Shown one piece after another: positions 1-64,000 of a stretch of 64,000 nucleotides of DNA. The DNA is from Chitinophagales bacterium. GTDB taxonomy: Bacteria; Bacteroidota; Bacteroidia; Chitinophagales; Saprospiraceae. The notes under the pieces were generated by a model. It was not told where the DNA came from and made no database searches. It saw only the letters and a list, made by a program, of their open reading frames with translations. The DNA is taken from positions 135,949 through 199,948 of the forward strand of contig JAAFJN010000002.1 of the NCBI GenBank assembly GCA_013298845.1. Direction: 5' to 3'. A program made the position numbers and the translations under genes. How positions within the stretch are numbered: the stretch's first letter is position 1; every line of letters begins with the position of its first letter.

Positions 1-1
1 C

Positions 2-85
2 GCCAAAGCCGCCGAATACACCAAACTAATGAAGGATGCTAAAATTAGTATGGGAAAAATATTGGTGAAAAGAGTGAAGGAGTGA
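2..85 (+). CDS. 3' end of an unidentified protein (cut by window edge)
   Basis: An open frame enters from the left edge and stops at a TGA at 83-85, giving 27 residues rich in Lys and Ala that end in KRVKE. The composition is protein-like, but the tail runs into the first heptamer repeat, so the natural C-terminus may have been altered. Nothing can be said about function from so little sequence. Confidence 0.4.
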   Translation, partial: AKAAEYTKLMKDAKISMGKILVKRVKE

Positions 86-109
86 AAAGTGAAGGAGTGA
101 AAAATGAAG
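73..109 (+). repeat. AGTGAAN heptamer array (imperfect)
   Basis: Five units of the form AGTGAAN/AATGAAN lie head to tail, with a single extra G after two of them. This is the first of about eight such arrays in the window. It directly overlaps the end of the truncated gene at the left edge. Confidence 0.6.
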
Positions 110-167
110 AGTTATGGGTTATTATTACTTCTAATATATACTATCATAAATCATCAATCATATATCA

Positions 168-975
168 AAAAACACACTGGCAAAACGCACAAAATACGCT
201 AAAATACCGTCATGTGGCTTTGTCATCCAGAAGGGATCTGTGGGATCAAAATATCGGGTAAAAAGCGTGGAGCATTGAGCGGGTAGTCAAAACACGGCGA
301 CTTTTGGGGAAATGTCCATTGTCTAAGGTCTATCGTCTGAAGTCTTTTGTCGGAAATCCGAGTCGCTTTGAGATGTCATCCACTCCGTTCCTCCGGGATG
401 CACATCTCGACGCGGGACATGCTACGACGGGAAAACTTCAAAAATCAAAAATCTTATATCGGAAATCTTAAATAAAAAAACACACTGACACAACCCACAA
501 AATACGCTAAAATACCAGTGGCTTTGTCATCCAGAAGGGGATCTATGGGATCAAAATATCGGGTAAAAAGCGTGGAGCATTGAGCGGGTAGTCAAAACAC
601 GGCGACTTTTGGGGAAATGTCTTCTAAGGTCTATCGTCTGAAGTCTTTTGTCGGAAATCCGAGTCGCTTTGAGATGTCATCCACTCCGTTCCTCCGGGAT
701 GCACATCTCGCCGCCGGACGCGCTACAACGGGTACTTCAAAAATCAAAAATCTTATATCGGAATTCTTATATCAAAAAAACACACGACCACAACCCACAA
801 AAAACGCTAAAAAAGCCGCCATTTTCAGGTTTGCCATGGGAAATGGTACTCACATAGAATCCGTACTGCTCTGAGATGTCATCCACTCCGTTCCTCCGGG
901 ATGCACATCTCGCCGCGGGACACGCTACGACGAGAAATTTCAAAAATCAAAAATCGTACATCGGAATTCTTAAAT
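168..975. repeat. About 2.7 tandem copies of a ~304-bp intergenic repeat
   Basis: Two nearly full copies begin near 168 and 475 (landmark GTGGCTTTGTCATCCAG at 214 and 518, offset 304). A third begins near 773 but lacks the middle and resumes at 873. Each copy contains, in order, an A-rich CACACT lead, a unique middle, GTCTNNN heptamers (321-355 in copy 1), and a dyad opening GAGATG and closing CATCTC at 370-409, 671-710 and 873-912. Frames opening inside this region are just the repeat read through and have no protein-like features. No gene is seen between 86 and 1247. The origin is unknown: no transposase and no terminal inverted repeats are visible. Confidence 0.8.
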
Positions 976-1101
976 CAAAAAAACTGGCAAAATCCCATGT
1001 CAATAGATTCCTTCTGAAAGACAAAGCCACATTGCGGCAGCCGTGCACCCGCCGGGCGCGGGCGCGCTGGATTGTAAAAAAATACCGTCTGCCCAAATCC
1101 T

Positions 1102-1136
1102 CTTCACTATTCACTTTTCACTCTTCACTTTTCACT
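1102..1136 (+). repeat. TTCACTN-type heptamer array, five units
   Basis: Five consecutive 7-bp units ending in TTCACT sit between the ~304-bp repeats and the promoter of the next gene. This is the reverse complement of the AGTGAAN family. Confidence 0.8.
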
Positions 1137-1210
1137 ACTTTTTCCTGATATTCAATTAAAATAAATGCGTTTTTGATTTTATTGCCTGATTCCAGCCTTT
1201 TTTCCACCCC

Positions 1211-1218
1211 CATCTTTG
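1211..1218 (+). promoter_or_regulatory. Bacteroidota -7 element CATCTTTG
   Basis: CATCTTTG matches the TAnnTTTG consensus with one change and lies 30 bases before the ATG at 1248. It is followed by an A-rich leader without a Shine-Dalgarno sequence, as usual for the phylum. Confidence 0.6.
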
Positions 1219-1247
1219 CAGCATCAATAACGAAATAAACAACGATT

Positions 1248-1907
1248 ATGAAAAACATAGCAATTTCAATGATGATGTTCTTGGGTGCCGTAGCCAGTGT
1301 TACTGCCCAACAAAAAGGTTCGGTGGAAATCTTTGTAAATACCTCAACCGGCTCCACTTTACAAAACCGCGTGGGCAAATACAACAACTTTTACGACAAT
1401 AGCAACCCCGGTGATTTTTTCTGGGGATTAGCATACACCACCATTACGGGTGAATTTCCGAACACCGAGCCGTATGTTTCCAACCGCGTGACCGAAATGC
1501 GCATGACCAACAAAAGCAACGTCGGATTGGGCATTCGGGTACAACCTTCTTTTTTGAACCGAATTGCCGTGGGTGCCAGTTACCACCGTTTTACGTATCA
1601 GGTGAATAAAAAATGGGAAAACGGTAAGGTAACCAACGAGCGCGAAACATTTGGCACCCTCATGGGTGATATCAGCGCCACCTGGAAGCAGGGTAAAAAC
1701 TGGGGCTTATACAGCGGTTTTGGTCTGGGCATTACCAAACAAACCTACCAACGCCCAATGAAAGAAACCACCAAAAGCCGTTATGATATTGACCCACAGG
1801 TAAATATCGTTGGTGCCCGTTACCAGGAAGGTATCTTCGGTGCCCACCTCGAATTGGGTTACGGTGCCCAGGGTATTGTAAATGGCGGTTTGATGGTCAG
1901 GTTTTAA
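1248..1907 (+). CDS. Secreted outer-membrane beta-barrel-like protein
   Basis: The 219-residue product starts with a clear Sec signal peptide (about residues 1-20, cleavage after VTA in SVTAQQ). The rest alternates short amphipathic strands with Gly/Tyr/Asn-rich turns, including GLGIRVQPSF, VGASYHRFTY, YSGFGLGI and LELGYGAQG. It ends in an aromatic residue (MVRF), typical of outer-membrane barrels. No catalytic motif is visible. It is probably a small porin-like or OmpA-barrel-type protein of the outer membrane, with unknown substrate. It is a single-gene unit with its own promoter, followed at once by a heptamer array. A non-barrel periplasmic protein cannot be excluded. Confidence 0.65.
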   Translation: MKNIAISMMMFLGAVASVTAQQKGSVEIFVNTSTGSTLQNRVGKYNNFYDNSNPGDFFWGLAYTTITGEFPNTEPYVSNRVTEMRMTNKSNVGLGIRVQPSFLNRIAVGASYHRFTYQVNKKWENGKVTNERETFGTLMGDISATWKQGKNWGLYSGFGLGITKQTYQRPMKETTKSRYDIDPQVNIVGARYQEGIFGAHLELGYGAQGIVNGGLMVRF

Positions 1908-1910
1908 TTT

Positions 1911-2066
1911 AGTGAATAGTGAATAGTGAAAAGTGAAAAGTTGACCGTTTATTCTCTCTGAATGTGGAGCAACTTTTCACTTTTCATTATTCACTGTTCA
2001 CTTTTCACTGTTCACTTTTCACTGTTCACTTTTCACTGTTCACTTTTCACTGTTCACTTTTCACTC
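1911..2066. repeat. Facing heptamer arrays forming a large inverted repeat
   Basis: Four AGTGAAN units plus AGTTGAC (1911-1945) face thirteen TTCACTN units (1976-2066) across about 30 bases. The inner arms GTGAAAAGTTG and CAACTTTTCAC are exact reverse complements, so the transcript could fold into a long hairpin. It lies between the convergent outer-membrane protein gene and the GH29 gene, whose stop codon (2067-2069) touches the last unit. It could serve as a bidirectional terminator, but there is no U-tract. Confidence 0.85.
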
Positions 2067-4232
2067 CTAATGCGCCAACATTCCCTCCGGCATTTCCTGC
2101 AATGGTTCACCGACTCTACCGTATTTTACTTCCATACCGGCACCACCGCCGCTGTTGAAATACAAAACTTTAATCGAATGCCAGCCCCGTTGCAGGAATG
2201 CAGTACCGGTTTTTTCCGACATCCCGTGTTCGCCGTCGTTATCCACCACCAATTGACCGTCAATCCAGAGTTTGGAACCATCGTCCGATTTGGTGCTAAA
2301 CGTATAACCCGCCGTTTGGTCAATGTTCACGTAACCCTGCCACAACATACCGCATTGCTCGGCGCAACGGGGATCAAGGGCAAAATTATAGGTAATTCCA
2401 GCCGCTTCGTTGGGCGCGGCTTCTACGTTGGCCGAAGTGTATTTTTCGGCTTTGCGGACGTAACCAATCAAACCCGCCGCCGGTGGCTGCATAAAAGTGA
2501 GGGCCGGTAACAAGGCGTAAATATAGGCATCCGCCTCTACTTCGTTACTTTCCAACAACCCCGGACGGAACGCTTTTGCCCGAATTTTCGTAGATTTTTC
2601 CACAAAAAACGGCTCCGTGTACGCCTTAGAAGAAGCCGTCGGTTCGGTGCCATCGGTGGTGTAGCGAATGGTAGTTCCCGGCAACGCCGCCATCGTAATC
2701 GTGGGGCGCATACTTTGGGGATCGTACGCCACATTCACCTGTGGTTTGGCGGTAAACGCCCCAAAATTGGTGATTTTTATCACAAATGCCTCCGGGCTTT
2801 TGAGTTTACGCGGATTGTATTCGGGGAAATAAATGGTGACGGTATTGCCACCGGTATTTTCCCAGCGCAGGCGCTCTTTGGAGGCCAGCAGCGTCAGTTC
2901 GGTGCTATTGGGCAAAGTCATATTGCGCAACACCAGTTTTTTATCGGCGGGATATTGGGGCAAAATGGCGTACAAAGAACGCGATTTGTTGCTGTACGTA
3001 AAAAAAGCCTCTTTCACGGCGTAGCCCGGATCGGGGTCAATGGTTTGTTTTAACAACGCATCGCCGCCCGTTTTCCACCCTTCCACCAGAGCACCCGTGA
3101 AATCGCGTTTACCCGCGCTCCACTGGCAAGATTGACGCCAGCGGCGCGTGCCATAAATGGCTTCCCCATTGACCGATAACCATTGGCCAATGTCCAGCAA
3201 CCGCTCCTGCATCACGGGCGGAATTTGGCCGTAAGCATCCGGCCCGATGTCGAGCAGGAAATTGCCCCCGCGCGATACTTTGTCCACCATGTGTAAAATC
3301 AAGGTTTGGCTGGAATTGTAGTCCCAGGCATCTTCGGCGCGGTTGTAGCCGTACGAAAAGCCCATTCCGCGGCTTTCTTCCCAGTCGTGGTCCTCAAAAT
3401 CCATGTCGGGTTGGTACTCCGGGGTAAAAATACCGCCGTGTTTAAAGCGAATACCGCTTCCCCAGCGGTCGTTGGTGACCACGCGGTCTTTCACCGGGCT
3501 TTCGTTGTACAACCAGGTCAAAAACTCTTTGGATTGCCATTCGTCGTCGGAAGCATCCCAATCGCCGTCGGCCCAAATAATTTCCGGTTGGTATTTGGTC
3601 ACCAGATCGTGCAATTGCGGCATCATGTGTTCAGTGGCGTAGCGGCGTTTATCGGTTTTCCACAGCGGGTTATACCATTCGTACAAAGAATAATACAGGC
3701 CGGGGCGCACTTCGGTTTTGCGCAAGGCCGAGGTGAGTTCTCCCACCAAATCGCGGCGCGGACCGCGATCAAAGGAATTCCAGGTACCGCCCCAGGTGCG
3801 ATTGGCGTCGGCGCTGGGCCACAGGCAAAAACCATCGTGGTGTTTGGAGGTTAATACCACGTATTTGGCCCCGGCATTTTCGAACAATTGCGCCCATTCA
3901 TCGGGGTTAAATTGCGAAGCCGTGAAATAATCCACCAGTTCGTAGTAGGATTTATTGGGATAATTAGCGTTGTGAAATTTTTTGACACTGCCATCGGGAT
4001 CATTTTCCACCAGGGCATTTTGATACCATTCGGCGTAACGGCCTTTGGGCGAAAATGCCGGAACGGAATAAACCCCCCAATGGATAAAAATACCAAATTT
4101 GGCATCTTGCCACCATTCCGGGGTCGGACGCGTATCCAGCGAAGACCAGTCGGGAGAATAGATTTTTGAGTCCTGTGCAATCAGGTTGGTTTGTGCAGTT
4201 AAGAGCAAAATGCAGTAGATCAATGGGCGCAT
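2067..4232 (-). CDS. Alpha-L-fucosidase, GH29, with C-terminal PA14 domain
   Basis: The 721-residue product has a signal peptide (1-20, ending in IAQ) and a GH29 catalytic domain at about 35-350 with FGIFIHWGVYSVPAF, YVVLTSKHHDGF and IIWADGDWD. Asp222 in WADGDW is the expected nucleophile. A chitobiase C-terminal-like domain follows (about 475-580, with TTIRYTTDGTEPT). It ends in a PA14 carbohydrate-binding domain (about 590-715, with SDDGSKLWIDG). GH29 enzymes release alpha-L-fucose from glycans; this one should act in the periplasm or outside the cell. The ATG at 4232 is chosen because an upstream in-frame extension runs through the heptamer array and lacks a signal peptide. Neighbouring GH13, GH32 and GH3 genes point to a polysaccharide-degrading lifestyle. 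Confidence 0.9.
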   Translation of the reverse strand: MRPLIYCILLLTAQTNLIAQDSKIYSPDWSSLDTRPTPEWWQDAKFGIFIHWGVYSVPAFSPKGRYAEWYQNALVENDPDGSVKKFHNANYPNKSYYELVDYFTASQFNPDEWAQLFENAGAKYVVLTSKHHDGFCLWPSADANRTWGGTWNSFDRGPRRDLVGELTSALRKTEVRPGLYYSLYEWYNPLWKTDKRRYATEHMMPQLHDLVTKYQPEIIWADGDWDASDDEWQSKEFLTWLYNESPVKDRVVTNDRWGSGIRFKHGGIFTPEYQPDMDFEDHDWEESRGMGFSYGYNRAEDAWDYNSSQTLILHMVDKVSRGGNFLLDIGPDAYGQIPPVMQERLLDIGQWLSVNGEAIYGTRRWRQSCQWSAGKRDFTGALVEGWKTGGDALLKQTIDPDPGYAVKEAFFTYSNKSRSLYAILPQYPADKKLVLRNMTLPNSTELTLLASKERLRWENTGGNTVTIYFPEYNPRKLKSPEAFVIKITNFGAFTAKPQVNVAYDPQSMRPTITMAALPGTTIRYTTDGTEPTASSKAYTEPFFVEKSTKIRAKAFRPGLLESNEVEADAYIYALLPALTFMQPPAAGLIGYVRKAEKYTSANVEAAPNEAAGITYNFALDPRCAEQCGMLWQGYVNIDQTAGYTFSTKSDDGSKLWIDGQLVVDNDGEHGMSEKTGTAFLQRGWHSIKVLYFNSGGGAGMEVKYGRVGEPLQEMPEGMLAH

Positions 4233-4284
4233 ATTGGCGGCGTTTTTACTTTTGAAAAGCACAAAATTAATATAACCGCTTGAA

Positions 4285-4490
4285 AGTGAAAAGTGAAAAA
4301 TGAAAAGTGAAAAATGAATAGTGAAAAGTGAATAGTTGACCTCCCGTAGAGCGATTTTTGGCCAAATCATATCACAAATTAAAACTTACAACAAAATACC
4401 GTACCACACTAACGCTGCGTCAGGCAAACAACTTTTCTCTCTTCACTCTTCATTTTTCACTCTTCACTCTTCACTCTTCACTCTTCACTT
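4285..4490. repeat. Second pair of facing heptamer arrays
   Basis: AGTGAAN/AATGAAN units end in AGTTGAC at 4285-4340, and TTCACTN units preceded by CAACTT occupy 4435-4490, with about 94 bases between. The order of parts (heptamers, AGTTGAC, spacer, CAACTT, reverse heptamers) is the same as at 1911-2066 but with a longer spacer. The right array overlaps the stop codon of the minus-strand cargo gene, and the left array lies in the leader of the GH29 gene. Confidence 0.8.
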
Positions 4491-7296
4491 ATTCCCGCCT
4501 AATTCCGCCCGATTGCACAATCATCACCCGTTTTACGTAGTACCGCGCACCCGATTGCAGGGTCAAAACGTACACGCCATCTTGCAGCCAACTGGTATTC
4601 AACTGCGTGGAGGTGTTACCGGCGGCCACATCGTCGGAAAACACCGGCAGGCCGTTAACATTGTATAACGTGACCACGCCAGGGGCGGTGAGTGCCTCCG
4701 CCCAACTCAGGCGCAGGTAATACGAGGCCGGGTTGGGCCGCACCGATAATTCGGGGGTTTCCGTTGGGGCGTTGCCGGGCAAAAACAACACGACGCTCAT
4801 ATCGGCCGTATTGGTGCGGATCGGGGCGTTAAAATCAAAGTAAATATCGCAGAAATTGGCCACTTTGTCGCCTATTTCGAGACCTTCGATGGGCAAAATG
4901 GAAAACTTCACAAAACCGTGACTCTCCGGTTCATTGCTCACCGAATCGGGTAAAAAGATGTCGGCAAACAGGAATTTCACCACGCCGTCGGGGCTGATGG
5001 TCCAGGTACACGGGTGACTACTCGCCATCATGCGCAGGCTGTTCCATTGCAAATTAGCCGCCAACGTATCAATAATTTCGACCTGATCGGCGGGGTAATT
5101 ACCCGTATTTTGGAAGCGGATAACGTATTCCAACGGCTCCGCAACGTCCAGCATTTCCGGGGTAACGTACGCCGGTTCAACCTGCTTGTCGTTGGGGTCG
5201 TAAGAACCCACCACCGTCGTGGTAATGATGTCTTTATTGTTGAGCAAAACCGCCTCCGGGAGCGCCGATCTCACGTAGCCCCGTATCACCACCGGGGTTC
5301 CAATGGCCGTATTATTGGCGGTTTTAAACCGCACCAAAGGCGTTTTGGTTTGTCCCGGCGCCATAGAACCCAGATCAAAAGCAATGGAATCGGTTGACAA
5401 ATGCACCGGCGTGAGCGTACTAAAATCTACGGTTAAAAAACTGGGGAACCGTAGTCCCAGTACTACATTGGACGCAAATTGATTATTATTCACAACAGTT
5501 GCCGTCACATTGGTCAAAAAACCGGGCCGGAATACCGTTGCGTTCGTAATATCCAACGCCAAATCGGGTTGGGTATTGGTGGATAATAAAATATGATAGC
5601 CGTTGGTCGCCGCCGGACTCACCACGTGAAACGCCGGAATGGAAACGGTATTGGGCACATTGATCACTTGAATGGTGTCGCCAAACTGGCTATTGGGAAA
5701 ACTAAACCCACCGTTGGCATTGGTCACGACCACCACGTTGGGCGATAATTGCACCGGAACACCGGCCGCTACGATATCACCCGCCGAAATTACATTGTCC
5801 ATGTTGGTATCCCAATACACAAAACCATAGGCATTGTTGCTGATTACCGCAAAATTGTACGTTGAAACGCCCGGCACGTACTGTTGAGTAGGGCCGCCTG
5901 CCACCTGATAAAACGAAGGCAGGTTACTGATAAAAATAATTTCGGGCCACGCCACCGATGCCAGCGAATAAAACCCGTTGGCATTGGTAACGGCCGTTTT
6001 GCCGGAAGTAGTGCGCACCGTGTACCCCGCCAAAGGCATTTCACCGACGTTAAAAACCCCGTCGCCGTTTTCATCCAAAAACAAAGTTCCACTCACCGGG
6101 CTGCCCGGCGTTTGGATCGCAAAATTATAACTGCTGGCGTTACCATTGTAAAAATACGAGGCTGGGGTAATCGAGGTGGCATTCGGTGGCAAACTGGGGA
6201 CCGATACAATTTGGTTCAGGTTACCGCTGGGAAACTCATACAAACCCTCAAAATCCGTTGATGTAAAAACAGAACCCAATTTTACATCAATATTCAGGGC
6301 CGGAATATCACTTCCGGCGTTGTACACGCCGTTGCCATTAATATCCCAAAATACCCGCCCTTTACATTGTTGAACAACGTTAATCACCTGCGTAATCACA
6401 CTATCGCAACCCAGCCACGAAGTTAATATTGCCTGATAAACACCGGGAGTGTTTATCTCATCGCCAAACCAAATGTACGGAAGATCGTTAGAGGTAAGTG
6501 TAAGTGGTGGCAAATTGGTGAACAGGGTATAAATGGTTATATTTTTGGTGGAAAACGTGCCCGTTTGCCCACACACGCCCAGTGGTCTGACTTTTATTTG
6601 ACCAGCCCCCGGGTTGTTATACGTTATATTAACACTGGTACCTTCGCTGGCGGGCAAAACAACTATATTATCGTTTAGTCCGTTGATTTGTGATCCTGGA
6701 GGTATTGTCCATTCGTAAAATTGAGCATTAACCACTGGCGCAATACTGTACGTAAAGGTGCCGTAAAGGCAGGGACTCGCCGGTCCCGTGATGGGGCCGG
6801 TAGTGCCCATTGTTCCGGGCAACGCGGCCCCGTTGACGGAAATAACGTTGTAATTGCAGACGGCACCATTTTTTCCGTTAATCAACAAGTAATAAATATC
6901 GCCGGGCACCACCGATGCCTCAATGGTGAGCGGACCGGCATTTCCGTTACCGGCATTACAGGCAAGGGCATCATCGAAGCAATTGCTGAACAAAGCCAGT
7001 TGAAGGCCATCGTTGCTGGTGCACCCCGATTGGTCAATGGTAAAGGATACCGTCGCCGCATTGGCAACAAAGGCGTGCCAGACGCTTTTACTGTCCACAA
7101 TATCGCCGTTGCAATAGGTAAGGCCGTTGGTGGAAAAAGCGGCGTTAGAGCCGGCGTAGTTCTGGAGCGAGCACCCAACACAAGTTTCGTCGCAATCATC
7201 GGCGGGAAATTCGGCGGGGGAATTACAGGGCGTTTGTGCTGACAACAACGACCCGGTAATGAACGAAAAAGCGAAAAAAATCAGACGAAAAAGCAT
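4489..7296 (-). CDS. Large secreted adhesin-like protein with type IX sorting domain
   Basis: The 935-residue product has a signal peptide (1-20, ending in LSAQ) and a Cys-rich N-terminal region. Three SdrD/Cna-B-like modules follow at about 310-540, each opening with a calcium-loop signature (WDINGNG, LDENGDG, WDTNMDN). A DUF7619-like module has the hallmark SYDPNDK at about 710-845. The C-terminal tail of about 75 residues has VRPNPASYYL, LYNVNGLPVF and DGVYVLTLQSG, the layout of a type A sorting domain of the type IX secretion system. It is therefore predicted to cross the outer membrane through that system and be anchored at the surface. No enzyme domain is seen, so adhesion or a structural role is an inference. 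porZ lies at 52.8 kb in this window. Confidence 0.85.
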   Translation of the reverse strand: MLFRLIFFAFSFITGSLLSAQTPCNSPAEFPADDCDETCVGCSLQNYAGSNAAFSTNGLTYCNGDIVDSKSVWHAFVANAATVSFTIDQSGCTSNDGLQLALFSNCFDDALACNAGNGNAGPLTIEASVVPGDIYYLLINGKNGAVCNYNVISVNGAALPGTMGTTGPITGPASPCLYGTFTYSIAPVVNAQFYEWTIPPGSQINGLNDNIVVLPASEGTSVNITYNNPGAGQIKVRPLGVCGQTGTFSTKNITIYTLFTNLPPLTLTSNDLPYIWFGDEINTPGVYQAILTSWLGCDSVITQVINVVQQCKGRVFWDINGNGVYNAGSDIPALNIDVKLGSVFTSTDFEGLYEFPSGNLNQIVSVPSLPPNATSITPASYFYNGNASSYNFAIQTPGSPVSGTLFLDENGDGVFNVGEMPLAGYTVRTTSGKTAVTNANGFYSLASVAWPEIIFISNLPSFYQVAGGPTQQYVPGVSTYNFAVISNNAYGFVYWDTNMDNVISAGDIVAAGVPVQLSPNVVVVTNANGGFSFPNSQFGDTIQVINVPNTVSIPAFHVVSPAATNGYHILLSTNTQPDLALDITNATVFRPGFLTNVTATVVNNNQFASNVVLGLRFPSFLTVDFSTLTPVHLSTDSIAFDLGSMAPGQTKTPLVRFKTANNTAIGTPVVIRGYVRSALPEAVLLNNKDIITTTVVGSYDPNDKQVEPAYVTPEMLDVAEPLEYVIRFQNTGNYPADQVEIIDTLAANLQWNSLRMMASSHPCTWTISPDGVVKFLFADIFLPDSVSNEPESHGFVKFSILPIEGLEIGDKVANFCDIYFDFNAPIRTNTADMSVVLFLPGNAPTETPELSVRPNPASYYLRLSWAEALTAPGVVTLYNVNGLPVFSDDVAAGNTSTQLNTSWLQDGVYVLTLQSGARYYVKRVMIVQSGGIRRE

Positions 7297-7385
7297 CAGA
7301 AGGGATAAGCGGAAGGGTTGTTAAAATTCCGTCATTATCCATCAGATACAGCAACTTCAAAAAATGTTGTTGGGGAAATGAAACT

Positions 7386-7988
7386 TTATTTCAAAACCTC
7401 GTCGTAAGTCGCGACCAAAATGCGGAGTTCGTTCAGGTAGGCTTGTTTAACGGGTTCGCGCAGTTTTTGGTTGGTTTGCGTGTGGAAGCGGTGAGCGGAT
7501 AAAAAATTCACCTGAATGCGATTCCAGGTTTGTTCGCCCTGAATAAGGTTATACAAACTTAATTCGCGAAACAACGAGGAGCCAATTTTGTGAAAATCGG
7601 GGCGACCCAGATAATCCAGATCGGCATCACAAATAATTTGTTCGGGGAGCGATTTGGGCGATTGTGGAATTTTGGTGGCCATAATCATGCCACAAATGAG
7701 GTCAATATCGTTGGGGGTGTAACCAAATTGCGGCAAAAGAGCCTGGGCCAGCAAACAACCCTGGTGCTCGTGTCCGTCGTGTTGGTTTTTGACAAAACCC
7801 GAATCGTGAAGCAGAGCGGCCGTTTTGACCAAATTGACCATGCGGCCCTTGATTCCTTCAGAAACACACAAAGCGGAGGCCGTACGCCAAACATCCATTG
7901 TATGGTGAAAGCCGTGGTAACTCAGCCCTTCGGGCAGTTCCGAACGGAGTTTATTGATGATGAATTGTTTAGCAGCGCGGTACCTCAT
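7386..7988 (-). CDS. HD-domain phosphohydrolase
   Basis: The 200-residue protein has the HD-superfamily metal ligands: YHGFHHTMDV near the N-terminus, ALLHDSGF for the HD pair, HEHQGC in the middle and CDADLDYLGR towards the end. The family cleaves phosphoester bonds of nucleotides or nucleotide signals; the substrate cannot be told here. ATG at 7988 is chosen over an in-frame TTG 21 bases upstream. The protein has no signal peptide and should be cytosolic. The gene stands alone between the type IX cargo gene (89-base gap to its start) and a divergent DUF937 gene. Confidence 0.75.
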   Translation of the reverse strand: MRYRAAKQFIINKLRSELPEGLSYHGFHHTMDVWRTASALCVSEGIKGRMVNLVKTAALLHDSGFVKNQHDGHEHQGCLLAQALLPQFGYTPNDIDLICGMIMATKIPQSPKSLPEQIICDADLDYLGRPDFHKIGSSLFRELSLYNLIQGEQTWNRIQVNFLSAHRFHTQTNQKLREPVKQAYLNELRILVATYDEVLK

Positions 7989-8135
7989 AACCTGCAATGG
8001 GACGTTCAAAAATGTATTTTATTATAAAAAACGTCCTTTTTGAAAAAATTTTTGATATTTGCGTCAAAAATCGGTGCAATATTCCCGTTTTTTTTCCAAA
8101 TACGCCACTTTTAAATACAAAATAAATTTTTTGAC

Positions 8136-8768
8136 ATGAATTTAATGGAAATTCTCCAGGGACAAATCTCTGATGACATGCTCGGACAACTCAGCCAACA
8201 CATTGGCGCGGAGCCGCAGCAAACTGCAACCGCAGCACAAGGTATCTTCGCTACCATCCTCGGAGGACTGGCCAATAACGCTACTTCTGAGAATGGATTG
8301 TCTTCCTTGGCTTCCGCGTTGGATAAAGACCACGACGGTTCCGTTCTCGACGATATCATGGGCATGGCTACTGGTATGTTGAGCGGTCAACAAGCGACTG
8401 GTGCCGCCAATGGTTTGGGTATCCTTGGTCACATTTTGGGTGATCGCCAGGAAACCGCCGCTGAGCAAATTGGCCAGTCTTCTGGTCTTAACGCTGGTCA
8501 GATTATGAAATTGATGCCCATTCTGGCGCCTATCGTTATGGGTGTTTTGGGCCGCGCCAAAAGCCAGGGTAACCTCGGTTTGGGCGATTTGGCCGGTATC
8601 CTGATGGGCGGTGCCCAACAAGTACAACAAGACAGCGGCCTCGGTGGCCTGTTGGGTTCTGTTTTGGGTTCTGTTTTGGGCGGTGGCCAGCAGCAACAGC
8701 AGCAGCAACCAGCGCAAGGCGGCGACCTGATGAGCGCCGTTTTGGGTGGCATTTTTGGTCGTCGTTAA
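8136..8768 (+). CDS. DUF937 family protein
   Basis: The 210-residue protein matches the DUF937/YidB-like pattern: an N-terminal helical segment (MEILQGQISDDMLGQLSQ), GIFATILGGLANN, and later Gly/Leu-rich repeats (GGLLGSVLGSVLGGG) followed by a run of seven Gln. No catalytic motif or signal peptide is present, and the biochemical role of this family is not established. It is a single-gene unit with its own terminator right after the stop codon. The poly-Gln CAG/CAA stretch near 8687-8708 may be length-variable. Confidence 0.75.
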   Translation: MNLMEILQGQISDDMLGQLSQHIGAEPQQTATAAQGIFATILGGLANNATSENGLSSLASALDKDHDGSVLDDIMGMATGMLSGQQATGAANGLGILGHILGDRQETAAEQIGQSSGLNAGQIMKLMPILAPIVMGVLGRAKSQGNLGLGDLAGILMGGAQQVQQDSGLGGLLGSVLGSVLGGGQQQQQQQPAQGGDLMSAVLGGIFGRR

Positions 8769-8818
8769 TCGAAACCAGGCCGCGCTCCGTTTCGCAAAAT
8801 AAAAATATACTGTACCTT

Positions 8819-8858
8819 AACGCCGAATTGGTTAACGCCCATTCGGCGTTTTGTTTTT
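8819..8858 (+). terminator. Rho-independent terminator after the DUF937 gene
   Basis: A perfect 10-bp stem (AACGCCGAAT at 8819-8828 with ATTCGGCGTT at 8841-8850) and a 12-base loop are followed by TTGTTTTT. It also settles the start of the next gene: an in-frame ATG at 8828 falls inside this hairpin. Confidence 0.85.
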
Positions 8859-8884
8859 ATAAAATCGTAAATTTATTGTATCTA

Positions 8885-10840
8885 ATGTTTACTATTCGAC
8901 TTATTGCACTTTTACTATTAATGCCCTTTGCCGGAGCCTGCAAAAACTTCCATTACGCCAAAAACTTTAAAAATCCGCAAAACTTCGTTGGTAACCCGCA
9001 CCGGAAAGCCATCCCGCCGCGTACGGTTTCCGTCAACGACCCCGGCTTGCGCGTGGAACCCGCCAATTGGTGGACCGGCATGGCCCACAATACCGTGGAG
9101 ATTCTTTTTCACAAAAAAGGCATCGCCAATATGCAGGTAAGCACCAACGCCAAAATGAAAGGAATTAAATTGGTAAAAACCGAACGCGCCGAAAGCGACA
9201 ATTACCTGTTTGTAACGTTGGAAATTTCGCCCAAAGCCCAACCACAAACCATTTCGTTTTTGTTTAAAAACCCTGGCAACGCGGAAACATTTACCCACCC
9301 CTACCCCATTTTAGCCCGTAATCAGGGCGTAAAAGCCCAGGGTGTAACCAGTAAAGACGTCGTTTACCTCGTTTTCCCCGACCGATTTGCCAACGGCGAC
9401 CCCTCGAACGATAATGTTCCGGGTATGCACCAGGGGCTTCAGCGCGATTCGCTGGTGGGCCGCCACGGCGGCGATTTGCAGGGCATTATCAACCACCTCG
9501 ATTATATCCAGGACTTGGGCATTACGACCATTTGGCTCAACCCCGAACTGGAAAATGACCAGGCCATCGAATCGTACCACGGTTACGCCGTGACCGATCA
9601 CTACCGCGTGGACCGCCGCTTTGGCGACAACCCCAAACTAAAAGAATTGGTGGACAAATGCCATGCCCGCAACATCAAAGTGGTGCGCGACGTGGTGCTC
9701 AACCACATTGGCGATAAACACTACTGGATGAGCGATTTGCCCTCGAAAGACTGGATTAACCAGTGGCCGACAATGACCAAAACCACCTACCGCGCCCCTA
9801 CCCTCCTCGATCCATACGCGTCGCAGGCCGACAAAAAACTGTTCTCCGACGGGTGGTTTGTGCCACACATGCCCGACCTGAACCAACGCAACCCGCACGT
9901 GGCCACTTATTTGATTCAGCAAGCCATTTGGTGGATTGAATACGCGGGTTTTGACGATTTGCGGATTGATACTTATACGTACTCCGATCAGGCGTTTTGT
10001 TCGCGCTGGTGCCAGGAAATTTTGCGCGAATACCCCGGACTGGGCATGTTTGGCGAAATTTGGGAACACGGGGTAAGCGTACAGGGCTATTTTGCCGATA
10101 ACCAACCGATGAAAAAAACGGGGTACGACTCTAATTTGCCGGGCGTGATTGATTTTCAGTTAATGTTTGCCATTCACGAGGCGCTCAACCGCGAACAAGG
10201 CTGGACCGAGGGCGCGTGCCGCATTTATTACACCTTGGCCAAGGATAATTTTTACGAAAACCCGTACCGAAACCTGCTCATGCTCGATAACCACGACGTG
10301 AGCCGCTTTTTTACGGTGGTGGGTGAGAACATGAGTAAATATAAAAGCGGCATGGCGTTTTTGCTCACAACCCGTGGCATTCCGCAAATTTATTACATGA
10401 CCGAAATATTGGGCACGGGCAGCGATTGGCCTTCGCATGGTAATATTCGCAAAGATTTTCCCGGTGGTTGGCCCGGTGACCCGGCGAACAAATTTATCCC
10501 GGCTGGTCGCACGGCAACCGAACAGGAAGGTTTTGATTACGCCCGCACCCTGATTCGGTACCGCAACGCGCATCCGGTGTTGCAAACGGGTAAACTCATG
10601 CAATTTGTGCCCGAAAACAGCGTGTACGTGTACTTCCGCTACAACGAAAAAGACAACCCGGTAATGGTGATTATTAATACCGCCAACGACGAGCGAACGA
10701 TCCAAACCGAACGTTTTGCCGAAATCATTCAGGGCCGCACCAAGGCCAAAAACATCGCCACGGGCGGAACTTTGGACAATATCCGGTCGTTGACCATTCC
10801 CAAAAACAGCCCGCTGGTCCTTGAACTGCTGGCCCCTTAA
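8885..10840 (+). CDS. GH13 maltodextrin/cyclomaltodextrin hydrolase, lipoprotein
   Basis: The 651-residue product begins with a lipoprotein signal ending in the lipobox FAGAC (Cys19). A neopullulanase-type N-terminal beta domain (about 45-140) and a GH13 barrel follow. The four GH13 regions are visible: DVVLNHIG, DDLRIDTYTY (nucleophile Asp), MFGEIW (acid/base Glu) and LMLDNHDVSRF. VYLVFPDRFANGDPSNDN is typical of the SusA/cyclomaltodextrinase group. It should hydrolyse alpha-1,4-glucans or cyclodextrins at the outer membrane or in the periplasm. ATG 8885 is preferred over 8828 because the latter sits in the preceding terminator and lacks a signal peptide at its N-terminus. No SusC/SusD pair is adjacent. 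Confidence 0.9.
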   Translation: MFTIRLIALLLLMPFAGACKNFHYAKNFKNPQNFVGNPHRKAIPPRTVSVNDPGLRVEPANWWTGMAHNTVEILFHKKGIANMQVSTNAKMKGIKLVKTERAESDNYLFVTLEISPKAQPQTISFLFKNPGNAETFTHPYPILARNQGVKAQGVTSKDVVYLVFPDRFANGDPSNDNVPGMHQGLQRDSLVGRHGGDLQGIINHLDYIQDLGITTIWLNPELENDQAIESYHGYAVTDHYRVDRRFGDNPKLKELVDKCHARNIKVVRDVVLNHIGDKHYWMSDLPSKDWINQWPTMTKTTYRAPTLLDPYASQADKKLFSDGWFVPHMPDLNQRNPHVATYLIQQAIWWIEYAGFDDLRIDTYTYSDQAFCSRWCQEILREYPGLGMFGEIWEHGVSVQGYFADNQPMKKTGYDSNLPGVIDFQLMFAIHEALNREQGWTEGACRIYYTLAKDNFYENPYRNLLMLDNHDVSRFFTVVGENMSKYKSGMAFLLTTRGIPQIYYMTEILGTGSDWPSHGNIRKDFPGGWPGDPANKFIPAGRTATEQEGFDYARTLIRYRNAHPVLQTGKLMQFVPENSVYVYFRYNEKDNPVMVIINTANDERTIQTERFAEIIQGRTKAKNIATGGTLDNIRSLTIPKNSPLVLELLAP

Positions 10841-10863
10841 CGAAACTTCACAATTAATATAAC

Positions 10864-11490
10864 ATGGATTTTTTCTTCGCCACTCTATTTTCGCTGTTTT
10901 CCATTGTTGATCCGCCCGGCGCGGTTCCAGTGTACGTTGCGCTCACCAGCGACCGGCCACGGGAAGAACGCAACAAAATTGCCCTCAAAACCAGTTTGTA
11001 TTTTATGCTCATTCTGGTGAGTTTCTTTTTAGCGGGCAACTACATTTTGGGCTTTTTTGGCCTCACTATTCACTCCTTGCGCATTGCGGGCGGTATGGCC
11101 CTGCTCATCAGCGGTTTTGGCCTGATGTCGGGTAATTTTGCCAAACGCCGGGGCTACGACGAAAAAGTGGAACAACAGGCGCAAGACCGCAACGACATCG
11201 CTTTTTCGCCCATGGCCATGCCCATGTTGTCGGGACCGGGTTCCATTTCGTACCTGATTACACAATACAACCAACACCCCGATACCAACCAACGCCTCCT
11301 TATTGTGGCGTCCATTGTGGCGGTAACGGCACTGGTCTGGGGTATTTTGCGCATTGCGCCGTTCCTGTTCCGGGTATTTGGTCCGGGCGGCCTCAACGCC
11401 ATTGCGCGCATCATGGGTTTTATTGTTATTGCCATTGGGGTGCAGTTTATCGTGGACGGCGTGGTGCATTTGGTTTTGGAAATGAAATAA
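10864..11490 (+). CDS. MarC-family integral membrane protein
   Basis: The 208-residue protein has about six membrane segments and the MarC/NAAT signature: FSIVDPPGAVPVYVALTSD near the N-terminus, LRIAGGMALLISGFGL, FSPMAMPMLSGPGSISYLI, and a final segment IMGFIVIAIGVQFIVDGV. The family name comes from multiple antibiotic resistance, but a role in resistance has not been upheld and the transported substrate is unclear. It lies 23 bases after the GH13 gene and 1 base before tilS, so the latter two are almost surely cotranscribed. Confidence 0.85.
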   Translation: MDFFFATLFSLFSIVDPPGAVPVYVALTSDRPREERNKIALKTSLYFMLILVSFFLAGNYILGFFGLTIHSLRIAGGMALLISGFGLMSGNFAKRRGYDEKVEQQAQDRNDIAFSPMAMPMLSGPGSISYLITQYNQHPDTNQRLLIVASIVAVTALVWGILRIAPFLFRVFGPGGLNAIARIMGFIVIAIGVQFIVDGVVHLVLEMK

Positions 11491-11491
11491 G

Positions 11492-12850
11492 ATGGAAAAT
11501 GAACTTTTGACGCGGTTTCAGCGGCATTTGGCCAAGTCGGGGCTGCTCGAATCGGTGCAGGCCGGTGCATTGGTGGCCTGGAGCGGCGGGCTGGACTCCA
11601 CGGTATTGGTGCATTTGTTACACGCGTCGGGTATCCCGTTTGCGGTGGCACATTGTAATTTTCAATTGCGCGGCGCGGAGTCCGACGAAGAGGCATTTTT
11701 TGTAGAATATTGGGCCAAACAATGGAACATTCCTTGTTTTTGCCAAAAAATGGATACCCTCGTTTATGCACAGGACAACGGGGTATCCATTCAAATGGCC
11801 GCTCGCACCCTGCGCTACCAATGGTTTAAGGAATTGTTGGAGACGCACGGATTGTCGTGCCTGCTCACCGCGCACCACGCCAACGACAACGCCGAAACCA
11901 TTCTGATCCACCTGTTGCGGGGCAGCGGCATCAAAGGGTTAGCCGGTATTCCGGCGGTGGCTGTTTTTGGGGGCAACTACACCTTGGCGCGGCCGTTGTT
12001 GTCCTTTTCGCGGCCGGAACTGGAGCAATACGCCCGGGAACAACACCTCGAATGGCGCGACGACAGCAGCAATGCGAAAGACGATTATTTGCGGAACCAT
12101 ATTCGCCACCACGTGGTACCGCAATTGGAGGCCGCGCAGTCGGATTTTTGGCAAAACACCACCAAAACCAGCGATATTCTGCGGGCAACGCAACAAAACT
12201 ACCAATTTTTGCTCGAACACCAACTCAAATGGTCGCAACCCGAACCCGGCCAATACACCCTCGATCTTGCCGCGCTCCGGCAGTTACCCGCCCCCGAGGC
12301 CGCCCTGTGGGAGTTGTTGAGCGGGTTTGGGTTTAACGCCGAACAAACCCGACAAATGGCCGCGTCGCTCGACCGCGTGGGGCCAACCTTCCAATCGGAC
12401 AGTGGTGCGCGGGTATTGATCGACCGCAAACAATTGATTGTATCGTTGGAAGAAGCAACGGCGGTACCCGACATCCGAATTCACCCCGATGACTTGATGG
12501 TTAAGGTGCCCGATTGGGGTATTTTATTTTTTACCGAAACCGACGATACGGCGGCGTTCCCCGACGGGAAAACGGCCATTTTAGTGGATAAAAACCAGGT
12601 TCAGTTTCCACTCACGCTGCGCCCCTGGAAAGCGGGCGATGTTTTTCAACCCTTTGGAATGGGTGGCCGCCACCAAAAATTGCAAGACTTTTTTATTAAC
12701 CAAAAAATTTCGCGCCTCGAAAAGGAGCGCGTGCGTTTGTTGGTAAATGGGAACGGAAATGTGATTTGGGTGGCCGGTTGGCGCATGGATGACCGCTTTC
12801 GGGTGCCCAAAAGCGCTGATTCTGCCCTTAAAATTACTTTAATTACCTAA
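11492..12850 (+). CDS. tilS: tRNA(Ile)-lysidine synthase
   Basis: The 452-residue protein carries the PP-loop ATP-binding motif SGGLDST at about residues 31-37, the partner motifs AHCNFQLRG, LLTAHHANDNAETILIHLLRGSG and DDSSNAKDDYLRNHIRH, and a TilS C-terminal domain (RPWKAGDVFQPFGMGGRHQ). TilS converts the wobble cytidine of the CAU-anticodon isoleucine tRNA to lysidine using ATP and lysine. It is essential for AUA decoding in most bacteria. Its start is one base after the MarC stop, which suggests translational coupling. Confidence 0.95.
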   Translation: MENELLTRFQRHLAKSGLLESVQAGALVAWSGGLDSTVLVHLLHASGIPFAVAHCNFQLRGAESDEEAFFVEYWAKQWNIPCFCQKMDTLVYAQDNGVSIQMAARTLRYQWFKELLETHGLSCLLTAHHANDNAETILIHLLRGSGIKGLAGIPAVAVFGGNYTLARPLLSFSRPELEQYAREQHLEWRDDSSNAKDDYLRNHIRHHVVPQLEAAQSDFWQNTTKTSDILRATQQNYQFLLEHQLKWSQPEPGQYTLDLAALRQLPAPEAALWELLSGFGFNAEQTRQMAASLDRVGPTFQSDSGARVLIDRKQLIVSLEEATAVPDIRIHPDDLMVKVPDWGILFFTETDDTAAFPDGKTAILVDKNQVQFPLTLRPWKAGDVFQPFGMGGRHQKLQDFFINQKISRLEKERVRLLVNGNGNVIWVAGWRMDDRFRVPKSADSALKITLIT

Positions 12851-12888
12851 ATTTAATTTTGGATTTGTAGTTGATTCACCAAATCCGC

Positions 12889-12896
12889 TATCTTTG
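12889..12896 (+). promoter_or_regulatory. Bacteroidota promoter TATCTTTG with upstream TTG
   Basis: A perfect TAnnTTTG -7 element lies 18 bases after a TTG at 12871 that fits the -33 box. The ATG of the DksA-like gene lies about 100 bases downstream, so the transcript has a leader of roughly 90 bases. Confidence 0.75.
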
Positions 12897-12995
12897 CGCC
12901 CGATTTTAAGCGATGTTTGAACATCCCCCAGCGACAAATTCAAACAATATACCAAAACTTATAGTATTCACCGAAAATTACAACCACTCAATATT

Positions 12996-13598
12996 ATGGA
13001 GGAACCTAAAGTACGTTACAACGACGCGGATTTGCAGGAGTTCAAAGCATTGATTGAGCAGAAAATGGCGGTGGCAAAAGAAGAATTAGCATTTACCCAA
13101 AGCCAAATTGCCGAATTAAACGATTCGGGTTTTAATCAGCAAAACGGTGACATGTATGACGATTCGGGTGCGCATACCGATTTAGAGTTCAAACAACGCA
13201 TGGCTACCCGCCAAATTAAATTTATCGACGATCTTCAAAACGCACTGTATCGCATTCAGAACAAAACCTACGGCGTCTGCACCGTAACCGGTACACTTAT
13301 TCCCAAGGAACGCCTTCGCGCAGTGCCGCACGCGACCAAATCGGTGGATGGCAAAATGATTGCCAACAAAAACAAGCCCGGTGGTGCACCTTCGACTCCG
13401 GTGGCGGATGCGGGTGCTCCCGACGTGGATCCCTTCGGGGGTGACGAAAAACGCCCAGCAGGAAAACCAGTCGCCGGAAAAGTGCGCATGAGTGGTATCA
13501 AAGGCAACAATGGCCGCTCCGAAGAATGGGAAGTAGATAACGAAACCCTGGAAGACGCCGGTTATCGGACAACCCCCGGCGACGACGACGATAACTAA
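12996..13598 (+). CDS. DksA/TraR-family RNA polymerase regulator with acidic C-terminal extension
   Basis: The first ~130 of 200 residues match the Bacteroidota DksA/TraR group: a coiled-coil helix pair (EFKALIEQKMAVAKEELAF and FKQRMATRQIKFIDDLQNAL), then YGVCTVTGTLIPKERLRAVPHAT. DksA-type proteins bind RNA polymerase through its secondary channel. Only one of the four zinc cysteines remains (GVCTVTG instead of CxxCG, and no trailing CxxC), so it probably folds without zinc. The extra ~70 residues are Pro/Gly/Asp-rich and end in DDDDN, longer than typical relatives of about 125 residues. It is a single-gene unit with a strong promoter. Confidence 0.8.
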   Translation: MEEPKVRYNDADLQEFKALIEQKMAVAKEELAFTQSQIAELNDSGFNQQNGDMYDDSGAHTDLEFKQRMATRQIKFIDDLQNALYRIQNKTYGVCTVTGTLIPKERLRAVPHATKSVDGKMIANKNKPGGAPSTPVADAGAPDVDPFGGDEKRPAGKPVAGKVRMSGIKGNNGRSEEWEVDNETLEDAGYRTTPGDDDDN

Positions 13599-13629
13599 AG
13601 CGCGATTTACGGGCTTCGGTTCAAAACAG

Positions 13630-14328
13630 TTATTTAGAATTCACCTCGCTATGACCGGGTGGAATACGCCGTTGCACCGTCCAACGACCAGTTTCCCAGT
13701 CCATTTTTTCCAGATTATTAAAATTTAGTTTGTAGTCAAACTGCGACGGTGTATGGTGAATATACCCCGAATAATAATACGTTTTGCCCATTTGACGGGC
13801 CGTTTCCAATTCGAGCAACATGGTAAACGTCCCTAAACTATCCGACACATAATCGGGGTCAAAAAAACAATAGGTACCACAAAAACTTTCGGCCCCCAAG
13901 TGGAAATAACTGCACGCCACCAATTTATCGCCGTCGTAGACCTCAATTTCGTAACCCGGCACGGGGTTGTACCAGGAATGCTCGGTGATAAAAGTATCCA
14001 TACTGGTGTAATGGTTACCAAACCGGAAACGGTTGCAATGTTTCAGGAATAATTCGTTTTTAGCCGGGGTAAGCGCAATTTTTTGCACATTTACCCGAAA
14101 CTTTTCTTTGTGGAGCCGAAAGAGTTTGCGTTGGCTTTTTGAAAAAGAAAAACCATTCAATATAATACGCAGCGGAATGGTAAGTACCACATCATCGTTG
14201 TACACAACTGCGCTGTGTCTTAGAATAATATGCCCCAAAATACGCCATCCTTTTTCCATAAATTGATCAAAAACCTCCGGGGCCATGGGCGCCAGCGGAA
14301 TTCGATCGTGAATAATCTCTATTTCCAT
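13630..14328 (-). CDS. Arginyltransferase-like (ATE C-terminal/GNAT) protein
   Basis: The 232-residue protein resembles the C-terminal half of arginyl-tRNA-protein transferases. It has the run RLHKEKFRVNV, FGNHYTSMDTFI, the strand YDGDKLVACSYFHLG, and YYYSGYIHHTPSQFDYKLNF, which mirrors the YYLGYYI...YK region of Ate1/Bpt. If active it would transfer an amino acid from tRNA to protein N-termini, or act as a related acyltransferase. The Cys-rich N-terminal domain of eukaryotic Ate1 is absent. It is transcribed away from recG and converges on the DksA-like gene. A generic GNAT enzyme is the main alternative. Confidence 0.5.
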   Translation of the reverse strand: MEIEIIHDRIPLAPMAPEVFDQFMEKGWRILGHIILRHSAVVYNDDVVLTIPLRIILNGFSFSKSQRKLFRLHKEKFRVNVQKIALTPAKNELFLKHCNRFRFGNHYTSMDTFITEHSWYNPVPGYEIEVYDGDKLVACSYFHLGAESFCGTYCFFDPDYVSDSLGTFTMLLELETARQMGKTYYYSGYIHHTPSQFDYKLNFNNLEKMDWETGRWTVQRRIPPGHSEVNSK

Positions 14329-14405
14329 CCGGCAAAGATAGAAAACTTTGCGTTTGTTTTAATTGCAAAATTGTTTTTTAAAACATAAAGTTTGGCAAAA
14401 TGTAG

Positions 14406-14413
14406 TACTTTTG
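14406..14413 (+). promoter_or_regulatory. Bacteroidota -7 element TACTTTTG before recG
   Basis: The exact TAnnTTTG match puts the transcript start near 14420. This rules out an in-frame ATG at 14392 and supports the recG start at 14437. Confidence 0.75.
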
Positions 14414-14436
14414 CTCCGTTCAATCCTTGTACAAGC

Positions 14437-16560
14437 ATGACATTTCTGGATACCGGCATCGAATATCTCAAAGGGGTAGGCCCGCAGCGCGCCGAAACGC
14501 TCAAGGCCGAATTGGGTATATTCTCCTTTCGGGACCTCCTGTTTCACTTCCCGTTCCGATACATTGACAAAACCCGGTTTCACCTCATTCGCGACATTCA
14601 AAATGAGGGAGAAACCTACCAACTCAAAGGCATTTTGCGCCGCCTCGAAACCCTCGGCGAAGGGCGCGCCAAACGCCTGACGGCGACCCTGCGCGACGAA
14701 TCGGGGGCCATTGAACTGGTGTGGTTCCAGGGCATGAACTGGCTCGAACGCACCCTCGAAATTGGCAAAGAATACGTCGTTTTTGGCCGCGCCAACGAGT
14801 TCAACGGCAAGTTTAACATGCCGCACCCCGAAATGGAAGAGGTCAACGAGGAAAATATTCGGAAAGCCTCCAATTTTGAACCGGTGTACCCCACCACCGA
14901 TAAACTGACCCAAAAAGGGCTGGATCCCAAAGGACTGCGCCGATTGTTGCGGACTTTGTTCGAGATCATGCCCCCGGCGGCCATTCCCGAAAACCTGCCC
15001 GATTATTTGTTGGAATCGTACCGGCTCGCACCCCGCTGGGCGGCGCTCAAAGCCATTCATTTTCCGACCCAACAAACCGACCTCGACGCGGCTACCCGCC
15101 GACTAAAGTTTGAGGAATTGTTTTTGTTACAATTGCGCCTTTTACAAACCAAAACCCGCCGAAAAGATGCCATTCGCGGTTTTGTTTTTGATACCATTGG
15201 GAATAATTTTAACCGCTTTTTTAAAGAAAAACTCGCGTTTGAACTCACGGGTGCCCAAAAACGAGTCTTGAAAGAAATCCGTACCGACCTCGGGGCAGGG
15301 CGACAAATGAACCGCTTGGTGCAGGGCGACGTGGGTTCGGGCAAAACCGTGGTGGCCCTCATGGCCATGCTCATTGCACTGGACAATAAACGCGCCGATG
15401 GAACGCCGTTTCAAGCCTGTCTGATGGCCCCCACCGAAATTTTGGCGCGGCAACACTTTGAAGGCATGTCGGCTTTGGTCGGTGATTTGGGTATTAACAT
15501 TGGTTTTTTGTCGGGCACCATTAAAGGCAAAAAACGCGAGGCCATTTTGGCGCAATTAGCCTCCGGCGAAATGCACATTGTTATCGGGACGCACGCGCTC
15601 ATCGAAGATTGGGTGCAGTACCAAAACCTCGGCATTGCCATTACCGATGAACAACACCGTTTTGGGGTGCAACAACGCGCTTCTTTGTGGAAAAAAAACC
15701 CGATTTGCCCGCCGCATATTCTCGTCATGACGGCCACGCCCATCCCGCGGACCCTCGCCATGACCTTGTACGGAGATTTGGACATTAGTATTATTGACGA
15801 ATTGCCACCGGGCCGTAAACCCATTACCACCTCCCACAAAACCGAACACCACCGCCTCCGGGTGCAGGGTTTTATGAAGGAAGAAATTGCCAAGGGCCGA
15901 CAGGTGTACGTGGTGTACCCCATGATTGAAGAGACCGAAAAAGTGGATATGGCCAACCTCATGGAAGGTTACGAGGCCATTTCCCGCGATTTTCCCATGC
16001 CCGACTACCAGGTGTCCATCGTACACGGCAAAATGAAAGCCGCCGATAAAGAATTTGAGATGCAGCGTTTTGTGCGGGGCGAAACCCAAATTATGGTGGC
16101 CACGACGGTGATTGAAGTGGGGGTAAACGTCCCCAATGCTTCGGTGATGGTGATCGAAAACGCCGAACGGTTCGGACTTTCGCAGTTGCACCAGTTGCGG
16201 GGCCGGGTTGGGCGCGGGGCCGAACAAAGTTATTGCATCCTGATGACGGGTTTTAAACTCAGCGCCGACGGTCGCGAACGAATTAAAACAATGGTGTCCA
16301 CCAACGATGGTTTTGTAATTGCCGAGGCCGACCTGAAACTGCGCGGCCCCGGCAATATTGAAGGTACCCAACAAAGCGGGATGCTGCGTTTTCACATTGC
16401 GGACATTGCCCGCGATACCCATATTTTACAAGCCGCCCGCGACATTGCCACCAAAATTATTGACCAAGACCCTACCCTTTCGGCCCCCGAGCACGCGCGC
16501 CTGCGCGAAGTCATGGGCCGCCAGGAAATGGAAGCGCGGGTGTGGGGGCGTATTTCGTGA
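14437..16560 (+). CDS. recG: ATP-dependent DNA helicase RecG
   Basis: The 707-residue protein has the N-terminal wedge/OB region (GVGPQRAETL, FHFPFRYIDKT), Walker A in GDVGSGKTVVAL, the DEQH box (TDEQHRFG), TATPIPRTLAMT (motif III), and the RecG TRG region (QLHQLRGRVGRG). RecG regresses stalled replication forks and branch-migrates Holliday junctions. Full family length indicates an intact gene. It is divergent from the arginyltransferase-like gene across 108 bases, and a small DUF2237 gene follows 47 bases after its stop. Confidence 0.97.
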   Translation: MTFLDTGIEYLKGVGPQRAETLKAELGIFSFRDLLFHFPFRYIDKTRFHLIRDIQNEGETYQLKGILRRLETLGEGRAKRLTATLRDESGAIELVWFQGMNWLERTLEIGKEYVVFGRANEFNGKFNMPHPEMEEVNEENIRKASNFEPVYPTTDKLTQKGLDPKGLRRLLRTLFEIMPPAAIPENLPDYLLESYRLAPRWAALKAIHFPTQQTDLDAATRRLKFEELFLLQLRLLQTKTRRKDAIRGFVFDTIGNNFNRFFKEKLAFELTGAQKRVLKEIRTDLGAGRQMNRLVQGDVGSGKTVVALMAMLIALDNKRADGTPFQACLMAPTEILARQHFEGMSALVGDLGINIGFLSGTIKGKKREAILAQLASGEMHIVIGTHALIEDWVQYQNLGIAITDEQHRFGVQQRASLWKKNPICPPHILVMTATPIPRTLAMTLYGDLDISIIDELPPGRKPITTSHKTEHHRLRVQGFMKEEIAKGRQVYVVYPMIEETEKVDMANLMEGYEAISRDFPMPDYQVSIVHGKMKAADKEFEMQRFVRGETQIMVATTVIEVGVNVPNASVMVIENAERFGLSQLHQLRGRVGRGAEQSYCILMTGFKLSADGRERIKTMVSTNDGFVIAEADLKLRGPGNIEGTQQSGMLRFHIADIARDTHILQAARDIATKIIDQDPTLSAPEHARLREVMGRQEMEARVWGRIS

Positions 16561-16607
16561 CAGATACAACGGATGAACTAAGTACCATTTTAGGCGTTTA
16601 ACACAAG

Positions 16608-17105
16608 ATGCACCAGTACTATTTAACGTTTTTGGCGGCTGCGCTTGTCATCGGTTGCACTGCCTGTCAGGCGCAAACCAGCATTGCACCACCTAATACT
16701 TGCAACCCATCCAACATGTCCGATACTATAATCTCCGAAACCGCCCGAAATGTGCTGGGTACCCCGCTCCAAGCCTGTTGTTTTGAACCCAAAACGGGTT
16801 ATTACCGCGATGGATTTTGCCATACCGGCCCCGACGATCACGGCGTACACGTGGTTTGCGCGGTGGTAACGCAGGAATTTTTGGACTTCTCCAAAAGTCG
16901 CGGCAACGACCTGATGACGCCTTCGCCCTGGTTCCCCGGTCTAAAACCCGGTGACCGATGGTGCCTTTGTGCCATGCGGTGGAAAGAGGCTTATGATGCG
17001 GGCGTGGCTCCGCCGGTCGTGCTCGAAAGCACCCACACCAACGCATTGCGACACGTCACCGTGGCTCAGTTGGAGCAGCATCTATACTCCACCGACAAAA
17101 AATAA
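16608..17105 (+). CDS. DUF2237 family protein with a lipoprotein-like leader
   Basis: Residues 37-165 match DUF2237: NVLGTPLQACCF, GYYRDGFCHTGPDDHGVHVVCA, LDFSKSRGNDLMTP and GDRWCLCAMRWKEA, ending in LESTHTNALRHV. The function of the family is unknown. The extra 36 residues contain a hydrophobic stretch ending in LVIGC, a plausible lipobox, followed by a low-complexity linker. Relatives are normally cytosolic and begin near the second Met (16716). Either this copy is exported or the real start is 16716. The gene lies between recG and a DoxX-like gene 43 bases on. Confidence 0.75.
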   Translation: MHQYYLTFLAAALVIGCTACQAQTSIAPPNTCNPSNMSDTIISETARNVLGTPLQACCFEPKTGYYRDGFCHTGPDDHGVHVVCAVVTQEFLDFSKSRGNDLMTPSPWFPGLKPGDRWCLCAMRWKEAYDAGVAPPVVLESTHTNALRHVTVAQLEQHLYSTDKK

Positions 17106-17148
17106 TCACTCCACCCCTGCCTGGCCATTTACACCTCTGGAAACCAAA

Positions 17149-17550
17149 ATGAACCCATTCGCACGGTTTAGTTACTGGTTTTGGACCGTTTTGTTAATGG
17201 CAGGCGGCATTGCGCACGTGGCAAAACCCGATTTTTTTCTCGCTTATTACCCCAATTATTTACCTTTTCCCGAACCGGCGGTCTGGGTCACCGCGTGGTT
17301 GGAGTGGCTGCTGGCCATCTTGATTTGGCAACCCCGCTTTCGCCGGATGGCCTGGTTAAGCATAACGGTGCTGATGGTTTGCTACCTGCCGGTACATCTC
17401 TACGTCATCACCGATCACGGGCACATTGTGCACCCGGAACCGGCGGTGCCGCTGTGGCTGGCGTGGGTACGTCTGCCGGTGCAATTTGGATTTATTGCCT
17501 GGGCATTTGGGATGCGCCGGATAAATTCAGGGAATGATGGAGGGTTGTGA
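17149..17550 (+). CDS. DoxX-like small membrane protein
   Basis: The 133-residue product has four predicted membrane helices (WFWTVLLMAGGIAHV; AVWVTAWLEWLLAILI; AWLSITVLMVCYLPVHLYVI; LPVQFGFIAWAFGM), with GGIAHVAKPDFF resembling the DoxX/DoxD_like opening. The family includes quinone-linked oxidoreductase subunits and many proteins of unknown role. ATG 17149 is chosen because longer in-frame starts lie inside the DUF2237 gene and add no membrane or conserved sequence. It probably shares a transcript with recG and the DUF2237 gene. Confidence 0.7.
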   Translation: MNPFARFSYWFWTVLLMAGGIAHVAKPDFFLAYYPNYLPFPEPAVWVTAWLEWLLAILIWQPRFRRMAWLSITVLMVCYLPVHLYVITDHGHIVHPEPAVPLWLAWVRLPVQFGFIAWAFGMRRINSGNDGGL

Positions 17551-17687
17551 TGGTTGCGCGTTTGATTTTTGTGGTAATTTGCGGGACCTTTGTTGTAAAT
17601 TGCGCTGCGGGGGAGCGTAATTAAGGGGCTGTCCATTGGCAAGTAAAAGATATAACCCCACAAAGCCATTTCTAAAAATCAACGTTT

Positions 17688-19964
17688 ATGCGGAAAATTT
17701 TCTACATTTCAATCCTCTTCTTAATAATAAATAGCACTTCAGGAAGTGCTCAAAACAAGACCGTTGACTCATTGCTCACCGTTTTAAAGACGGTGAAAGC
17801 AGATACCACTAAAGTTGATATTCTGAATGAGCTTGCCAAGTTTGATGGCTATCAATCGGGCAATTTTGAAAAATGTTTGCAATATACACAACAGGCCAAA
17901 ACGATTGCGGAGCAAACAGACCCACCCTATAAAAAAGGTATTGCATCTTCTATCAACATAATTGGAAATATTTACTACACACAATCCAATTACTCCCAAG
18001 CATTGAATTACTATACGGCAGCATTGAAAATACAGGAAGAAATCGAAAACAAGAGGGGTGTCGCAGTTTCTTACATGAATATTGGAAATATATATTCTGT
18101 ACAAGGTAAATACCCGGATGCTCTTAAAAACTATTTAATTGCTTTAAAAATAGCCGAGGAAATTGGCGACAAACAAGTTGCTGCAAATTGCCACAATAAT
18201 GTAGGAACTATCTATATATCACAAGGTAATTACCCTGAAGCCCTGAATAGTTTTTTTATGACTTTGACAATGCAAGATAAAATAAAAGATAAATATGTAG
18301 TTTCCAATGCTTACAACAACATAGGCTCCGTTTATTCCGATCAGGGTGACCACCTTAATGGATTAAAAAATTATTCAAATGCCTTAAAAATACGGGAAGA
18401 AATCGGAAATAAGCCAGGAATCGCTCGTTCTTATACAAACATCGGAATAATTTATTATAAACTGGGTAACTATCAAGAAGCATTGAAAAACCATTTTGCT
18501 GCTTTAAAAATATCCGAAGAAATCGGCGATAAACGGCAAATCGCTCGTGTTTATCACAGCATTGGGATTGTATATCAGGAGTTAGGCAATTACCTTGATG
18601 CACTTAAAAATCATTTAAGCGCTTTGAAAATACGAGAAGAAATCGGAGATAAACAAAGTATCGCCACCTCCTACATTAGCCTTGGGTCAACTTATTTAAA
18701 ACTACAAAATATCCCGGAAGCATTATTCTATGGAACACAAGGGCTGATGACCGCCAAAGCAATGGGCGGTTTACCACAAATAAAAGATGCTTACGAAATT
18801 CTTACTTCCATAGATACCGCAAGAAATGATTTTAAAAGCGCTCATGAAAATTACAAACTATATATTGTCTACAAAGACAGTCTTGCTAATGAAGAAACGT
18901 CCAAAAAAATACTGCGCCAGCAAATGCAGTTTGACTTCGATAAAAAAGAAAACCAATTAAAGTATGAAAAACAACTGAGTGAAGAGCAACTATTGCGCAG
19001 CAAACAAGAACTTGGATTGAGACAAAAGGAATTAGAACTCAGTAATAAAGAAAAAGACCTCAAGCAATTGGCATATCTGAAAGAAAAAGCAGAACGGCAG
19101 GAGAAAGAAAAGCAGTTGTCATTGGCAGAAAAAGATAAACAGTTACAAACTTCGAAGATTGAAGTCATGAGCAAAGAAAATGCGCTTCAAACCGCTCAAT
19201 TAGACATCCACAGGCAAGAAATTGCGACAAAAAATGCGCAACGTAACTTATTTATCGGAGGCACGGTATTGATGTTACTTTTAGCAGGTTCTATTTTTGT
19301 AGGTTTTAAGAGAACTTCAAAAGAAAAAAAACGCAGCGATGAACTGCTATTGAATATTTTACCCGCAGAAGTGGCGGAAGAACTTAAAACGAAAGGAGCA
19401 GCGGCGGCCAAACAAATGGATGAAGTAACAGTGTTATTTACGGACTTCAAAGCCTTCACTGATCTATCAGAAAAATTTACTCCAACAGAATTGGTAGCGG
19501 AAATTAATTATTGTTTCTCCGCCTTCGACCACATCATGCAAAAGCACGGTGTAGAAAAAATAAAAACCATTGGCGATGCTTATATGGCCGCCGGAGGTTT
19601 GCCCATTCCCAATCAAACACACGCCGAAGATGTCGTAAGGGCGGCTTTAGATATTCAACAATTCATGTTCCAATATCAATCGGAAAGACAAGCAGCCGGC
19701 AACCTCTTTTTCGAAGTCAGAATCGGCATTCACACTGGTCCGGTAGTGGCCGGAATCGTAGGGATAAAAAAATTTGCTTACGATATTTGGGGAGATACCG
19801 TAAATACCGCCTCAAGAATGGAATCATCGGGCGAAGTTGGTAAAATCAATATTTCCGAAACGACTTATACTTTAGTAAAAGATCGCTACCCTTGCGTCCA
19901 CCGCGGAAAGATTTCAGCGAAAGGCAAAGGGGAGATTAATATGTACTTTGTAGAAGTGCTATAA
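17688..19964 (+). CDS. TPR-repeat transmembrane adenylate cyclase (class III)
   Basis: The 758-residue protein has a signal peptide (1-21), seven ~40-residue tetratricopeptide repeats (about 85-370), a long charged coiled coil (about 400-520), one membrane helix (NLFIGGTVLMLLLAGSIFVGF) and a C-terminal class III cyclase domain. The cyclase shows both metal-binding Asp residues (LFTDF, TIGDAYM), Lys in IKTIGD and Asp in YDIWGDT, which specify ATP over GTP, and the transition-state Asn/Arg of TVNTASRM. TPRs should face the periplasm and the cyclase the cytosol, so it likely couples an envelope signal to cAMP. The gene is visibly more AT-rich than its neighbours, with TPRs repeated at DNA level. 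The Crp/Fnr regulator 4.5 kb on is a possible cAMP partner, but nothing ties them directly. Confidence 0.92.
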   Translation: MRKIFYISILFLIINSTSGSAQNKTVDSLLTVLKTVKADTTKVDILNELAKFDGYQSGNFEKCLQYTQQAKTIAEQTDPPYKKGIASSINIIGNIYYTQSNYSQALNYYTAALKIQEEIENKRGVAVSYMNIGNIYSVQGKYPDALKNYLIALKIAEEIGDKQVAANCHNNVGTIYISQGNYPEALNSFFMTLTMQDKIKDKYVVSNAYNNIGSVYSDQGDHLNGLKNYSNALKIREEIGNKPGIARSYTNIGIIYYKLGNYQEALKNHFAALKISEEIGDKRQIARVYHSIGIVYQELGNYLDALKNHLSALKIREEIGDKQSIATSYISLGSTYLKLQNIPEALFYGTQGLMTAKAMGGLPQIKDAYEILTSIDTARNDFKSAHENYKLYIVYKDSLANEETSKKILRQQMQFDFDKKENQLKYEKQLSEEQLLRSKQELGLRQKELELSNKEKDLKQLAYLKEKAERQEKEKQLSLAEKDKQLQTSKIEVMSKENALQTAQLDIHRQEIATKNAQRNLFIGGTVLMLLLAGSIFVGFKRTSKEKKRSDELLLNILPAEVAEELKTKGAAAAKQMDEVTVLFTDFKAFTDLSEKFTPTELVAEINYCFSAFDHIMQKHGVEKIKTIGDAYMAAGGLPIPNQTHAEDVVRAALDIQQFMFQYQSERQAAGNLFFEVRIGIHTGPVVAGIVGIKKFAYDIWGDTVNTASRMESSGEVGKINISETTYTLVKDRYPCVHRGKISAKGKGEINMYFVEVL

Positions 19965-20041
19965 AACTCCCGTGCGCAGCGGTCAACCCTCGAACTGAAC
20001 TCATGGTGCTGCGTCAGGCGATCATTAACAACTTAAAAACG

Positions 20042-20090
20042 GTCTGAAAACCCCACACTAATCCCAAAGCCTCGGCAGGGGTCTTCAGAC
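20042..20090. terminator. Hairpin between convergent genes
   Basis: GTCTGAAAACCCC (20042-20054) pairs with GGGGTCTTCAGAC (20078-20090) with one mismatch, in the 141-base gap between the cyclase and GH32 genes, whose stops face each other. There is no U-tract, so termination is likely but not certain. Confidence 0.55.
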
Positions 20091-20105
20091 AGTTTCCAAC
20101 CTCCC

Positions 20106-21710
20106 CTATTTCCAAATCCGCTTCAATTGCGACACTTTTCCGCTGCTTAACCGCACATTACCGCCCTCGCCAAAAATCCGTGCACTGGTAAAAGGTTCGG
20201 TGGGAAAAAATATTTCGGTCATGGATACGGCTCCGTCATCGGCGAACATTTCGGCGGAGGCGTGGTCAAAAAACAAATGCAAACGCACGGTTTTATCGGT
20301 CACCATGCGCGGCGCGTAGTGAATTTTATCGGCAAATGTTTCCGAAAAAGCAGCATTTCCGGCGCGGGTTCGGTCGCTAAAAAACCGATTTTGGGCTTTT
20401 TCAAAACCAATTCGATAGGTTTCTCCTTTGCTATTGCGCAATTCGATGCCCCAGCGGGCGGCGGTGCTTTTGTCCAGATCAAACTCCAGTTCCAACTCAG
20501 CGGTAGAAAACGAAAATCCGGTTTTGGAATCCAGATCGAACGCCCCCGTAATGTCCACACCGGGCAACGGCACCGTTTTGGACCGCAGTTGGCTTAGTTC
20601 GGCCACGGGTTGGGTGTGCAACCGGTAACCGCCGGGTGTTTTGTGCAGGTGCAGCGAACGGGGCAGCGTATTAGCGCTCCGCCAGGCAACGGTGGGTACT
20701 TTAAGGGCGTATTCCCAGTTGCTCATCCAGCCGATGAGCAGGCGACGACCATCACTTTTGGGGACATCGGACCAGGTGACCCCGGCGTAATTGTCTTTGC
20801 CGTAATCGAACCATTGGCCCGTGCCTTTGGGGACCGTTTTGGCAAAAGACTCCTCTAATTTAAAGGTTTTCCCGTCAAATCCCCCAACAAAGTACTGCGT
20901 ACCCGATCCGCCGTTGGGGTGGCCGGGGTTAATATTCATGAGCAATACCCATTTTGATTCGGCACTGCCTTCTACGTTTATAGGAAAAAGATCGGGGCAC
21001 TCCCATACACCGCCGTGAGACCCAAACTGTTGCCCAAAATCGCTCAGGAAACTCCAGTCTTTTAAATTGGGCGAACCCCAAAACTCGGCGTGGTCGCCCA
21101 CGGCCAATACCATTACCCATTGCCGGGAACCCTCGTCCCATATCACTTTGGGATCGCGGAAATCGCGGTCTTTTTCGGGGTTATTAATCACCGGATTTTT
21201 GCTGTATTTCGTCCAGGTGCGGCCCAGGTCGTTGCTGTAAGCGATGGCCTGGGTTTCGACGTCTTTGCCGTTGGCTTTTTCGCGGTCCATATTGTGGTAG
21301 GTGAAAATAGCCACCATGGGCGGTTGGCCATTTTTACCAAAACCGGAGGTGTTTTTCCAATCAATTACGGCACTACCGGAAAAAATATACCCCAAAGAAT
21401 CCGGGAAAAGCGCAATGGGCAAATGCTCCCAATGCACCAAATCGGTACTGACGGCGTGCGCCCAGTGCATTGGCCCCCACACGTTGGCATCGGGATAATA
21501 CTGGTAAAACAGGTGGTATTCGCCTTCGTAAAACACCATGCCGTTGGGATCGTTCATCCATTGGGCGGGCGGTGAAAAGTGAAATTGCGGGCGGTGCGGC
21601 TCCCGGTAATCGGAAACCGGGGCGGGCGTTTTGGCAGGTTTTTGGCCACAGGCCACCAACGCGACAAAAACGCTGAGCAGTATCAGGAGCGGAATATGCG
21701 TTTTGTTCAT
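20106..21710 (-). CDS. GH32 fructan hydrolase (levanase/invertase), lipoprotein
   Basis: The 534-residue lipoprotein has lipobox VALVAC (Cys21) and a GH32 five-blade propeller with WMNDPNG (nucleophile Asp54), YIFSGSA, the RDP motif (DFRDPKVIW) and the EC motif (VWECPDLFPI, acid/base Glu). A C-terminal beta-sandwich (about 385-534) completes the family layout. It should hydrolyse levan, inulin or sucrose on the cell surface or in the periplasm. The sugar porter gene ends 26 bases upstream on the same strand, so the two form an operon for fructose-containing sugars. Confidence 0.93.
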   Translation of the reverse strand: MNKTHIPLLILLSVFVALVACGQKPAKTPAPVSDYREPHRPQFHFSPPAQWMNDPNGMVFYEGEYHLFYQYYPDANVWGPMHWAHAVSTDLVHWEHLPIALFPDSLGYIFSGSAVIDWKNTSGFGKNGQPPMVAIFTYHNMDREKANGKDVETQAIAYSNDLGRTWTKYSKNPVINNPEKDRDFRDPKVIWDEGSRQWVMVLAVGDHAEFWGSPNLKDWSFLSDFGQQFGSHGGVWECPDLFPINVEGSAESKWVLLMNINPGHPNGGSGTQYFVGGFDGKTFKLEESFAKTVPKGTGQWFDYGKDNYAGVTWSDVPKSDGRRLLIGWMSNWEYALKVPTVAWRSANTLPRSLHLHKTPGGYRLHTQPVAELSQLRSKTVPLPGVDITGAFDLDSKTGFSFSTAELELEFDLDKSTAARWGIELRNSKGETYRIGFEKAQNRFFSDRTRAGNAAFSETFADKIHYAPRMVTDKTVRLHLFFDHASAEMFADDGAVSMTEIFFPTEPFTSARIFGEGGNVRLSSGKVSQLKRIWK

Positions 21711-21736
21711 ACTTGTATTCTATCGTGTTTGTTGTA

Positions 21737-23062
21737 TTATTTTTTCTCCAATAATTGCTCCATTTCTTCCAAAGATACGCCTTTTGTTTCGGGCATCATG
21801 CGCCAAACAAAGACCAATTGCAGCATCATCATAAAGGCAAAAAAGCCAAATACCGTTGCCGCGCCAATGCTATTAAACAACACGGGCACTAACGATGGAA
21901 TAATGGCGGCCAACACCCAGTGGACCGAACTGCCAAATGCCTGGCCGCTGGCGCGCAAATGCGTGGGGAATATTTCGGAAATAAACACCCAAATAACGGC
22001 ACCCTGTCCAATGGCATGCGCCGCAATAAACATAAACAAAAACGCCGGAACGGCGGCTCCTTTCATACCCATTGAAAAGGCAAACGCCACCAACGACAAG
22101 GAAATAATATAACCCACCGAACCAATGTACATGAGTTGACGGCGGCCATAGCGATCAATGAGCGATACCCCAATGAGCGTAAAAGCCAAATTGATCAAAC
22201 CAATACCCACGCTGCTGAGCAAGGCCGAATCTTTACCCAAACCCGCAATTTCAAAAATGCGCGGCGCGTAGTATAAAAAGGCGTTGATTCCGGAAAATTG
22301 GTTAAAAAACGCGATGAAAAAGGCCAACGTCAATGGGAAACGGTAACGAGCAATAAAGATATTTTCGCTCTGATCGGATACCGCCTGTTCCGCCAGAATA
22401 TTATTGATTTCAACGGTGGGGTCCGTATCCGGCGCAATCAACCGTAGCGTTCGGGCCGCCCCTTCCTGATCTCCTTTTTTGATGATAAGCCAACGAGGGC
22501 TTTCGGCCACGCCCAACATCATTAGTGTATAAGCCAGGGCCGGGAATGCCTGTACCCCCAGCATCCAGCGCCAGGCGTTGTCGCCCAAGTCACTGAGCAG
22601 GAAATTGGACAAATAGGCCACCAAAATGCCAAAAACGATGTTAAACTGGTACAAAGCGACCAGTTTTCCTCGGTCTTTGGCCGGGGCAATTTCGGAAATA
22701 TAGGCGGGTGCCGCAATGGTAGAAGCCCCGATACCCAGCCCTCCCATGAAACGAAACACGGCAAACACCCACGGATCTTGCGCCAAAGCCGAGCCAATGG
22801 CCGAAAGCAGATAGAGCACCCCAATCCAGATCAGGGTCTTCTTCCGACCAAAGGTATCGGTCGGAATACCGCCGAAAATTGCCCCAATAACGGTTCCCCA
22901 CAAGGCCGAGGCCATGACCACAAACCCGTGGAACCACTCGCCGCGCGGCCACAGGTTTTGTAAAGATAAATCGGCACCCGAAATAACGACGGTATCAAAC
23001 CCAAATAAAAAACCCGCGAGGGCCACTGTAATAGACCAATAAAAAATTGTACGGTTAGTCAT
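21737..23062 (-). CDS. Sugar porter of the major facilitator superfamily
   Basis: The 441-residue protein has 12 membrane helices and the sugar-porter signatures: FGFDTVVISG in helix 1, DTFGRKKTL and DRYGRRQLM in the two half-loops, ESPRWLI after helix 6 and PETKGVSLEEME at the C-terminus. It should import a monosaccharide with protons. Because it is the first gene of the GH32 operon, fructose or glucose from fructans is the likely substrate (inference). Confidence 0.92.
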   Translation of the reverse strand: MTNRTIFYWSITVALAGFLFGFDTVVISGADLSLQNLWPRGEWFHGFVVMASALWGTVIGAIFGGIPTDTFGRKKTLIWIGVLYLLSAIGSALAQDPWVFAVFRFMGGLGIGASTIAAPAYISEIAPAKDRGKLVALYQFNIVFGILVAYLSNFLLSDLGDNAWRWMLGVQAFPALAYTLMMLGVAESPRWLIIKKGDQEGAARTLRLIAPDTDPTVEINNILAEQAVSDQSENIFIARYRFPLTLAFFIAFFNQFSGINAFLYYAPRIFEIAGLGKDSALLSSVGIGLINLAFTLIGVSLIDRYGRRQLMYIGSVGYIISLSLVAFAFSMGMKGAAVPAFLFMFIAAHAIGQGAVIWVFISEIFPTHLRASGQAFGSSVHWVLAAIIPSLVPVLFNSIGAATVFGFFAFMMMLQLVFVWRMMPETKGVSLEEMEQLLEKK

Positions 23063-23083
23063 GCGTTTTGAATGTTAATATTG

Positions 23084-23091
23084 CAAAAATA
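23084..23091 (-). promoter_or_regulatory. Bacteroidota -7 element TATTTTTG for the porter-GH32 operon
   Basis: On the minus strand an exact TAnnTTTG lies 22 bases before the porter ATG at 23062. It serves the two-gene fructan operon. Confidence 0.7.
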
Positions 23092-23229
23092 GGCCGCAAT
23101 TATAGTGATTAATTTTGTATGCTGTGTGGTTATAGTGGTAGAGGTGGTTGGAATTTCGTTTGCGGTAACTAGACTAACCTTTTTGTTTGGCAACAAACAA
23201 GCGGATTAATATTTTTTGTTTAAAATTTT

Positions 23230-23259
23230 TTGTGTTTAAATGAAGACATATTACCTTTG
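23230..23259 (+). promoter_or_regulatory. Bacteroidota promoter placing the Rpn start at the transcript end
   Basis: TTG at 23230-23232 fits the -33 box and TACCTTTG at 23252-23259 is a perfect -7 element. The Rpn start codon at 23264 is only five bases from the element, so the mRNA would have no leader or almost none. Confidence 0.7.
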
Positions 23260-23263
23260 CGCC

Positions 23264-24118
23264 ATGCCGAACGACTACGATAAAATTTTTAAGGAAAACT
23301 TTGAAGAATTGATCCCCGACCTGCTTCGCCTTGTGCTGAAATGGGAAATTCCGAAATTGGAAGAACTGAAGGACAAACAACAAGTCACTCTGGAACGCGA
23401 AATGGATGATTTGAAAAAAGTGGTGCACGACGACCCGTCGCTGGACTATGGTTTGCATTGGGAAATTCAAACCAACGACGAGGATATGCGTTCGCGCTTG
23501 TTTCTGTATTACGCCATGTTCTACCACAAACACCGTTTACCGCTCAAGCAAATTGTCATTTATATTGGCAACGAACCGGCCAGTTTAATTGACCGGGATG
23601 TACTTGAATTGGAAAATATTCGACTACAATTCTCGGTGGTAAACTTGCGAACAATTCCAAAAGACGTATTTTTGCAATCGGATAGACCCGAAAGTGTGAT
23701 TTTAGCCATTCTTTCGGATTTTGGAACCGATCGACCAGAAACAGTGGTTCGGCAAATTTTGGATAATTTGTTAAAACTTATTGGTCGGGTAGATCGTTTA
23801 AAAAAATATCAAAGACAGTTACACGTGCTTTCGCGTTTGCGAAAGTTATCCACTATCACAGAAAAAGCCATACATACTATGCCAATTCACTACGACATTG
23901 AAACGGATGAACTTTACCTTGAGGGAATGGAAAAAGGTATTGACATCGGGAGGGAAAAAGGTATCGAAAAAGGTATTCTCCAAAAATCCGAAGAAACGGT
24001 CATCATCTTGCTGAAAAAACGGCAATTCACTGTAACCGAAATCGCCGAAATAGTTAACGTTACCGAAGAATTTGTCCTTCAAACCGCCACTAAATTGGGG
24101 CTAAACGTTATTCGTTAG
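23264..24118 (+). CDS. Rpn-family PD-(D/E)XK nuclease (recombination-promoting nuclease/transposase-like)
   Basis: The 284-residue protein matches the Rpn/YhgA-like group: DYDKIFKENFEELIPDLLRL at the start, then Asp61 and HWEIQ (Glu67, Gln69) as the degenerate PD-(D/E)XK core, FLYYAMFYHKHRLPLKQIVIYIG, and a C-terminal helical tail with Gly/Lys repeats (about 220-240) and an HTH-like segment TEIAEIVNV. E. coli Rpn proteins are DNA endonucleases linked to recombination and phage restriction. Start 23264 is chosen because an in-frame ATG at 23240 lies within the promoter. An internal ATG at 23879 would give a 79-residue C-terminal product. A separate copy of that tail follows 54 bases on. Confidence 0.85.
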   Translation: MPNDYDKIFKENFEELIPDLLRLVLKWEIPKLEELKDKQQVTLEREMDDLKKVVHDDPSLDYGLHWEIQTNDEDMRSRLFLYYAMFYHKHRLPLKQIVIYIGNEPASLIDRDVLELENIRLQFSVVNLRTIPKDVFLQSDRPESVILAILSDFGTDRPETVVRQILDNLLKLIGRVDRLKKYQRQLHVLSRLRKLSTITEKAIHTMPIHYDIETDELYLEGMEKGIDIGREKGIEKGILQKSEETVIILLKKRQFTVTEIAEIVNVTEEFVLQTATKLGLNVIR

Positions 24119-24172
24119 TATTCAACTTGCGAAAGAATAAAATGAGCCGCATACCATAAACTATATAGTATT

Positions 24173-24427
24173 ATGCCAATCCACTACGACATTGAAACGG
24201 ATGAACTCTACCTTGAGGGAATGGAAAAAGGTATCGAAAAAGGAGCCAAAATTGCTGAGGAAATTATTGCCAATTTTGGTATCGAAAAAGCCATATTAGC
24301 CAAAGTTGTCATTAGACTCCTGAGAAAGCAAAAGTTTACCGTAACCGAAATCGCCGAAATAGTTAACGTTACCGAAGAATTTGTACGCTATCTCGCCGAA
24401 AAGTTAGGACTGAAGGTTATTCACTAA
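24173..24427 (+). CDS. Free-standing copy of the Rpn C-terminal region (possible antitoxin-like or remnant)
   Basis: The 84-residue product is a duplicate of residues 206-284 of the preceding Rpn protein. The first 20 residues are identical (from MPIHYDIETD) and the end is near identical (FTVTEIAEIVNVTEEFV), while the middle has diverged. It begins exactly at the Met corresponding to the internal ATG of the Rpn gene and has an intact frame to its stop. In E. coli, rpn genes are reported to make small C-terminal antitoxins from internal starts (RpnS), so this could be an unlinked version. The alternative is the leftover of a tandem duplication. No own promoter of TAnnTTTG type was seen in the 54-base gap. 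Confidence 0.7.
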   Translation: MPIHYDIETDELYLEGMEKGIEKGAKIAEEIIANFGIEKAILAKVVIRLLRKQKFTVTEIAEIVNVTEEFVRYLAEKLGLKVIH

Positions 24428-24445
24428 CAGTATCCCCTTAATACG

Positions 24446-24485
24446 TACCTTTGCACTTCGTTACCCGGCAACCCGGCAACGAAGT
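24446..24485 (+). promoter_or_regulatory. Promoter and leader hairpin of the Crp/Fnr regulator
   Basis: A perfect -7 element TACCTTTG at 24446-24453 is followed in the leader by CTTCGTT (24457-24463) and AACGAAG (24479-24485), which can pair around a GC-rich loop holding two CCCGGCAA copies. The ATG lies at 24492. Confidence 0.65.
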
Positions 24486-24491
24486 CCATTC

Positions 24492-25133
24492 ATGAGCACC
24501 ACCACATTTCAAGTTTATCACTCCCTTTTTTCCGGCTTAGAATCCGGTTTAATTGCCGAACTGGAACAAAAAGGCCGATTGGTTACCGCCCCGGCCGAAA
24601 GTATTTTATTACAAGCGGGCCAAAACATCCGAAATACGATGCTCGTGCTTGAAGGTGTGATTAAACTATACCGACAAGATGAGGACGGCAGCGAGTTTTT
24701 TATATATTACCTGCATCCCGGCGATGCGTGTGCGCTGTCCATGATCTGCGACCGAAGTTTTAAAACCAGTACCATTACCGCCAAAGCCGCTACCGACGTG
24801 AAATTGTTGGCCATTCCGATTGACGAAACCGAAAACTGGATGCGCCAATACCGTACCTGGTACCATTTTGTGGTAGAAACCTACCGCAAACGCTACGAAG
24901 AACTACTCCAAACCATTGATCATATCGCCTTCAAAAACCTCGATGAAAGGCTGGAATTTTACTTGCGTCGCCACCGCGACACGCTCAAAACCAACGTACT
25001 TACCCTCAACAATACCGAAATCGCGCAAGACCTCAACTCTTCCCGCGAAGTAGTGTCCCGATTGTTGAAAAAACTCTCCGAACAAGGCAAAGTCCGATTG
25101 TTAAAAACAGGCATCGAAATTATCCGGTTGTGA
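24492..25133 (+). CDS. Crp/Fnr-family transcription regulator with a Cys pair
   Basis: The 213-residue protein has an N-terminal cyclic-nucleotide-binding fold (about 10-125, with LVLEGVIKLYRQDEDG and YYLHPGDACALSMIC) and a C-terminal winged helix of HTH_Crp type (about 145-213, with TEIAQDLNSSREVVSRLLKKL). The canonical cAMP-site Arg of Crp is not evident. Its only two cysteines, Cys80 and Cys86, sit in the beta-barrel domain five residues apart. The gene lies directly before a CRP-like box and a persulfide/sulfite operon, so thiol-based sensing of sulfide or persulfide is a reasonable inference. A cAMP-binding or purely structural role remains possible. Confidence 0.88.
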   Translation: MSTTTFQVYHSLFSGLESGLIAELEQKGRLVTAPAESILLQAGQNIRNTMLVLEGVIKLYRQDEDGSEFFIYYLHPGDACALSMICDRSFKTSTITAKAATDVKLLAIPIDETENWMRQYRTWYHFVVETYRKRYEELLQTIDHIAFKNLDERLEFYLRRHRDTLKTNVLTLNNTEIAQDLNSSREVVSRLLKKLSEQGKVRLLKTGIEIIRL

Positions 25134-25146
25134 TTTTTTGCGCCAC

Positions 25147-25162
25147 TGTGACAAATATCACG
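25147..25162 (+). promoter_or_regulatory. CRP-like operator TGTGA-N6-TCACG
   Basis: The 16-base site differs from the classical TGTGA-N6-TCACA box at one base. It is 14 bases after the regulator stop and its centre is about 30 bases before the -7 element of the sulfur operon, that is near -44 from the predicted transcript start, a class II activator position. Confidence 0.65.
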
Positions 25163-25184
25163 GACATTGCCTTCGCTCAACCCG

Positions 25185-25192
25185 CATCTTTG
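25185..25192 (+). promoter_or_regulatory. Bacteroidota -7 element CATCTTTG of the sulfur operon
   Basis: One mismatch to TAnnTTTG. It stands between the CRP-like operator and the tauE-like gene, with no good TTG at -33, which would fit activator dependence. Confidence 0.6.
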
Positions 25193-25194
25193 CA

Positions 25195-25228
25195 GCGTAT
25201 TACAGTACTTCGATGATGTGTAATACGC
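25195..25228 (+). promoter_or_regulatory. Perfect 10-bp inverted repeat in the sulfur-operon leader
   Basis: GCGTATTACA (25195-25204) and TGTAATACGC (25219-25228) are exact reverse complements separated by 14 bases, right at the predicted transcript start. It may be a repressor operator or a 5' mRNA hairpin. Confidence 0.6.
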
Positions 25229-25252
25229 AGCATAAACAAAACATTGTACAAC

Positions 25253-26059
25253 ATGGTCATTGTGGGTTATTTGGCGTCGGCATTGATCGGCGTTTCTTTG
25301 GGATTAATTGGTGGCGGGGGCAGTATCCTCACGGTACCCGTACTGGTTTATTTATTCGACGTTGAACCGGTGATGGCTACCGCCTACTCCTTGTTTATTG
25401 TGGGCGCAACCAGTTTGGTGGGCACTTGGCCAAAATACAACGACGGGCAAGTCAACCTGAAAACTGCGCTTATTTTTGGCATTCCATCCATCCTAGCGGT
25501 GTACGCCACCCGCGCATGGCTGGTCCCGATGATTCCCGATCCAGTCACGACCATTGGGCACCTGGTCATCACCAAAGCCATGCTGCTCATGGGATTATTC
25601 GCGGTTTTGATGGTATTTGCGTCCTTTTCCATGATTCGCAACCCAACCCAACCCGGCGAAAAAGACCCCAACCAAGGAGAACAACGCTTCAACTACCCGA
25701 TGATTTTACTGGAAGGAACCGTTGTGGGTATCCTGACGGGTTTGGTAGGGGCCGGTGGCGGTTTTTTGATTATTCCGGCGTTGGTACTTTTTTCTAAATT
25801 ACCGATGAAACAAGCCGTAGGCACGTCGTTGTTGATCATTGCCGCCAAATCATTGTTTGGTTTTACGGGCGATCTTGGCCAATACCAACTCAACTGGATC
25901 CTGCTGGGGAGCGTTACGACATTGGCCATTGCCGGTATTTTTATTGGCAACCGCCTGAGTAAAAACATCAACGGTAACGCCCTCAAACGCGCATTCGGAT
26001 GGTTTGTACTCGTCATGGGCTTGTATATTTTGGCCAAAGAATTTTATTTCACGGCCTGA
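25253..26059 (+). CDS. TauE/SafE-family sulfite/organosulfonate exporter
   Basis: The 268-residue protein has about eight membrane helices in two related halves, each opening with a Gly-rich signature: GVSLGLIGGGGSIL and GILTGLVGAGGGFLIIPAL. Family members export sulfite or organosulfonates. As first gene of an operon with a persulfide dioxygenase, its likely job is to remove sulfite formed by persulfide oxidation. ATG 25253 is preferred to an in-frame TTG three codons upstream. Confidence 0.88.
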   Translation: MVIVGYLASALIGVSLGLIGGGGSILTVPVLVYLFDVEPVMATAYSLFIVGATSLVGTWPKYNDGQVNLKTALIFGIPSILAVYATRAWLVPMIPDPVTTIGHLVITKAMLLMGLFAVLMVFASFSMIRNPTQPGEKDPNQGEQRFNYPMILLEGTVVGILTGLVGAGGGFLIIPALVLFSKLPMKQAVGTSLLIIAAKSLFGFTGDLGQYQLNWILLGSVTTLAIAGIFIGNRLSKNINGNALKRAFGWFVLVMGLYILAKEFYFTA

Positions 26060-26129
26060 TCTTCACAAAACATTTTAGCCAGTTATTGTTTATAACATAC
26101 CACTTTTGAATAAAATTTAGATGCACAAT

Positions 26130-27548
26130 ATGAAAATCGAGCAGATTTATACCGGTTGTTTGGCGCAAGGCGCATATTATATCGAAAGCGACGGTGAAGC
26201 CGTGGTAATTGATCCGCTGCGCGAAGTAACCGCTTACCTCGAAAAAGCCGAAAAAGCAAATGCCACCATTAAATACGTATTTGAAACGCATTTTCACGCC
26301 GATTTTGTGAGTGGTCACCTCGACCTGAGCAAAAAAACCGGCGCTCCCATCGTGTATGGCCCAACCGCCAACCCGGGATTTGAGGCACATATTGCCCAAG
26401 ACGGCGAACTTTTTAAAGTGGGTAAAATCACCTTCAAAGTGCTGCACACACCCGGGCACACCATGGAAAGCACCTGCTATTTGTTGATGGACGAAAACGG
26501 CAAAGAAACCGCCCTGTTTTCGGGCGATACCCTCTTTATCGGCGACGTGGGTCGCCCCGATTTGGCCCAAAAAGCCGCCCACCTCACCCAGGAACAACTG
26601 GCCGAAACCTTGTTCGATTCTTTGCGCAACAAAGTAATGACACTCCCCGATGAGGTGATTGTTTACCCCGCACACGGAGCCGGATCGGCTTGCGGCAAAA
26701 ACATGTCCAAGGAAACATTCGACACCCTCGGGCACCAAAAAACCGCCAACTATGCCCTCCGCGCAGACATGACCAAAGCCGAATTTGTGCAGGAAGTAAC
26801 CGCCGGATTGTTGCCACCACCGGCCTATTTCCCCCTCAACGTGGCCATGAACAAAAACGGATACGACAGCATTGACGATGTGTTGCAACGCGGCACGCAG
26901 GCACTGTCGCCCCGGGCTTTTGAAACAGCAGCCAACGAAACCGATGCGCTGATTCTGGATACCCGCGACCCACAAACGTTCTCGGAAGGATTTGTGCCCA
27001 ATAGCATTAATATTGGTATCGACGGCAATTTTGCACCTTGGGTAGGCGCATTAATTCCCGACATTAAACAGCAAATTTTGCTCGTTACCGCGCCCGGTCG
27101 CGAAGAAGAAACCGTTACCCGCCTTGCTCGCGTCGGTTACGATTATTGCCTCGGGTTCCTCGAAGGTGGTTTTGATGCCTGGAAAAAAGCCGGTATGGAA
27201 ACCGACCAAATTGAACGGGTGAGTGCCGAACAAATGGCCGCCATCCTGTCACAACACCCCGATACGCCGTTTTTTGACGTGCGCAAAGGCAGCGAATATT
27301 TCAGCGAACACGTCGCCGAAGCCGAAAATGCCCCCCTGGATTCCATTAACGAATCCATGTTGAGCATTCCAAAAGATAAAACGGCCTATATCCACTGCGC
27401 GGGCGGTTACCGCTCCATGATTTTTGCCAGCATCCTGCGTGCGCGCGGGTACGACCGGATCATTGACGTGACCGGCGGTTTTAAATCCATCAAAGACAGC
27501 GGTAAATTCAACGTCACCGACTACGTTTGCCCTTCTACTATGCTTTAA
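26130..27548 (+). CDS. Persulfide dioxygenase-rhodanese fusion (CstB/ETHE1-like)
   Basis: The 472-residue protein has an N-terminal metallo-beta-lactamase domain of ETHE1 type (about 1-240) with THFHADFVSGH, HTPGHTMEST, FSGDTLFIGDVGRPDL and YPAHGAG. Two rhodanese domains follow. The first (about 265-360) lacks the catalytic Cys (VTAPGREEE), while the second has it in HCAGGYRS. This is the layout of CstB-type enzymes, which oxidise thiol persulfides to thiosulfate or sulfite. ATG 26130 matches the usual family start MKIEQIYTGC; another ATG lies three codons upstream. It is the second gene of the sulfur operon. Confidence 0.93.
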   Translation: MKIEQIYTGCLAQGAYYIESDGEAVVIDPLREVTAYLEKAEKANATIKYVFETHFHADFVSGHLDLSKKTGAPIVYGPTANPGFEAHIAQDGELFKVGKITFKVLHTPGHTMESTCYLLMDENGKETALFSGDTLFIGDVGRPDLAQKAAHLTQEQLAETLFDSLRNKVMTLPDEVIVYPAHGAGSACGKNMSKETFDTLGHQKTANYALRADMTKAEFVQEVTAGLLPPPAYFPLNVAMNKNGYDSIDDVLQRGTQALSPRAFETAANETDALILDTRDPQTFSEGFVPNSINIGIDGNFAPWVGALIPDIKQQILLVTAPGREEETVTRLARVGYDYCLGFLEGGFDAWKKAGMETDQIERVSAEQMAAILSQHPDTPFFDVRKGSEYFSEHVAEAENAPLDSINESMLSIPKDKTAYIHCAGGYRSMIFASILRARGYDRIIDVTGGFKSIKDSGKFNVTDYVCPSTML

Positions 27549-27797
27549 AGGGTTGAATTGGTTGGGAAGGGTTATTTGTTGAATTGGTTTTGCTCGTCGT
27601 AGCGTACACGTTTTTGTGGCTCTATGGAGTGTTTTTTTTTTGCAAAAGGTTCATGTAACGGCAGTAAGGAAAATCAGATCATTGTTGTTTAATGAAAAAT
27701 ACGGAGTAACGAAAATAGGCCACAAAGGGCAAAACCAATTTAACAAATTCAACGAACACTCTACGACGGGCGAACAAATTTAACAAACTTAACAAAA
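27549..27797 (+). other. Intergenic gap inside the sulfur gene cluster
   Basis: The 249 bases contain two direct copies of GTTGAATTGGTT (about 27553 and 27574), a nearly complementary CAAAACCAATTTAAC near 27731, and CGTCGTAG matched by CTACGACG near 27760. The T10 run near 27631 may end transcription after the dioxygenase gene. No gene and no clear TAnnTTTG element was seen, so how the rhodanese and YeeE genes are transcribed is open. Confidence 0.45.
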
Positions 27798-28160
27798 ATG
27801 ATAGAATTTATAAAACGTTTCTTTGGCATGGGCACCCAGGAAGAAATTGACCCGAATGGCCCACAGAATAAAACCCTCGGCGGAAAACAGTTCAAAGAAG
27901 AACTTGCCGCAACGGCAGACGCCATCTTACTGGACGTGCGGACACCGGCCGAATTTTCGTCCGGGACCATTCCCGGGGCGCTGAATATGGACATCATGAC
28001 TTTTAATTTTGCGCAAAAAGCCGAAAAACTCGACAAAACCAAAACTTATTTCGTATTTTGCCGAAGCGGCAACCGAAGTGGTCAGGCGTGCAAAATCATG
28101 CACAAAATGGGATTCGACGTGCGCAACCTAAGCGGAGGTATTGGTTCCTTTCCTCGTTAG
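27798..28160 (+). CDS. Single-domain rhodanese
   Basis: The 120-residue protein is one rhodanese domain with ILLDVRTPAEFSSGTIPGALN and the active-site loop CRSGNRSGQA, ending in LSGGIGSF. The Cys in FCRSG carries the persulfide during sulfur transfer. It has no signal peptide. It lies 22 bases before the YeeE-type genes and probably hands sulfane sulfur to or from the transporter or the dioxygenase. Confidence 0.92.
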   Translation: MIEFIKRFFGMGTQEEIDPNGPQNKTLGGKQFKEELAATADAILLDVRTPAEFSSGTIPGALNMDIMTFNFAQKAEKLDKTKTYFVFCRSGNRSGQACKIMHKMGFDVRNLSGGIGSFPR

Positions 28161-28182
28161 TTAACAACGTAAAAACAACACT

Positions 28183-28743
28183 ATGAACGTACTCACTCAT
28201 CCCTGGCCCTGGTGGGCAGCGGGTGTACTCATCGGGCTGATTGTCCCTGCATTGTTACTTTTGGGTAATAAAAAGTTTGGTATATCTTCCAATCTGCGGC
28301 ACATTTGCGCGGCTTGTTTACCCGCAAAAATTTCGTTTTTTCAATACGACTGGAAAAAGGAAATCTGGAATTTCTTTTTTGTGGGTGGTATTTTCCTCGG
28401 GGCTATTATCGCTACCATTTGGCTCAAAAACCCCGATCCCATGCAAATTCACCCGGACCTGGCCCGCGATCTGGCGGCCAATGGCATTACGCACCTCGAT
28501 GGTTTGGTCCCTTCCGATTTATTCAGTTGGTCGAGTCTGTTCACGCTGCGCGGCTTTATTTTAATGGTCGTTGGCGGCTTTTTGGTGGGTTTTGGCACCC
28601 GTTACGCGGGCGGCTGCACCAGTGGACACGCCATTATGGGGTTGTCGAATTTGCAAATTCCGTCGCTGATTGCCACCATTTCGTTTATGGTGGGCGGCTT
28701 TTTGATGACACAACTCCTTTTACCCTTCATTTTATCTTTGTAA
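28183..28743 (+). CDS. YeeE/YedE-family sulfur transporter, first half
   Basis: The 186-residue membrane protein has about four helices and the conserved Cys motif RYAGGCTSGHAIMG. YeeE/YedE (TsuA-like) proteins move thiosulfate or sulfur species through the inner membrane using conserved Cys residues. In many bacteria one polypeptide carries both halves; here they are separate genes three bases apart. Confidence 0.88.
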   Translation: MNVLTHPWPWWAAGVLIGLIVPALLLLGNKKFGISSNLRHICAACLPAKISFFQYDWKKEIWNFFFVGGIFLGAIIATIWLKNPDPMQIHPDLARDLAANGITHLDGLVPSDLFSWSSLFTLRGFILMVVGGFLVGFGTRYAGGCTSGHAIMGLSNLQIPSLIATISFMVGGFLMTQLLLPFILSL

Positions 28744-28746
28744 AAA

Positions 28747-29265
28747 ATGGCCATGTCGAACAACACCCGTAAAATACAAACCCCCGAGCAGGATTTAGCC
28801 ATGCGCCGCCAAGATGCCATGTGCGTCAACGAATCCGACATTAGCCAACCGTGGTGGCATAACCTGAAATACGCCGTTGTGGGTATTTTTTTTGGCGTTA
28901 TTTTTATCAAAGCCGAAATCGTATCGTGGTTTCGCATCCAGGAAATGTTTCGCTTCGAGTCGTTCCACATGTACGGCGTTATTGGCACGGCCGTGGTCGT
29001 GGGTGCAGCGTCGGTATTTCTCATTAAACGATTCAAAGTCAAGACTTTTGAAGGGGAAGCCATTCAATTTGAAGATAAAAAATTCAGCGTGGGTCAAATT
29101 TACGGCGGCCTGCTGTTTGGCTTGGGTTGGGCCATGACCGGCGCTTGTCCGGGGCCATTATTCGCCCAAATTGGCACAGGCGCCTTGGTGATTTTTGTCA
29201 CCCTGCTGAGTGCCATTGTGGGGACTTGGACGTATGGTTATGTACGCGAAAAACTGCCGCATTGA
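28747..29265 (+). CDS. YeeE/YedE-family sulfur transporter, second half
   Basis: The 172-residue membrane protein has about four helices and the second Cys motif GWAMTGACPGPLFAQIG, as in DUF6691/YeeE C-terminal halves. With the previous gene it should form a complete transporter. ATG at 28747 is three bases after the previous stop; a second ATG lies two codons in. It is the last gene of the sulfur cluster and is followed by a strong terminator. Confidence 0.87.
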   Translation: MAMSNNTRKIQTPEQDLAMRRQDAMCVNESDISQPWWHNLKYAVVGIFFGVIFIKAEIVSWFRIQEMFRFESFHMYGVIGTAVVVGAASVFLIKRFKVKTFEGEAIQFEDKKFSVGQIYGGLLFGLGWAMTGACPGPLFAQIGTGALVIFVTLLSAIVGTWTYGYVREKLPH

Positions 29266-29291
29266 TGCAGTTGACAAGGTTCTGCAAATAG

Positions 29292-29332
29292 AAACGCCCC
29301 GAGAGTTCAGCAACTTTCGGGGCGTTTTTGTT
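29292..29332. terminator. Strong bidirectional terminator
   Basis: AAACGCCCCGAGAGTT (29292-29307) pairs with AACTTTCGGGGCGTTT (29312-29327), one G-T wobble, with T- and A-rich flanks on both sides. It separates the convergent sulfur cluster and murA. Confidence 0.9.
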
Positions 29333-29347
29333 TGAATTATCCAGCGT

Positions 29348-30664
29348 TTACACGCGCACAATTTCCGCGCCAATGGCATTCAGGCGGGTATCAATGTGCT
29401 GGTAACCACGGTCAATTTGGTGAATATTGTGGATGCGGCTCGTGCCTTTGGCCGAAAGGGCCGCAATCAACAACGCCTGTCCGGCGCGAATATCCGGCGA
29501 AGTCATATCAATACCGCGCAAAGGATAACGGCGATCGAGACCAATGACCGTGGCGCGGTGCGGATCACAAAGGATAATTTGTGCGCCCATGTCAATCAGT
29601 TTATCCACAAAAAACAAACGACTTTCGAACATTTTTTGGTGAATCAACACGCTGCCGCGCGCTTGCGTGGCCGTAACGAGTATAATAGACATCAAATCGG
29701 GCGTAAAACCGGGCCAGGGTGCGTCGTAAATGGTCATGATCGAACCATCAATAAACGTCTGGATTTCGTAATGGTCGTGCGAAGGAATATGCAAATCGTC
29801 GCCAATCCGCTCGATAGTAAGGCCCAGGCGTTCAAACGTGTACGGAATAATGCCCAATTGGTCCACCGCCGCGTTTTTGATGGTAATATCACCCTGCGTC
29901 ATGGCGGCCAAACCAATGAACGAACCAATTTCGATCATATCGGGCAGGCAACGGTGTTCGGTACCACTGAGGTGTTCGACACCTTCAATTTTGAGCAAAT
30001 TAGAGCCAATTCCCTCAATTTTTGCGCCCATACGGACCAGCATAGCGCACAATTGTTGCAAATAAGGTTCGCAAGCGGCGTTGTAAATGGTGGTATGGCC
30101 CTTAGTTAAAACGGCGGCCATGACCACGTTGGCTGTACCCGTTACCGATATTTCGTCGAGGTGAATATAGGTCCCCTTCAAGCCGCCTTTGGGCTGTTCG
30201 ACGTAATAAATATCGCGCTGGTCGTCGTATTTGAATTCGGCACCCAATTTTTGAAAACCCAAAAAGTGGGTATCGAGGCGGCGGCGGCCAATTTTATCAC
30301 CGCCGGGCTTGGGCAATACCGCCCGGCCAAAACGCGCCAGCAACGGCCCGATGAGCATCACCGAACCGCGCAATTTTTGCGCATCGCGCATGAAGGTTTC
30401 GGAGCGCAGGTAAGAAATATCAATGGTGCCCGCGCAAAAACGCCAGGTATCGGGGGCAAGCCGTTCGACGGTAACACCCAATCCTTTGAGCAGTTCTATC
30501 AACTTATTGACGTCAATAATGTCCGGCACATTGGAAATGGTAATGGGGTCATCGGACAGAAGAACGGCCGCGATGATTTGAAGGGCTTCATTTTTAGCGC
30601 CCTGTGGGTGTAACTCTCCCGCCAATGGCCGCCCGCCCGTTACCTCAAAAGTATCTGCTTGCAT
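29348..30664 (-). CDS. murA: UDP-N-acetylglucosamine 1-carboxyvinyltransferase with Asp in place of the fosfomycin-target Cys
   Basis: The 438-residue protein has the family motifs GAKNEALQ (Lys24, Asn25), RGSVMLIGPLLARFG, KPGGDKIGRR, and RAGQALLIAAL near the end. MurA makes the first committed precursor of peptidoglycan by adding enolpyruvate to UDP-GlcNAc in the cytosol. The position of the E. coli catalytic Cys115 is Asp123 here (PGGD rather than PGGC). Cys-to-Asp MurA, known from mycobacteria and chlamydiae, is active but resistant to fosfomycin. The minus-strand promoter lies about 27 bases upstream. Confidence 0.95.
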   Translation of the reverse strand: MQADTFEVTGGRPLAGELHPQGAKNEALQIIAAVLLSDDPITISNVPDIIDVNKLIELLKGLGVTVERLAPDTWRFCAGTIDISYLRSETFMRDAQKLRGSVMLIGPLLARFGRAVLPKPGGDKIGRRRLDTHFLGFQKLGAEFKYDDQRDIYYVEQPKGGLKGTYIHLDEISVTGTANVVMAAVLTKGHTTIYNAACEPYLQQLCAMLVRMGAKIEGIGSNLLKIEGVEHLSGTEHRCLPDMIEIGSFIGLAAMTQGDITIKNAAVDQLGIIPYTFERLGLTIERIGDDLHIPSHDHYEIQTFIDGSIMTIYDAPWPGFTPDLMSIILVTATQARGSVLIHQKMFESRLFFVDKLIDMGAQIILCDPHRATVIGLDRRYPLRGIDMTSPDIRAGQALLIAALSAKGTSRIHNIHQIDRGYQHIDTRLNAIGAEIVRV

Positions 30665-30690
30665 GATGTTAAAGTTTATTTTTCAGGCGG

Positions 30691-30698
30691 CAAAAGTA
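30691..30698 (-). promoter_or_regulatory. Bacteroidota -7 element TACTTTTG for murA
   Basis: Exact TAnnTTTG match on the minus strand, 27 bases before the murA ATG. Confidence 0.75.
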
Positions 30699-30753
30699 GA
30701 AATAAAATAACGACGCAGAAATTGATAAACGCACAAAAAATAAAAACTTCCTA

Positions 30754-30761
30754 TAAATTTG
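30754..30761 (+). promoter_or_regulatory. Bacteroidota -7 element TAAATTTG for the DUF3667 gene
   Basis: Exact TAnnTTTG match 60 bases before the ATG at 30821. It lies back to back with the murA promoter and excludes an upstream in-frame start at 30659. Confidence 0.65.
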
Positions 30762-30820
30762 CCACTGCTGCGGTCTCCTATTTATCAGATGCGGCACCAG
30801 ACTTAAACATTACTTGCGCT

Positions 30821-31576
30821 ATGTCCATTTCTTGTAAAAACTGTAACACAACAATCAATTCCAAATTTTGTCCTGCCTGCGGCCAGGTTGCCACGACCAA
30901 ACGATTTACCACCCGGGATTTATTCAGCGATTTTTTTCAACGCGTTTTCCCGTTGGAAAAAGGCTTTTTATACTCTACCCGGCGGCTTTTCCTTGCTCCC
31001 GGTGCCATGTTGCGCGGTTATTTGGAGGGACAAAGGGCCAACCACAGCAAACCAATGCCCTATTTATTTATCGCAACGGCCACCTCTACCCTACTTATGA
31101 GAACGACGTTTACCAAACGATTTTTGGAACAACAACCAGATATCAACACCCCTCAGCAAGTGGAAAAAGCCACCGCAATGACCAACTTTATTATTGCCAA
31201 CCTAAACCTGCTTATGGTGTTGCTTATTCCGTTTATTGCGTTGTTTTCGTGGCTATTATTCAGAAAATCAAAGTACAATTACGCCGAGCATTTGGTAGTT
31301 AATATTTTTGTTTTTGCAGCGTTTATGCTTCTTTCCCTAATTACGGCCATTCCCTACCTTTTTGGGGTGGCAATAGATGTACAGCGGATTATTTCCGGGA
31401 CAATAACACTACTTGGACTTTTGTTTTGTGCGTGGGCATACATTGGTGTTTTTCGGCCCAGCAACAAGATCGTGGGAGGAATTAAGGCATTTGTTTCCAT
31501 TTTATTGGGGTTTATCATCGGGATAGTCTTTTTTTCGTTTACCGGTGCGCCGCTATTGGCATATTTTTTCAAATAA
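30821..31576 (+). CDS. DUF3667-type zinc-ribbon membrane protein
   Basis: The 251-residue protein opens with a four-Cys ribbon, CKNCNTTINSKFCPACGQ, followed by the DUF3667-like region (FFQRVFPLEKGFLYSTRRLFLAPG, YLEGQRANHSKPMPYLFI) and three or four membrane helices. The family is common in Bacteroidota and its function is unknown. The start at 30821 puts the Cys motif at residues 5-22, the usual family position. It is a single-gene unit. Confidence 0.8.
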   Translation: MSISCKNCNTTINSKFCPACGQVATTKRFTTRDLFSDFFQRVFPLEKGFLYSTRRLFLAPGAMLRGYLEGQRANHSKPMPYLFIATATSTLLMRTTFTKRFLEQQPDINTPQQVEKATAMTNFIIANLNLLMVLLIPFIALFSWLLFRKSKYNYAEHLVVNIFVFAAFMLLSLITAIPYLFGVAIDVQRIISGTITLLGLLFCAWAYIGVFRPSNKIVGGIKAFVSILLGFIIGIVFFSFTGAPLLAYFFK

Positions 31577-31728
31577 AAGTCCCCTCGTACAGCCTGATTA
31601 ATTATTTGGAAAACACAGCCTAAGCGGATTTTCCTCGAAAAAATTGGGATATTTGTCGTTTGAATTGCCCGTATGTGCCGCTTTATGGCGCATCTTCACA
31701 AAAAAATTCAACCAAATCATTTATAAAA

Positions 31729-32517
31729 ATGCAAAATCACGAAATAGATTACCGCATCTTTGGTGAAGAGATGCAATGCGTGGAAGTAGAATTGGACCCA
31801 CAAGAAACGGTCATTGCCGAATCCGGTAGTTTTATGTACATGTCGGACAACATCGAAATGCAATCCGTTTTTGGTGATGGCAGTAACCGCTCCGAAGGTT
31901 TTTTGGGCAAATTAATGACCGCCGGTAAACGTCTGCTCACCGGTGAAAGCCTGTTCATGACCACTTATACCAACATCGGTTATGGCAAACAACAGGTGGC
32001 TTTTGCCGCACCATACGCCGGTAAAATTGTCCCCATGGACTTATCGCAATTGGGTGGAAAAATTGTTTGCCAAAAAGACGCCTTCCTTTGCGCCGCCAAA
32101 GGGGTGCAGGTGGGCATTGAATTCCAACGCAAACTGGGTACCGGGTTATTCGGGGGCGAAGGTTTTATTATGCAAAAATTAGAAGGCGATGGCATGGCAT
32201 TCGTGCACGCCGGTGGTTATATCCTCGAACGCGAACTGGCCGTTGGGGAAACGTTGCGCGTGGACACGGGCTGTATCGTGGCATTTACCAACCGCGTTGA
32301 CTACGATATTGAGTTTGTAAAAGGCATTCGCAACGTTGTTTTTGGCGGCGAAGGTTTGTTTTACGCCGTATTGCGCGGCCCCGGCAAGGTGTGGTTGCAA
32401 TCGTTGCCCGTTAGCCGTTTGGCCGCTCGTATTCTTTCGTACGGTTCTGCCCGTGGCAAAGAAGAAGGCAGTGTTTTGGGTTCTTTGGGCCGTATGGTGG
32501 ACGGTGACGGCTGGTAA
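31729..32517 (+). CDS. AIM24/TIGR00266 family protein
   Basis: The 262-residue protein has the AIM24 pattern: [60 protein letters not shown], and [19 protein letters not shown] with [23 protein letters not shown]. It has no signal peptide. The bacterial function is not known; the fold is a beta-prism-like repeat. ATG 31729 is chosen because upstream extension lacks conserved sequence. It is convergent with the transglutaminase gene across 12 bases. Confidence 0.88.
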
Positions 32518-32529
32518 GCAACCGCCGTT

Positions 32530-33465
32530 TTATTGTTGCTGCTGTTGCACGTGATCGGTTGTTTCCGACGATACAATTATTTTGTTGGCTTTCAAAGCGT
32601 TATGCTCGCTGGATACGTAGCCATCTTCGTATCCGACCGATACATAGACCGATAAAGCGTGGCTGGCACCACCTTTAAAAACACCTTTTACGGGTGTACA
32701 ATCCTTAAAATTACGCCCCACCGATAATGTAACATGGGTATTGGATACCAACACATTATTGGTGGGGTCAACGCCTACCCAGCCCCGGTCGGGCAACCAG
32801 GCTTCTACCCAGGCGTGGGTGGCACCTTCACCGCGCAAGCCGTTTTTATTGGGACAAATGTACCCGCTCACGTACCGCGCCGGAATACCCCGCGACCGCA
32901 ACAAATACAATTGAACGTGGGCAAAATCCTGACAAACCCCCGACCCCAGCGACAATACTTCTTCGAGGGTGGTTTCCACGTCGGTAATGCCTTTAATGTA
33001 TTGAAAACGTTCAAAAACGTAAGCCATACTGCTCATCACGGCTTCAAAAGGGGTTTGATCACCCGAAAAACAATCTGCCAATACGGTCTGTCCTTTTTCC
33101 GATAACGCCTCGGGGCGGGCCAAATCGAGCAATAAAATTTGTTCCTGCTTGGCCACGCCCATTCGTTCCCAATCGCTCATGTCGCCGGGGTCGGTGCTGA
33201 CGGTTCGTGTGGGAATGCGCACGGTCAACACACTGTCAATAATCAACGTTTGGTGGTTGGCCAAAATATTAAACACCCCAACGGTATTGCCAAAATAGTC
33301 TTTATAGGTTTCGATGCGGGCTTCTTTGTCGCTCAACTGCACCTGCTGGCTGAGGATTTCCTGCCCTTCCTGGGTGCGGGGATATAGTTTTATGCTGTTG
33401 GCACTTTCCCACACCGGATAATCATAGTCGTACTGCGTGGTATGCTGGATCTGAAAAACTGGCAT
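32530..33465 (-). CDS. Transglutaminase-like cysteine protease
   Basis: The 311-residue protein has an N-terminal beta-strand domain (bacterial transglutaminase N, about 1-90) and a transglutaminase core with SGVCQDFAHV (Cys), GATHAWVEAWLP (His) and GVDPTNN (Asp), giving a complete triad. Such proteins, next to alpha-E and circularly permuted ATP-grasp genes, form a widely conserved set thought to make or cut a peptide or amide bond, still without a defined substrate. It is the third gene of that set here; the C-terminus is a Gln run. Confidence 0.9.
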   Translation of the reverse strand: MPVFQIQHTTQYDYDYPVWESANSIKLYPRTQEGQEILSQQVQLSDKEARIETYKDYFGNTVGVFNILANHQTLIIDSVLTVRIPTRTVSTDPGDMSDWERMGVAKQEQILLLDLARPEALSEKGQTVLADCFSGDQTPFEAVMSSMAYVFERFQYIKGITDVETTLEEVLSLGSGVCQDFAHVQLYLLRSRGIPARYVSGYICPNKNGLRGEGATHAWVEAWLPDRGWVGVDPTNNVLVSNTHVTLSVGRNFKDCTPVKGVFKGGASHALSVYVSVGYEDGYVSSEHNALKANKIIVSSETTDHVQQQQQ

Positions 33466-33518
33466 TTTGATTAATTTTTTACTCCTGATGAAACTAAGAA
33501 ACGGTTTTAAAACGGTTT

Positions 33519-34460
33519 CTAAACGTACGCAAAAAACACCTGACTCAACAAATTACTAAACCGCAGGGTATCGTTGCGAATATCCGACAAAAAGGCGGGC
33601 AACCCCATGGTAGAAATGCTGGAAATATCCGAAAACTCTACCCGGCTTTTTAACCTACCCAGGGCTTTTTCCATCGGGCTAAACTGCGCCGCCGGGATTT
33701 CGGGTTTAAAAGTGTCCAATTCGTCGTATAACCGGCTGGTCGAATACAACACCGACCGGGGAAACTGCATATTCAGCACCAACAAATCAATGACATTGTG
33801 GCTTTGCACCCCCGTGCGGTAGGTTTTTAAATACAACTCGTAACCCGCCACCGAAAGCAATAAATTGCGCCAATACGGCACATCGGCGGGATTATTGAGG
33901 TCGTACGATAAATCGCGGAACTTGAGATCGAGCAAATCGGCGGTTTGAACCGTGCGCTCAATGTATTTGCCCATGTTCATAAAATGCCACCCGTGGTTGC
34001 GCGGCATGGTCACGGTAAGCACCCCGATAAAATGCGCGCAGCGGTGGATCAAATCGCTCAATACCGTAATTTGGCGGTCTTCGCGAATGGCCTGCGCCAC
34101 ATCCATCGATTGCACCAGGTGGTAAAACTCATTGATACTTTCCCAGGCTTCTTTGGTGAGGTGATCTTGCATACCGCGGGCGTTTTCGCGGGCGCGGGTG
34201 ACAATGACCCGAATCGAATTTTCGTTTTTCGGGTCGGCAATCATAAATTGCAACACCGCGTTGGCATCGTTGGCAATGCGGTCAATTTCTTCGTTGTTCA
34301 GGGTGGTAAAGATGGTTAATACCGGTCGCCAGTTAAAGTCGGTACCGCTGGTTTTGTCCAAAGAAGTGATAAAATTAACGCGCAACATGCGCAACAAACC
34401 ATCGGCGCGCTCCACGTACCGGCTGAGCCAAAAAAGGGAATCTGCTATTCTACTGAGCAT
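33519..34460 (-). CDS. Alpha-E domain protein (DUF403)
   Basis: The 313-residue, all-helical protein begins with the family signature MLSRIADSLFWLSRYVERADGLLR and contains TRARENARGMQDHLTKEAWE and FMNMGKYIERTVQTADLLDLK. Alpha-E proteins always travel with ATP-grasp and transglutaminase genes; their own function is unknown. It is 53 bases upstream of the transglutaminase gene and 25 bases downstream of the ATP-grasp gene on the same strand. Confidence 0.9.
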   Translation of the reverse strand: MLSRIADSLFWLSRYVERADGLLRMLRVNFITSLDKTSGTDFNWRPVLTIFTTLNNEEIDRIANDANAVLQFMIADPKNENSIRVIVTRARENARGMQDHLTKEAWESINEFYHLVQSMDVAQAIREDRQITVLSDLIHRCAHFIGVLTVTMPRNHGWHFMNMGKYIERTVQTADLLDLKFRDLSYDLNNPADVPYWRNLLLSVAGYELYLKTYRTGVQSHNVIDLLVLNMQFPRSVLYSTSRLYDELDTFKPEIPAAQFSPMEKALGRLKSRVEFSDISSISTMGLPAFLSDIRNDTLRFSNLLSQVFFAYV

Positions 34461-34485
34461 AAAAAATTGGAGTTAAATGTGTGGA

Positions 34486-35930
34486 TCAGGCACCAAGCAC
34501 CCAGGTATCTTTACTGCCGCCGCCCTGCGACGAATTCACAACCAGCGAGCCCTCGCGGAGCGCTACCCGAGTGAGACCACCAGGCACTATTTCAATACCG
34601 TTGGGGCCGCACAACGCGTAAGGGCGCAGGTCAACGTGCCGCGCCTGCAATTGTCCGTCGAGGTAACATGGCACCGTAGAGATCGGGATAATGGGTTGCG
34701 CGATGTACGAACGCGGATCGGCAAGAATATCCAATTTGGCCGCTTCCAGCACTTCCGAAGTGGCTTTATCGCCCATAATCATGCCGTAACCACCCGATTC
34801 ATTGGTCTTTTTCACCACCATTCGCTCCATATTTTGAAACACGAGTTCCCGTTCGTCCACATTTTCCATGCGATACGTGGGCACATTGGGCAAAATAGGG
34901 GCTTCATTGAGGTAATATTGAATCATATCGGGCACGTAGGCGTACACGGCTTTATCGTCGGCCACGCCGTTGCCAATGGCATTCACAATGGCCACGTTGC
35001 CTTTGCGGTAGGCCGTTACCAGTCCCGGCACGCCCAACACGCTGTCGGGACGAAACTCCAGCGGGTCGAGGAACTCGTCGTCTACCCGGCGGTAAATCAC
35101 GTCCACTTGCCGCAGTCCACGAATGGTTTTCATGTACACCTTGGCATTGTCCACCACCAAATCGCGGCCTTCTACCAGTTCGATGCCCATGGAACGGGCC
35201 AAAAAAGTGTGTTCGTAATAAGCGGAATTATAAATACCGGGCGTGAGCAGTACAATGGTGGGTTTGGAAACGGGACGGGGCGTCAGCGACAACAAAATAT
35301 TGTACAATAAAATGGGGTATTGGCTCACGCCCTGCACTTTGCTTTCGGCGACCATTTCGGGGAAAAGGCGCTTGGTGACTTCCCGGTTTTCGAGCATATA
35401 CGATACCCCCGACGGCGTGCGCAGGTTATCTTCGAGGATGAAAAAGCCGCCGTTGCCATCGCGGATGAGATCCACCCCGGCAATGTGCACGTACAATTGG
35501 TGCGGAACGTCAATCCCCATGACTTCGCGGGTAAAATGCGGGCAGGTCGCAATCAGGTCGCGCGGCACAATCCCGTCTTTCAGGATCGCCTGCTCGTGGT
35601 AAATATCGTGCAGGAACATATTGAGCGCTTTGAGGCGCTGCCTGATGCCCGCTTCCACGTGTTGCCATTCGGCGGCGGTAATGACCCTTGGAATCAAATC
35701 AACGGAAAAATGCGTTCAATGCCTTCCTGATTGGAATACACCGTGAACGTAACGCCCTGGTTCATGAATAATTTGCCGGCCAGCGCTTCTTTTTGGGCCA
35801 GTGTAGTGGCCGGTGTGCGCGACAAATGTTCATAAATGGATTGGTATTGGGCGCGTACAGCCCCGTCGCTGCACATTTCGTCCCAATACCCCGGCCTGAT
35901 TTTATATTTCTGAAAAAGATCGCTGGACAT
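34486..35930 (-). pseudogene. Circularly permuted ATP-grasp protein, frameshifted near residue 78
   Basis: The first frame (ATG 35930, SSDLFQKYKIRPGYWDEM to GIERIFPLI) stops at a TGA at 35694-35696. The rest of the protein continues one frame over as DLIPRVITAAEWQ and runs 400 residues to the end, with SYMLENREVTKRLFPE, LLTPGIYNSAYYEHTFLA and ESGGYGMIMG. Adding one C (or T) to the run before 35705 restores ERIFPVDLIPR, the usual family sequence. So one base is missing, by mutation or by base-call error. Intact, it would be a predicted amide-bond ligase upstream of the alpha-E and transglutaminase genes. An alternative start lies at 35960. Confidence 0.85.
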
Positions 35931-36051
35931 AAGTTTATTTTGAATTTCCAGCCGCAACATTAAGTACTTTTTGGGGAAAACCCTTTAACAAAAGAACATC
36001 GTTTTGAATTACGCCATAAACTTCTCCAAATGTGTTTTTTGGCCAAATTTA

Positions 36052-37110
36052 TTATTTCTTTTTCAAAAAATACAAATACACCGGAAGGTGGTCGCTGTAC
36101 CCATTGATAAAAATATCGCCCACGTAGGTACGGAACGGGTACCCCCGAAAAGCACCTTCGGTTTGCAACAACCAAGGCTGACGATAGACCATTGACTTGT
36201 AAAACTGCCATCCACCCGATTTTTTATTCACGCAGGGTTGCGACACAATCATTTGGTCAAACAAACTCCAGGCATCGCGGTAGGCCATGGTGCCGTTACC
36301 ACTTTTGTAATGGTCGTACATCGGATTGTACAAACCACCTTTTTTTACGTCTTTGGTATCGCCTTTGGCTTGCAGCACTTTGGTCAGGCTTTTGCTGTCA
36401 GGATCGTCGTTCAGGTCACCCATAATTACAATTTTGGCGTTTTCGTCGGCGGCCAAAATACTATCGGCCACCATTTTGCACACCCCGGCGGCCACGGCCC
36501 GGCCCGGCGCACTGGCGGCTTCTCCACCACGCCGCGAGGGCCAGTGACCGACCATGAAGTGCATCGGTTCGCCGTCGAACAAACCCGTTACGTACAAAAT
36601 ATCGCGGGTAAAGTCTTTCGCCCCGGTTTTAGCGTCGGTGAGCGCCACCGGAAACACCCGCGAGCCGGTGAGTTTAAAATATTTGGGGTTGTACAAAAGG
36701 CCACAATCAATGCCGCGCTCATCGGGCGAATCGTATTGTACCACTTTGTAACCCCGGTTTTTAATAGCCTCCTGCACCACTAAATCTTCGAGGACTTTAG
36801 CGTTTTCGATTTCGGCCACGCCCAATACCGCCACGCCATCGGGGGAGAGTTCGGTGGCCAACTGACTGATAACTTTGGCCATGTTGGCCTGCTTGGAAAT
36901 GTATTTTTCGGTGTTCCAGGCCAGGCGTCCGGCGGGCAAAAAATCCTCGTCGTTGGTATTGGGCGAATCAATGGTGTCAAAAAGGTTTTCCAAATTGTAA
37001 AAACCAATGGCGGCCACCTTGTATGCGTCCTTATTATCCTGCCCCAAGAGGAGCGTATCGGTAATTATAAAGAGGGCCAATACGAGCCAAATTTTACGTA
37101 ACTTATTCAT
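36052..37110 (-). CDS. Secreted endonuclease/exonuclease/phosphatase (EEP) family enzyme
   Basis: The 352-residue protein has a signal peptide (1-24, ending in LLLGQ) and all EEP motifs: GFYNLENLFD, AEIEN (metal-binding Glu), DCGLLYNP, VGHWPSRRGG, VIMGDLNDDP (Asp/Asn) and the terminal SDHLPVYLYF (catalytic His). It should cleave phosphodiester bonds outside the cytosol; DNA or RNA is most likely, but lipids or sugar phosphates cannot be excluded. ATG 37110 is preferred to an upstream TTG. It is divergent from a TonB receptor and OB-fold lipoprotein, which suggests a common job. Confidence 0.85.
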   Translation of the reverse strand: MNKLRKIWLVLALFIITDTLLLGQDNKDAYKVAAIGFYNLENLFDTIDSPNTNDEDFLPAGRLAWNTEKYISKQANMAKVISQLATELSPDGVAVLGVAEIENAKVLEDLVVQEAIKNRGYKVVQYDSPDERGIDCGLLYNPKYFKLTGSRVFPVALTDAKTGAKDFTRDILYVTGLFDGEPMHFMVGHWPSRRGGEAASAPGRAVAAGVCKMVADSILAADENAKIVIMGDLNDDPDSKSLTKVLQAKGDTKDVKKGGLYNPMYDHYKSGNGTMAYRDAWSLFDQMIVSQPCVNKKSGGWQFYKSMVYRQPWLLQTEGAFRGYPFRTYVGDIFINGYSDHLPVYLYFLKKK

Positions 37111-37116
37111 TTTCAA

Positions 37117-37465
37117 TAGTGTTATTCAATTTTTCGCCGCAAAGTTGCAGTAAATTCACCATTCCGACGCAGGCTTTACAACAAATTAACAAGCGGGGGT
37201 GCAAATATGCCGGAATTATTTGCATAATTTTGCAGCGATTTTTCGCAAAAACTACGCGTAACTTTGGCAAAAAGTACCGCAAACGCAATAATCCCCTCGC
37301 AGGTAGTTGATTGAAAAGTTCCATTTTACGGCGCGTTTTTGTTCGCGCCACTACTTATTTGACATTTAAAGAGTGTACCACCCATTCTGTTCATACGATG
37401 TACAAACCGGCTCACTCCGCCCCGAGTGGAAAGGTCGTATTTTAACCAATTCATCACACCATTTA
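37117..37465. promoter_or_regulatory. Divergent promoter region between EEP nuclease and TonB receptor
   Basis: On the plus strand TAATTTTG (37225-37232) and TAACTTTG (37259-37266) both match TAnnTTTG, leaving a leader of about 190-230 bases before the TonB start. On the minus strand CAACTTTG lies about 30 bases before the nuclease start. No gene or known riboswitch fold was recognised in these 349 bases; the long leader is unexplained. Confidence 0.55.
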
Positions 37466-40273
37466 ATGTTATCAAAAAAACTATTACTGATCTGGCTAAT
37501 GACGTTCATTAGCACGGTATCGCTATTGGCGCAGGTAACGGTAACAGGAACCGTTTCTGACAGCGAAACCGGATCACCTCTTCCTGATGCTTCTGTTTCG
37601 ATTAATGGCTTACCTTTATTTGCCGCCACTAACCAACAAGGTATTTTTGAACTCCAAAACGTACCCGTTGGTAAATCGGTGTTGGTCGTAACCAAAGCCG
37701 GGTTCCAACCTTACGAAAAAGAGGTAACCCTTCAGCAAACGGTAAAAGGCATCGAAGTTGTGCGGATTACACTGGTTAAAGACCCCATCGCGGTCGAAAA
37801 CCCCACCACGCCGGGTGCGTTTAGTCCGGGTGAAATCCCCACGGTTACTTTAGACGAGGCCGAAACCGAAACCGACGGAGCGAGTGAAGTAGCCAACCTG
37901 CTGCACGCCAGTCGCGACGTGTACCAAAATATTTCCGGGTTTGGCTGGTCGTTTTTCCGCTTCCGCGAACGGGGTTACGAGTCCGAAAACTTTCCGTTGT
38001 TCCTCAACGGCGTTGGGATCAATGACCCGGAAACCGGCGGCGCATTTTTTGGTGAATTTGGTGGATTGAACGACGTTTTGCGCGCTCGGGAAACGTCCAT
38101 TGGCCTCGAAGCCTCCGAATTTGCTTTTTCGGAAATTGGCGGCGCCACCCGCCTCGATACCCGCGCTTCGGTGCAACGCAAAGGGGTGCGTTTGTCGCAC
38201 GCCGTGAGCAACCGCACGTACCGCCACCGCACCATGCTCACCATGAATACCGGCCTGATGCCCGGTGGTTGGGCCGTATCGGTATCGGCCAGTCGCCGTT
38301 GGGCCAAAGAAGGTTGGTACGAAGGCACGCCGTTTGACGGTTATTCCTGGTTTGTTTCGGCCGATAAAAAATTCAAAAAACACGCGTTTAATATCACGGT
38401 ACTGGGCGCTCCCACCAAACGGGGCCGCAATGGCGACGCACCGCAGGAAATGTTTGACATTGCGGGTACTACCCGTTACAACCCCAGTTGGGGCTATTGG
38501 AACGGCGAAAAACGCAGCGCTAACCTCGCCCACTCCAACCAACCCATTGCTCTGTTGCGCTGGGACTTTAACCCCAACGATAAAACCAGTTTGACCCTGA
38601 CCACGTACGGACAAGCCGGTAAACGGGGCCAACAACGCTTAGACTGGTTTGGGGCACGTAACCCTAACCCGGATTATAACCGCGATTTGCCATCATCGCT
38701 GCCCAACCCCGAACTGGTGCAACAGTGGTATGATCAACTCCGCGACAATCCTGATTTGCGTCAGGTTGATTGGGCCGGTATTTGGGAGTCGAACTCAATC
38801 AATACTGTTTCGATTCAAAATGCCAACGGTATTCCCGACAACACGGTAACGGGCAAACGTTCAACGGTATTAATGGCCGATTTCCGCGAAGATAGCCGCG
38901 AATTAGGAACCAACTTGTTGGTGCGCCGCGACCTGACCAATCGTGTTGTACTGAACGGTGGTGGCAATTACCAATACTATCTGGGCCGCAACTTTAAAGT
39001 AGCCGAAGATTTGTTGGGTGGCGAATTCATGCTGGACGTGAATCCATTTGCCCAACAAGACTTAGCGGGTAATACATTTGCCCTCAACAACGACTTGCGC
39101 ACCCCGAACCGCATCGTGCGCGAGGGTGAAACTTTTGGTTGGGATTACGACGAAAACATTCGCAAAGGCGGTGCTTGGGCACAAGTGACGGCCAACTTGC
39201 AAAAATGGAGTTTCTTTGGCGGTGCTGAATTTAACTTTTCAACGCTTTGGCGCACCGGTCACATGCAAAACGGCCGTTTCCCGGATAACTCTTTGGGCGA
39301 CTCGGACAAAATCACTTTTAACACCTACGGGGTAAAAGGTGGCGCAACGTACAAACTCAACGGCCGAAACTACATTTACGCCAATGGTTTTCAGGGTACC
39401 CGCGCACCATTGTTCCGCGATATTTTCTTGTCGCCGCGCACCCGCAATGACTTTTACCAAGCGGCAAAACCGTACCAAATTTACGCCGGAGAAACGGGCT
39501 TTATTCACCGCTCCCCGCGCCTGCGCGCTCGTATAACGGGCTATTGGACCAAATTTGACAATCAAATTGAGTCATTGTTGTTTTTTGGACAAACGACCAG
39601 CGCGTTTGGTACCGAAATTCGCACCAACGTTGACCAAGTGCACTCGGGTATCGAAGCCGGTTTGGAAGTAAAACCGTTTGAAGCATTTACCCAATGGACG
39701 GTTTCGGCGGCCACTAACCTCGGTTACTATCGCTACACATCGCGCCCAACGCTCAATTTTTACGAAGATAATACCAACGTGGTATCTATTGCCAACCAGT
39801 TGACGTACCAAACTAACTTTTTGGTACCGCGCACGCCCCAAACTACGGCTTCGGTTTCGCTTAAATACGAAGGCCGCCGTTTTTGGTTTGCCGCGCTTAC
39901 CCTTAACTTTGCCGATGATTACTGGTACGAGTTTGATCGCCAGCGCCGCACCACCGATTACGCGATTAGTGTAGCCGGTACCGGCGCCCAGCCCGGCTCT
40001 GACGAATGGAATACTATTTTCCACCAAACCAAAGCCCCGGCGGCTTATACGCTGGACTTTTTTGGCGGGAAATCATGGCGGATTAAAAGCAAGTATTTCC
40101 TGAACCTCAACGTGGGTTTGAACAATATTCTCGACAACCGCAACGTGGTGGTATCGGGTCGTGAGGTATATTTCCGCGCATTCCGCGACGTGGACGACGC
40201 GCGTTTGTACCAAAACGAATTGATTTACGCCCCAGGATTTAACTATTTTGCCAGTTTAACCTTTAGATTCTAA
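37466..40273 (+). CDS. TonB-dependent outer-membrane receptor
   Basis: The 935-residue protein has a signal peptide (ending in LLAQ), a carboxypeptidase-regulatory-like domain (about 24-110, TGTVSDSETGSPLPDASVSI), then a plug and a large barrel rich in aromatic strands, ending in FASLTFRF. TonB receptors import ligands too big for porins using the proton motive force. Its substrate is not given by the sequence. The 11-base gap to the DUF5689 lipoprotein and the divergent nuclease suggest nucleic-acid-derived ligands. ATG 37466 begins the signal peptide; an upstream in-frame extension does not look secretory. Confidence 0.9.
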   Translation: MLSKKLLLIWLMTFISTVSLLAQVTVTGTVSDSETGSPLPDASVSINGLPLFAATNQQGIFELQNVPVGKSVLVVTKAGFQPYEKEVTLQQTVKGIEVVRITLVKDPIAVENPTTPGAFSPGEIPTVTLDEAETETDGASEVANLLHASRDVYQNISGFGWSFFRFRERGYESENFPLFLNGVGINDPETGGAFFGEFGGLNDVLRARETSIGLEASEFAFSEIGGATRLDTRASVQRKGVRLSHAVSNRTYRHRTMLTMNTGLMPGGWAVSVSASRRWAKEGWYEGTPFDGYSWFVSADKKFKKHAFNITVLGAPTKRGRNGDAPQEMFDIAGTTRYNPSWGYWNGEKRSANLAHSNQPIALLRWDFNPNDKTSLTLTTYGQAGKRGQQRLDWFGARNPNPDYNRDLPSSLPNPELVQQWYDQLRDNPDLRQVDWAGIWESNSINTVSIQNANGIPDNTVTGKRSTVLMADFREDSRELGTNLLVRRDLTNRVVLNGGGNYQYYLGRNFKVAEDLLGGEFMLDVNPFAQQDLAGNTFALNNDLRTPNRIVREGETFGWDYDENIRKGGAWAQVTANLQKWSFFGGAEFNFSTLWRTGHMQNGRFPDNSLGDSDKITFNTYGVKGGATYKLNGRNYIYANGFQGTRAPLFRDIFLSPRTRNDFYQAAKPYQIYAGETGFIHRSPRLRARITGYWTKFDNQIESLLFFGQTTSAFGTEIRTNVDQVHSGIEAGLEVKPFEAFTQWTVSAATNLGYYRYTSRPTLNFYEDNTNVVSIANQLTYQTNFLVPRTPQTTASVSLKYEGRRFWFAALTLNFADDYWYEFDRQRRTTDYAISVAGTGAQPGSDEWNTIFHQTKAPAAYTLDFFGGKSWRIKSKYFLNLNVGLNNILDNRNVVVSGREVYFRAFRDVDDARLYQNELIYAPGFNYFASLTFRF

Positions 40274-40284
40274 TATCAATAATT

Positions 40285-41646
40285 ATGAAAAATACACTTG
40301 CCACAAAAATTGGAATGGCTTTGGCACTGGTTGCCTTTGTTTTTTACTCTTGCGTAAAAACAGAATTTGACGAGCCACCTATCACTGGTACGCCAGTGGA
40401 TGTTACTCCAAACATCACCATTAAAGAACTCAAACAATTGCACGTTACGCCGGAAGGTTTTGACAAAATCACCGAAGATAAAATTATCGAAGGTGTGGTG
40501 GTTATGGACGACCGCTCCGGTAATTTTTACAAAACCATCGTTATTCAGGACGCCAGCGGCGGTATTGAAGTAAAATTCAACGATGGCTTTTTGTACAACC
40601 AATATCCCGTGGGTCGTACCATTTATATCAAATGTAAAGACCTGATGTTGACCGATTACGCGGGTGTTACCCAAATTATCGGCGGCACCAAAGAAGAAGC
40701 CGGTGTATTGAGCGAAGTAGGTATCACCGAAGCGCAAGCCCGCGAAAAAGTCCTCAAAGGTTTGGTGGGTACGGCTCCGGCTCCCCGCGTCATTACCATG
40801 TCGCAAATGAACGACCCCAACTTTATCAGCACTTTGGTGCGTTTGGAAAACGTTCAGTTTATCAAAGCCGATTCGGATAAAACTTACGCCGATCCCATTG
40901 CCAAATCATCGTTGAACCGTACCCTGGAAGAGTGTAACGGCGGCGAAGGTTTGTTGGTGCGCTCCAGCGGTTACGCGGACTTTGCGGCGGCCAAAACACC
41001 CGATATGAGCGGTACCATCACGGGTATTCTCAGCACCTTTAACGGCGACGCTCAATTGTACCTGCGCAACCTTGAAGATGTACAGTTTACCACGCCACGT
41101 TGCATTATTTTGTGCGGCACCACGGGTGGTAATGTCAGCGTTGATAATATTAACGAAGCATTTACGGGTTTGCCTTCTAACCAGGACGTTACCCTCAATG
41201 GCTGGTCGAATGTAGGTGCTGACGGTTGTCGCACTTGGCGCGCCAGCGCGTTTTCGGGCAACACCTACGCGCAGGCAACGGCATTTTCGAGCCAGGACCC
41301 TTCCAATGAATCCTGGTTAATTACGCCCGCGATTCCGGTTTCCACGCAAAAAACGTTCAGTTTTGAAAGTTCTTGGTCGTATTTCCGCCACAATGGTTTG
41401 TCGGTATGGTACTCTACCAACTACGACGGCACTAATTTTTCCGCCGCTACCTGGCAGCAAATCAACTGCACATTGGCCACCGAAACCGACAAAGACACCA
41501 ACCCGAATTTTAGCGTTTGGGTGCCTTCTGGCAACGTTGCCTTGCCCGTGGTGAACGGCGGTAAAGTGCACATCGGTTTTAAATACGTGGGTACCGGCGC
41601 GGCCAACACAACTACCTGGCGTATTGATAACGTAAAAGTAAACTAG
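40285..41646 (+). CDS. DUF5689 (OB-fold-like) lipoprotein with choice-of-anchor J domain
   Basis: The 453-residue lipoprotein has lipobox VFYSC (Cys23) and a DUF5689 region at about 45-250 (IIEGVVVMDDRSGNFYKTIV, QDASGGIEVKF, GRTIYIKCKDL), which resembles the OB fold found in secreted nucleases of the YhcR type. It ends in a jelly-roll choice-of-anchor J module (about 285-453, with ESWLITPAIPV and WRIDNVKV). It plays the SusD-like place after the TonB gene and would sit on the outer membrane. Nucleic-acid binding is an inference from the fold. Confidence 0.85.
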   Translation: MKNTLATKIGMALALVAFVFYSCVKTEFDEPPITGTPVDVTPNITIKELKQLHVTPEGFDKITEDKIIEGVVVMDDRSGNFYKTIVIQDASGGIEVKFNDGFLYNQYPVGRTIYIKCKDLMLTDYAGVTQIIGGTKEEAGVLSEVGITEAQAREKVLKGLVGTAPAPRVITMSQMNDPNFISTLVRLENVQFIKADSDKTYADPIAKSSLNRTLEECNGGEGLLVRSSGYADFAAAKTPDMSGTITGILSTFNGDAQLYLRNLEDVQFTTPRCIILCGTTGGNVSVDNINEAFTGLPSNQDVTLNGWSNVGADGCRTWRASAFSGNTYAQATAFSSQDPSNESWLITPAIPVSTQKTFSFESSWSYFRHNGLSVWYSTNYDGTNFSAATWQQINCTLATETDKDTNPNFSVWVPSGNVALPVVNGGKVHIGFKYVGTGAANTTTWRIDNVKVN

Positions 41647-41648
41647 TT

Positions 41649-41879
41649 AGTGAGGAGTGATAAGTGATGAGAGAGGAGTGATGAGAGATTGGACCCAAAG
41701 GCAGGAGATAGAGATTTACGTTTTTTTAAAGATTGGATGGGCGGTGTTGTGTTACTTATTTGTACATTTACGTCTCATTTCTGCTTTAAACGGAAGCATC
41801 AACATCTAAGGTCTTTTGTCTAAAGTCTTTCGTCTAAAGTCTTTCGTCTAATATCTTTAGCAAAAGTCTTTTCTCTAAA
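41649..41879 (+). repeat. Two heptamer arrays: AGTGANN then GTCTNNN
   Basis: Six AGTGANN/AGAGANN units (41649-41690) begin three bases after the DUF5689 stop codon. After about 110 ordinary bases, about eleven GTCTNNN-type units (41804-41879, with one 6-base unit) follow, ending about 35 bases before the next ATG. Both array families thus share one 268-base gap. Confidence 0.85.
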
Positions 41880-41914
41880 AAAAATATCATTAAAATTTAA
41901 CCATATTTATTAAC

Positions 41915-42298
41915 ATGTCATTACAAGCAAAATACCAAGCAGTATTGAACCTCGGTGAAGAAATCGGTGCAAAAAACGGTTCTGTATCAGAAGCAAACGG
42001 CGTATTAACCATTGCGGGAACTGTTCACTCTGCGTATGAAAAAAATCTGTTGTGGGACAAGATCAAAGCGGTCGGTGGCGACGCTCCGGCTGACCTCATT
42101 GCTGATATTCAGGTAGAGACAAACGACTACTACGCGAAATACACCGTTGAAAAAGGTGATACTTTGGGCAAAATCAGCAAACACTTTTACGGCGAAGCCG
42201 GTAAATACATGCAGATTTTCAACGCGAACACTGGTATCCTCAGCAACCCTGATTTGATCGAAGTTGGTCAGGAATTGGTGATTCCTTTCGAGCAGTAA
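41915..42298 (+). CDS. BON-LysM domain protein (Kbp/YgaU-like)
   Basis: The 127-residue protein has a BON-like N-terminal half (about 1-70, GVLTIAGTVHSAYEKNLLWDKI) and a LysM domain at the C-terminus (YTVEKGDTLGKISKHFYGEAGKY to LIEVGQELVIPF). The E. coli relative Kbp binds potassium ions in the cytosol and helps under osmotic stress. It has no signal peptide, which fits a Kbp-like rather than a cell-wall role. It is a single-gene unit with its own terminator. Confidence 0.85.
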   Translation: MSLQAKYQAVLNLGEEIGAKNGSVSEANGVLTIAGTVHSAYEKNLLWDKIKAVGGDAPADLIADIQVETNDYYAKYTVEKGDTLGKISKHFYGEAGKYMQIFNANTGILSNPDLIEVGQELVIPFEQ

Positions 42299-42320
42299 TC
42301 TGGATTTTATATTTATCCAA

Positions 42321-42360
42321 AATGAGTCACTCCTTGTCGGGGAGTGGCTCATTTTTTTTT
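42321..42360 (+). terminator. Rho-independent terminator
   Basis: AATGAGTCACTCC (42321-42333) pairs with GGAGTGGCTCATT (42341-42353, one wobble) and is followed by an unbroken T run to 42360. Confidence 0.92.
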
Positions 42361-42363
42361 ATG

Positions 42364-42371
42364 TACCTTTA
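42364..42371 (+). promoter_or_regulatory. Bacteroidota -7 element TACCTTTA
   Basis: One mismatch to TAnnTTTG, 52 bases before the guanylyltransferase start and immediately after the LysM terminator; the likely promoter of a three-gene operon. Confidence 0.6.
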
Positions 42372-42422
42372 CGACCTGTTTCCGGCCAAACCAACCGGAA
42401 TAGTGTATAAATTTTTAAAAAA

Positions 42423-43505
42423 ATGAGCAATACTTATGTAGCCATTATGGCGGGCGGCGTTGGCAGCCGCTTTTGGCCGGGCAGCCGCGAAGCCAAACCC
42501 AAACAGTTTTTAGACATGATGGGCGTGGGTAAAAGCCTGCTCCGTCTTACCTTCGAACGTTTTTTGCCGCTTTGTCCCGCTTCCAATATTTTTGTCGTGA
42601 CCAATGCCGCGTACAAAGACCTCGTCAAAGAACAAATTCCGGAATTAACCGACAACCAGATCCTGTGCGAACCGAGCCGGAACAATACCGCTCCCTGCGT
42701 GGCTTATACGTCCTTTAAACTGGAGCAACTGAACCCGAACGCCACGTTTGTGATTGCGCCCTCGGACCATATTATCCTGAAAGAATCGGCTTTTTTGGAA
42801 AAAGTGAGCGCGGGCATTGAGTTTGCCAGCCAAAACGACGCTTTGGTGACGCTGGGCATCGAACCTTCGCGCCCCGATACCGGTTACGGTTACATTCAAT
42901 TTGAGCCGGAAATGTCCAGTCCGAACCTCCACAAGGTGCGCCGTTTTGCCGAAAAACCCAGTCTGGACAAAGCCATTGAATTTGTCGAATCCAAAGAGTA
43001 CCTGTGGAATGCCGGTATTTTTATCTGGAGCGTTGCGTCCATTTTAAAGGCATTTAAAGACCATTCGCCCGATATTTACAGCATTTTGGAGGCCGGAAAA
43101 ACGGTGTACAACACCCCCGACGAACAGGAGTTTATCAACCGCCTCTACCCTACTACGCCCAATATTTCGGTGGATTTTGCCATCATGGAAAAAGCCACCA
43201 ACGTTTATACCATCCCGGCCGAATTTGGTTGGTCGGACCTCGGTACGTGGGCGAGCCTGTACGCCGAATGCGAAAAAGATGACTATAATAACGTCAAGCA
43301 GGCGGGTAAAACGCTGTTGATGGATGCCAAAAACAACCTGATCCGGTCGTCAAACCCGGAAAAACTCATCGTCATTAAAGACCTCGATAATTATATCATC
43401 GTGGACGAAGAAGATGTGCTGATGATTTACCCAAAATCCAAAGAACAGGAAATTAAACAGGTCACAGCCGCTGTGAAAGAAGGGTTTCAGGGTGGATATT
43501 TGTAG
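42423..43505 (+). CDS. manC: Mannose-1-phosphate guanylyltransferase
   Basis: The 360-residue protein has the nucleotidyltransferase signature AGGVGSRFWPGSR, EPSRNNTAPCVAY, FVIAPSDHIIL, FAEKPSLDKA and ATNVYTIPAEFGWSDLGTW. It makes GDP-mannose from GTP and mannose 1-phosphate, feeding mannose, fucose or polysaccharide synthesis. It lacks the C-terminal isomerase domain of the two-domain enzymes. It is first in a tight group with a TIR gene (5-base gap) and a ROK kinase. The symbol is by family; manC-type monofunctional. Confidence 0.93.
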   Translation: MSNTYVAIMAGGVGSRFWPGSREAKPKQFLDMMGVGKSLLRLTFERFLPLCPASNIFVVTNAAYKDLVKEQIPELTDNQILCEPSRNNTAPCVAYTSFKLEQLNPNATFVIAPSDHIILKESAFLEKVSAGIEFASQNDALVTLGIEPSRPDTGYGYIQFEPEMSSPNLHKVRRFAEKPSLDKAIEFVESKEYLWNAGIFIWSVASILKAFKDHSPDIYSILEAGKTVYNTPDEQEFINRLYPTTPNISVDFAIMEKATNVYTIPAEFGWSDLGTWASLYAECEKDDYNNVKQAGKTLLMDAKNNLIRSSNPEKLIVIKDLDNYIIVDEEDVLMIYPKSKEQEIKQVTAAVKEGFQGGYL

Positions 43506-43510
43506 GTTTC

Positions 43511-44290
43511 ATGCTCCAGATCTACATATCGCACGCTGCCGCTGACAAAGCATATCTTGACGCGTTTTTGCGGGAGATAAAGCCCATGCAGGAGAAGTAC
43601 AACCTGCGCATCTGGTACAACCACCCGGAGCCGGAACCGGTGATTCCATTCCCGTGGAAAATTTTGTTTTTTTGGTATCGCCCCAAGGGAAGCCCGTTTC
43701 CCTACAACCGCTTTTTGCCCGAAGAACTGGACGCTGCGCATATTTACCTGTTTTTTACCAGTCAAAACAGCATTAGTACGCCGTGGATTGAAACCGACGA
43801 GGTAAAACGCGCCATTAGCCGACACCGCGAATACGGCAACCGCTACGTTCGGATTTTTCCCGTGGTCGTGTCGTCGTCGCAGTGGAAAGTATTTTCCGAA
43901 TTGGCCTCCTACCCGGTCATTGGCCCCGCCGGAAAAGCCATGAATCAGGTATCGGATGGTTGGGAAGCACTGGTGAACCAACTCCAACCCGTGGTGGAAG
44001 AACTGACCCGCAACCACAAAGAAGAAAACAAACGCCTGGGTTTGCCGGTCGATCCCAAGCCCCATCCGTGGAATGATGTACCCACCGAAATCATTCCGTT
44101 TCCCAAATGGGTCGGCTGGGCCATGTTGCTCGGAATATTTTTTTCCCTCGCCCGTTTCTACGATAACAATTGTACGCGTAAATTGCCGCCCGGAATTCCA
44201 ACCCGTAACCCCGTGCCCGAAGAATACCGGCGCGAAAATCCGGTGCAACCACCCGAAGATTTGGTGGTACCCCGCGATACGGCTCAATAA
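43511..44290 (+). CDS. Membrane-anchored TIR-domain protein
   Basis: The 259-residue protein has an N-terminal TIR domain (about 1-140): IYISHAAADKAYLDAFLREI (first strand and helix), LRIWYNHPEPE, HIYLFFTSQNSISTPWIETDEVKRAI, and FPVVVSSSQWK. Glu97 in TDEVKRAI lines up with the catalytic Glu of NAD-cleaving TIR domains. An insert of about 25 hydrophobic/Pro residues (43-68) lies between the second and third strands. One membrane helix (WVGWAMLLGIFFSL, about 200-214) and a Pro-rich tail follow. Bacterial TIRs either cleave NAD in defence or act as adaptors. It sits inside a sugar operon, not a defence island; its role is unknown. Confidence 0.8.
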   Translation: MLQIYISHAAADKAYLDAFLREIKPMQEKYNLRIWYNHPEPEPVIPFPWKILFFWYRPKGSPFPYNRFLPEELDAAHIYLFFTSQNSISTPWIETDEVKRAISRHREYGNRYVRIFPVVVSSSQWKVFSELASYPVIGPAGKAMNQVSDGWEALVNQLQPVVEELTRNHKEENKRLGLPVDPKPHPWNDVPTEIIPFPKWVGWAMLLGIFFSLARFYDNNCTRKLPPGIPTRNPVPEEYRRENPVQPPEDLVVPRDTAQ

Positions 44291-44320
44291 TTTTTGTTCA
44301 TCTTTAACTGCTATTACTCT

Positions 44321-45223
44321 ATGCTTTGGGGAATTGATCTCGGCGGCACCAAAATTGAAGGCGTGATTTTGGAAAGCAGCACCAACTTACAACCCATCGC
44401 CCGTATGCGCGTACCCACCGAAAGTGACCAAGGGTACGACCATATTATTGGGCAAATAAAAAAATTGGTGGATATGCTCTCCGCCGAAACGGGCCTCACC
44501 TGCACTTCGTTGGGCCTGGGGCACCCCGGCGCATTGGACCCTTCCACCGGGTTGATGAAAAATGCCAATACCACCGCCCTCAATGGTCGCCCGTTTGACA
44601 AAGATTTGTCCGCTGCATTGGGCGGTATTGAATTAAAACTCTCCAACGATGCCAACTGTTTCGCCGTCGCCGAAGCCCTCATGGGGGCCGCTAAAGATGC
44701 CGTTCCCAACGCCGAAGTGGTCTTTGGCATTATTATGGGCACGGGCGTGGGCGGCGGTATTGTGGTGCGCGGAAAAGTGATTAACGGCCGCCACGGGATT
44801 GGAGGAGAATGGGGACATAATCCGCTCGAACCCGAAGACGGCGAAATGTGCTACTGCGGCAAACGCGGTTGCGTGGAAACGGTGTTTTCCGGGCCGTTTC
44901 TGGAGCGTCATTACCAAAAAATCAGCGGTGAAAAACTGCCACTCAAAGACATTGTGTCCCGCGATATTGCCGGAACCGACCCGCACGCGGCCGCGACCAT
45001 GACCCGCATGGTGCAAATGTTTGGCAAAGCCGTGGGAGCAGTAATCAACATGATTGACCCCGATGTCATTGTGATCGGCGGTGGCGTGGGCAACATTGAT
45101 ATTTTGTACACCCGGGGCGTGGAAGAAGCCAAAAAACACGTGTTTAACCCGCGTTTAGATACCTTGTTCCTTAAGCCTAAATTGGGCGATAGCGCCGGGG
45201 TGTTTGGGGCAGCGTTGTTGTAG
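44321..45223 (+). CDS. ROK-family sugar kinase (glucokinase/fructokinase-like)
   Basis: The 300-residue protein opens with the phosphate loop GIDLGGTKIEG, has LGHPGALD, LSNDANCFAVAEA (catalytic Asp), GTGVGGGIVV, GIGGEWGHNPL and the zinc motif CYCGKRGCVET, all ROK hallmarks. It phosphorylates a hexose with ATP; glucose or fructose is most likely. ATG 44321 places the phosphate loop at the N-terminus as usual. It is 30 bases after the TIR gene, probably on the same transcript. Confidence 0.93.
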   Translation: MLWGIDLGGTKIEGVILESSTNLQPIARMRVPTESDQGYDHIIGQIKKLVDMLSAETGLTCTSLGLGHPGALDPSTGLMKNANTTALNGRPFDKDLSAALGGIELKLSNDANCFAVAEALMGAAKDAVPNAEVVFGIIMGTGVGGGIVVRGKVINGRHGIGGEWGHNPLEPEDGEMCYCGKRGCVETVFSGPFLERHYQKISGEKLPLKDIVSRDIAGTDPHAAATMTRMVQMFGKAVGAVINMIDPDVIVIGGGVGNIDILYTRGVEEAKKHVFNPRLDTLFLKPKLGDSAGVFGAALL

Positions 45224-45235
45224 GTTCTTAGTAGA

Positions 45236-45272
45236 ATCCGTGCGGCTACGCTTGCGGCACAGCCGCACGGAT
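45236..45272. terminator. Perfect 12-bp hairpin after the ROK gene
   Basis: ATCCGTGCGGCT (45236-45247) and AGCCGCACGGAT (45261-45272) are exact reverse complements around 13 bases, beginning 13 bases after the ROK stop. It is GC-rich but followed only by TGTTTC, so it may be a terminator or a dispersed palindrome. Confidence 0.55.
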
Positions 45273-45364
45273 TGTTTCACTCAAAATGCAATTTCGCGCG
45301 AGCAATTTTGTGGGTTTTGTGGGTAAAAAAATCACTCTAGGACGGGCAATCTAATGCGTACAAT

Positions 45365-45406
45365 GTCTTTTGTCTGATGTCTTGCGTCTAAGGTCTTCGG
45401 TCTCAA
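45365..45406 (+). repeat. GTCTNNN heptamer array, six units
   Basis: Six uninterrupted 7-bp units (GTCTTTT, GTCTGAT, GTCTTGC, GTCTAAG, GTCTTCG, GTCTCAA) lie in the 261-base gap before the sensor kinase, the same family as at 321-355 and 41804-41879. Confidence 0.85.
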
Positions 45407-45484
45407 AAAAACGCTTCATTTCATTTTTACCCCGGTTCATTTAAAAAATTGGGCACCTCAATCGGCGTTGATTACATTCGCACT

Positions 45485-48400
45485 ATGATTACACGCAAGA
45501 TTCGGGTATTGTTAGGGTTGTTGTTGGGCTTACATCCACTGTTCGCCCAGGAACCGGCGTTGCGCATCCGGCGGTTTGAAGACACGCCCGAACTGGCCAA
45601 TGTGGTGATGAACGACGTTTTACAGGATAAAACGGGGTTTATCTGGATTGCTACCGATGGCGGTTTGTTTCGCTACGACGGCCATTCGTTCAAAATCTTC
45701 CGGCACGTACCGGGTGACTCCACGTCCATTGGCAGCAACGCGATTTTTTGCATCGAAGAAGATAAGAGCGGCGATATATGGATCGGCCGCGCGCGCGGCG
45801 GCGCCAGCCGGTACGACCACCAAACGGGCCATTTCCACAATTACCCCTTTACCTTGCAACTGGACCCGCCAACGACCACGGTAACCGGCATTTTTCACGA
45901 TAAAGATGGTCTGGTTTGGGCGGGTATCGCGGAAAAAGGCGTGGCCAAATTGGACCCTAAAACGGGCAAATTTGAACGTTTTGACGTGGTGACCCACCAA
46001 TCATCGCCGCTGATGAGTCCTTTGGGCGTGAATTGGGCCAACCAACCCTATCATTTTTGGCAAAATCCGGCCGATGGTTTTATCTGGATGACTACCCGCG
46101 ACGGTTTTTACCGGTTGAATCCGGCGACGGGGCAATCGCAGCCTTTGCACGACCCCAAAAAGGTGTACGACGACAAACAAAAACACAATACCTGGACTTT
46201 TTTGGAAGATGGCGACCTGCTGTGGTCGGGCGGCTGGGAAAGTGGATTGCAAAGTATCAACAAAAAAACGGGCGAAATACGGCAATATCTTTACCACCCC
46301 AACCCGTCCGCCGATGTGATTACCAACATCGTAAACGGCATTGCCCACAAAAACCAGGACGAACTTTGGGTCGCCGCCGGATACCGTGGATTGGCCATTT
46401 TTAACAAAAAAACCGGCCAGTTCCGCTTTTTTGACCAAAGTGAAGACAACTTGGCGATGCTATCGAAAGGAACCGTCCGATACCTGCTGGCCGACCGACA
46501 GGGCAACCTTTGGATGGAACTCAACGGGGTTTTGAACCACGTTATTATCGAAAAAGGTCTTTTCCCTTTCGAAAAAACCCAAAGCAAAGGGGTAAATACC
46601 GCCGTTAGCGCATTGTTTGAAGACCGCGAAGGGCGTTTCCTGTTCACGGGCACCCACGGCGGCGACGGCCTGTGGGTTTTGGACAAAAAAACCAACCAAC
46701 GCACCGTTTTGGCGTACAAAAATCCGCCGGGCCTGACCAACGTAATGGCCATCAATAACATCCGGCAGGCTCCGAACGGCGCGATTTGGGTATTAACCCG
46801 GCATATTTTATTACAGTTTGACCCCGTACACATGCGGCTGGTTCCGCCCGCTGTTCCGCCGGTGGTGTACGGCACCGACGGTTTGAGTAACGGATACACC
46901 GAATTTGGCATTGATCCCCAAGGCCGGATCTGGATGGGCACTTCGTCGAATGGTATTGTTCGGTACAACCCCGCAACTGGCGAAACTACCCATTTTATGC
47001 CCAATCCCAACGACCCCAACAGCCTGCCGACGCACGTGATCGGGGTGATTGAGATGGACAAACAGGGCCGATGCTGGTACGGAAGCCGCGACAAAACGTG
47101 TTACGGTTATTATTTGGAGCGCGAAAACCGGTTTGTCCGCCTCGACACGGAAGCAAAACCCACGCAAAACCGCGCTTCGCAGCGCACCAATTCCATTTTT
47201 GTGGACCGCCGGGGCGATATTTGGGTCAGCACCGAATCTGGGCTTTTGCACCTGAATGGCTCGGGAGACACGCCGGTTTTGATCAGGAAATATTCGTTAT
47301 CCGACGGCCTGCCCTCCGATTATGCCGTGCGTACCACCGACGATGCCAACGGCCGGATTTGGGGATTTGCGCGGCGGCAACTGTATTCGGTGGATCCGGT
47401 AACGCACCGGATTCAGGTGTACGGCAAACGCGACGGCTTTGACTTTTTGGAGGCATCTGGCATTTATTCGGCGCAAAATGACCAAATTTACGTCTACGGT
47501 GAATATAAAATCACGCATTTTGACCCCAATACCCTGCAACCCGTTCGCCCGGAAGCGCGGCTGACGCTGACCTCTTTTCGGATCAATGACGAGGAACGTT
47601 ACCAGGGCAGCGCGCTGGAACCACCCAAATTGCTGGTTATTCCCGCCGATAGTCGGCATTTTTCGTTTGAATTTTCGACGCTGGACATGGTATATTCCGA
47701 ATCGCACAAATACGAATACTACTTTGAAGGATTTGATAATCAATGGATTAAATCGGGTACGCGGCGCAGTTTTGGCTTTACGAATATTCCGCCGGGGCAT
47801 TACACGTTCCGAATAAAACTGGAAGGCGCACCCGATTCGGAGGCATTTTCGATTCCGTTGCACATTGACGTTGTTTTTTACAAAACGAATTGGTTTTGGT
47901 TGCTGGTAGCGGCGGTATTGGCGGTGTTGTTGTGGCGTTTTTTCCAAAATCGGCGCCAGCAGGAACGGCAAATGCAGGAATTAAAAAGCAAAACGCAATT
48001 GTTGGAAAAGGAAAAAGCGGTGGTGATGTACGAAAGCCTGAAACAGCAATTGAACCCGCATTTTTTGTTTAATTCGCTCACGTCGCTGGGGAGTTTGATT
48101 CAAATTGATCCCCGTTCGGCGGCCAGTTTTCTCGATAATTTGAGCAAAACCTACCGCTACATCCTTAAAAGCAGCGAATACGAAGTGGTGCTATTATCGG
48201 ACGAGATCAAATTTGCCGAGTCTTTTGTCCGGCTCCAAAAAACGCGTTTTGAAAATGGCCTGGAGGTGCACTTTGCGGTGGGTGACGATTATTTGCAACG
48301 CCGGATTGTACCGGTGACTTTGCAAAACTTGATTGAAAACGCCATTAAACACAATATCATTGACGAGGAAACGCCGTTGGTGGTGGATATTTTTGCCGAA

Positions 48401-48568
48401 AACGACTATTTGGTGGTGCGCAACAATTTGCAAAAGAAAAAATTCGTGGACACCAGTAACCGCAAAGGGCTGCTCCATTTACAATCTTTTTACCGGTACC
48501 TCTCCGACCGCAGTATCATTATCACCGAAGATGACGCCCATTTTACGGTCAAAATTCCGCTGTTGTAA
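45485..48568 (+). CDS. Regulator-propeller sensor histidine kinase (LytS-type)
   Basis: The 1027-residue protein has a signal peptide (ending in LFAQ), two seven-blade-type propellers of reg_prop repeats (about 25-690, for example GFIWIATDGGLFRYDG), a Y_Y_Y domain (about 700-800), one membrane helix (WFWLLVAAVLAVLLWRFF), a short coiled coil and a LytS/YehU-type kinase with phospho-acceptor His in QLNPHFLFNSL and an ATPase N box NLIENAIKHN. It should sense an envelope ligand, often glycan fragments in Bacteroidota, and signal to a LytTR regulator such as that at 50761. Unlike SusR-type hybrids it has no receiver of its own. ATG 45485 starts the signal peptide. Confidence 0.92.
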   Translation: MITRKIRVLLGLLLGLHPLFAQEPALRIRRFEDTPELANVVMNDVLQDKTGFIWIATDGGLFRYDGHSFKIFRHVPGDSTSIGSNAIFCIEEDKSGDIWIGRARGGASRYDHQTGHFHNYPFTLQLDPPTTTVTGIFHDKDGLVWAGIAEKGVAKLDPKTGKFERFDVVTHQSSPLMSPLGVNWANQPYHFWQNPADGFIWMTTRDGFYRLNPATGQSQPLHDPKKVYDDKQKHNTWTFLEDGDLLWSGGWESGLQSINKKTGEIRQYLYHPNPSADVITNIVNGIAHKNQDELWVAAGYRGLAIFNKKTGQFRFFDQSEDNLAMLSKGTVRYLLADRQGNLWMELNGVLNHVIIEKGLFPFEKTQSKGVNTAVSALFEDREGRFLFTGTHGGDGLWVLDKKTNQRTVLAYKNPPGLTNVMAINNIRQAPNGAIWVLTRHILLQFDPVHMRLVPPAVPPVVYGTDGLSNGYTEFGIDPQGRIWMGTSSNGIVRYNPATGETTHFMPNPNDPNSLPTHVIGVIEMDKQGRCWYGSRDKTCYGYYLERENRFVRLDTEAKPTQNRASQRTNSIFVDRRGDIWVSTESGLLHLNGSGDTPVLIRKYSLSDGLPSDYAVRTTDDANGRIWGFARRQLYSVDPVTHRIQVYGKRDGFDFLEASGIYSAQNDQIYVYGEYKITHFDPNTLQPVRPEARLTLTSFRINDEERYQGSALEPPKLLVIPADSRHFSFEFSTLDMVYSESHKYEYYFEGFDNQWIKSGTRRSFGFTNIPPGHYTFRIKLEGAPDSEAFSIPLHIDVVFYKTNWFWLLVAAVLAVLLWRFFQNRRQQERQMQELKSKTQLLEKEKAVVMYESLKQQLNPHFLFNSLTSLGSLIQIDPRSAASFLDNLSKTYRYILKSSEYEVVLLSDEIKFAESFVRLQKTRFENGLEVHFAVGDDYLQRRIVPVTLQNLIENAIKHNIIDEETPLVVDIFAENDYLVVRNNLQKKKFVDTSNRKGLLHLQSFYRYLSDRSIIITEDDAHFTVKIPLL

Positions 48569-48664
48569 ACGCCTCGCTTGAAGGTCAATGGCGGTTTTCC
48601 ACGCTTCAATACAGATTTGCCACGCCTCGATGGGTAGAATTTGTGGTCGGGCCGATGTTGCCCC

Positions 48665-48672
48665 CACTTTTG
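48665..48672 (+). promoter_or_regulatory. Bacteroidota -7 element CACTTTTG
   Basis: One mismatch to TAnnTTTG, 52 bases before the outer-membrane protein start; a TTTG at 48640 may be part of its upstream box. Confidence 0.5.
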
Positions 48673-48723
48673 CATTGTCAGAAGGAAAAACCCCTTCTCA
48701 AAACAAACTAAATTTTACACATC

Positions 48724-49296
48724 ATGCAATTCAAACAAATCATCAACGGCTTCATTTTCGCCGCATTTATCCTCACTTTTAACCAATTGAACGCCCAAAT
48801 GTACCAAAAAGGGCAGCAAGACCTCCACCTTGGCGTGGGCTTGGGCACCACTTTGTACGGCGGCGGTTACCGCAGCATTTTACCCCCGCTGAATGTTTCT
48901 TACGAAAAAGGAATTACCGAAAATATTGGCGTGGGCGCTTACCTCGGTTATGCATCGTCGCGGTATGATTACGACGGATTCGCGAACCTCGACTACCACT
49001 GGCGTTATAACTACGTGATTTTGGGCGCACGCGGTGCTTACCACTACGACTTGTTCAAAAACCCAAAATTGGATACCTACGGTGGCTTGATGCTGGGTTT
49101 CACGTTCGCCAACGCCAAGTTCCATTCCGATGATCCGACCATTGACGAAGCCAATTACAGTTCACCTTCTTCGGGTGGCATTACGTGGTCGGGTTTCATT
49201 GGTGCGCGTTACCAGTTTAAACCCAAATTGGGTGCTTACGCTGAATTGGGCTACGGTGTATCGTGGTTGAATATTGGCCTGCGCATGAAATTGTAA
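48724..49296 (+). CDS. Outer-membrane beta-barrel protein
   Basis: The 190-residue protein has a signal peptide (ending in LNAQ), then eight or so amphipathic strands, including DLHLGVGLGTTLYG, NIGVGAYLGYASSRYDY, NYVILGARGAYHYD, YGGLMLGFTFANAKF and GAYAELGYGVSWLNIGLRMKL. It belongs to the broad group of small porin or OmpW-like barrels; no ligand is evident. It lies between the sensor kinase and its likely response regulator, so it may be part of the regulated set. Confidence 0.7.
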   Translation: MQFKQIINGFIFAAFILTFNQLNAQMYQKGQQDLHLGVGLGTTLYGGGYRSILPPLNVSYEKGITENIGVGAYLGYASSRYDYDGFANLDYHWRYNYVILGARGAYHYDLFKNPKLDTYGGLMLGFTFANAKFHSDDPTIDEANYSSPSSGGITWSGFIGARYQFKPKLGAYAELGYGVSWLNIGLRMKL

Positions 49297-49317
49297 TCCC
49301 GCGCAATTCCCGTTGTA

Positions 49318-49413
49318 TCCCGGCATTTTATCCCCAATGGTGTAGAGACGCGATGCCTCGCGTCTGCACGATTGGGGATTTTTTTCCGAAATTTCATTCC
49401 CGGCATTTTATCC
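49318..49413. mobile_element. Palindromic element flanked by 16-bp direct repeats (MITE-like)
   Basis: TCCCGGCATTTTATCC occurs exactly at 49318-49333 and 49398-49413. Between them lies an imperfect palindrome: TCCCCAAT (49331-49338) with ATTGGGGA, and inside it AGACGCGA (49344-49351) with TCGCGTCT (49356-49363). The GTAGAGACGCGA core resembles palindromes scattered in many bacterial genomes. The direct repeats look like a target duplication or recombination footprint. It is in the leader of the lipoprotein gene. No protein is encoded. Confidence 0.65.
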
Positions 49414-49436
49414 AAAATCCAACAATACGCACATTT

Positions 49437-50192
49437 ATGAAACACCTCATTTTTATCGCATTTGTGGCATTGGTATTGACCCCATCTTGCAAAAAAGACA
49501 ACAGTATCCAGCCAGCATCCAAAAAAATATTAACCGGCATTGAGTATCAATACAGCAGCGATACCAGTTACGCTTATTTTACCTACGACCAACAGGGCCG
49601 TGTATTAACCGGCTCTGACGGTGAAGACACGTCAACGTTCCAATACAACGGCAACGAAGTCACCATTGTAGAATGGGATAGCGTAGAAAACCGGGAAGTA
49701 TTTAGTTTTAAAGGCACCCTCAACGCTAATGGTTTGTTGGCAGGGGGTAACGCTACCTCCAAATATTCGCCCAACTACGTGTACCAGCAGCAGCACCAAT
49801 ACGAGTACGATGCCAATGGTTACATGACAAAAGCCTCCATTCAGCGCGATAACAACACCAATTTTGAATACCGCTTCTCGTACACCAACGGCAACCTCAC
49901 ACAAATGGATTCTTACAACAAAGATGGATTAACCAACACTTATTTGTACGAATACAACGGCAACAACCCCGTAAAAACCAATATTGTGTGGTTAAATTAT
50001 TTTTTGCCGGCCAATACCATCACTGGTAAAAACAGTGCCCAAAACCCCACCAAAATCACCCGCAAACGTACCAATGCCCCCGATGAGGTCACTACTTACG
50101 CTTACACACTGGATGCCGATGGCTACGTGGTACGGCAAAACGTGCAATTACCAGATGGCACCACCTACAACGTGCTTTATCATTACGAATAA
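49437..50192 (+). CDS. YD-repeat-like lipoprotein (DUF4595-like)
   Basis: The 251-residue lipoprotein has lipobox LTPSC (Cys18) and a string of beta hairpins with the YD-type rhythm: YFTYDQQGRVLTGSDGE, FQYNGNEVTIVEWD, QYEYDANGYMTKASIQ, YRFSYTNGNLTQMDSYN and YLYEYNGNNPV. Such proteins are frequent in Bacteroidota; their function is unknown. ATG 49437 begins the lipoprotein signal; a longer in-frame start runs back through the palindromic element and the previous gene. Confidence 0.7.
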   Translation: MKHLIFIAFVALVLTPSCKKDNSIQPASKKILTGIEYQYSSDTSYAYFTYDQQGRVLTGSDGEDTSTFQYNGNEVTIVEWDSVENREVFSFKGTLNANGLLAGGNATSKYSPNYVYQQQHQYEYDANGYMTKASIQRDNNTNFEYRFSYTNGNLTQMDSYNKDGLTNTYLYEYNGNNPVKTNIVWLNYFLPANTITGKNSAQNPTKITRKRTNAPDEVTTYAYTLDADGYVVRQNVQLPDGTTYNVLYHYE

Positions 50193-50266
50193 CATTACCC
50201 AAGGGTCATCCCAAACGCTTTATTTGAAATTTCACACACCTGAATAGAAAGCCACCACCGATTACC

Positions 50267-50701
50267 ATGATTTCCCCTACCTTTCAGGCCATGACGCTTG
50301 CCGCAAAACACATTAAATTGGTGCAGCAATCCTGGCGCGCACTCAGGGATGTAAATGCACAATTGATCGGAGATTTATTTTACTCCCGGTTATTTTATGA
50401 GCATCCCGAAGCACGGGCTTTGTTTCCCAAAGACATGACCGCGCAACACCAAAAATTGATTGATATGATTAACGTCGTTGTTGCCCGCCTCGAACACCTG
50501 GAAACCCTGACCGATGAAATAAAAGCGCTCGGCAGGCGACACGACGAGTACGGCACGTTGCCGCACCACTATGGCTGGGTAGGGGAATCATTATTGTGGA
50601 CGCTGGAACGCGGGCTGGGCGACGATTGGACGCCCGCGGTGCAGGAAGCATGGACCATTTGTTACACCATCCTGGCCGATGCCATGTTACGACAATCCTG
50701 A
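50267..50701 (+). CDS. Single-domain globin
   Basis: The 144-residue protein is a globin of the Vitreoscilla/flavohaemoglobin-like single-domain type: KLVQQSWRAL (helix A), LFYSRLFYEHPEARALFP (helices B-C), and ALGRRHDEYGTLPHHYGWVGESLLWTL, where His92 is the expected haem ligand. It lacks a reductase domain. Possible roles are oxygen or nitric oxide handling. A second ATG at 50291 could also be used. It is 59 bases upstream of the LytTR regulator gene on the same strand. Confidence 0.85.
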   Translation: MISPTFQAMTLAAKHIKLVQQSWRALRDVNAQLIGDLFYSRLFYEHPEARALFPKDMTAQHQKLIDMINVVVARLEHLETLTDEIKALGRRHDEYGTLPHHYGWVGESLLWTLERGLGDDWTPAVQEAWTICYTILADAMLRQS

Positions 50702-50760
50702 AAAGAGGCCCCAAAAGAGCATTTCAAAAGCATTTACCACCCATTTTTCACACAATTACC

Positions 50761-51531
50761 ATGAACGCAGTAATTATCGAAGACGAACATCTGATTGCCA
50801 AGGAACTGCAATTTAAAATTGCCGCCGTGGCCGATGATGTAAAAATAATCGCCGTTTTGCCCAGTGTCAAAACGGCGAATCGGTGGTTTTTGGAAAATGC
50901 CGAACCCGACCTCTTGTTTGCCGATATTCAATTGAGCGACGGCGTTAGTTTTGAAATTCTGGAGCGGTACCAACTCAAATGCCCGGTGATTTTTACCACC
51001 GCCTACGATGAGTACGCCCTCAAAGCATTTCGGGTAAATGGCATTGATTACCTGCTTAAACCCGTGGATACCGACGACCTGAAAAAAGCCATTGACAAGG
51101 CCCGTATCATTGCCGAAAGCCAGGCCCCCTACCCCAGCGACCTGCAACAATTGCTCACTATGATGAACAATCCGCAAAAGAATGCGCCGGCGTTTAAGGA
51201 AAAATTTGTGGTGAAAGTCCGCAATAACTGGGTGCCGGTGCTCACCAAAGACATCGCCTGTTTTTACCGCGACAACCTCAACTATTTGCTCACGTTCTCC
51301 GGTGAAAAATACCTGCTGGATTTTGTCACCCTCGAAGAAATTGAAGAATTACTCGACCCCAAACTGTATTTCCGCGCCAATCGGCAAAGTATTATCCACA
51401 TTGACGCTATTCAGAGTATTAAACCACACGAAAACCAAAAACTGACGCTTACGCTAAAAGCACCGCTCAAAATAGAACAGGACATTAGCCGGGAAAAAGC
51501 GCCGGGGTTTAAACGGTGGTTTGAGCGGTAG
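50761..51531 (+). CDS. LytTR-family response regulator
   Basis: The 256-residue protein has a receiver domain (about 1-120) with IIEDEH, phospho-acceptor Asp55 in LLFADIQL, Thr in FTTAYDEYALKAF and Lys in YLLKPVD, and a LytTR DNA-binding domain (about 150-256) with KFVVKVRNNWVPVLTKDIACFYRDN and FRANRQSIIHIDAI. It is the natural partner of the LytS-type kinase 2.2 kb upstream. An in-frame longer start lies inside the globin gene and is rejected. Confidence 0.93.
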   Translation: MNAVIIEDEHLIAKELQFKIAAVADDVKIIAVLPSVKTANRWFLENAEPDLLFADIQLSDGVSFEILERYQLKCPVIFTTAYDEYALKAFRVNGIDYLLKPVDTDDLKKAIDKARIIAESQAPYPSDLQQLLTMMNNPQKNAPAFKEKFVVKVRNNWVPVLTKDIACFYRDNLNYLLTFSGEKYLLDFVTLEEIEELLDPKLYFRANRQSIIHIDAIQSIKPHENQKLTLTLKAPLKIEQDISREKAPGFKRWFER

Positions 51532-51536
51532 TGGGG

Positions 51537-52610
51537 TTAATTATTCTGATCTAACCAAGCCGCCAATCCACGGCGAGCCGAAAAACGCACCTCTTTAAAA
51601 CGCTCGGGACGCGGCGTATCAAATGCCGCCAAAAGCCTTTGTAAAGCAGGGCGCAACGCAGTGCGGTGCTCCTGAAACTGAAAATCAATGGCTTCTAATA
51701 GGTAATGGACGTGTAAATGATCAAAATGCCATTCTTGCAGGTTATCCGCGCGGGAAATACTGATGCTGATTAATTCACCGAGCATGTCTATACTTTTTGC
51801 CAAAGGCTGCACAAACTGCTCCGGGTGCTGTAATTTGTGGTCCGCCAAATAACCGTACACGTGGTAATGGTAATCTTCGTTGACCAACATTTCCCGCAAT
51901 TCGGTTTCTACCTGGGGGCGTTCGGCCATTTTTCTCAAGGCCACCGCGCGCAATGCTTCAATAGTATTGGGCGAAGTGTGCGAAAGCACCATAATGAGCG
52001 GGTCGGCGGGCGTTTGTTGTTCGAGAAAAGCCACCTGTTCCGTTTCAAAACGCTCCATGCGCTCTTTTTCGCTGTTTTCAATGGCTTGCGCCGTGGCCAT
52101 TTCGTCGCGCATCCAGCCGGTCAACAACCCGAAGCACAATACCAGGCTTGCGCCGTACCCGGCTTTTAATGGCCATTGGTACACCATTTCCGGCACCGAA
52201 GCCATACGTTCGTTATCCAATAAAATAAACAGCGGGGCAAGCAGCAACAGCGGTAACCAAACTTCAACGGAAGTGCGCGACACCCGTAGAAGCCAACCCG
52301 GATAATGCGGAATACTCCCCGGTTCCCATTTGAAAATAGCGCAAAAAAACGTGGCAATCGGGAACATTAATCCGCCGGAAATAAGGATTAAGGTCTGTGC
52401 AGGTTGGCTGGCGACCCAGTTGAATCCGCCCCGTGCACTAATCAGGATCACTAAAACACCCACGCAAACGGTAAAACAAAGGCCCAAAAACGCCATTGCC
52501 AAACCATAGCCCATCACATTATCACCGCTGGAAGCCGGTTTTGAAAGATTTGCCACGACTAAACCAATGGCGAATAAAATGGCGAGTACCCAAATGAAGT
52601 GTGCAAACAT
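51537..52610 (-). CDS. Unidentified membrane protein with helical C-terminal domain
   Basis: The 357-residue protein has about four membrane helices in the first 165 residues (FIWVLAILFAIGLVVANL; GLAMAFLGLCFTVCVGVLVIL; LILISGGLMFPIATFFCAIF; VEVWLPLLLLAPLFILL) and another near 175-190, then a charged helical stretch and an all-helical domain (about 215-357) that may be HEAT-like (TIEALRAVALRKMAERPQVE). No family was recognised. ATG 52610 starts the first helix. It converges on the LytTR gene with a 5-base gap and is divergent from porZ. Confidence 0.6.
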   Translation of the reverse strand: MFAHFIWVLAILFAIGLVVANLSKPASSGDNVMGYGLAMAFLGLCFTVCVGVLVILISARGGFNWVASQPAQTLILISGGLMFPIATFFCAIFKWEPGSIPHYPGWLLRVSRTSVEVWLPLLLLAPLFILLDNERMASVPEMVYQWPLKAGYGASLVLCFGLLTGWMRDEMATAQAIENSEKERMERFETEQVAFLEQQTPADPLIMVLSHTSPNTIEALRAVALRKMAERPQVETELREMLVNEDYHYHVYGYLADHKLQHPEQFVQPLAKSIDMLGELISISISRADNLQEWHFDHLHVHYLLEAIDFQFQEHRTALRPALQRLLAAFDTPRPERFKEVRFSARRGLAAWLDQNN

Positions 52611-52779
52611 GGTGTTTTTTTGATTGGTAAAATTGAAAAGTACAAAATTCGTCACTACCGCCGGAACATTGAATTTTTTTATAACAAAGCGTAGTTGTTT
52701 TTAAATAAGGCGTGTACGAACCCCAATAAAAGCGGCCATTTGAATTGGGCCGCAACAGACAAAATCCCGCCGGTGCTGC

Positions 52780-52787
52780 TACCTTTG
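52780..52787 (+). promoter_or_regulatory. Bacteroidota -7 element TACCTTTG for porZ
   Basis: Exact TAnnTTTG match 52 bases before the porZ start. Confidence 0.7.
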
Positions 52788-52838
52788 CGCAAACATTTAC
52801 CCTTCACCAATACAACCCGACGCGGGTAAATTGTATCA

Positions 52839-55208
52839 ATGACCAAAACAAAGAATTGTATGCGTTTCACATTGACTTTCGGTTTTATCGCCTTATTCAC
52901 GCACCTGATCACGGCACAGGATACCTTATCCGAGTTAAAAATCGGGGAATGGCAACAACATTTGCCCTGGCAACGCGCCCGGTCGGTGACTAATAGCGCG
53001 GACAAGGTATATTATGCCACGGAATTATCGGTACTGGAAATTGACAAAGCCGAACGTACACCCCGTTTTTTGTACAAAACGGAGGGTTTCAACGATGTAG
53101 ACGTACGGTTGGTGCGTTTTAGCAAACAAGCCGATGTGTTGTTTATTGGTTATAACAACAGCAATATTGACCTATACTACCCAGCCACCAACAAAGTAGT
53201 GAATTTGCCTTTTATTGTTAAAAACACCGTTTTATCGGGCGACAAAACGATAAAAGAAGTATTTTTTAACGAAAACTACGCTTATTTGGCCACGGGTTTT
53301 GGCATGGTAAAACTCAATTTAACCACCGCCGAAGTAGATTTTACGGTGTTTACCGGGGTGCCGGTTTTGGCTACGGCCGCTTACAATGGTCACTACTACA
53401 TGGGCACCGAAGATGGCTTATACCGCGTTCCCACCACCGATTTCAACCCGGCGGATTTTGGCCGTTGGAGCCTTTTGGGCACCGTTGAAGGTTTTTTGCC
53501 CGGCAATACCATCCGCGCAATGGCCGTTTTTCAGGGTTTATTGTACATTGGTGTTGACGAATACGGCTTGGTGCAATACAACGGCGTTAATAAACCCATG
53601 TTATTTAAGGAATTGACGGGCAACAACGTCATTTTTCTCTCCACCGAAGGCGCGGGGTTGGTAGCGGCCTGGCGCAAACCGGGTGATCTGGGCAAAGTAT
53701 TTTACCTCGAAGCCGGTGGCAATTATTACGAAATTCAAGGCCCCTGCGACGTGCGCCGCCCGTTGGGTGCGGTGGAAGACGGCAACAAAAAATTCTGGTT
53801 TGCCGATGAATTTGACCAATTCCGTTTTTACGACCCCAACAGCGGCGAATGCGATTATTTCACCTATAATTCGCCCTACAACGCCAAAATTGCCGAAATT
53901 TCGCTGCGCGGCAACAAAGTATTTATCGCCGCCGAAGGGGCAGAACCGGGCTTGGGACCTTTGTTTTCGCGCCTCGGTCTGTACGTATTCGACGACGATG
54001 GCCAATGGCACCGCTACAATTCCGATACTAACCCCGAATTGGTGAACAGCGACAATACCCACCTGGCCTGGTGGCGCGTTACGCCGCACCCCGACCAGGA
54101 AAAAGTGTACGTGGGCAGTTTTCTCGGCGGCCTGATCGAAATGTCGGACCGGGCCACCGATACCAAATATTTTTCCAAATCCAATTCCATTTTGCAGGAT
54201 GCCGGGGCGGCCGGGGCCAACCGAACGGCCATTGGCGGAACAGCATTTGACGAAGACGGCAACCTCTGGATTTGCAATTACGGCGCCAATCGCCCCATTG
54301 TGGTACTCAAACCCGACGGGCAATTGGTCAATTTTGACGTAACGGGCAGCGGCAACTTTACCAAAGTCGCCATTGATAAAAACGGGTACAAATGGTTCGC
54401 CTCGGCCTTTACCGGTGGCCTGGCCGTGTACGACAGCGGCGATGACCTCGACAATCCGTCCGACGACCGTTTTAAAATTATCAATACCTCCAACAGCGTA
54501 TTGGCCACCAACGAAGTCACCACGCTGGAAGTGGACCTGGACGGTGATGTTTGGGTGGGCACCAAAGAAGGTTTGTACGTTTTTGAATGTACCGGCTCCA
54601 TTTTCAGCACCGAAAATCCTTGCCGGGGTACGCGCCACATTATTACCGTGGATGGTTTTGGCGGTTATTTGTTGCAGGATGAAAATATTAAAACAATCGC
54701 CATTGACGGCGGAAACCGCAAATGGATTGGCACCAGCAACGGTGTATTTGTGCAATCTACCGATGGCCGCACGACCTTACAACGTTTTGACATCACCAAC
54801 AGCCCTTTGCCGTCTAATTTGATCGAAGACATTGCCATTAACCTCAATTCGGGCGTGGCCTGGATTGGCACGGCGACGGGATTGGTATCGCTTCGGACGG
54901 AAGCAACGCAAGGGGGCCGGGTCAATTCTCGTTTGGCCTACGCCTATCCCAACCCCGTTCGCCCCGATTACGATGGCCCCATCGCCATTTACGGTTTGGC
55001 CCGCGATGCCAACGTTAAAATTACCGATATGGCCGGACAATTGGTGTACGAAGGCACTGCGGTGGGTGGACAGGCCATTTGGAACGGGCGCGACTACCTG
55101 GGTCGCCGCGCCGCTTCCGGGGTGTATTTGATTTACGCCACCAGCAGCGAATCGTTCGAAGATCCCGACGCGATTATTACCAAAGTGGTGATTATCAACG
55201 GGATTTAA
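52839..55208 (+). CDS. porZ: Type IX secretion system component PorZ-like
   Basis: The 789-residue protein has a signal peptide (ending in LITAQ) and opens with the PorZ pattern IGEWQQHLPWQRARSV, followed by YYATELSVLEIDK and NSNIDLYYP. It then has two beta-propeller modules (NLWICNYGANRPIVVL, VWVGTKEGLYVFE) and a C-terminal sorting-domain-like tail (AYPNPVRPDYDGP, ASGVYLIYAT). In Porphyromonas PorZ works at the cell surface in the attachment step of type IX cargo to A-LPS, and is itself a type IX substrate. Start 52839 is used; a second ATG is at 52860. The gene tail overlaps a convergent lipoprotein gene by 14 bases. Confidence 0.85.
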   Translation: MTKTKNCMRFTLTFGFIALFTHLITAQDTLSELKIGEWQQHLPWQRARSVTNSADKVYYATELSVLEIDKAERTPRFLYKTEGFNDVDVRLVRFSKQADVLFIGYNNSNIDLYYPATNKVVNLPFIVKNTVLSGDKTIKEVFFNENYAYLATGFGMVKLNLTTAEVDFTVFTGVPVLATAAYNGHYYMGTEDGLYRVPTTDFNPADFGRWSLLGTVEGFLPGNTIRAMAVFQGLLYIGVDEYGLVQYNGVNKPMLFKELTGNNVIFLSTEGAGLVAAWRKPGDLGKVFYLEAGGNYYEIQGPCDVRRPLGAVEDGNKKFWFADEFDQFRFYDPNSGECDYFTYNSPYNAKIAEISLRGNKVFIAAEGAEPGLGPLFSRLGLYVFDDDGQWHRYNSDTNPELVNSDNTHLAWWRVTPHPDQEKVYVGSFLGGLIEMSDRATDTKYFSKSNSILQDAGAAGANRTAIGGTAFDEDGNLWICNYGANRPIVVLKPDGQLVNFDVTGSGNFTKVAIDKNGYKWFASAFTGGLAVYDSGDDLDNPSDDRFKIINTSNSVLATNEVTTLEVDLDGDVWVGTKEGLYVFECTGSIFSTENPCRGTRHIITVDGFGGYLLQDENIKTIAIDGGNRKWIGTSNGVFVQSTDGRTTLQRFDITNSPLPSNLIEDIAINLNSGVAWIGTATGLVSLRTEATQGGRVNSRLAYAYPNPVRPDYDGPIAIYGLARDANVKITDMAGQLVYEGTAVGGQAIWNGRDYLGRRAASGVYLIYATSSESFEDPDAIITKVVIINGI

Positions 55209-55746
55209 CGTAAATCCCCAAGACCATTCCGGGGTTCCAACTCAGTTCACCCCGGAATCCCGCCCCGTCGGGAACGGCCGTGAAAAAAAACGTGGTGTAC
55301 TTTCCGCCGTCATAGTGGAACGTATTGCCACCGTCCTGCAACTGAAAATGGGCCGCGTTCGACAAACAATACGGGTACTGGGCACTGGTTAGCACGTGTA
55401 ATTTGCCACTTTTTTGTTGTACCATAAAACTGGTGCGCGAATTACCCGCCGTTAACACAACGGCGTAGGTTTTTCCCGCTTCGATCGAAAAATAACGTTT
55501 ATCGGGTTGGTCGGCAATCGGGAACAGGGTTGCTGAAGTGGGGAAAGACACTTTACACAAGTCATCGGAGCCGATTTCGGCGGCCGTTGCGGTACTCATG
55601 ACCAACAAACCATCCGAGGTGCCAGGGGCGGTAACGCCACTTGGGGTTGACTCTTGTCCGGCTGCCACCGCCGCTTGTCCACTTTCTTGTGATGTACCGT
55701 TGCAGCCCAACAATAACAAGGCAACGGGAAACAGGTATTTAAGCAT
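55195..55746 (-). CDS. Unidentified lipoprotein paired with a TonB receptor
   Basis: The 183-residue protein has lipobox LLLGC (Cys15), a Ser/Ala/Gly-rich linker (16-50), then a beta-rich domain with two Cys that may form a disulfide (DLCKVSF and YPYCLSN). No family was recognised. It starts 20 bases after the stop of the TonB receptor gene on the same strand, so they form an operon, and it may help the receptor at the outer membrane. Its 3' end overlaps porZ on the other strand by 14 bases. Confidence 0.65.
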   Translation of the reverse strand: MLKYLFPVALLLLGCNGTSQESGQAAVAAGQESTPSGVTAPGTSDGLLVMSTATAAEIGSDDLCKVSFPTSATLFPIADQPDKRYFSIEAGKTYAVVLTAGNSRTSFMVQQKSGKLHVLTSAQYPYCLSNAAHFQLQDGGNTFHYDGGKYTTFFFTAVPDGAGFRGELSWNPGMVLGIYVKSR

Positions 55747-55766
55747 AATTTTATTTTTTTAAAATC

Positions 55767-58130
55767 CTACATTTTCCAATCCAAACGCACCGTGTAATTG
55801 CGCGGCGCGTCCATCAAAGCCGGGCGCGTTGCGGATACCACGTTAAAAATATTGGCCGCAATGGCACTCACCTTCAAGTGTTCGCTCAACTTATACGAAG
55901 CGCGTACATCCACCTGCGTGATACCGCTGTTGTACCGCTGGCGAAACGACTTAATGCCTGGTAAAAACTCTTCAAATACGCGGTCAATATTCTGCATCCG
56001 GCTGTAATATTGCACCGAAACACCCGCGCTAAAACGGTCCAATGCGTACTCCGAATCCCATTTAAACGTATTGCGGAAACGGTATTTCAAAACGTTGGTG
56101 GAAGTATCCGACGAACCCCAGTAACGGGTGATTTCACCAATGGCCGGATCAAAACCGGCGTCGCGGGTAAAATCTTTGTACTTCGGGTCCAAAGCCGTGT
56201 AACCCGCCAACAAAAACAACTGCCCCGGCCCGAGCCGACCTTGGCCCATGACGGAAATTTCGCCCCCCGTGATGCGGGTATTGCCCTGGTTTTGCGACTG
56301 AAACACCGCCGAAATACCCGTTGGGCTTAACGCGATACCCGCCATCACAAACTCCATCATATTGGTATACTCCTGCACAAAACCCGCCACGTCAATAAAA
56401 CCTTGCCAACTGCGGATTTTAAAACCTTGTTTCAGGCCCAATTCGGCGGACCAACCCGTTTCGGAGATTAATTTACCGTTGGGTTCCACAAAATTGCCGC
56501 TGAACGAGGTATTCACAAATTTTTCGGCAATGGTCGGGTAACGGTACGCCTGCCCCCACGATGCGCGCAGGTACGTTGCCACCCCGAGGCGGTAGTTGGC
56601 TCCCAAACGGAACACCGGTTTATCTTCGATGGTTTTTCCGCCGGGAATGGTATCAAATTTACCGTACAAACGCGGAATCAATTCGGGGCTGCGCTGCAAA
56701 TTTTGCTCCCAACGCACCCCGCCCGACAAGTTGAGTCGCTCGAAAGGTTTATAATCAAATTGCGCGTACCCGGCCAGGTTGCGGCTGTCGTAGTTGGCGT
56801 TGTTGTAAATTTCGGCGTCAATGGTCGTGTACATACCCACTACCCCGGCCGTAAATACCAAACCAATATCGGTCATTTGGCGCTGAAACTGGTATTCGCC
56901 GTAATACATGCGGCTGTCGTTGCTTTGGCCGCCGTTATTGTTGTTGTGCACGTAAAAATACCGGCTCAATATTTTGTGGCGGTTGCCGTGGTTGTCGAAA
57001 TATTGCATACTGGGGTCAATATTAAACCGCAAACGGCCCCGCGTCACCGATATGGCGTTGGCACCCGGCAAATACGCGCCTGTGGAATCGTTTTCCCAAG
57101 TAAAAAAACTGCCGCTGCGCCCGAGGTTGAAATTGGAGTTCAGGCCAATGGTGAGTCGGTCAGTTACGCGGTAGCGCAGGTTAGGTGTTACGCGCATGTA
57201 GCGGGAATAGTGGTCTTTGTTGTACGAATCGCGGTACAAACCGTATGAACCCAGCACAATGTCAAATTTTCCGGCTTTGCGACGGTGTACGACGTTAAAA
57301 CCCGTTTCGACCGGTTGCACAATCGAAGAGGAGTCATTGCCCCACCATTTTTGGCGTTCATCCACCGGATCGCCCCAGGTTTTTCCAAAAATAGCCGCGC
57401 TGGTTTCCGGCTGATCTTTGGCGTAGCCGGTGCGCAGGTTAATAATCCCGTTCATGGCCGATGAACCGTACAGCGCCGAGGCTGCACCTTTCACCACTTC
57501 CACTTGCGCGATATTTTCAACCGGAAAATCGTCCCAGTTAGGCAAACCGGCATCGGGTTGAAGGGCGGGAATATCGTCGAGGAGCATGAGTACGCGGGTA
57601 CCGGCACCGTACGAAAAACCGGCACCACCGCGAATGCTGGCCTGGCCGTCAATAATGTTCAGGCCCGGCACTTTCACCAACACCTCATCCACCGAGGTGC
57701 TGTTGACGCTTTCAATCAGGCGCGGTTTTAATACATCCATCGAAACGGTCACTTCCCCCAGGGCTTTTTCGTATTTCCCGGCGGTAACGGTGGCCTGTTG
57801 CAACAGATTATCGGCATTGGCCAGTTGAATATCGAGCACTTGTGCTTCGCCGTTGGCCAGGCGGACCGCAATTGTTTTATCGTCGTATCCCGTGTAAGAG
57901 CAGGAAACCTGGTACGTTCCGGCGGTCTCAAACACAATTTTATACAAGCCATCCACGTCGGTCACGGCACCTTTTTCCCCGGCCCGAATGGTCACCCCGG
58001 CAAGGGCTTCGTCGGTGAGGGCATCGGTAATTTTACCGCTGAGGGTCGTTTGTTGGGCCACTACATAAAAAGGGAGGAGGAAAAGTAAACCGGTTAGAGT
58101 TTTGGCGTGAAGGGTAATATTTTTCATCAT
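55767..58130 (-). CDS. TonB-dependent outer-membrane receptor
   Basis: The 787-residue protein has a signal peptide (ending in YVVAQ), a carboxypeptidase-like domain (about 26-110, [20 protein letters not shown]), a plug with [27 protein letters not shown] and [23 protein letters not shown], and a 22-strand-type barrel ending in YTVRLDWKM. The plug sequence is of the siderophore/haem/cobalamin receptor group rather than of SusC. The ligand is unknown. The lipoprotein gene that follows is the only linked partner. A second ATG follows the first directly. Confidence 0.9.
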
Positions 58131-58245
58131 TGTAACGCTGATAACTTTATTTGAGGCCGTAAAAGTAGGATTTTATGTTTGATATTTGCACGGCTTTAGG
58201 AGGCAAAATACGTTTTGCCTTTTTATCAAAAAAAGCATTTAAGGT

Positions 58246-60656
58246 ATGCGCAGAAAAAAAATTACTAAACGGATACTCATTGTAGCCGGTTCTTTGGTGG
58301 CGATATTGGCGCTCGCGGCATTGGGAGGTTGGTTGTATTTTAAATCAACTTTTCTAAGTTTTGAAAAAAACAACGCCGAAAATGCCCAATTGAAAGAAAT
58401 TACGGTGAATGGCTACGCATTTTTGGATCGAAACGGCAACGGGCAACTCGATGTTTACGAAGATGACCGCCGTTCCATCGAAGAACGCGCCAACGATCTT
58501 TTAGCCCAAATGACCATCGAAGAAAAACTTCATTTGCTCAAAGGCTCCGGTCTGGCCTCGGCAATGGGCATGACCGAACCCGGCGAAGGAATACCGGGGG
58601 CCGCAGGTACCATTGTGCCAACACCCCGGTTAGGGCTGCCTGCCATTTACCTCTCCGATGGCCCGGCGGGGTTGCGCATTGAGCCAAAACGCAAAGGCGA
58701 AGACCGAACGTATTATTGCACCGCCTTTCCCATTGGCACCCTGTTATCATCCACCTGGAACGTAGATTTAGTGCAGGAAGTGGGCACCGCCATGGGCAAA
58801 GAAGCCGTCGAATACGGCGTTGACGTGATTTTGGGGCCGGGGGCCAATATTCACCGCCACCCACTTTGTGGCCGAAATTTTGAATACTACTCGGAAGACC
58901 CCGTTCTCACCGGGTATATCGGGGCGGCAATGGTCAACGGCATTGAAGCCAACGGCGTGGGAGCCTCTTTGAAGCACTACACCGCCAATAACCAGGAAAC
59001 CAAGCGCAACGTTAACAATGTTATCGTTTCTGAAAGGGCCATGCGGGAAATTTACCTGAAAGGTTTTGAAATTGTGGTGAAAAAAGCGCAACCTTGGACG
59101 ATTATGTCCTCGTACAATAAGGTCAACGGCACCTACACGTCCGAAAGCCACTATTTGTTAACCGATATTTTGAGAACGGATTGGGGTTTTGAGGGTTTGG
59201 TGATGACCGATTGGTTCGGCGGCCAAAACGCACCGGCGCAAATTCGGGCCGGGAATGATTTATTGGAACCAGGCACCAAAAAACAATGGGATGCGCTGGT
59301 AAAAGCCCAAAAAAGTGGCGAATTATCCATGTCCGACGTGGACACTTCGGTGAAACGGATCCTAAAGTTAATATTGGGTTCCAAAAAAATGCAACGCACC
59401 ACCATCGGGAACAACCCCGATTTAAAAGCCCACGCCGACATTACGCGGCAATCGGCCGCCGAGGGTATGGTATTGTTAAAAAATGAAAATACACTACCGT
59501 TGTCTTCCGGGAAAAACGTCGCGTTGTTTGGCGTTACCTCCTTCGATTTTATTGTGGGCGGCACTGGTTCGGGCGATGTGAACGAAGCCTATTCCATTTC
59601 GTTGGAAGAAGGTTTAAAAAATGCCGGTTTTACAATTAATGCACTGTCAAAAAATGCTTTTGAACAACATAAAATGGCCTATTCCAAAGCGTTTACCCGG
59701 CCCCAGGGCTTCGATGCCATGATGAAACCTTATAACCCGCCCCAAATGGTGTATTCCGCCGAAATGGTCGGCGAAATGGTAAAAAGTGCCGATATTGGGA
59801 TCATTACCATTGGCCGAAACAGCGGCGAAGGCGGCGACCGGGTCGAAACCGACGATTTTTTATTGACCCAAAAGGAAAATGACATGATGAATCTGGTGTG
59901 CCAGGCATTTCAGTCGGTCGGCAAAAAAGTGGTCGTGGTACTGAACATCGGAGGGGTAATCGAAACGGCATCGTGGAAAAACCAACCAGACGCCATTTTG
60001 CTGGCGTGGCAGGGCGGACAGGAAGGCGGCAACGCCGTGGCCAATATCCTGAGTGGAAAGGTGAACCCCAGCGGAAAACTCCCATGACCTTCCCGGTGCG
60101 CCTTCAGGATCACGCCTCAAACGCTAACTTCCCGCTCGACGGCGAGCCGCTCGACTTTACTTCTTTGATTTTTCCGAGTGACAACACCAAAAATGCCGAA
60201 AAAAATAAGGATTTTACCCGCTACGACGAAGGTATTTACGTGGGATACCGCCATTTTGACAAAAACAATCTGGAGGTTTCTTATCCTTTTGGATTTGGTT
60301 TGTCGTACACCCGTTTTGAATATAGCAACGATCAGGTAACGGTAAAAAACGACACGGTACACGTGGCGTTAACGGTAAAAAACGGGGGAGATTTGGCAGG
60401 AAAAGAAGTGGTGCAGGTGTATGTTTCCAAAACCAATTCAACCATTGACCGCCCCGTTCAGGAACTCAAAACATTTGTTAAAACGCCCCTTTTGGCCCCC
60501 GGTGCCTCGGCGACGCTCTACCTTCAAATTCCGGTTTCGGAATTATGGTATTGGAACGAACAAGGTGCCGCTTGGAAATTGGAAAAAGGCGGATACGTTG
60601 TGAAAGCCGGGGCTTCGTCCCGCGATATTAAAGTGAGCCGGGAAATTCAACTTTGA
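58246..60656 (+). pseudogene. GH3 beta-glycosidase, frameshifted near 60084
   Basis: The first frame (58246-60087) encodes an N-terminal membrane anchor (about 8-35), the GH3 barrel with ASLKHYTANNQE, MSSYNKVNGTY and GLVMTDWFGG (nucleophile Asp), and the second alpha/beta domain with GEGGDRVETDDF, then stops as NPSGKLP. The next frame resumes with MTFPVRLQDH and continues through YPFGFGLSYTRFEY and a fibronectin-III-like domain to 60656. GKLPMTFP is the family sequence, so one base is missing in the C run at about 60081-60083. Joined length is about 803 residues, normal for GH3. Intact, it would hydrolyse beta-glucosides or xylosides in the periplasm. Confidence 0.88.
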
Positions 60657-60723
60657 ACCCAAAGGTGGGCTGCGTGGTTTCTTTTCGAACAACACAAACA
60701 CTTTGAAACTGCGCAGTTATCCC

Positions 60724-61878
60724 ATGAATATAACTTTTTCCCGTTTAACGAGTCTGCTTTTCCTGCTATTCTGGAGCGGATGGTCCACCACTTTGAATGC
60801 TCAATCGGATACAACGCGGCGTTGGGAACGGATTTTAGCGCGGTTTTTGCGCGAAGATCAGCCCGTGGACCGGCCACGATTGTTATTGTACCCAACCCTG
60901 GCCTACACGCCGGAGACAAGTTTGGAAATTGGCGTAGCCACCGCCCTGTTGTTTCACGCCAAAAATGACGCGGTCAACAATCGCCTCAGCGAATTAACGG
61001 CCTTTGGTTTTGTCACCCTGCGCGCACAATACGGCCTCTGGGTGGACAATGCGGTGTACACCGACCGGGATAAATGGCTGATTTTGGGTCGGGTTCGGTT
61101 GCACCGTTTTCCACTGTTATATTATGGTATCGGGGCGGGTACAGCCCCCGATAATCCCGACGTAGTGGATGGTTACGGGGTGATTGTACGGGAGCGTATG
61201 TTTCGGAGAATGCGCAAAAATGTATTTGGCGGCATTCAGTTGGATTATCAGTCGCTATCCCGCGTTGAATTTGGCGAAGGTGGCATTTCGGCGCGGCCCT
61301 TGCCGCTTGGTGCGCGGGGTTCGGCCAATTTGGGCTTGGGCTTGGGCGTTGCTTACGATAGTCGGCCCAATGCACTCAATACCCGCGACGGCTGGTTTGC
61401 CGAATTGGGGTGGCTGCACTACGCCCAAACCTGGGGCAGCCAATACGCATTTGACAACTACAACGCCGACGTACGATTTTACAAGTCCTTCCGAACCCGG
61501 CAGGTATTTGCGGCGCAGTTCGTGGGCAATGTGGTATCTGGTTCGGCACCATTTAACCAATTGAGTTTATTGGGCAACGAATCCATGATGCGGGGTTATT
61601 ACACGGGTCGTTTTCGCGATCAGCAATATTACGCCCTGCAAGCGGAGTACCGGTGGTTGCCCTTTTCGTTTAGCAAACGAATTGGTGGGGCCGTATTTTT
61701 GGGGGCCGGTACCGTGGCTCCTCAGTTCTCGGGGGTATCAGCCGATAAAATTCGTTTGGCCGGAGGGGCGGGTTTGCGTTATTTACTTTTTGCCAAAAAA
61801 GATATTTTCTTACGCATGGATTTGGGTTTTACCCGCGAAGGCACCGGGTTTTATATTTATACGGGGGAGGCGTTTTAG
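60724..61878 (+). CDS. Surface-antigen (BamA/Omp85-like) outer-membrane barrel
   Basis: The 384-residue protein has a signal peptide (ending in LNAQ) and a region of alternating strands like the bacterial surface antigen family: LAYTPETSLEIGVATALLF, LPLGARGSANLGLGLGVAYDSR with NTRDGWFAEL, LLGNESMMRGYYTGRFRDQ and AGGAGLRYLLF. No POTRA domains are present, so it is a short, stand-alone barrel rather than BamA itself. Role unknown. ATG 60724 is preferred to an upstream TTG. It follows the GH3 gene by 67 bases. Confidence 0.75.
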   Translation: MNITFSRLTSLLFLLFWSGWSTTLNAQSDTTRRWERILARFLREDQPVDRPRLLLYPTLAYTPETSLEIGVATALLFHAKNDAVNNRLSELTAFGFVTLRAQYGLWVDNAVYTDRDKWLILGRVRLHRFPLLYYGIGAGTAPDNPDVVDGYGVIVRERMFRRMRKNVFGGIQLDYQSLSRVEFGEGGISARPLPLGARGSANLGLGLGVAYDSRPNALNTRDGWFAELGWLHYAQTWGSQYAFDNYNADVRFYKSFRTRQVFAAQFVGNVVSGSAPFNQLSLLGNESMMRGYYTGRFRDQQYYALQAEYRWLPFSFSKRIGGAVFLGAGTVAPQFSGVSADKIRLAGGAGLRYLLFAKKDIFLRMDLGFTREGTGFYIYTGEAF

Positions 61879-62181
61879 GGGGGAGGGTTAAATACCGCTT
61901 TACCGGAATTGGTGTGCTATTTTTTATAAAAAAGGTATGATGAAAGGGCAAAAAAATGCATCAATTTGCCGTTAAATTATTTATATTTCGTTTTGTAAAA
62001 ATTTTATTTTCAATTTTTTACAAACAATTTTCTACTATTTTTTTGAAAAAACAATCAATTTTCCCTGTCCAAAACGTGTAAAAGTGTCCTTGCGGGTGGA
62101 GTAATGGCGACCGTACATTTGTGGCACAACAAAGCAATCTGGTGTTAATGAGTGCGCAATCATTAGTCATAGTTGTGAAAG
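61879..62181. other. AT-rich intergenic region
   Basis: This 303-base gap is markedly more AT-rich than the flanks, especially 61915-62065, and holds several A and T runs including the palindrome TTTTTATAAAAA. A 41-codon frame from ATG 61956 to 62081 is low in complexity and is not called. No promoter of the TAnnTTTG type was found with confidence. Confidence 0.5.
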
Positions 62182-62898
62182 TTGGAGGGGTTGTCGGAAA
62201 ACCTTCAAGAGAGTACGACTACGGAAGCCGAGTTGATCATAAATCCCCAAGACACCCTCAGGCTATCCCAAAGTGCCCGGTATGAATGTTTACCCTCCGT
62301 GGACATTAATAATTACGTGAGTACTTTTGATAATTCGGGCAATTTTTCGGTCCAGATAACAGCCTTGGCCCCAACCACACTTGGTGGCAAATCACTCTCT
62401 TTACCGGCAGCGCGAACAACTTTGATTAACCGCAATGGTGTATCGGTTGATGGAGGCCCCGTTGGTCCGTATGACACGGGAGAATACCAGGAAATGGTTC
62501 AATTGGCACAGTACATGTCCACCAGGGTAAATAATTGCGCTAATTCTTCCGCGGAGGTTAACGCGATGGCGACTCAATTACGTCAGTCCGGGGCAACGGA
62601 GGCGCGTGTTGGTATAGCCACCGTTTTCACCTTAGGAAATGAAGAAACTTGGTTCGATTTGGCGAATGGCTTGGTGTTGGGTACTGTAACCCGCTCCAAT
62701 GGCAATATTGTATCGGATGCCACCTTCCAATATACTTCTTCCGGTGGAGGTGATGGTCGCGGTGACGGGAAAGGCGATGGTTGCGCTGTTATCAGCAAAA
62801 TTACCTATCGTAAAGCCGACCTGCTTTCAAATGTTCGGGTTATGCGCCAAATGGTGTATGAATTTTCGAACTACACGGTAAGCACTACCCGTAAATAA
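62182..62898 (+). CDS. Unidentified protein upstream of a secreted hydrolase (start uncertain)
   Basis: The 238-codon frame starts at TTG 62182 because an in-frame TGA at 62176-62178 closes it upstream and there is no ATG before mid-gene. The sequence is protein-like: CLPSVDINNYVSTFDNSG, a helical middle, and a Gly/Asp-rich loop (GGGDGRGDGKGDGC) before a basic C-terminus. No family was recognised and no signal peptide is visible, unlike the hydrolase 38 bases downstream. The 5' end may be truncated or frameshifted, or the gene may use TTG. Confidence 0.5.
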   Translation: MEGLSENLQESTTTEAELIINPQDTLRLSQSARYECLPSVDINNYVSTFDNSGNFSVQITALAPTTLGGKSLSLPAARTTLINRNGVSVDGGPVGPYDTGEYQEMVQLAQYMSTRVNNCANSSAEVNAMATQLRQSGATEARVGIATVFTLGNEETWFDLANGLVLGTVTRSNGNIVSDATFQYTSSGGGDGRGDGKGDGCAVISKITYRKADLLSNVRVMRQMVYEFSNYTVSTTRK

Positions 62899-62936
62899 TA
62901 CTCAATCCTCTTTCAAACAATTATTTTCGAATTAAC

Positions 62937-64000
62937 ATGAAAAAAATAGTACTTTTTGCCGCCATTATCGGGGCACTTACCAATATGCAAGCCCAAACCC
63001 CGGAACGCAATATTTTTTTGGTTCACGGGCTAACTAAAAATGGAACGGGTATTAATGCCTGGGATCATTACAACCACTACTTTAACAACACCAGAAAGGC
63101 CAATCCGATTGCGATGCAATACGCACAAACGACGTCTTTGGACCATTCTGCGAATGATTTGCGCAGTAAAATGGCTGCCGCAGTGCCAACTGGCACCTTT
63201 GGGCAAAATATTGCCATTGCGCATAGCCAGGGCGGCCCCGTTTTGAGGGCATTATGCCGCAATACTCAAACTGCCAATATTCCTTTTGGGGGCTTTGTTA
63301 CAGTTGGGTCGCCCAACCACGGCGCACAAATCATCAATTCCTATCAGCAAGGGAGACTCACCGCGTTTACTCAGAATGCAACTGCTCAACTATTAGCGAG
63401 TCCAACGGCTAATTTAGTAGATATCGTGGGCAGTTGGATCCCCAATTATGCCAATAGTAAACTGGCTAAATATGTAGAAGACATGATCATTGCGGAGTCG
63501 GCAATTGATAATGTCAGTGCGGCGAATTTGGCAGTTGGCGGAACCTTTATGACCCAACTGGCGCAACACGTAGCGGCCATGCCCAAGGTGGGTATTGTCA
63601 CACAAGAAGACCGGCCCAATTCACATTGGAAAACGCTTACTTCTTATGTATTGAAGCCCGTGAATAATTTGGGATTTGAAGCAGTGGATGATGACGATTT
63701 GGAAGGATACATGGCCAAAGGACAAGACTTTTACCAAGGATGGGTCAATTTTCATAATATTTATGCCGGGTTTGGTTTTTTGCCCAGATTTATCCGTGAT
63801 GACCACGCCGAAAGAGCCGAAAAATGGCAACGAGGGGTCAATTGGTTTACTACCAGTGAGTTTAGTTATTTAGATCTAATTGGCGGTGCTACAACTTCGC
63901 CAATCTACTCAACTCAGTCTACTTGTCCTTCTCCATGTAGTTATGTGCAGTGTGCGTACGGCGGGAACAACTGTGCCTTCCAGAGTAGTACTTATATTTC
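62937..64000 (+). CDS. Secreted alpha/beta hydrolase (lipase-like), cut by window end
   Basis: An open frame runs from ATG 62937 to the window edge (354 codons seen). It has a signal peptide (ending in MQAQ), then ERNIFLVHGLTKNG for the oxyanion strand, IAIAHSQGGPVLRAL as nucleophile elbow (Ser in AHSQGG, with Ala for the first Gly), and TVGSPNHGAQI, the layout of PGAP1-like or triacylglycerol lipases. The last visible part is Cys-rich (STCPSPCSYVQCAYGGNNC), perhaps the start of another domain. It is likely exported and acts on esters. It forms a pair with the gene just upstream. Confidence 0.8.
   Translation, partial: MKKIVLFAAIIGALTNMQAQTPERNIFLVHGLTKNGTGINAWDHYNHYFNNTRKANPIAMQYAQTTSLDHSANDLRSKMAAAVPTGTFGQNIAIAHSQGGPVLRALCRNTQTANIPFGGFVTVGSPNHGAQIINSYQQGRLTAFTQNATAQLLASPTANLVDIVGSWIPNYANSKLAKYVEDMIIAESAIDNVSAANLAVGGTFMTQLAQHVAAMPKVGIVTQEDRPNSHWKTLTSYVLKPVNNLGFEAVDDDDLEGYMAKGQDFYQGWVNFHNIYAGFGFLPRFIRDDHAERAEKWQRGVNWFTTSEFSYLDLIGGATTSPIYSTQSTCPSPCSYVQCAYGGNNCAFQSSTYI

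What the first reader, a model, noticed from the sequence alone, without database searches (positions are those of the whole stretch)
24492..25228. Crp/Fnr regulator with a sole Cys pair facing a CRP-type box and a persulfide operon
The regulator has only two cysteines (80 and 86), in the sensing domain. Fourteen bases after its gene is TGTGA-N6-TCACG, about 44 bases from the predicted start of the operon for sulfite export and persulfide oxidation. Known sulfide or persulfide sensors are of other families (ArsR-type, CsoR-type, FisR). This could be a Crp-family persulfide sensor that activates its neighbouring operon.
Basis: partly seen in the sequence, partly recalled or inferred. Interest (0 to 1): 0.75.

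Follow-up and report, generated by a model that had tools for sequence, protein, structure and literature searches.

The report
Cysteine-pair Crp regulator of persulfide operons
A gene-switch protein of the Crp family, with just two cysteines in its sensing part, sits beside and very probably turns on genes that burn off reactive sulfur; similar arrangements occur widely in Bacteroidota and reappear in distant bacteria, so it may be a new kind of sulfur sensor.

Summary
The 213-aa Crp-type regulator (24492-25133) has Cys only at 80 and 86; a TGTGA-N6-TCACG box (25147-25162) follows it, before a TauE / CstB-like / rhodanese / two-YeeE operon. The regulatory link is strong. After orthologous two-Cys regulators the box recurs (at least 9 of 10 matches in 32% of 114, against 0.4% of control tiles). 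It lies 33-34 bp before a -7-type TTTG in 61 of 83 loci, an activator-like place near -41, and varies with the recognition helix (E186 with TGTGA, V186 with TGTAA). The bipartite motif is enriched in genomes with the regulator, and marks a SoxB-like/CstB-like locus elsewhere in this genome. Cys80 is kept in 172 of 174 regulators, Cys86 in 138 (94 of 95 in the window's clade); 30 of 30 other Crp/Fnr paralogues lack both. In 8 of 8 Rhodobacterales plasmid loci opened, the pair are the only cysteines and an MBL-fold gene follows (Blh-like in the 3 scanned); 7 of 8 have GTGA-N5-TCAC. Persulfide as the signal is inference: single-Cys relatives also stand beside the operon, and PgRsp, which fits them by numbering, was reported to bind haem. 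Ten paper searches listed no Crp-family persulfide sensor.

The parts
24492..25133 (+). Crp/Fnr-type regulator, 213 aa (PF00027 + PF13545)
   Evidence: model with mean pLDDT 91.5
24729..24731 (+). codon of Cys80, kept in 172 of 174 regulators counted
   Evidence: for the sequence, for the counts
24747..24749 (+). codon of Cys86, kept in 138 of 174 regulators and 94 of 95 of the window's own clade
25044..25061 (+). recognition-helix residues 185-190 (R-E-V-V-S-R); residue 186 varies together with base 4 of the box
25147..25162 (+). operator TGTGACAAATATCACG
25189..25192 (+). TTTG of the Bacteroidota-type -7 element, 34 bp after the box centre
25253..26059 (+). TauE/SafE-type sulfite exporter (PF01925)
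26121..27548 (+). MBL-fold protein with two rhodanese domains, CstB-like persulfide dioxygenase/sulfurtransferase
   Evidence: PDB 3tp9, 3r2u
27798..28160 (+). single-domain rhodanese
28183..28743 (+). YeeE/YedE half-transporter (PF04143)
28747..29265 (+). YeeE/YedE half-transporter (PF04143/DUF6691)

Best explanation
The protein is a local transcriptional activator of the Crp/Fnr superfamily. As a dimer it binds TGTGAY-N4-RTCAC, centred about 41 bp before the start of transcription. There it makes up for a missing -33 element and switches on genes that oxidise and move reactive sulfur: CstB-like persulfide dioxygenase, rhodaneses, TauE, YeeE pair, and elsewhere in the same genome a SoxB-like/CstB-like/porin cluster. 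Its beta-roll carries Cys80 and Cys86 where the phosphate-binding cassette of CRP would be. The most likely signal is sulfane sulfur (low-molecular-weight persulfide or polysulfide). It would persulfidate Cys80, and in the two-Cys class be captured as a Cys80-Cys86 disulfide or polysulfide bridge, which shifts the dimer to its DNA-binding state. Shown by sequence: operon linkage, box, promoter geometry, helix/box covariation, candidate regulon, conservation of the cysteines. Inferred: dimer binding, activation rather than repression, the signal and the cysteine chemistry.
For: Linkage: 87 of 114 two-Cys regulators have TauE, CstB-like or YeeE genes within 8 kb. Of 126 CstB-like places typed, 54 lie within 11 kb of a regulator, and 83 of the 95 genomes concerned have a close regulator. 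Box. Spacing: 61 of 83 boxes have TTTG at +33 or +34. Covariation of residue 186 with the box. Genome-wide: the bipartite motif has 149 sites against 29 for the reversed control in 133 genomes with a close regulator, and 48 against 24 in 231 with none; own genome 9 against 0. CstB-like operons not linked to the regulator carry it in 12 of 28 loci from genomes with a close regulator and 1 of 12 from the others. Candidate regulon: SoxB-like, SoxA/TsdA-like cytochrome, SQR, DsrC, DsrE2-like, CoA-disulfide reductase-like. Cysteines. Recurrence in Rhodobacterales.
Against: No experiment. Class B1 regulators lack Cys86, yet 9 of 30 stand near such genes, so a two-Cys bridge cannot be general. PgRsp, whose published Cys76/Met78/His85 numbering fits class B1, was reported to bind haem, with spectra unchanged by C76A (PMC6955866). 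Several regulon candidates have no obvious sulfur role (HMA protein, DUF983, MFS). 53% of two-Cys rows show no box of at least 8/10 in the 100 nt after the gene, and 27 of 114 have no TauE, CstB-like or YeeE gene within 8 kb. The residue block 81-90 of the model is poorly determined (pLDDT 68).
Confidence: 0.6

Rival explanations
1. Haem-based redox or gas sensor of the PgRsp/CooA type; the cysteines are haem ligands or bystanders and the operon responds to redox state.
For: PgRsp of Porphyromonas gingivalis binds haem and was modelled on 3DV8. 3DV8 is also the best PDB sequence match of the window protein and has the same C-x5-C. The PgRsp residues Cys76, Met78, His85 in 207 aa match class B1 members, for example L161.
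Against: In the two-Cys class no His is present in 30% or more of the 114 rows at positions 1-130. PgRsp spectra were reported unchanged by C76A, M78A or H85A. Sulfur genes are prominent among the neighbours and regulon candidates.
Confidence: 0.13
2. General thiol-disulfide switch that answers oxidants, electrophiles or NO, not persulfide in particular.
For: A Cys pair six residues apart might form a disulfide; peroxiredoxin and thioredoxin-like genes lie behind some boxes.
Against: Persulfide-oxidising genes stand beside the regulator in two distant groups with different enzymes, CstB-like and Blh-like.
Confidence: 0.14
3. The beta-roll binds a sulfur metabolite (sulfite, thiosulfate, CoA persulfide) non-covalently and the cysteines are structural.
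For: Crp-family domains usually bind small ligands; sulfite exporter and thiosulfate-transporter-type genes are neighbours; a single Cys suffices in class B1; Ser93 is also invariant in the 66-row alignment, so the pocket has other conserved residues.
Against: Of positions 70-99, Cys80 alone is identical in all 172 Cys80-bearing rows, which were themselves chosen by that residue; the 30 other paralogues fetched lack it.
Confidence: 0.08
4. The regulator acts as a repressor at this box, released by the signal (not exclusive of the sensing rivals).
For: Most well known sulfide sensors are repressors (recalled); binding near -41 can also block polymerase.
Against: Spacing of box and -7 element held in 61 of 83; TA of TAnnTTTG at that register in only 4 of 83, and no -33 TTG in the 55-site consensus, as expected for an activator-dependent promoter.
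Confidence: 0.15
5. Another Crp paralogue is the true ligand of the box and the neighbouring regulator does something else.
For: The 13 genomes searched have 1 to 9 PF13545 proteins each.
Against: Covariation of residue 186 of this regulator with the box; enrichment of the motif in genomes with the regulator; a like box next to Cys-pair regulators in Rhodobacterales.
Confidence: 0.06

Closest known systems
PgRsp of Porphyromonas gingivalis (PMC6955866; abstract, passages and section 3.1 read)
   Same: Crp/Fnr member of Bacteroidota outside the named families, modelled on 3DV8; published residue numbers fit the single-Cys class B1 of this group
   Different: fits the class with one Cys in the loop; reported as haem-binding redox regulator; no persulfide operon mentioned in what I read; membership inferred from residue numbers, its sequence was not fetched
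3DV8, Crp/Fnr regulator of Eubacterium rectale
   Same: best PDB sequence hit (E 3.6e-16), same C-x5-C at the same place
   Different: other phylum, no function known to me; 24% identity in the fold match
CstR (CsoR family) / cst operon of Staphylococcus aureus (recalled)
   Same: same job and nearly the same genes: TauE, rhodanese, CstB-type MBL-rhodanese (3r2u match; that 3r2u is CstB is recalled)
   Different: repressor of another fold; here a Crp-type probable activator
BigR/SqrR (ArsR family) and the blh operon (PMC5823870, start of abstract; the two-Cys mechanism is recalled)
   Same: two-Cys sensor controlling a sulfur dioxygenase
   Different: ArsR fold and repressor; in the Rhodobacterales plasmids opened, a Cys-pair Crp stands in front of an MBL-fold gene, Blh-like where scanned
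E. coli CRP and FNR
   Same: fold; R-E-x-x-x-R recognition helix and TGTGA half-sites like CRP (base contacts: PMC12531629, passages)
   Different: score far below the CRP equivalog cut-off (44 against 266 bits); two Cys, not the four of FNR
Acinetobacter baumannii Crp (PMC7315123, passages)
   Same: a Crp-type protein found persulfidated in sulfide-treated cells
   Different: CRP/Vfr-like, with the conserved Cys described as opposite the ligand pocket; the passages say the impact of persulfidation on its function is not known

Membership tests
Crp/Fnr superfamily | cNMP-binding beta-roll, dimerisation helix and Crp-type HTH | tested here: met
   PF00027, PF13545 and PF00325 over cut-off; model matches CRP-fold chains
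cAMP receptor protein (CRP) | equivalog model NF008732 score of at least 266 bits | tested here: not met
   44 bits
FNR ([4Fe-4S]) | four cysteine ligands | tested here: not met
   two Cys in all
CooA/PgRsp-type haem sensor | conserved His in the sensor domain as possible haem ligand | tested here: not met
   window has Ser at 89; no sensor-domain His in 30% or more of the 114 two-Cys rows
CooA/PgRsp-type haem sensor | haem binding | not testable with these tools
   needs protein
PgRsp subgroup (class B1) | C-x-M-x6-H loop, no second Cys | tested here: not met
   window has C-A-L-S-M-I-C; class B1 is for the most part apart on the tree (27 of 30 rows in another group)
persulfide sensor (functional class) | conserved reactive Cys pair in the sensor domain | tested here: inconclusive
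   conservation in the window's clade 94 of 95; reactivity not testable; class B1 has one Cys
persulfide sensor (functional class) | controls persulfide-oxidation genes | tested here: inconclusive
   linkage, box and candidate regulon by sequence; no expression data
persulfide sensor (functional class) | persulfide changes DNA binding | not testable with these tools
   needs protein
ArsR (BigR/SqrR), CsoR (CstR), FisR | their folds | tested here: not met
   only Crp-type domains found
CstB-like MBL-rhodanese (product of the operon) | MBL domain followed by two rhodanese domains | tested here: met
   PF00753 plus two PF00581 stretches; 3tp9 and 3r2u at E under 1e-60

The most novel reading that the evidence does not exclude
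A subfamily of Crp/Fnr activators that spans phyla, in which Cys80 (usually with Cys86), standing where CRP holds cAMP, senses sulfane sulfur and switches on persulfide oxidation. It is found in Bacteroidota and Rhodobacterales, with operator GTGA-N6-TCAC or GTGA-N5-TCAC respectively. It would be the first persulfide-sensing group of the Crp family that I know of, and an activator where most known ones are repressors.
Probability: 0.55. Interest if true: 0.8.

Novelty: new variant of a known kind. Interest (0 to 1): 0.72.

Why it matters
Many Bacteroidota carry CstB-like MBL-rhodanese genes (186 of 392 sampled genomes at E 1e-60), yet my ten paper searches listed no named regulator for them. 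A defined operator, promoter geometry and candidate sensor residue make the question directly testable. If right, it adds the Crp fold to the folds known to read sulfane sulfur and would show how an activator rather than a repressor can do it. It would also offer a new frame for PgRsp and for the relatives of the structure 3DV8.

Tried and rejected
cAMP-CRP and FNR membership were rejected. Haem ligation by a conserved His in the two-Cys class was rejected on sequence only. The leader hairpin at 25195-25226 as a conserved control element was rejected: z -1.9, and not seen in the close relatives printed. The strict TGTGAYNNNNRTCACR pattern alone is no richer in the own genome than its control by the tool's count (8 matches against 8); only box plus TTTG is (9 against 0). 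The first comparison, of 12 genomes with the regulator and 11 without, used genomes of which most had been picked after motifs were seen, so I repeated it on all 392; leaving those 12 and the own genome out, 120 genomes still give 96 against 23. The structure gives no usable Cys-Cys distance: the loop is uncertain and no coordinates were found in the Python box. Subscription papers and bioRxiv are mostly not in that library. Papers looked into: PMC6955866 (outline with abstract, passages, section 3.1), PMC7315123, PMC9774590, PMC8510549, PMC12531629 and PMC8014003 (passages), PMC9603854 (outline with abstract, passages); the rest were seen as search listings.

Results against the reading, or that weaken it: class B1; PgRsp; boxes missing in many loci; Cetobacterium L371 without the cysteines; Spirosoma L362, with the operon beside it but Gly at 86 and Cys at 87; Paracoccus aminophilus L368 without the box. 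In one search, E186 rows (141) gave 44 best hits to TGTGA, 6 to TGTTA and 0 to TGTAA; V186 rows (30) gave 4 TGTAA, 1 TGTTA and 0 TGTGA; related sequences were not down-weighted. In one search the 12 'without' loci include G062, which has a deep-class regulator; the single motif-bearing one is L243. At the laxer threshold of 7 the figures are 17 of 28 and 3 of 12. Of 221 loci with a regulator (220 fetched plus the window), 174 that differ in the last 120 residues were counted. L029 and L030 are unrelated Crp proteins and are the two without Cys80.

Full report
What is there. The regulator ORF 24492-25133 (213 aa) has a cNMP-binding domain and a Crp-type HTH and only two cysteines, 80 and 86, in GDACALSMIC. 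Thirteen bases separate its stop from TGTGACAAATATCACG (25147-25162), and 34 bp after the box centre lies TTTG (25189-25192), the core of the Bacteroidota -7 element (that element is recalled; spacing). Then follow TauE, an MBL protein with two rhodanese domains (PDB matches 3tp9 and 3r2u), a rhodanese and two PF04143 half-transporters. The box is the only exact TGTGA-N6-TCACG in 64 kb (0.10 expected); box plus TTTG is absent from 100 shuffles.

Relatives. I took hits from 40 related genomes (34 with a match), 80 named GTDB loci (the best 80 of 581), a phylum sample of 392 genomes (161 with a member at E 1e-20) and neighbourhoods. Of 221 loci, 174 with differing regulators were counted, the window included. 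Cys80 is present in 172 (the two others are unrelated Crp proteins), Cys86 in 138. By loop and score there are 114 two-Cys regulators (20 with a third Cys at 87), 30 single-Cys ones (class B1) and 28 deep ones, 24 of them with a third Cys at column 46. In a quick maximum-likelihood tree the window lies in a clade of 95, of which 94 keep both cysteines. The 30 other Crp/Fnr paralogues fetched (of 83 PF13545 matches in 13 genomes: own, same genus, same order) all lack both, with a gap of two residues in that loop.

Linkage. TauE, CstB-like or YeeE genes lie within 8 kb of 87 of 114 two-Cys, 9 of 30 class B1 and 6 of 28 deep regulators; some loci end at contig ends, and many two-Cys loci came in as best hits of the window's kind. 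In the neighbourhoods from the phylum sample (L111-L130, L161-L200), which I chose by genus or score before seeing the neighbours, the figures are 12 of 20 (two-Cys), 4 of 21 (B1) and 2 of 18 (deep). From the other side, 54 of 126 listed CstB-like places are within 11 kb of a regulator, and 83 of the 95 genomes concerned have a close regulator somewhere (one more, G062, has a deep one).

The box. Within 100 nt after the regulator gene, TGTGA-N6-TCACA at 9 or more of 10 occurs in 32% of 114 two-Cys loci, against 0.4% of shuffles and 0.4% of 12401 control tiles; at 8 or more, 47% against 5% and 3%. Class B1 has 7% and 23% (n 30), the deep class 11% and 18% (n 28). In four loci with divergent sulfur genes it lies upstream of the regulator (L040, L047, L110, and L072, which has one on each side). 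Of 83 boxes at 8 or more, 49 have TTTG at +33 and 12 at +34; no other offset exceeds 5. TA of the full TAnnTTTG is at that register in only 4 of 83, and the consensus of 55 sites shows no -33 TTG. This is how an activator-dependent class II promoter would look; activation is inference.

Covariation. Residue 186, the counterpart of CRP Glu181 (alignment position recalled; Arg180, Glu181 and Arg185 are listed as base contacts in PMC12531629, passages), is E in 141, V in 30, K in 2 and A in 1. Best boxes at 9 or more are TGTGA 44, TGTTA 6 and TGTAA 0 for E, and TGTGA 0, TGTAA 4 and TGTTA 1 for V. TGTAAC-N4-GTTAC boxes were seen with V186 in CC rows (L019, L170), deep rows (L144, L160) and, in the wider scan, the B1 row L180, so this is not one lineage. 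Few V boxes were found.

Regulon. In the own genome the bipartite motif occurs 9 times, the reversed control 0. Three of these are in one other locus (L221, G000:C3) with a SoxA/TsdA-type cytochrome, a SoxB-like protein (TIGR04486 at 248 bits, below its cut-off of 550), a second CstB-like protein and an OprD porin. Others precede an HMA protein, a DUF983 protein, a divergent pair that includes an MFS and another cNMP-domain protein, and a protein with no family over cut-off. In other genomes sites precede or lie near SQR, DsrC, DsrE2-like, CoA-disulfide reductase-like, peroxiredoxin and thioredoxin-like genes; the SQR gene is 2 kb behind its site. Over 392 genomes there are 149 sites against 29 control in 133 with a close regulator, 8 against 2 in 28 with a deep one, and 48 against 24 in 231 without. 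CstB-like operons not linked to the regulator carry box plus TTTG near a start in 12 of 28 loci from genomes with a close regulator and 1 of 12 from the others (threshold 8; 17 of 28 and 3 of 12 at threshold 7).

Outside Bacteroidota. A tblastn of PLSDB found 32 records; I opened 16. Eight of these are Rhodobacterales (two Thioclava, three Paracoccus, two Ruegeria, one Pseudosulfitobacter), of 20 such records found. In all eight the regulator's only cysteines are the pair at 80/86, and an MBL-fold gene follows in the same direction; DUF2892 is annotated in five, YeeE and DUF6691 in five, a TIGR01244-type gene in five, SulP in seven. The MBL proteins of the three that I scanned match the dioxygenase part of Blh at E 1.5e-109 or lower, though below the full-length cut-off. 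GTGA-N5-TCAC lies within 60 nt after the regulator in 7 of the 8 (7 of 11 proteobacterial loci tested), against 3 of 1520 control tiles. In the two Azospirillum loci it begins 100 and 92 bases before DUF2892. Thiothrix has GTGAC-TTT-GTTAC. Pontibacter and Spirosoma plasmids carry the Bacteroidota-type operon; the Spirosoma regulator has Cys80 and Cys87, not Cys86. Cetobacterium L371 lacks the cysteines.

Mechanism. The model (pLDDT 91.5) has the Crp fold; Cys80 comes just before a short helix, where the phosphate-binding cassette stands in CRP (recalled), and the block 81-90 is poorly determined (pLDDT 68). I infer that sulfane sulfur reacts with Cys80 and, where present, Cys86 captures it. 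The single-Cys class shows that the second Cys is not needed in every relative, or that this class senses something else. PgRsp, with Cys76, Met78 and His85 in 207 aa, fits class B1 by numbering (compare L161) and was reported to bind haem; its spectra were reported unchanged when Cys76 was replaced. I therefore give the whole explanation, persulfide sensing included, about 0.6, and the regulatory link itself well over 0.9.

Novelty. Ten searches of open papers (listed under Tried and rejected) gave no Crp-family persulfide sensor; PMC7315123 (passages) reports a persulfidated Crp whose functional consequence it calls unknown. The fold, the operon type and the idea of persulfide sensing are known; the combination, the defined operator and the recurrence across phyla are what is new.

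Noticed in passing
window 23240-24118 and 24173-24427: An Rpn-family nuclease/transposase-like ORF (TIGR01784, below its cut-off) is followed by a short ORF that repeats much of its C-terminal part, just upstream of the regulator.
   Followed up: no
window 25195-25226: Inverted repeat GCGTATTACA / TGTAATACGC in the predicted leader (-13.8 kcal/mol, z -1.9); not seen in the close relatives printed.
   Followed up: partly
window 17688-19964: By eye, a TPR protein with a class III nucleotide-cyclase-like C-terminal domain about 4.5 kb before the Crp-type regulator; no family search was run on it.
   Followed up: no
L049-L052, L054-L056, L058, L060, L062-L065 and 14 other rows listed: 27 of 174 regulators, most from Flavobacterium, carry an extra C-x-C near the end of the long helix before the DNA-binding domain.
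   Followed up: no
many of L183-L200; L357, L359, L363, L369: Deep members mostly have a third Cys at column 46 besides 80 and 86 (24 of 28); a metal or cluster site is possible.
   Followed up: no
L358, L360, L364-L367, L370: The operator spacer is 5 bases in Rhodobacterales and 6 in Bacteroidota, with the same GTGA/TCAC halves.
   Followed up: partly
L221 (G000:C3:1-13000): Second sulfur cluster of the same genome: SoxA/TsdA-type cytochrome, SoxB-like protein, fatty-acid-hydroxylase family protein, CstB-like protein and OprD porin, with three copies of the bipartite promoter.
   Followed up: yes
L111 (G000:C12:492046-492663): A paralogue of the regulator in the same genome has only the Cys at 80 and a V186 recognition helix (TARVVVSR), so it should prefer TGTAA; no TauE, CstB-like, rhodanese or YeeE hit in the 12.5 kb fetched.
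   Followed up: partly
L033: A contig binned as Thermoanaerobaculia (Acidobacteriota) carries a 71% identical regulator with TauE; mis-binning or transfer.
   Followed up: no
L371 (Cetobacterium somerae plasmid): A distant Crp/Fnr protein without the loop cysteines stands before asrABC (anaerobic sulfite reductase), with one gene between.
   Followed up: no
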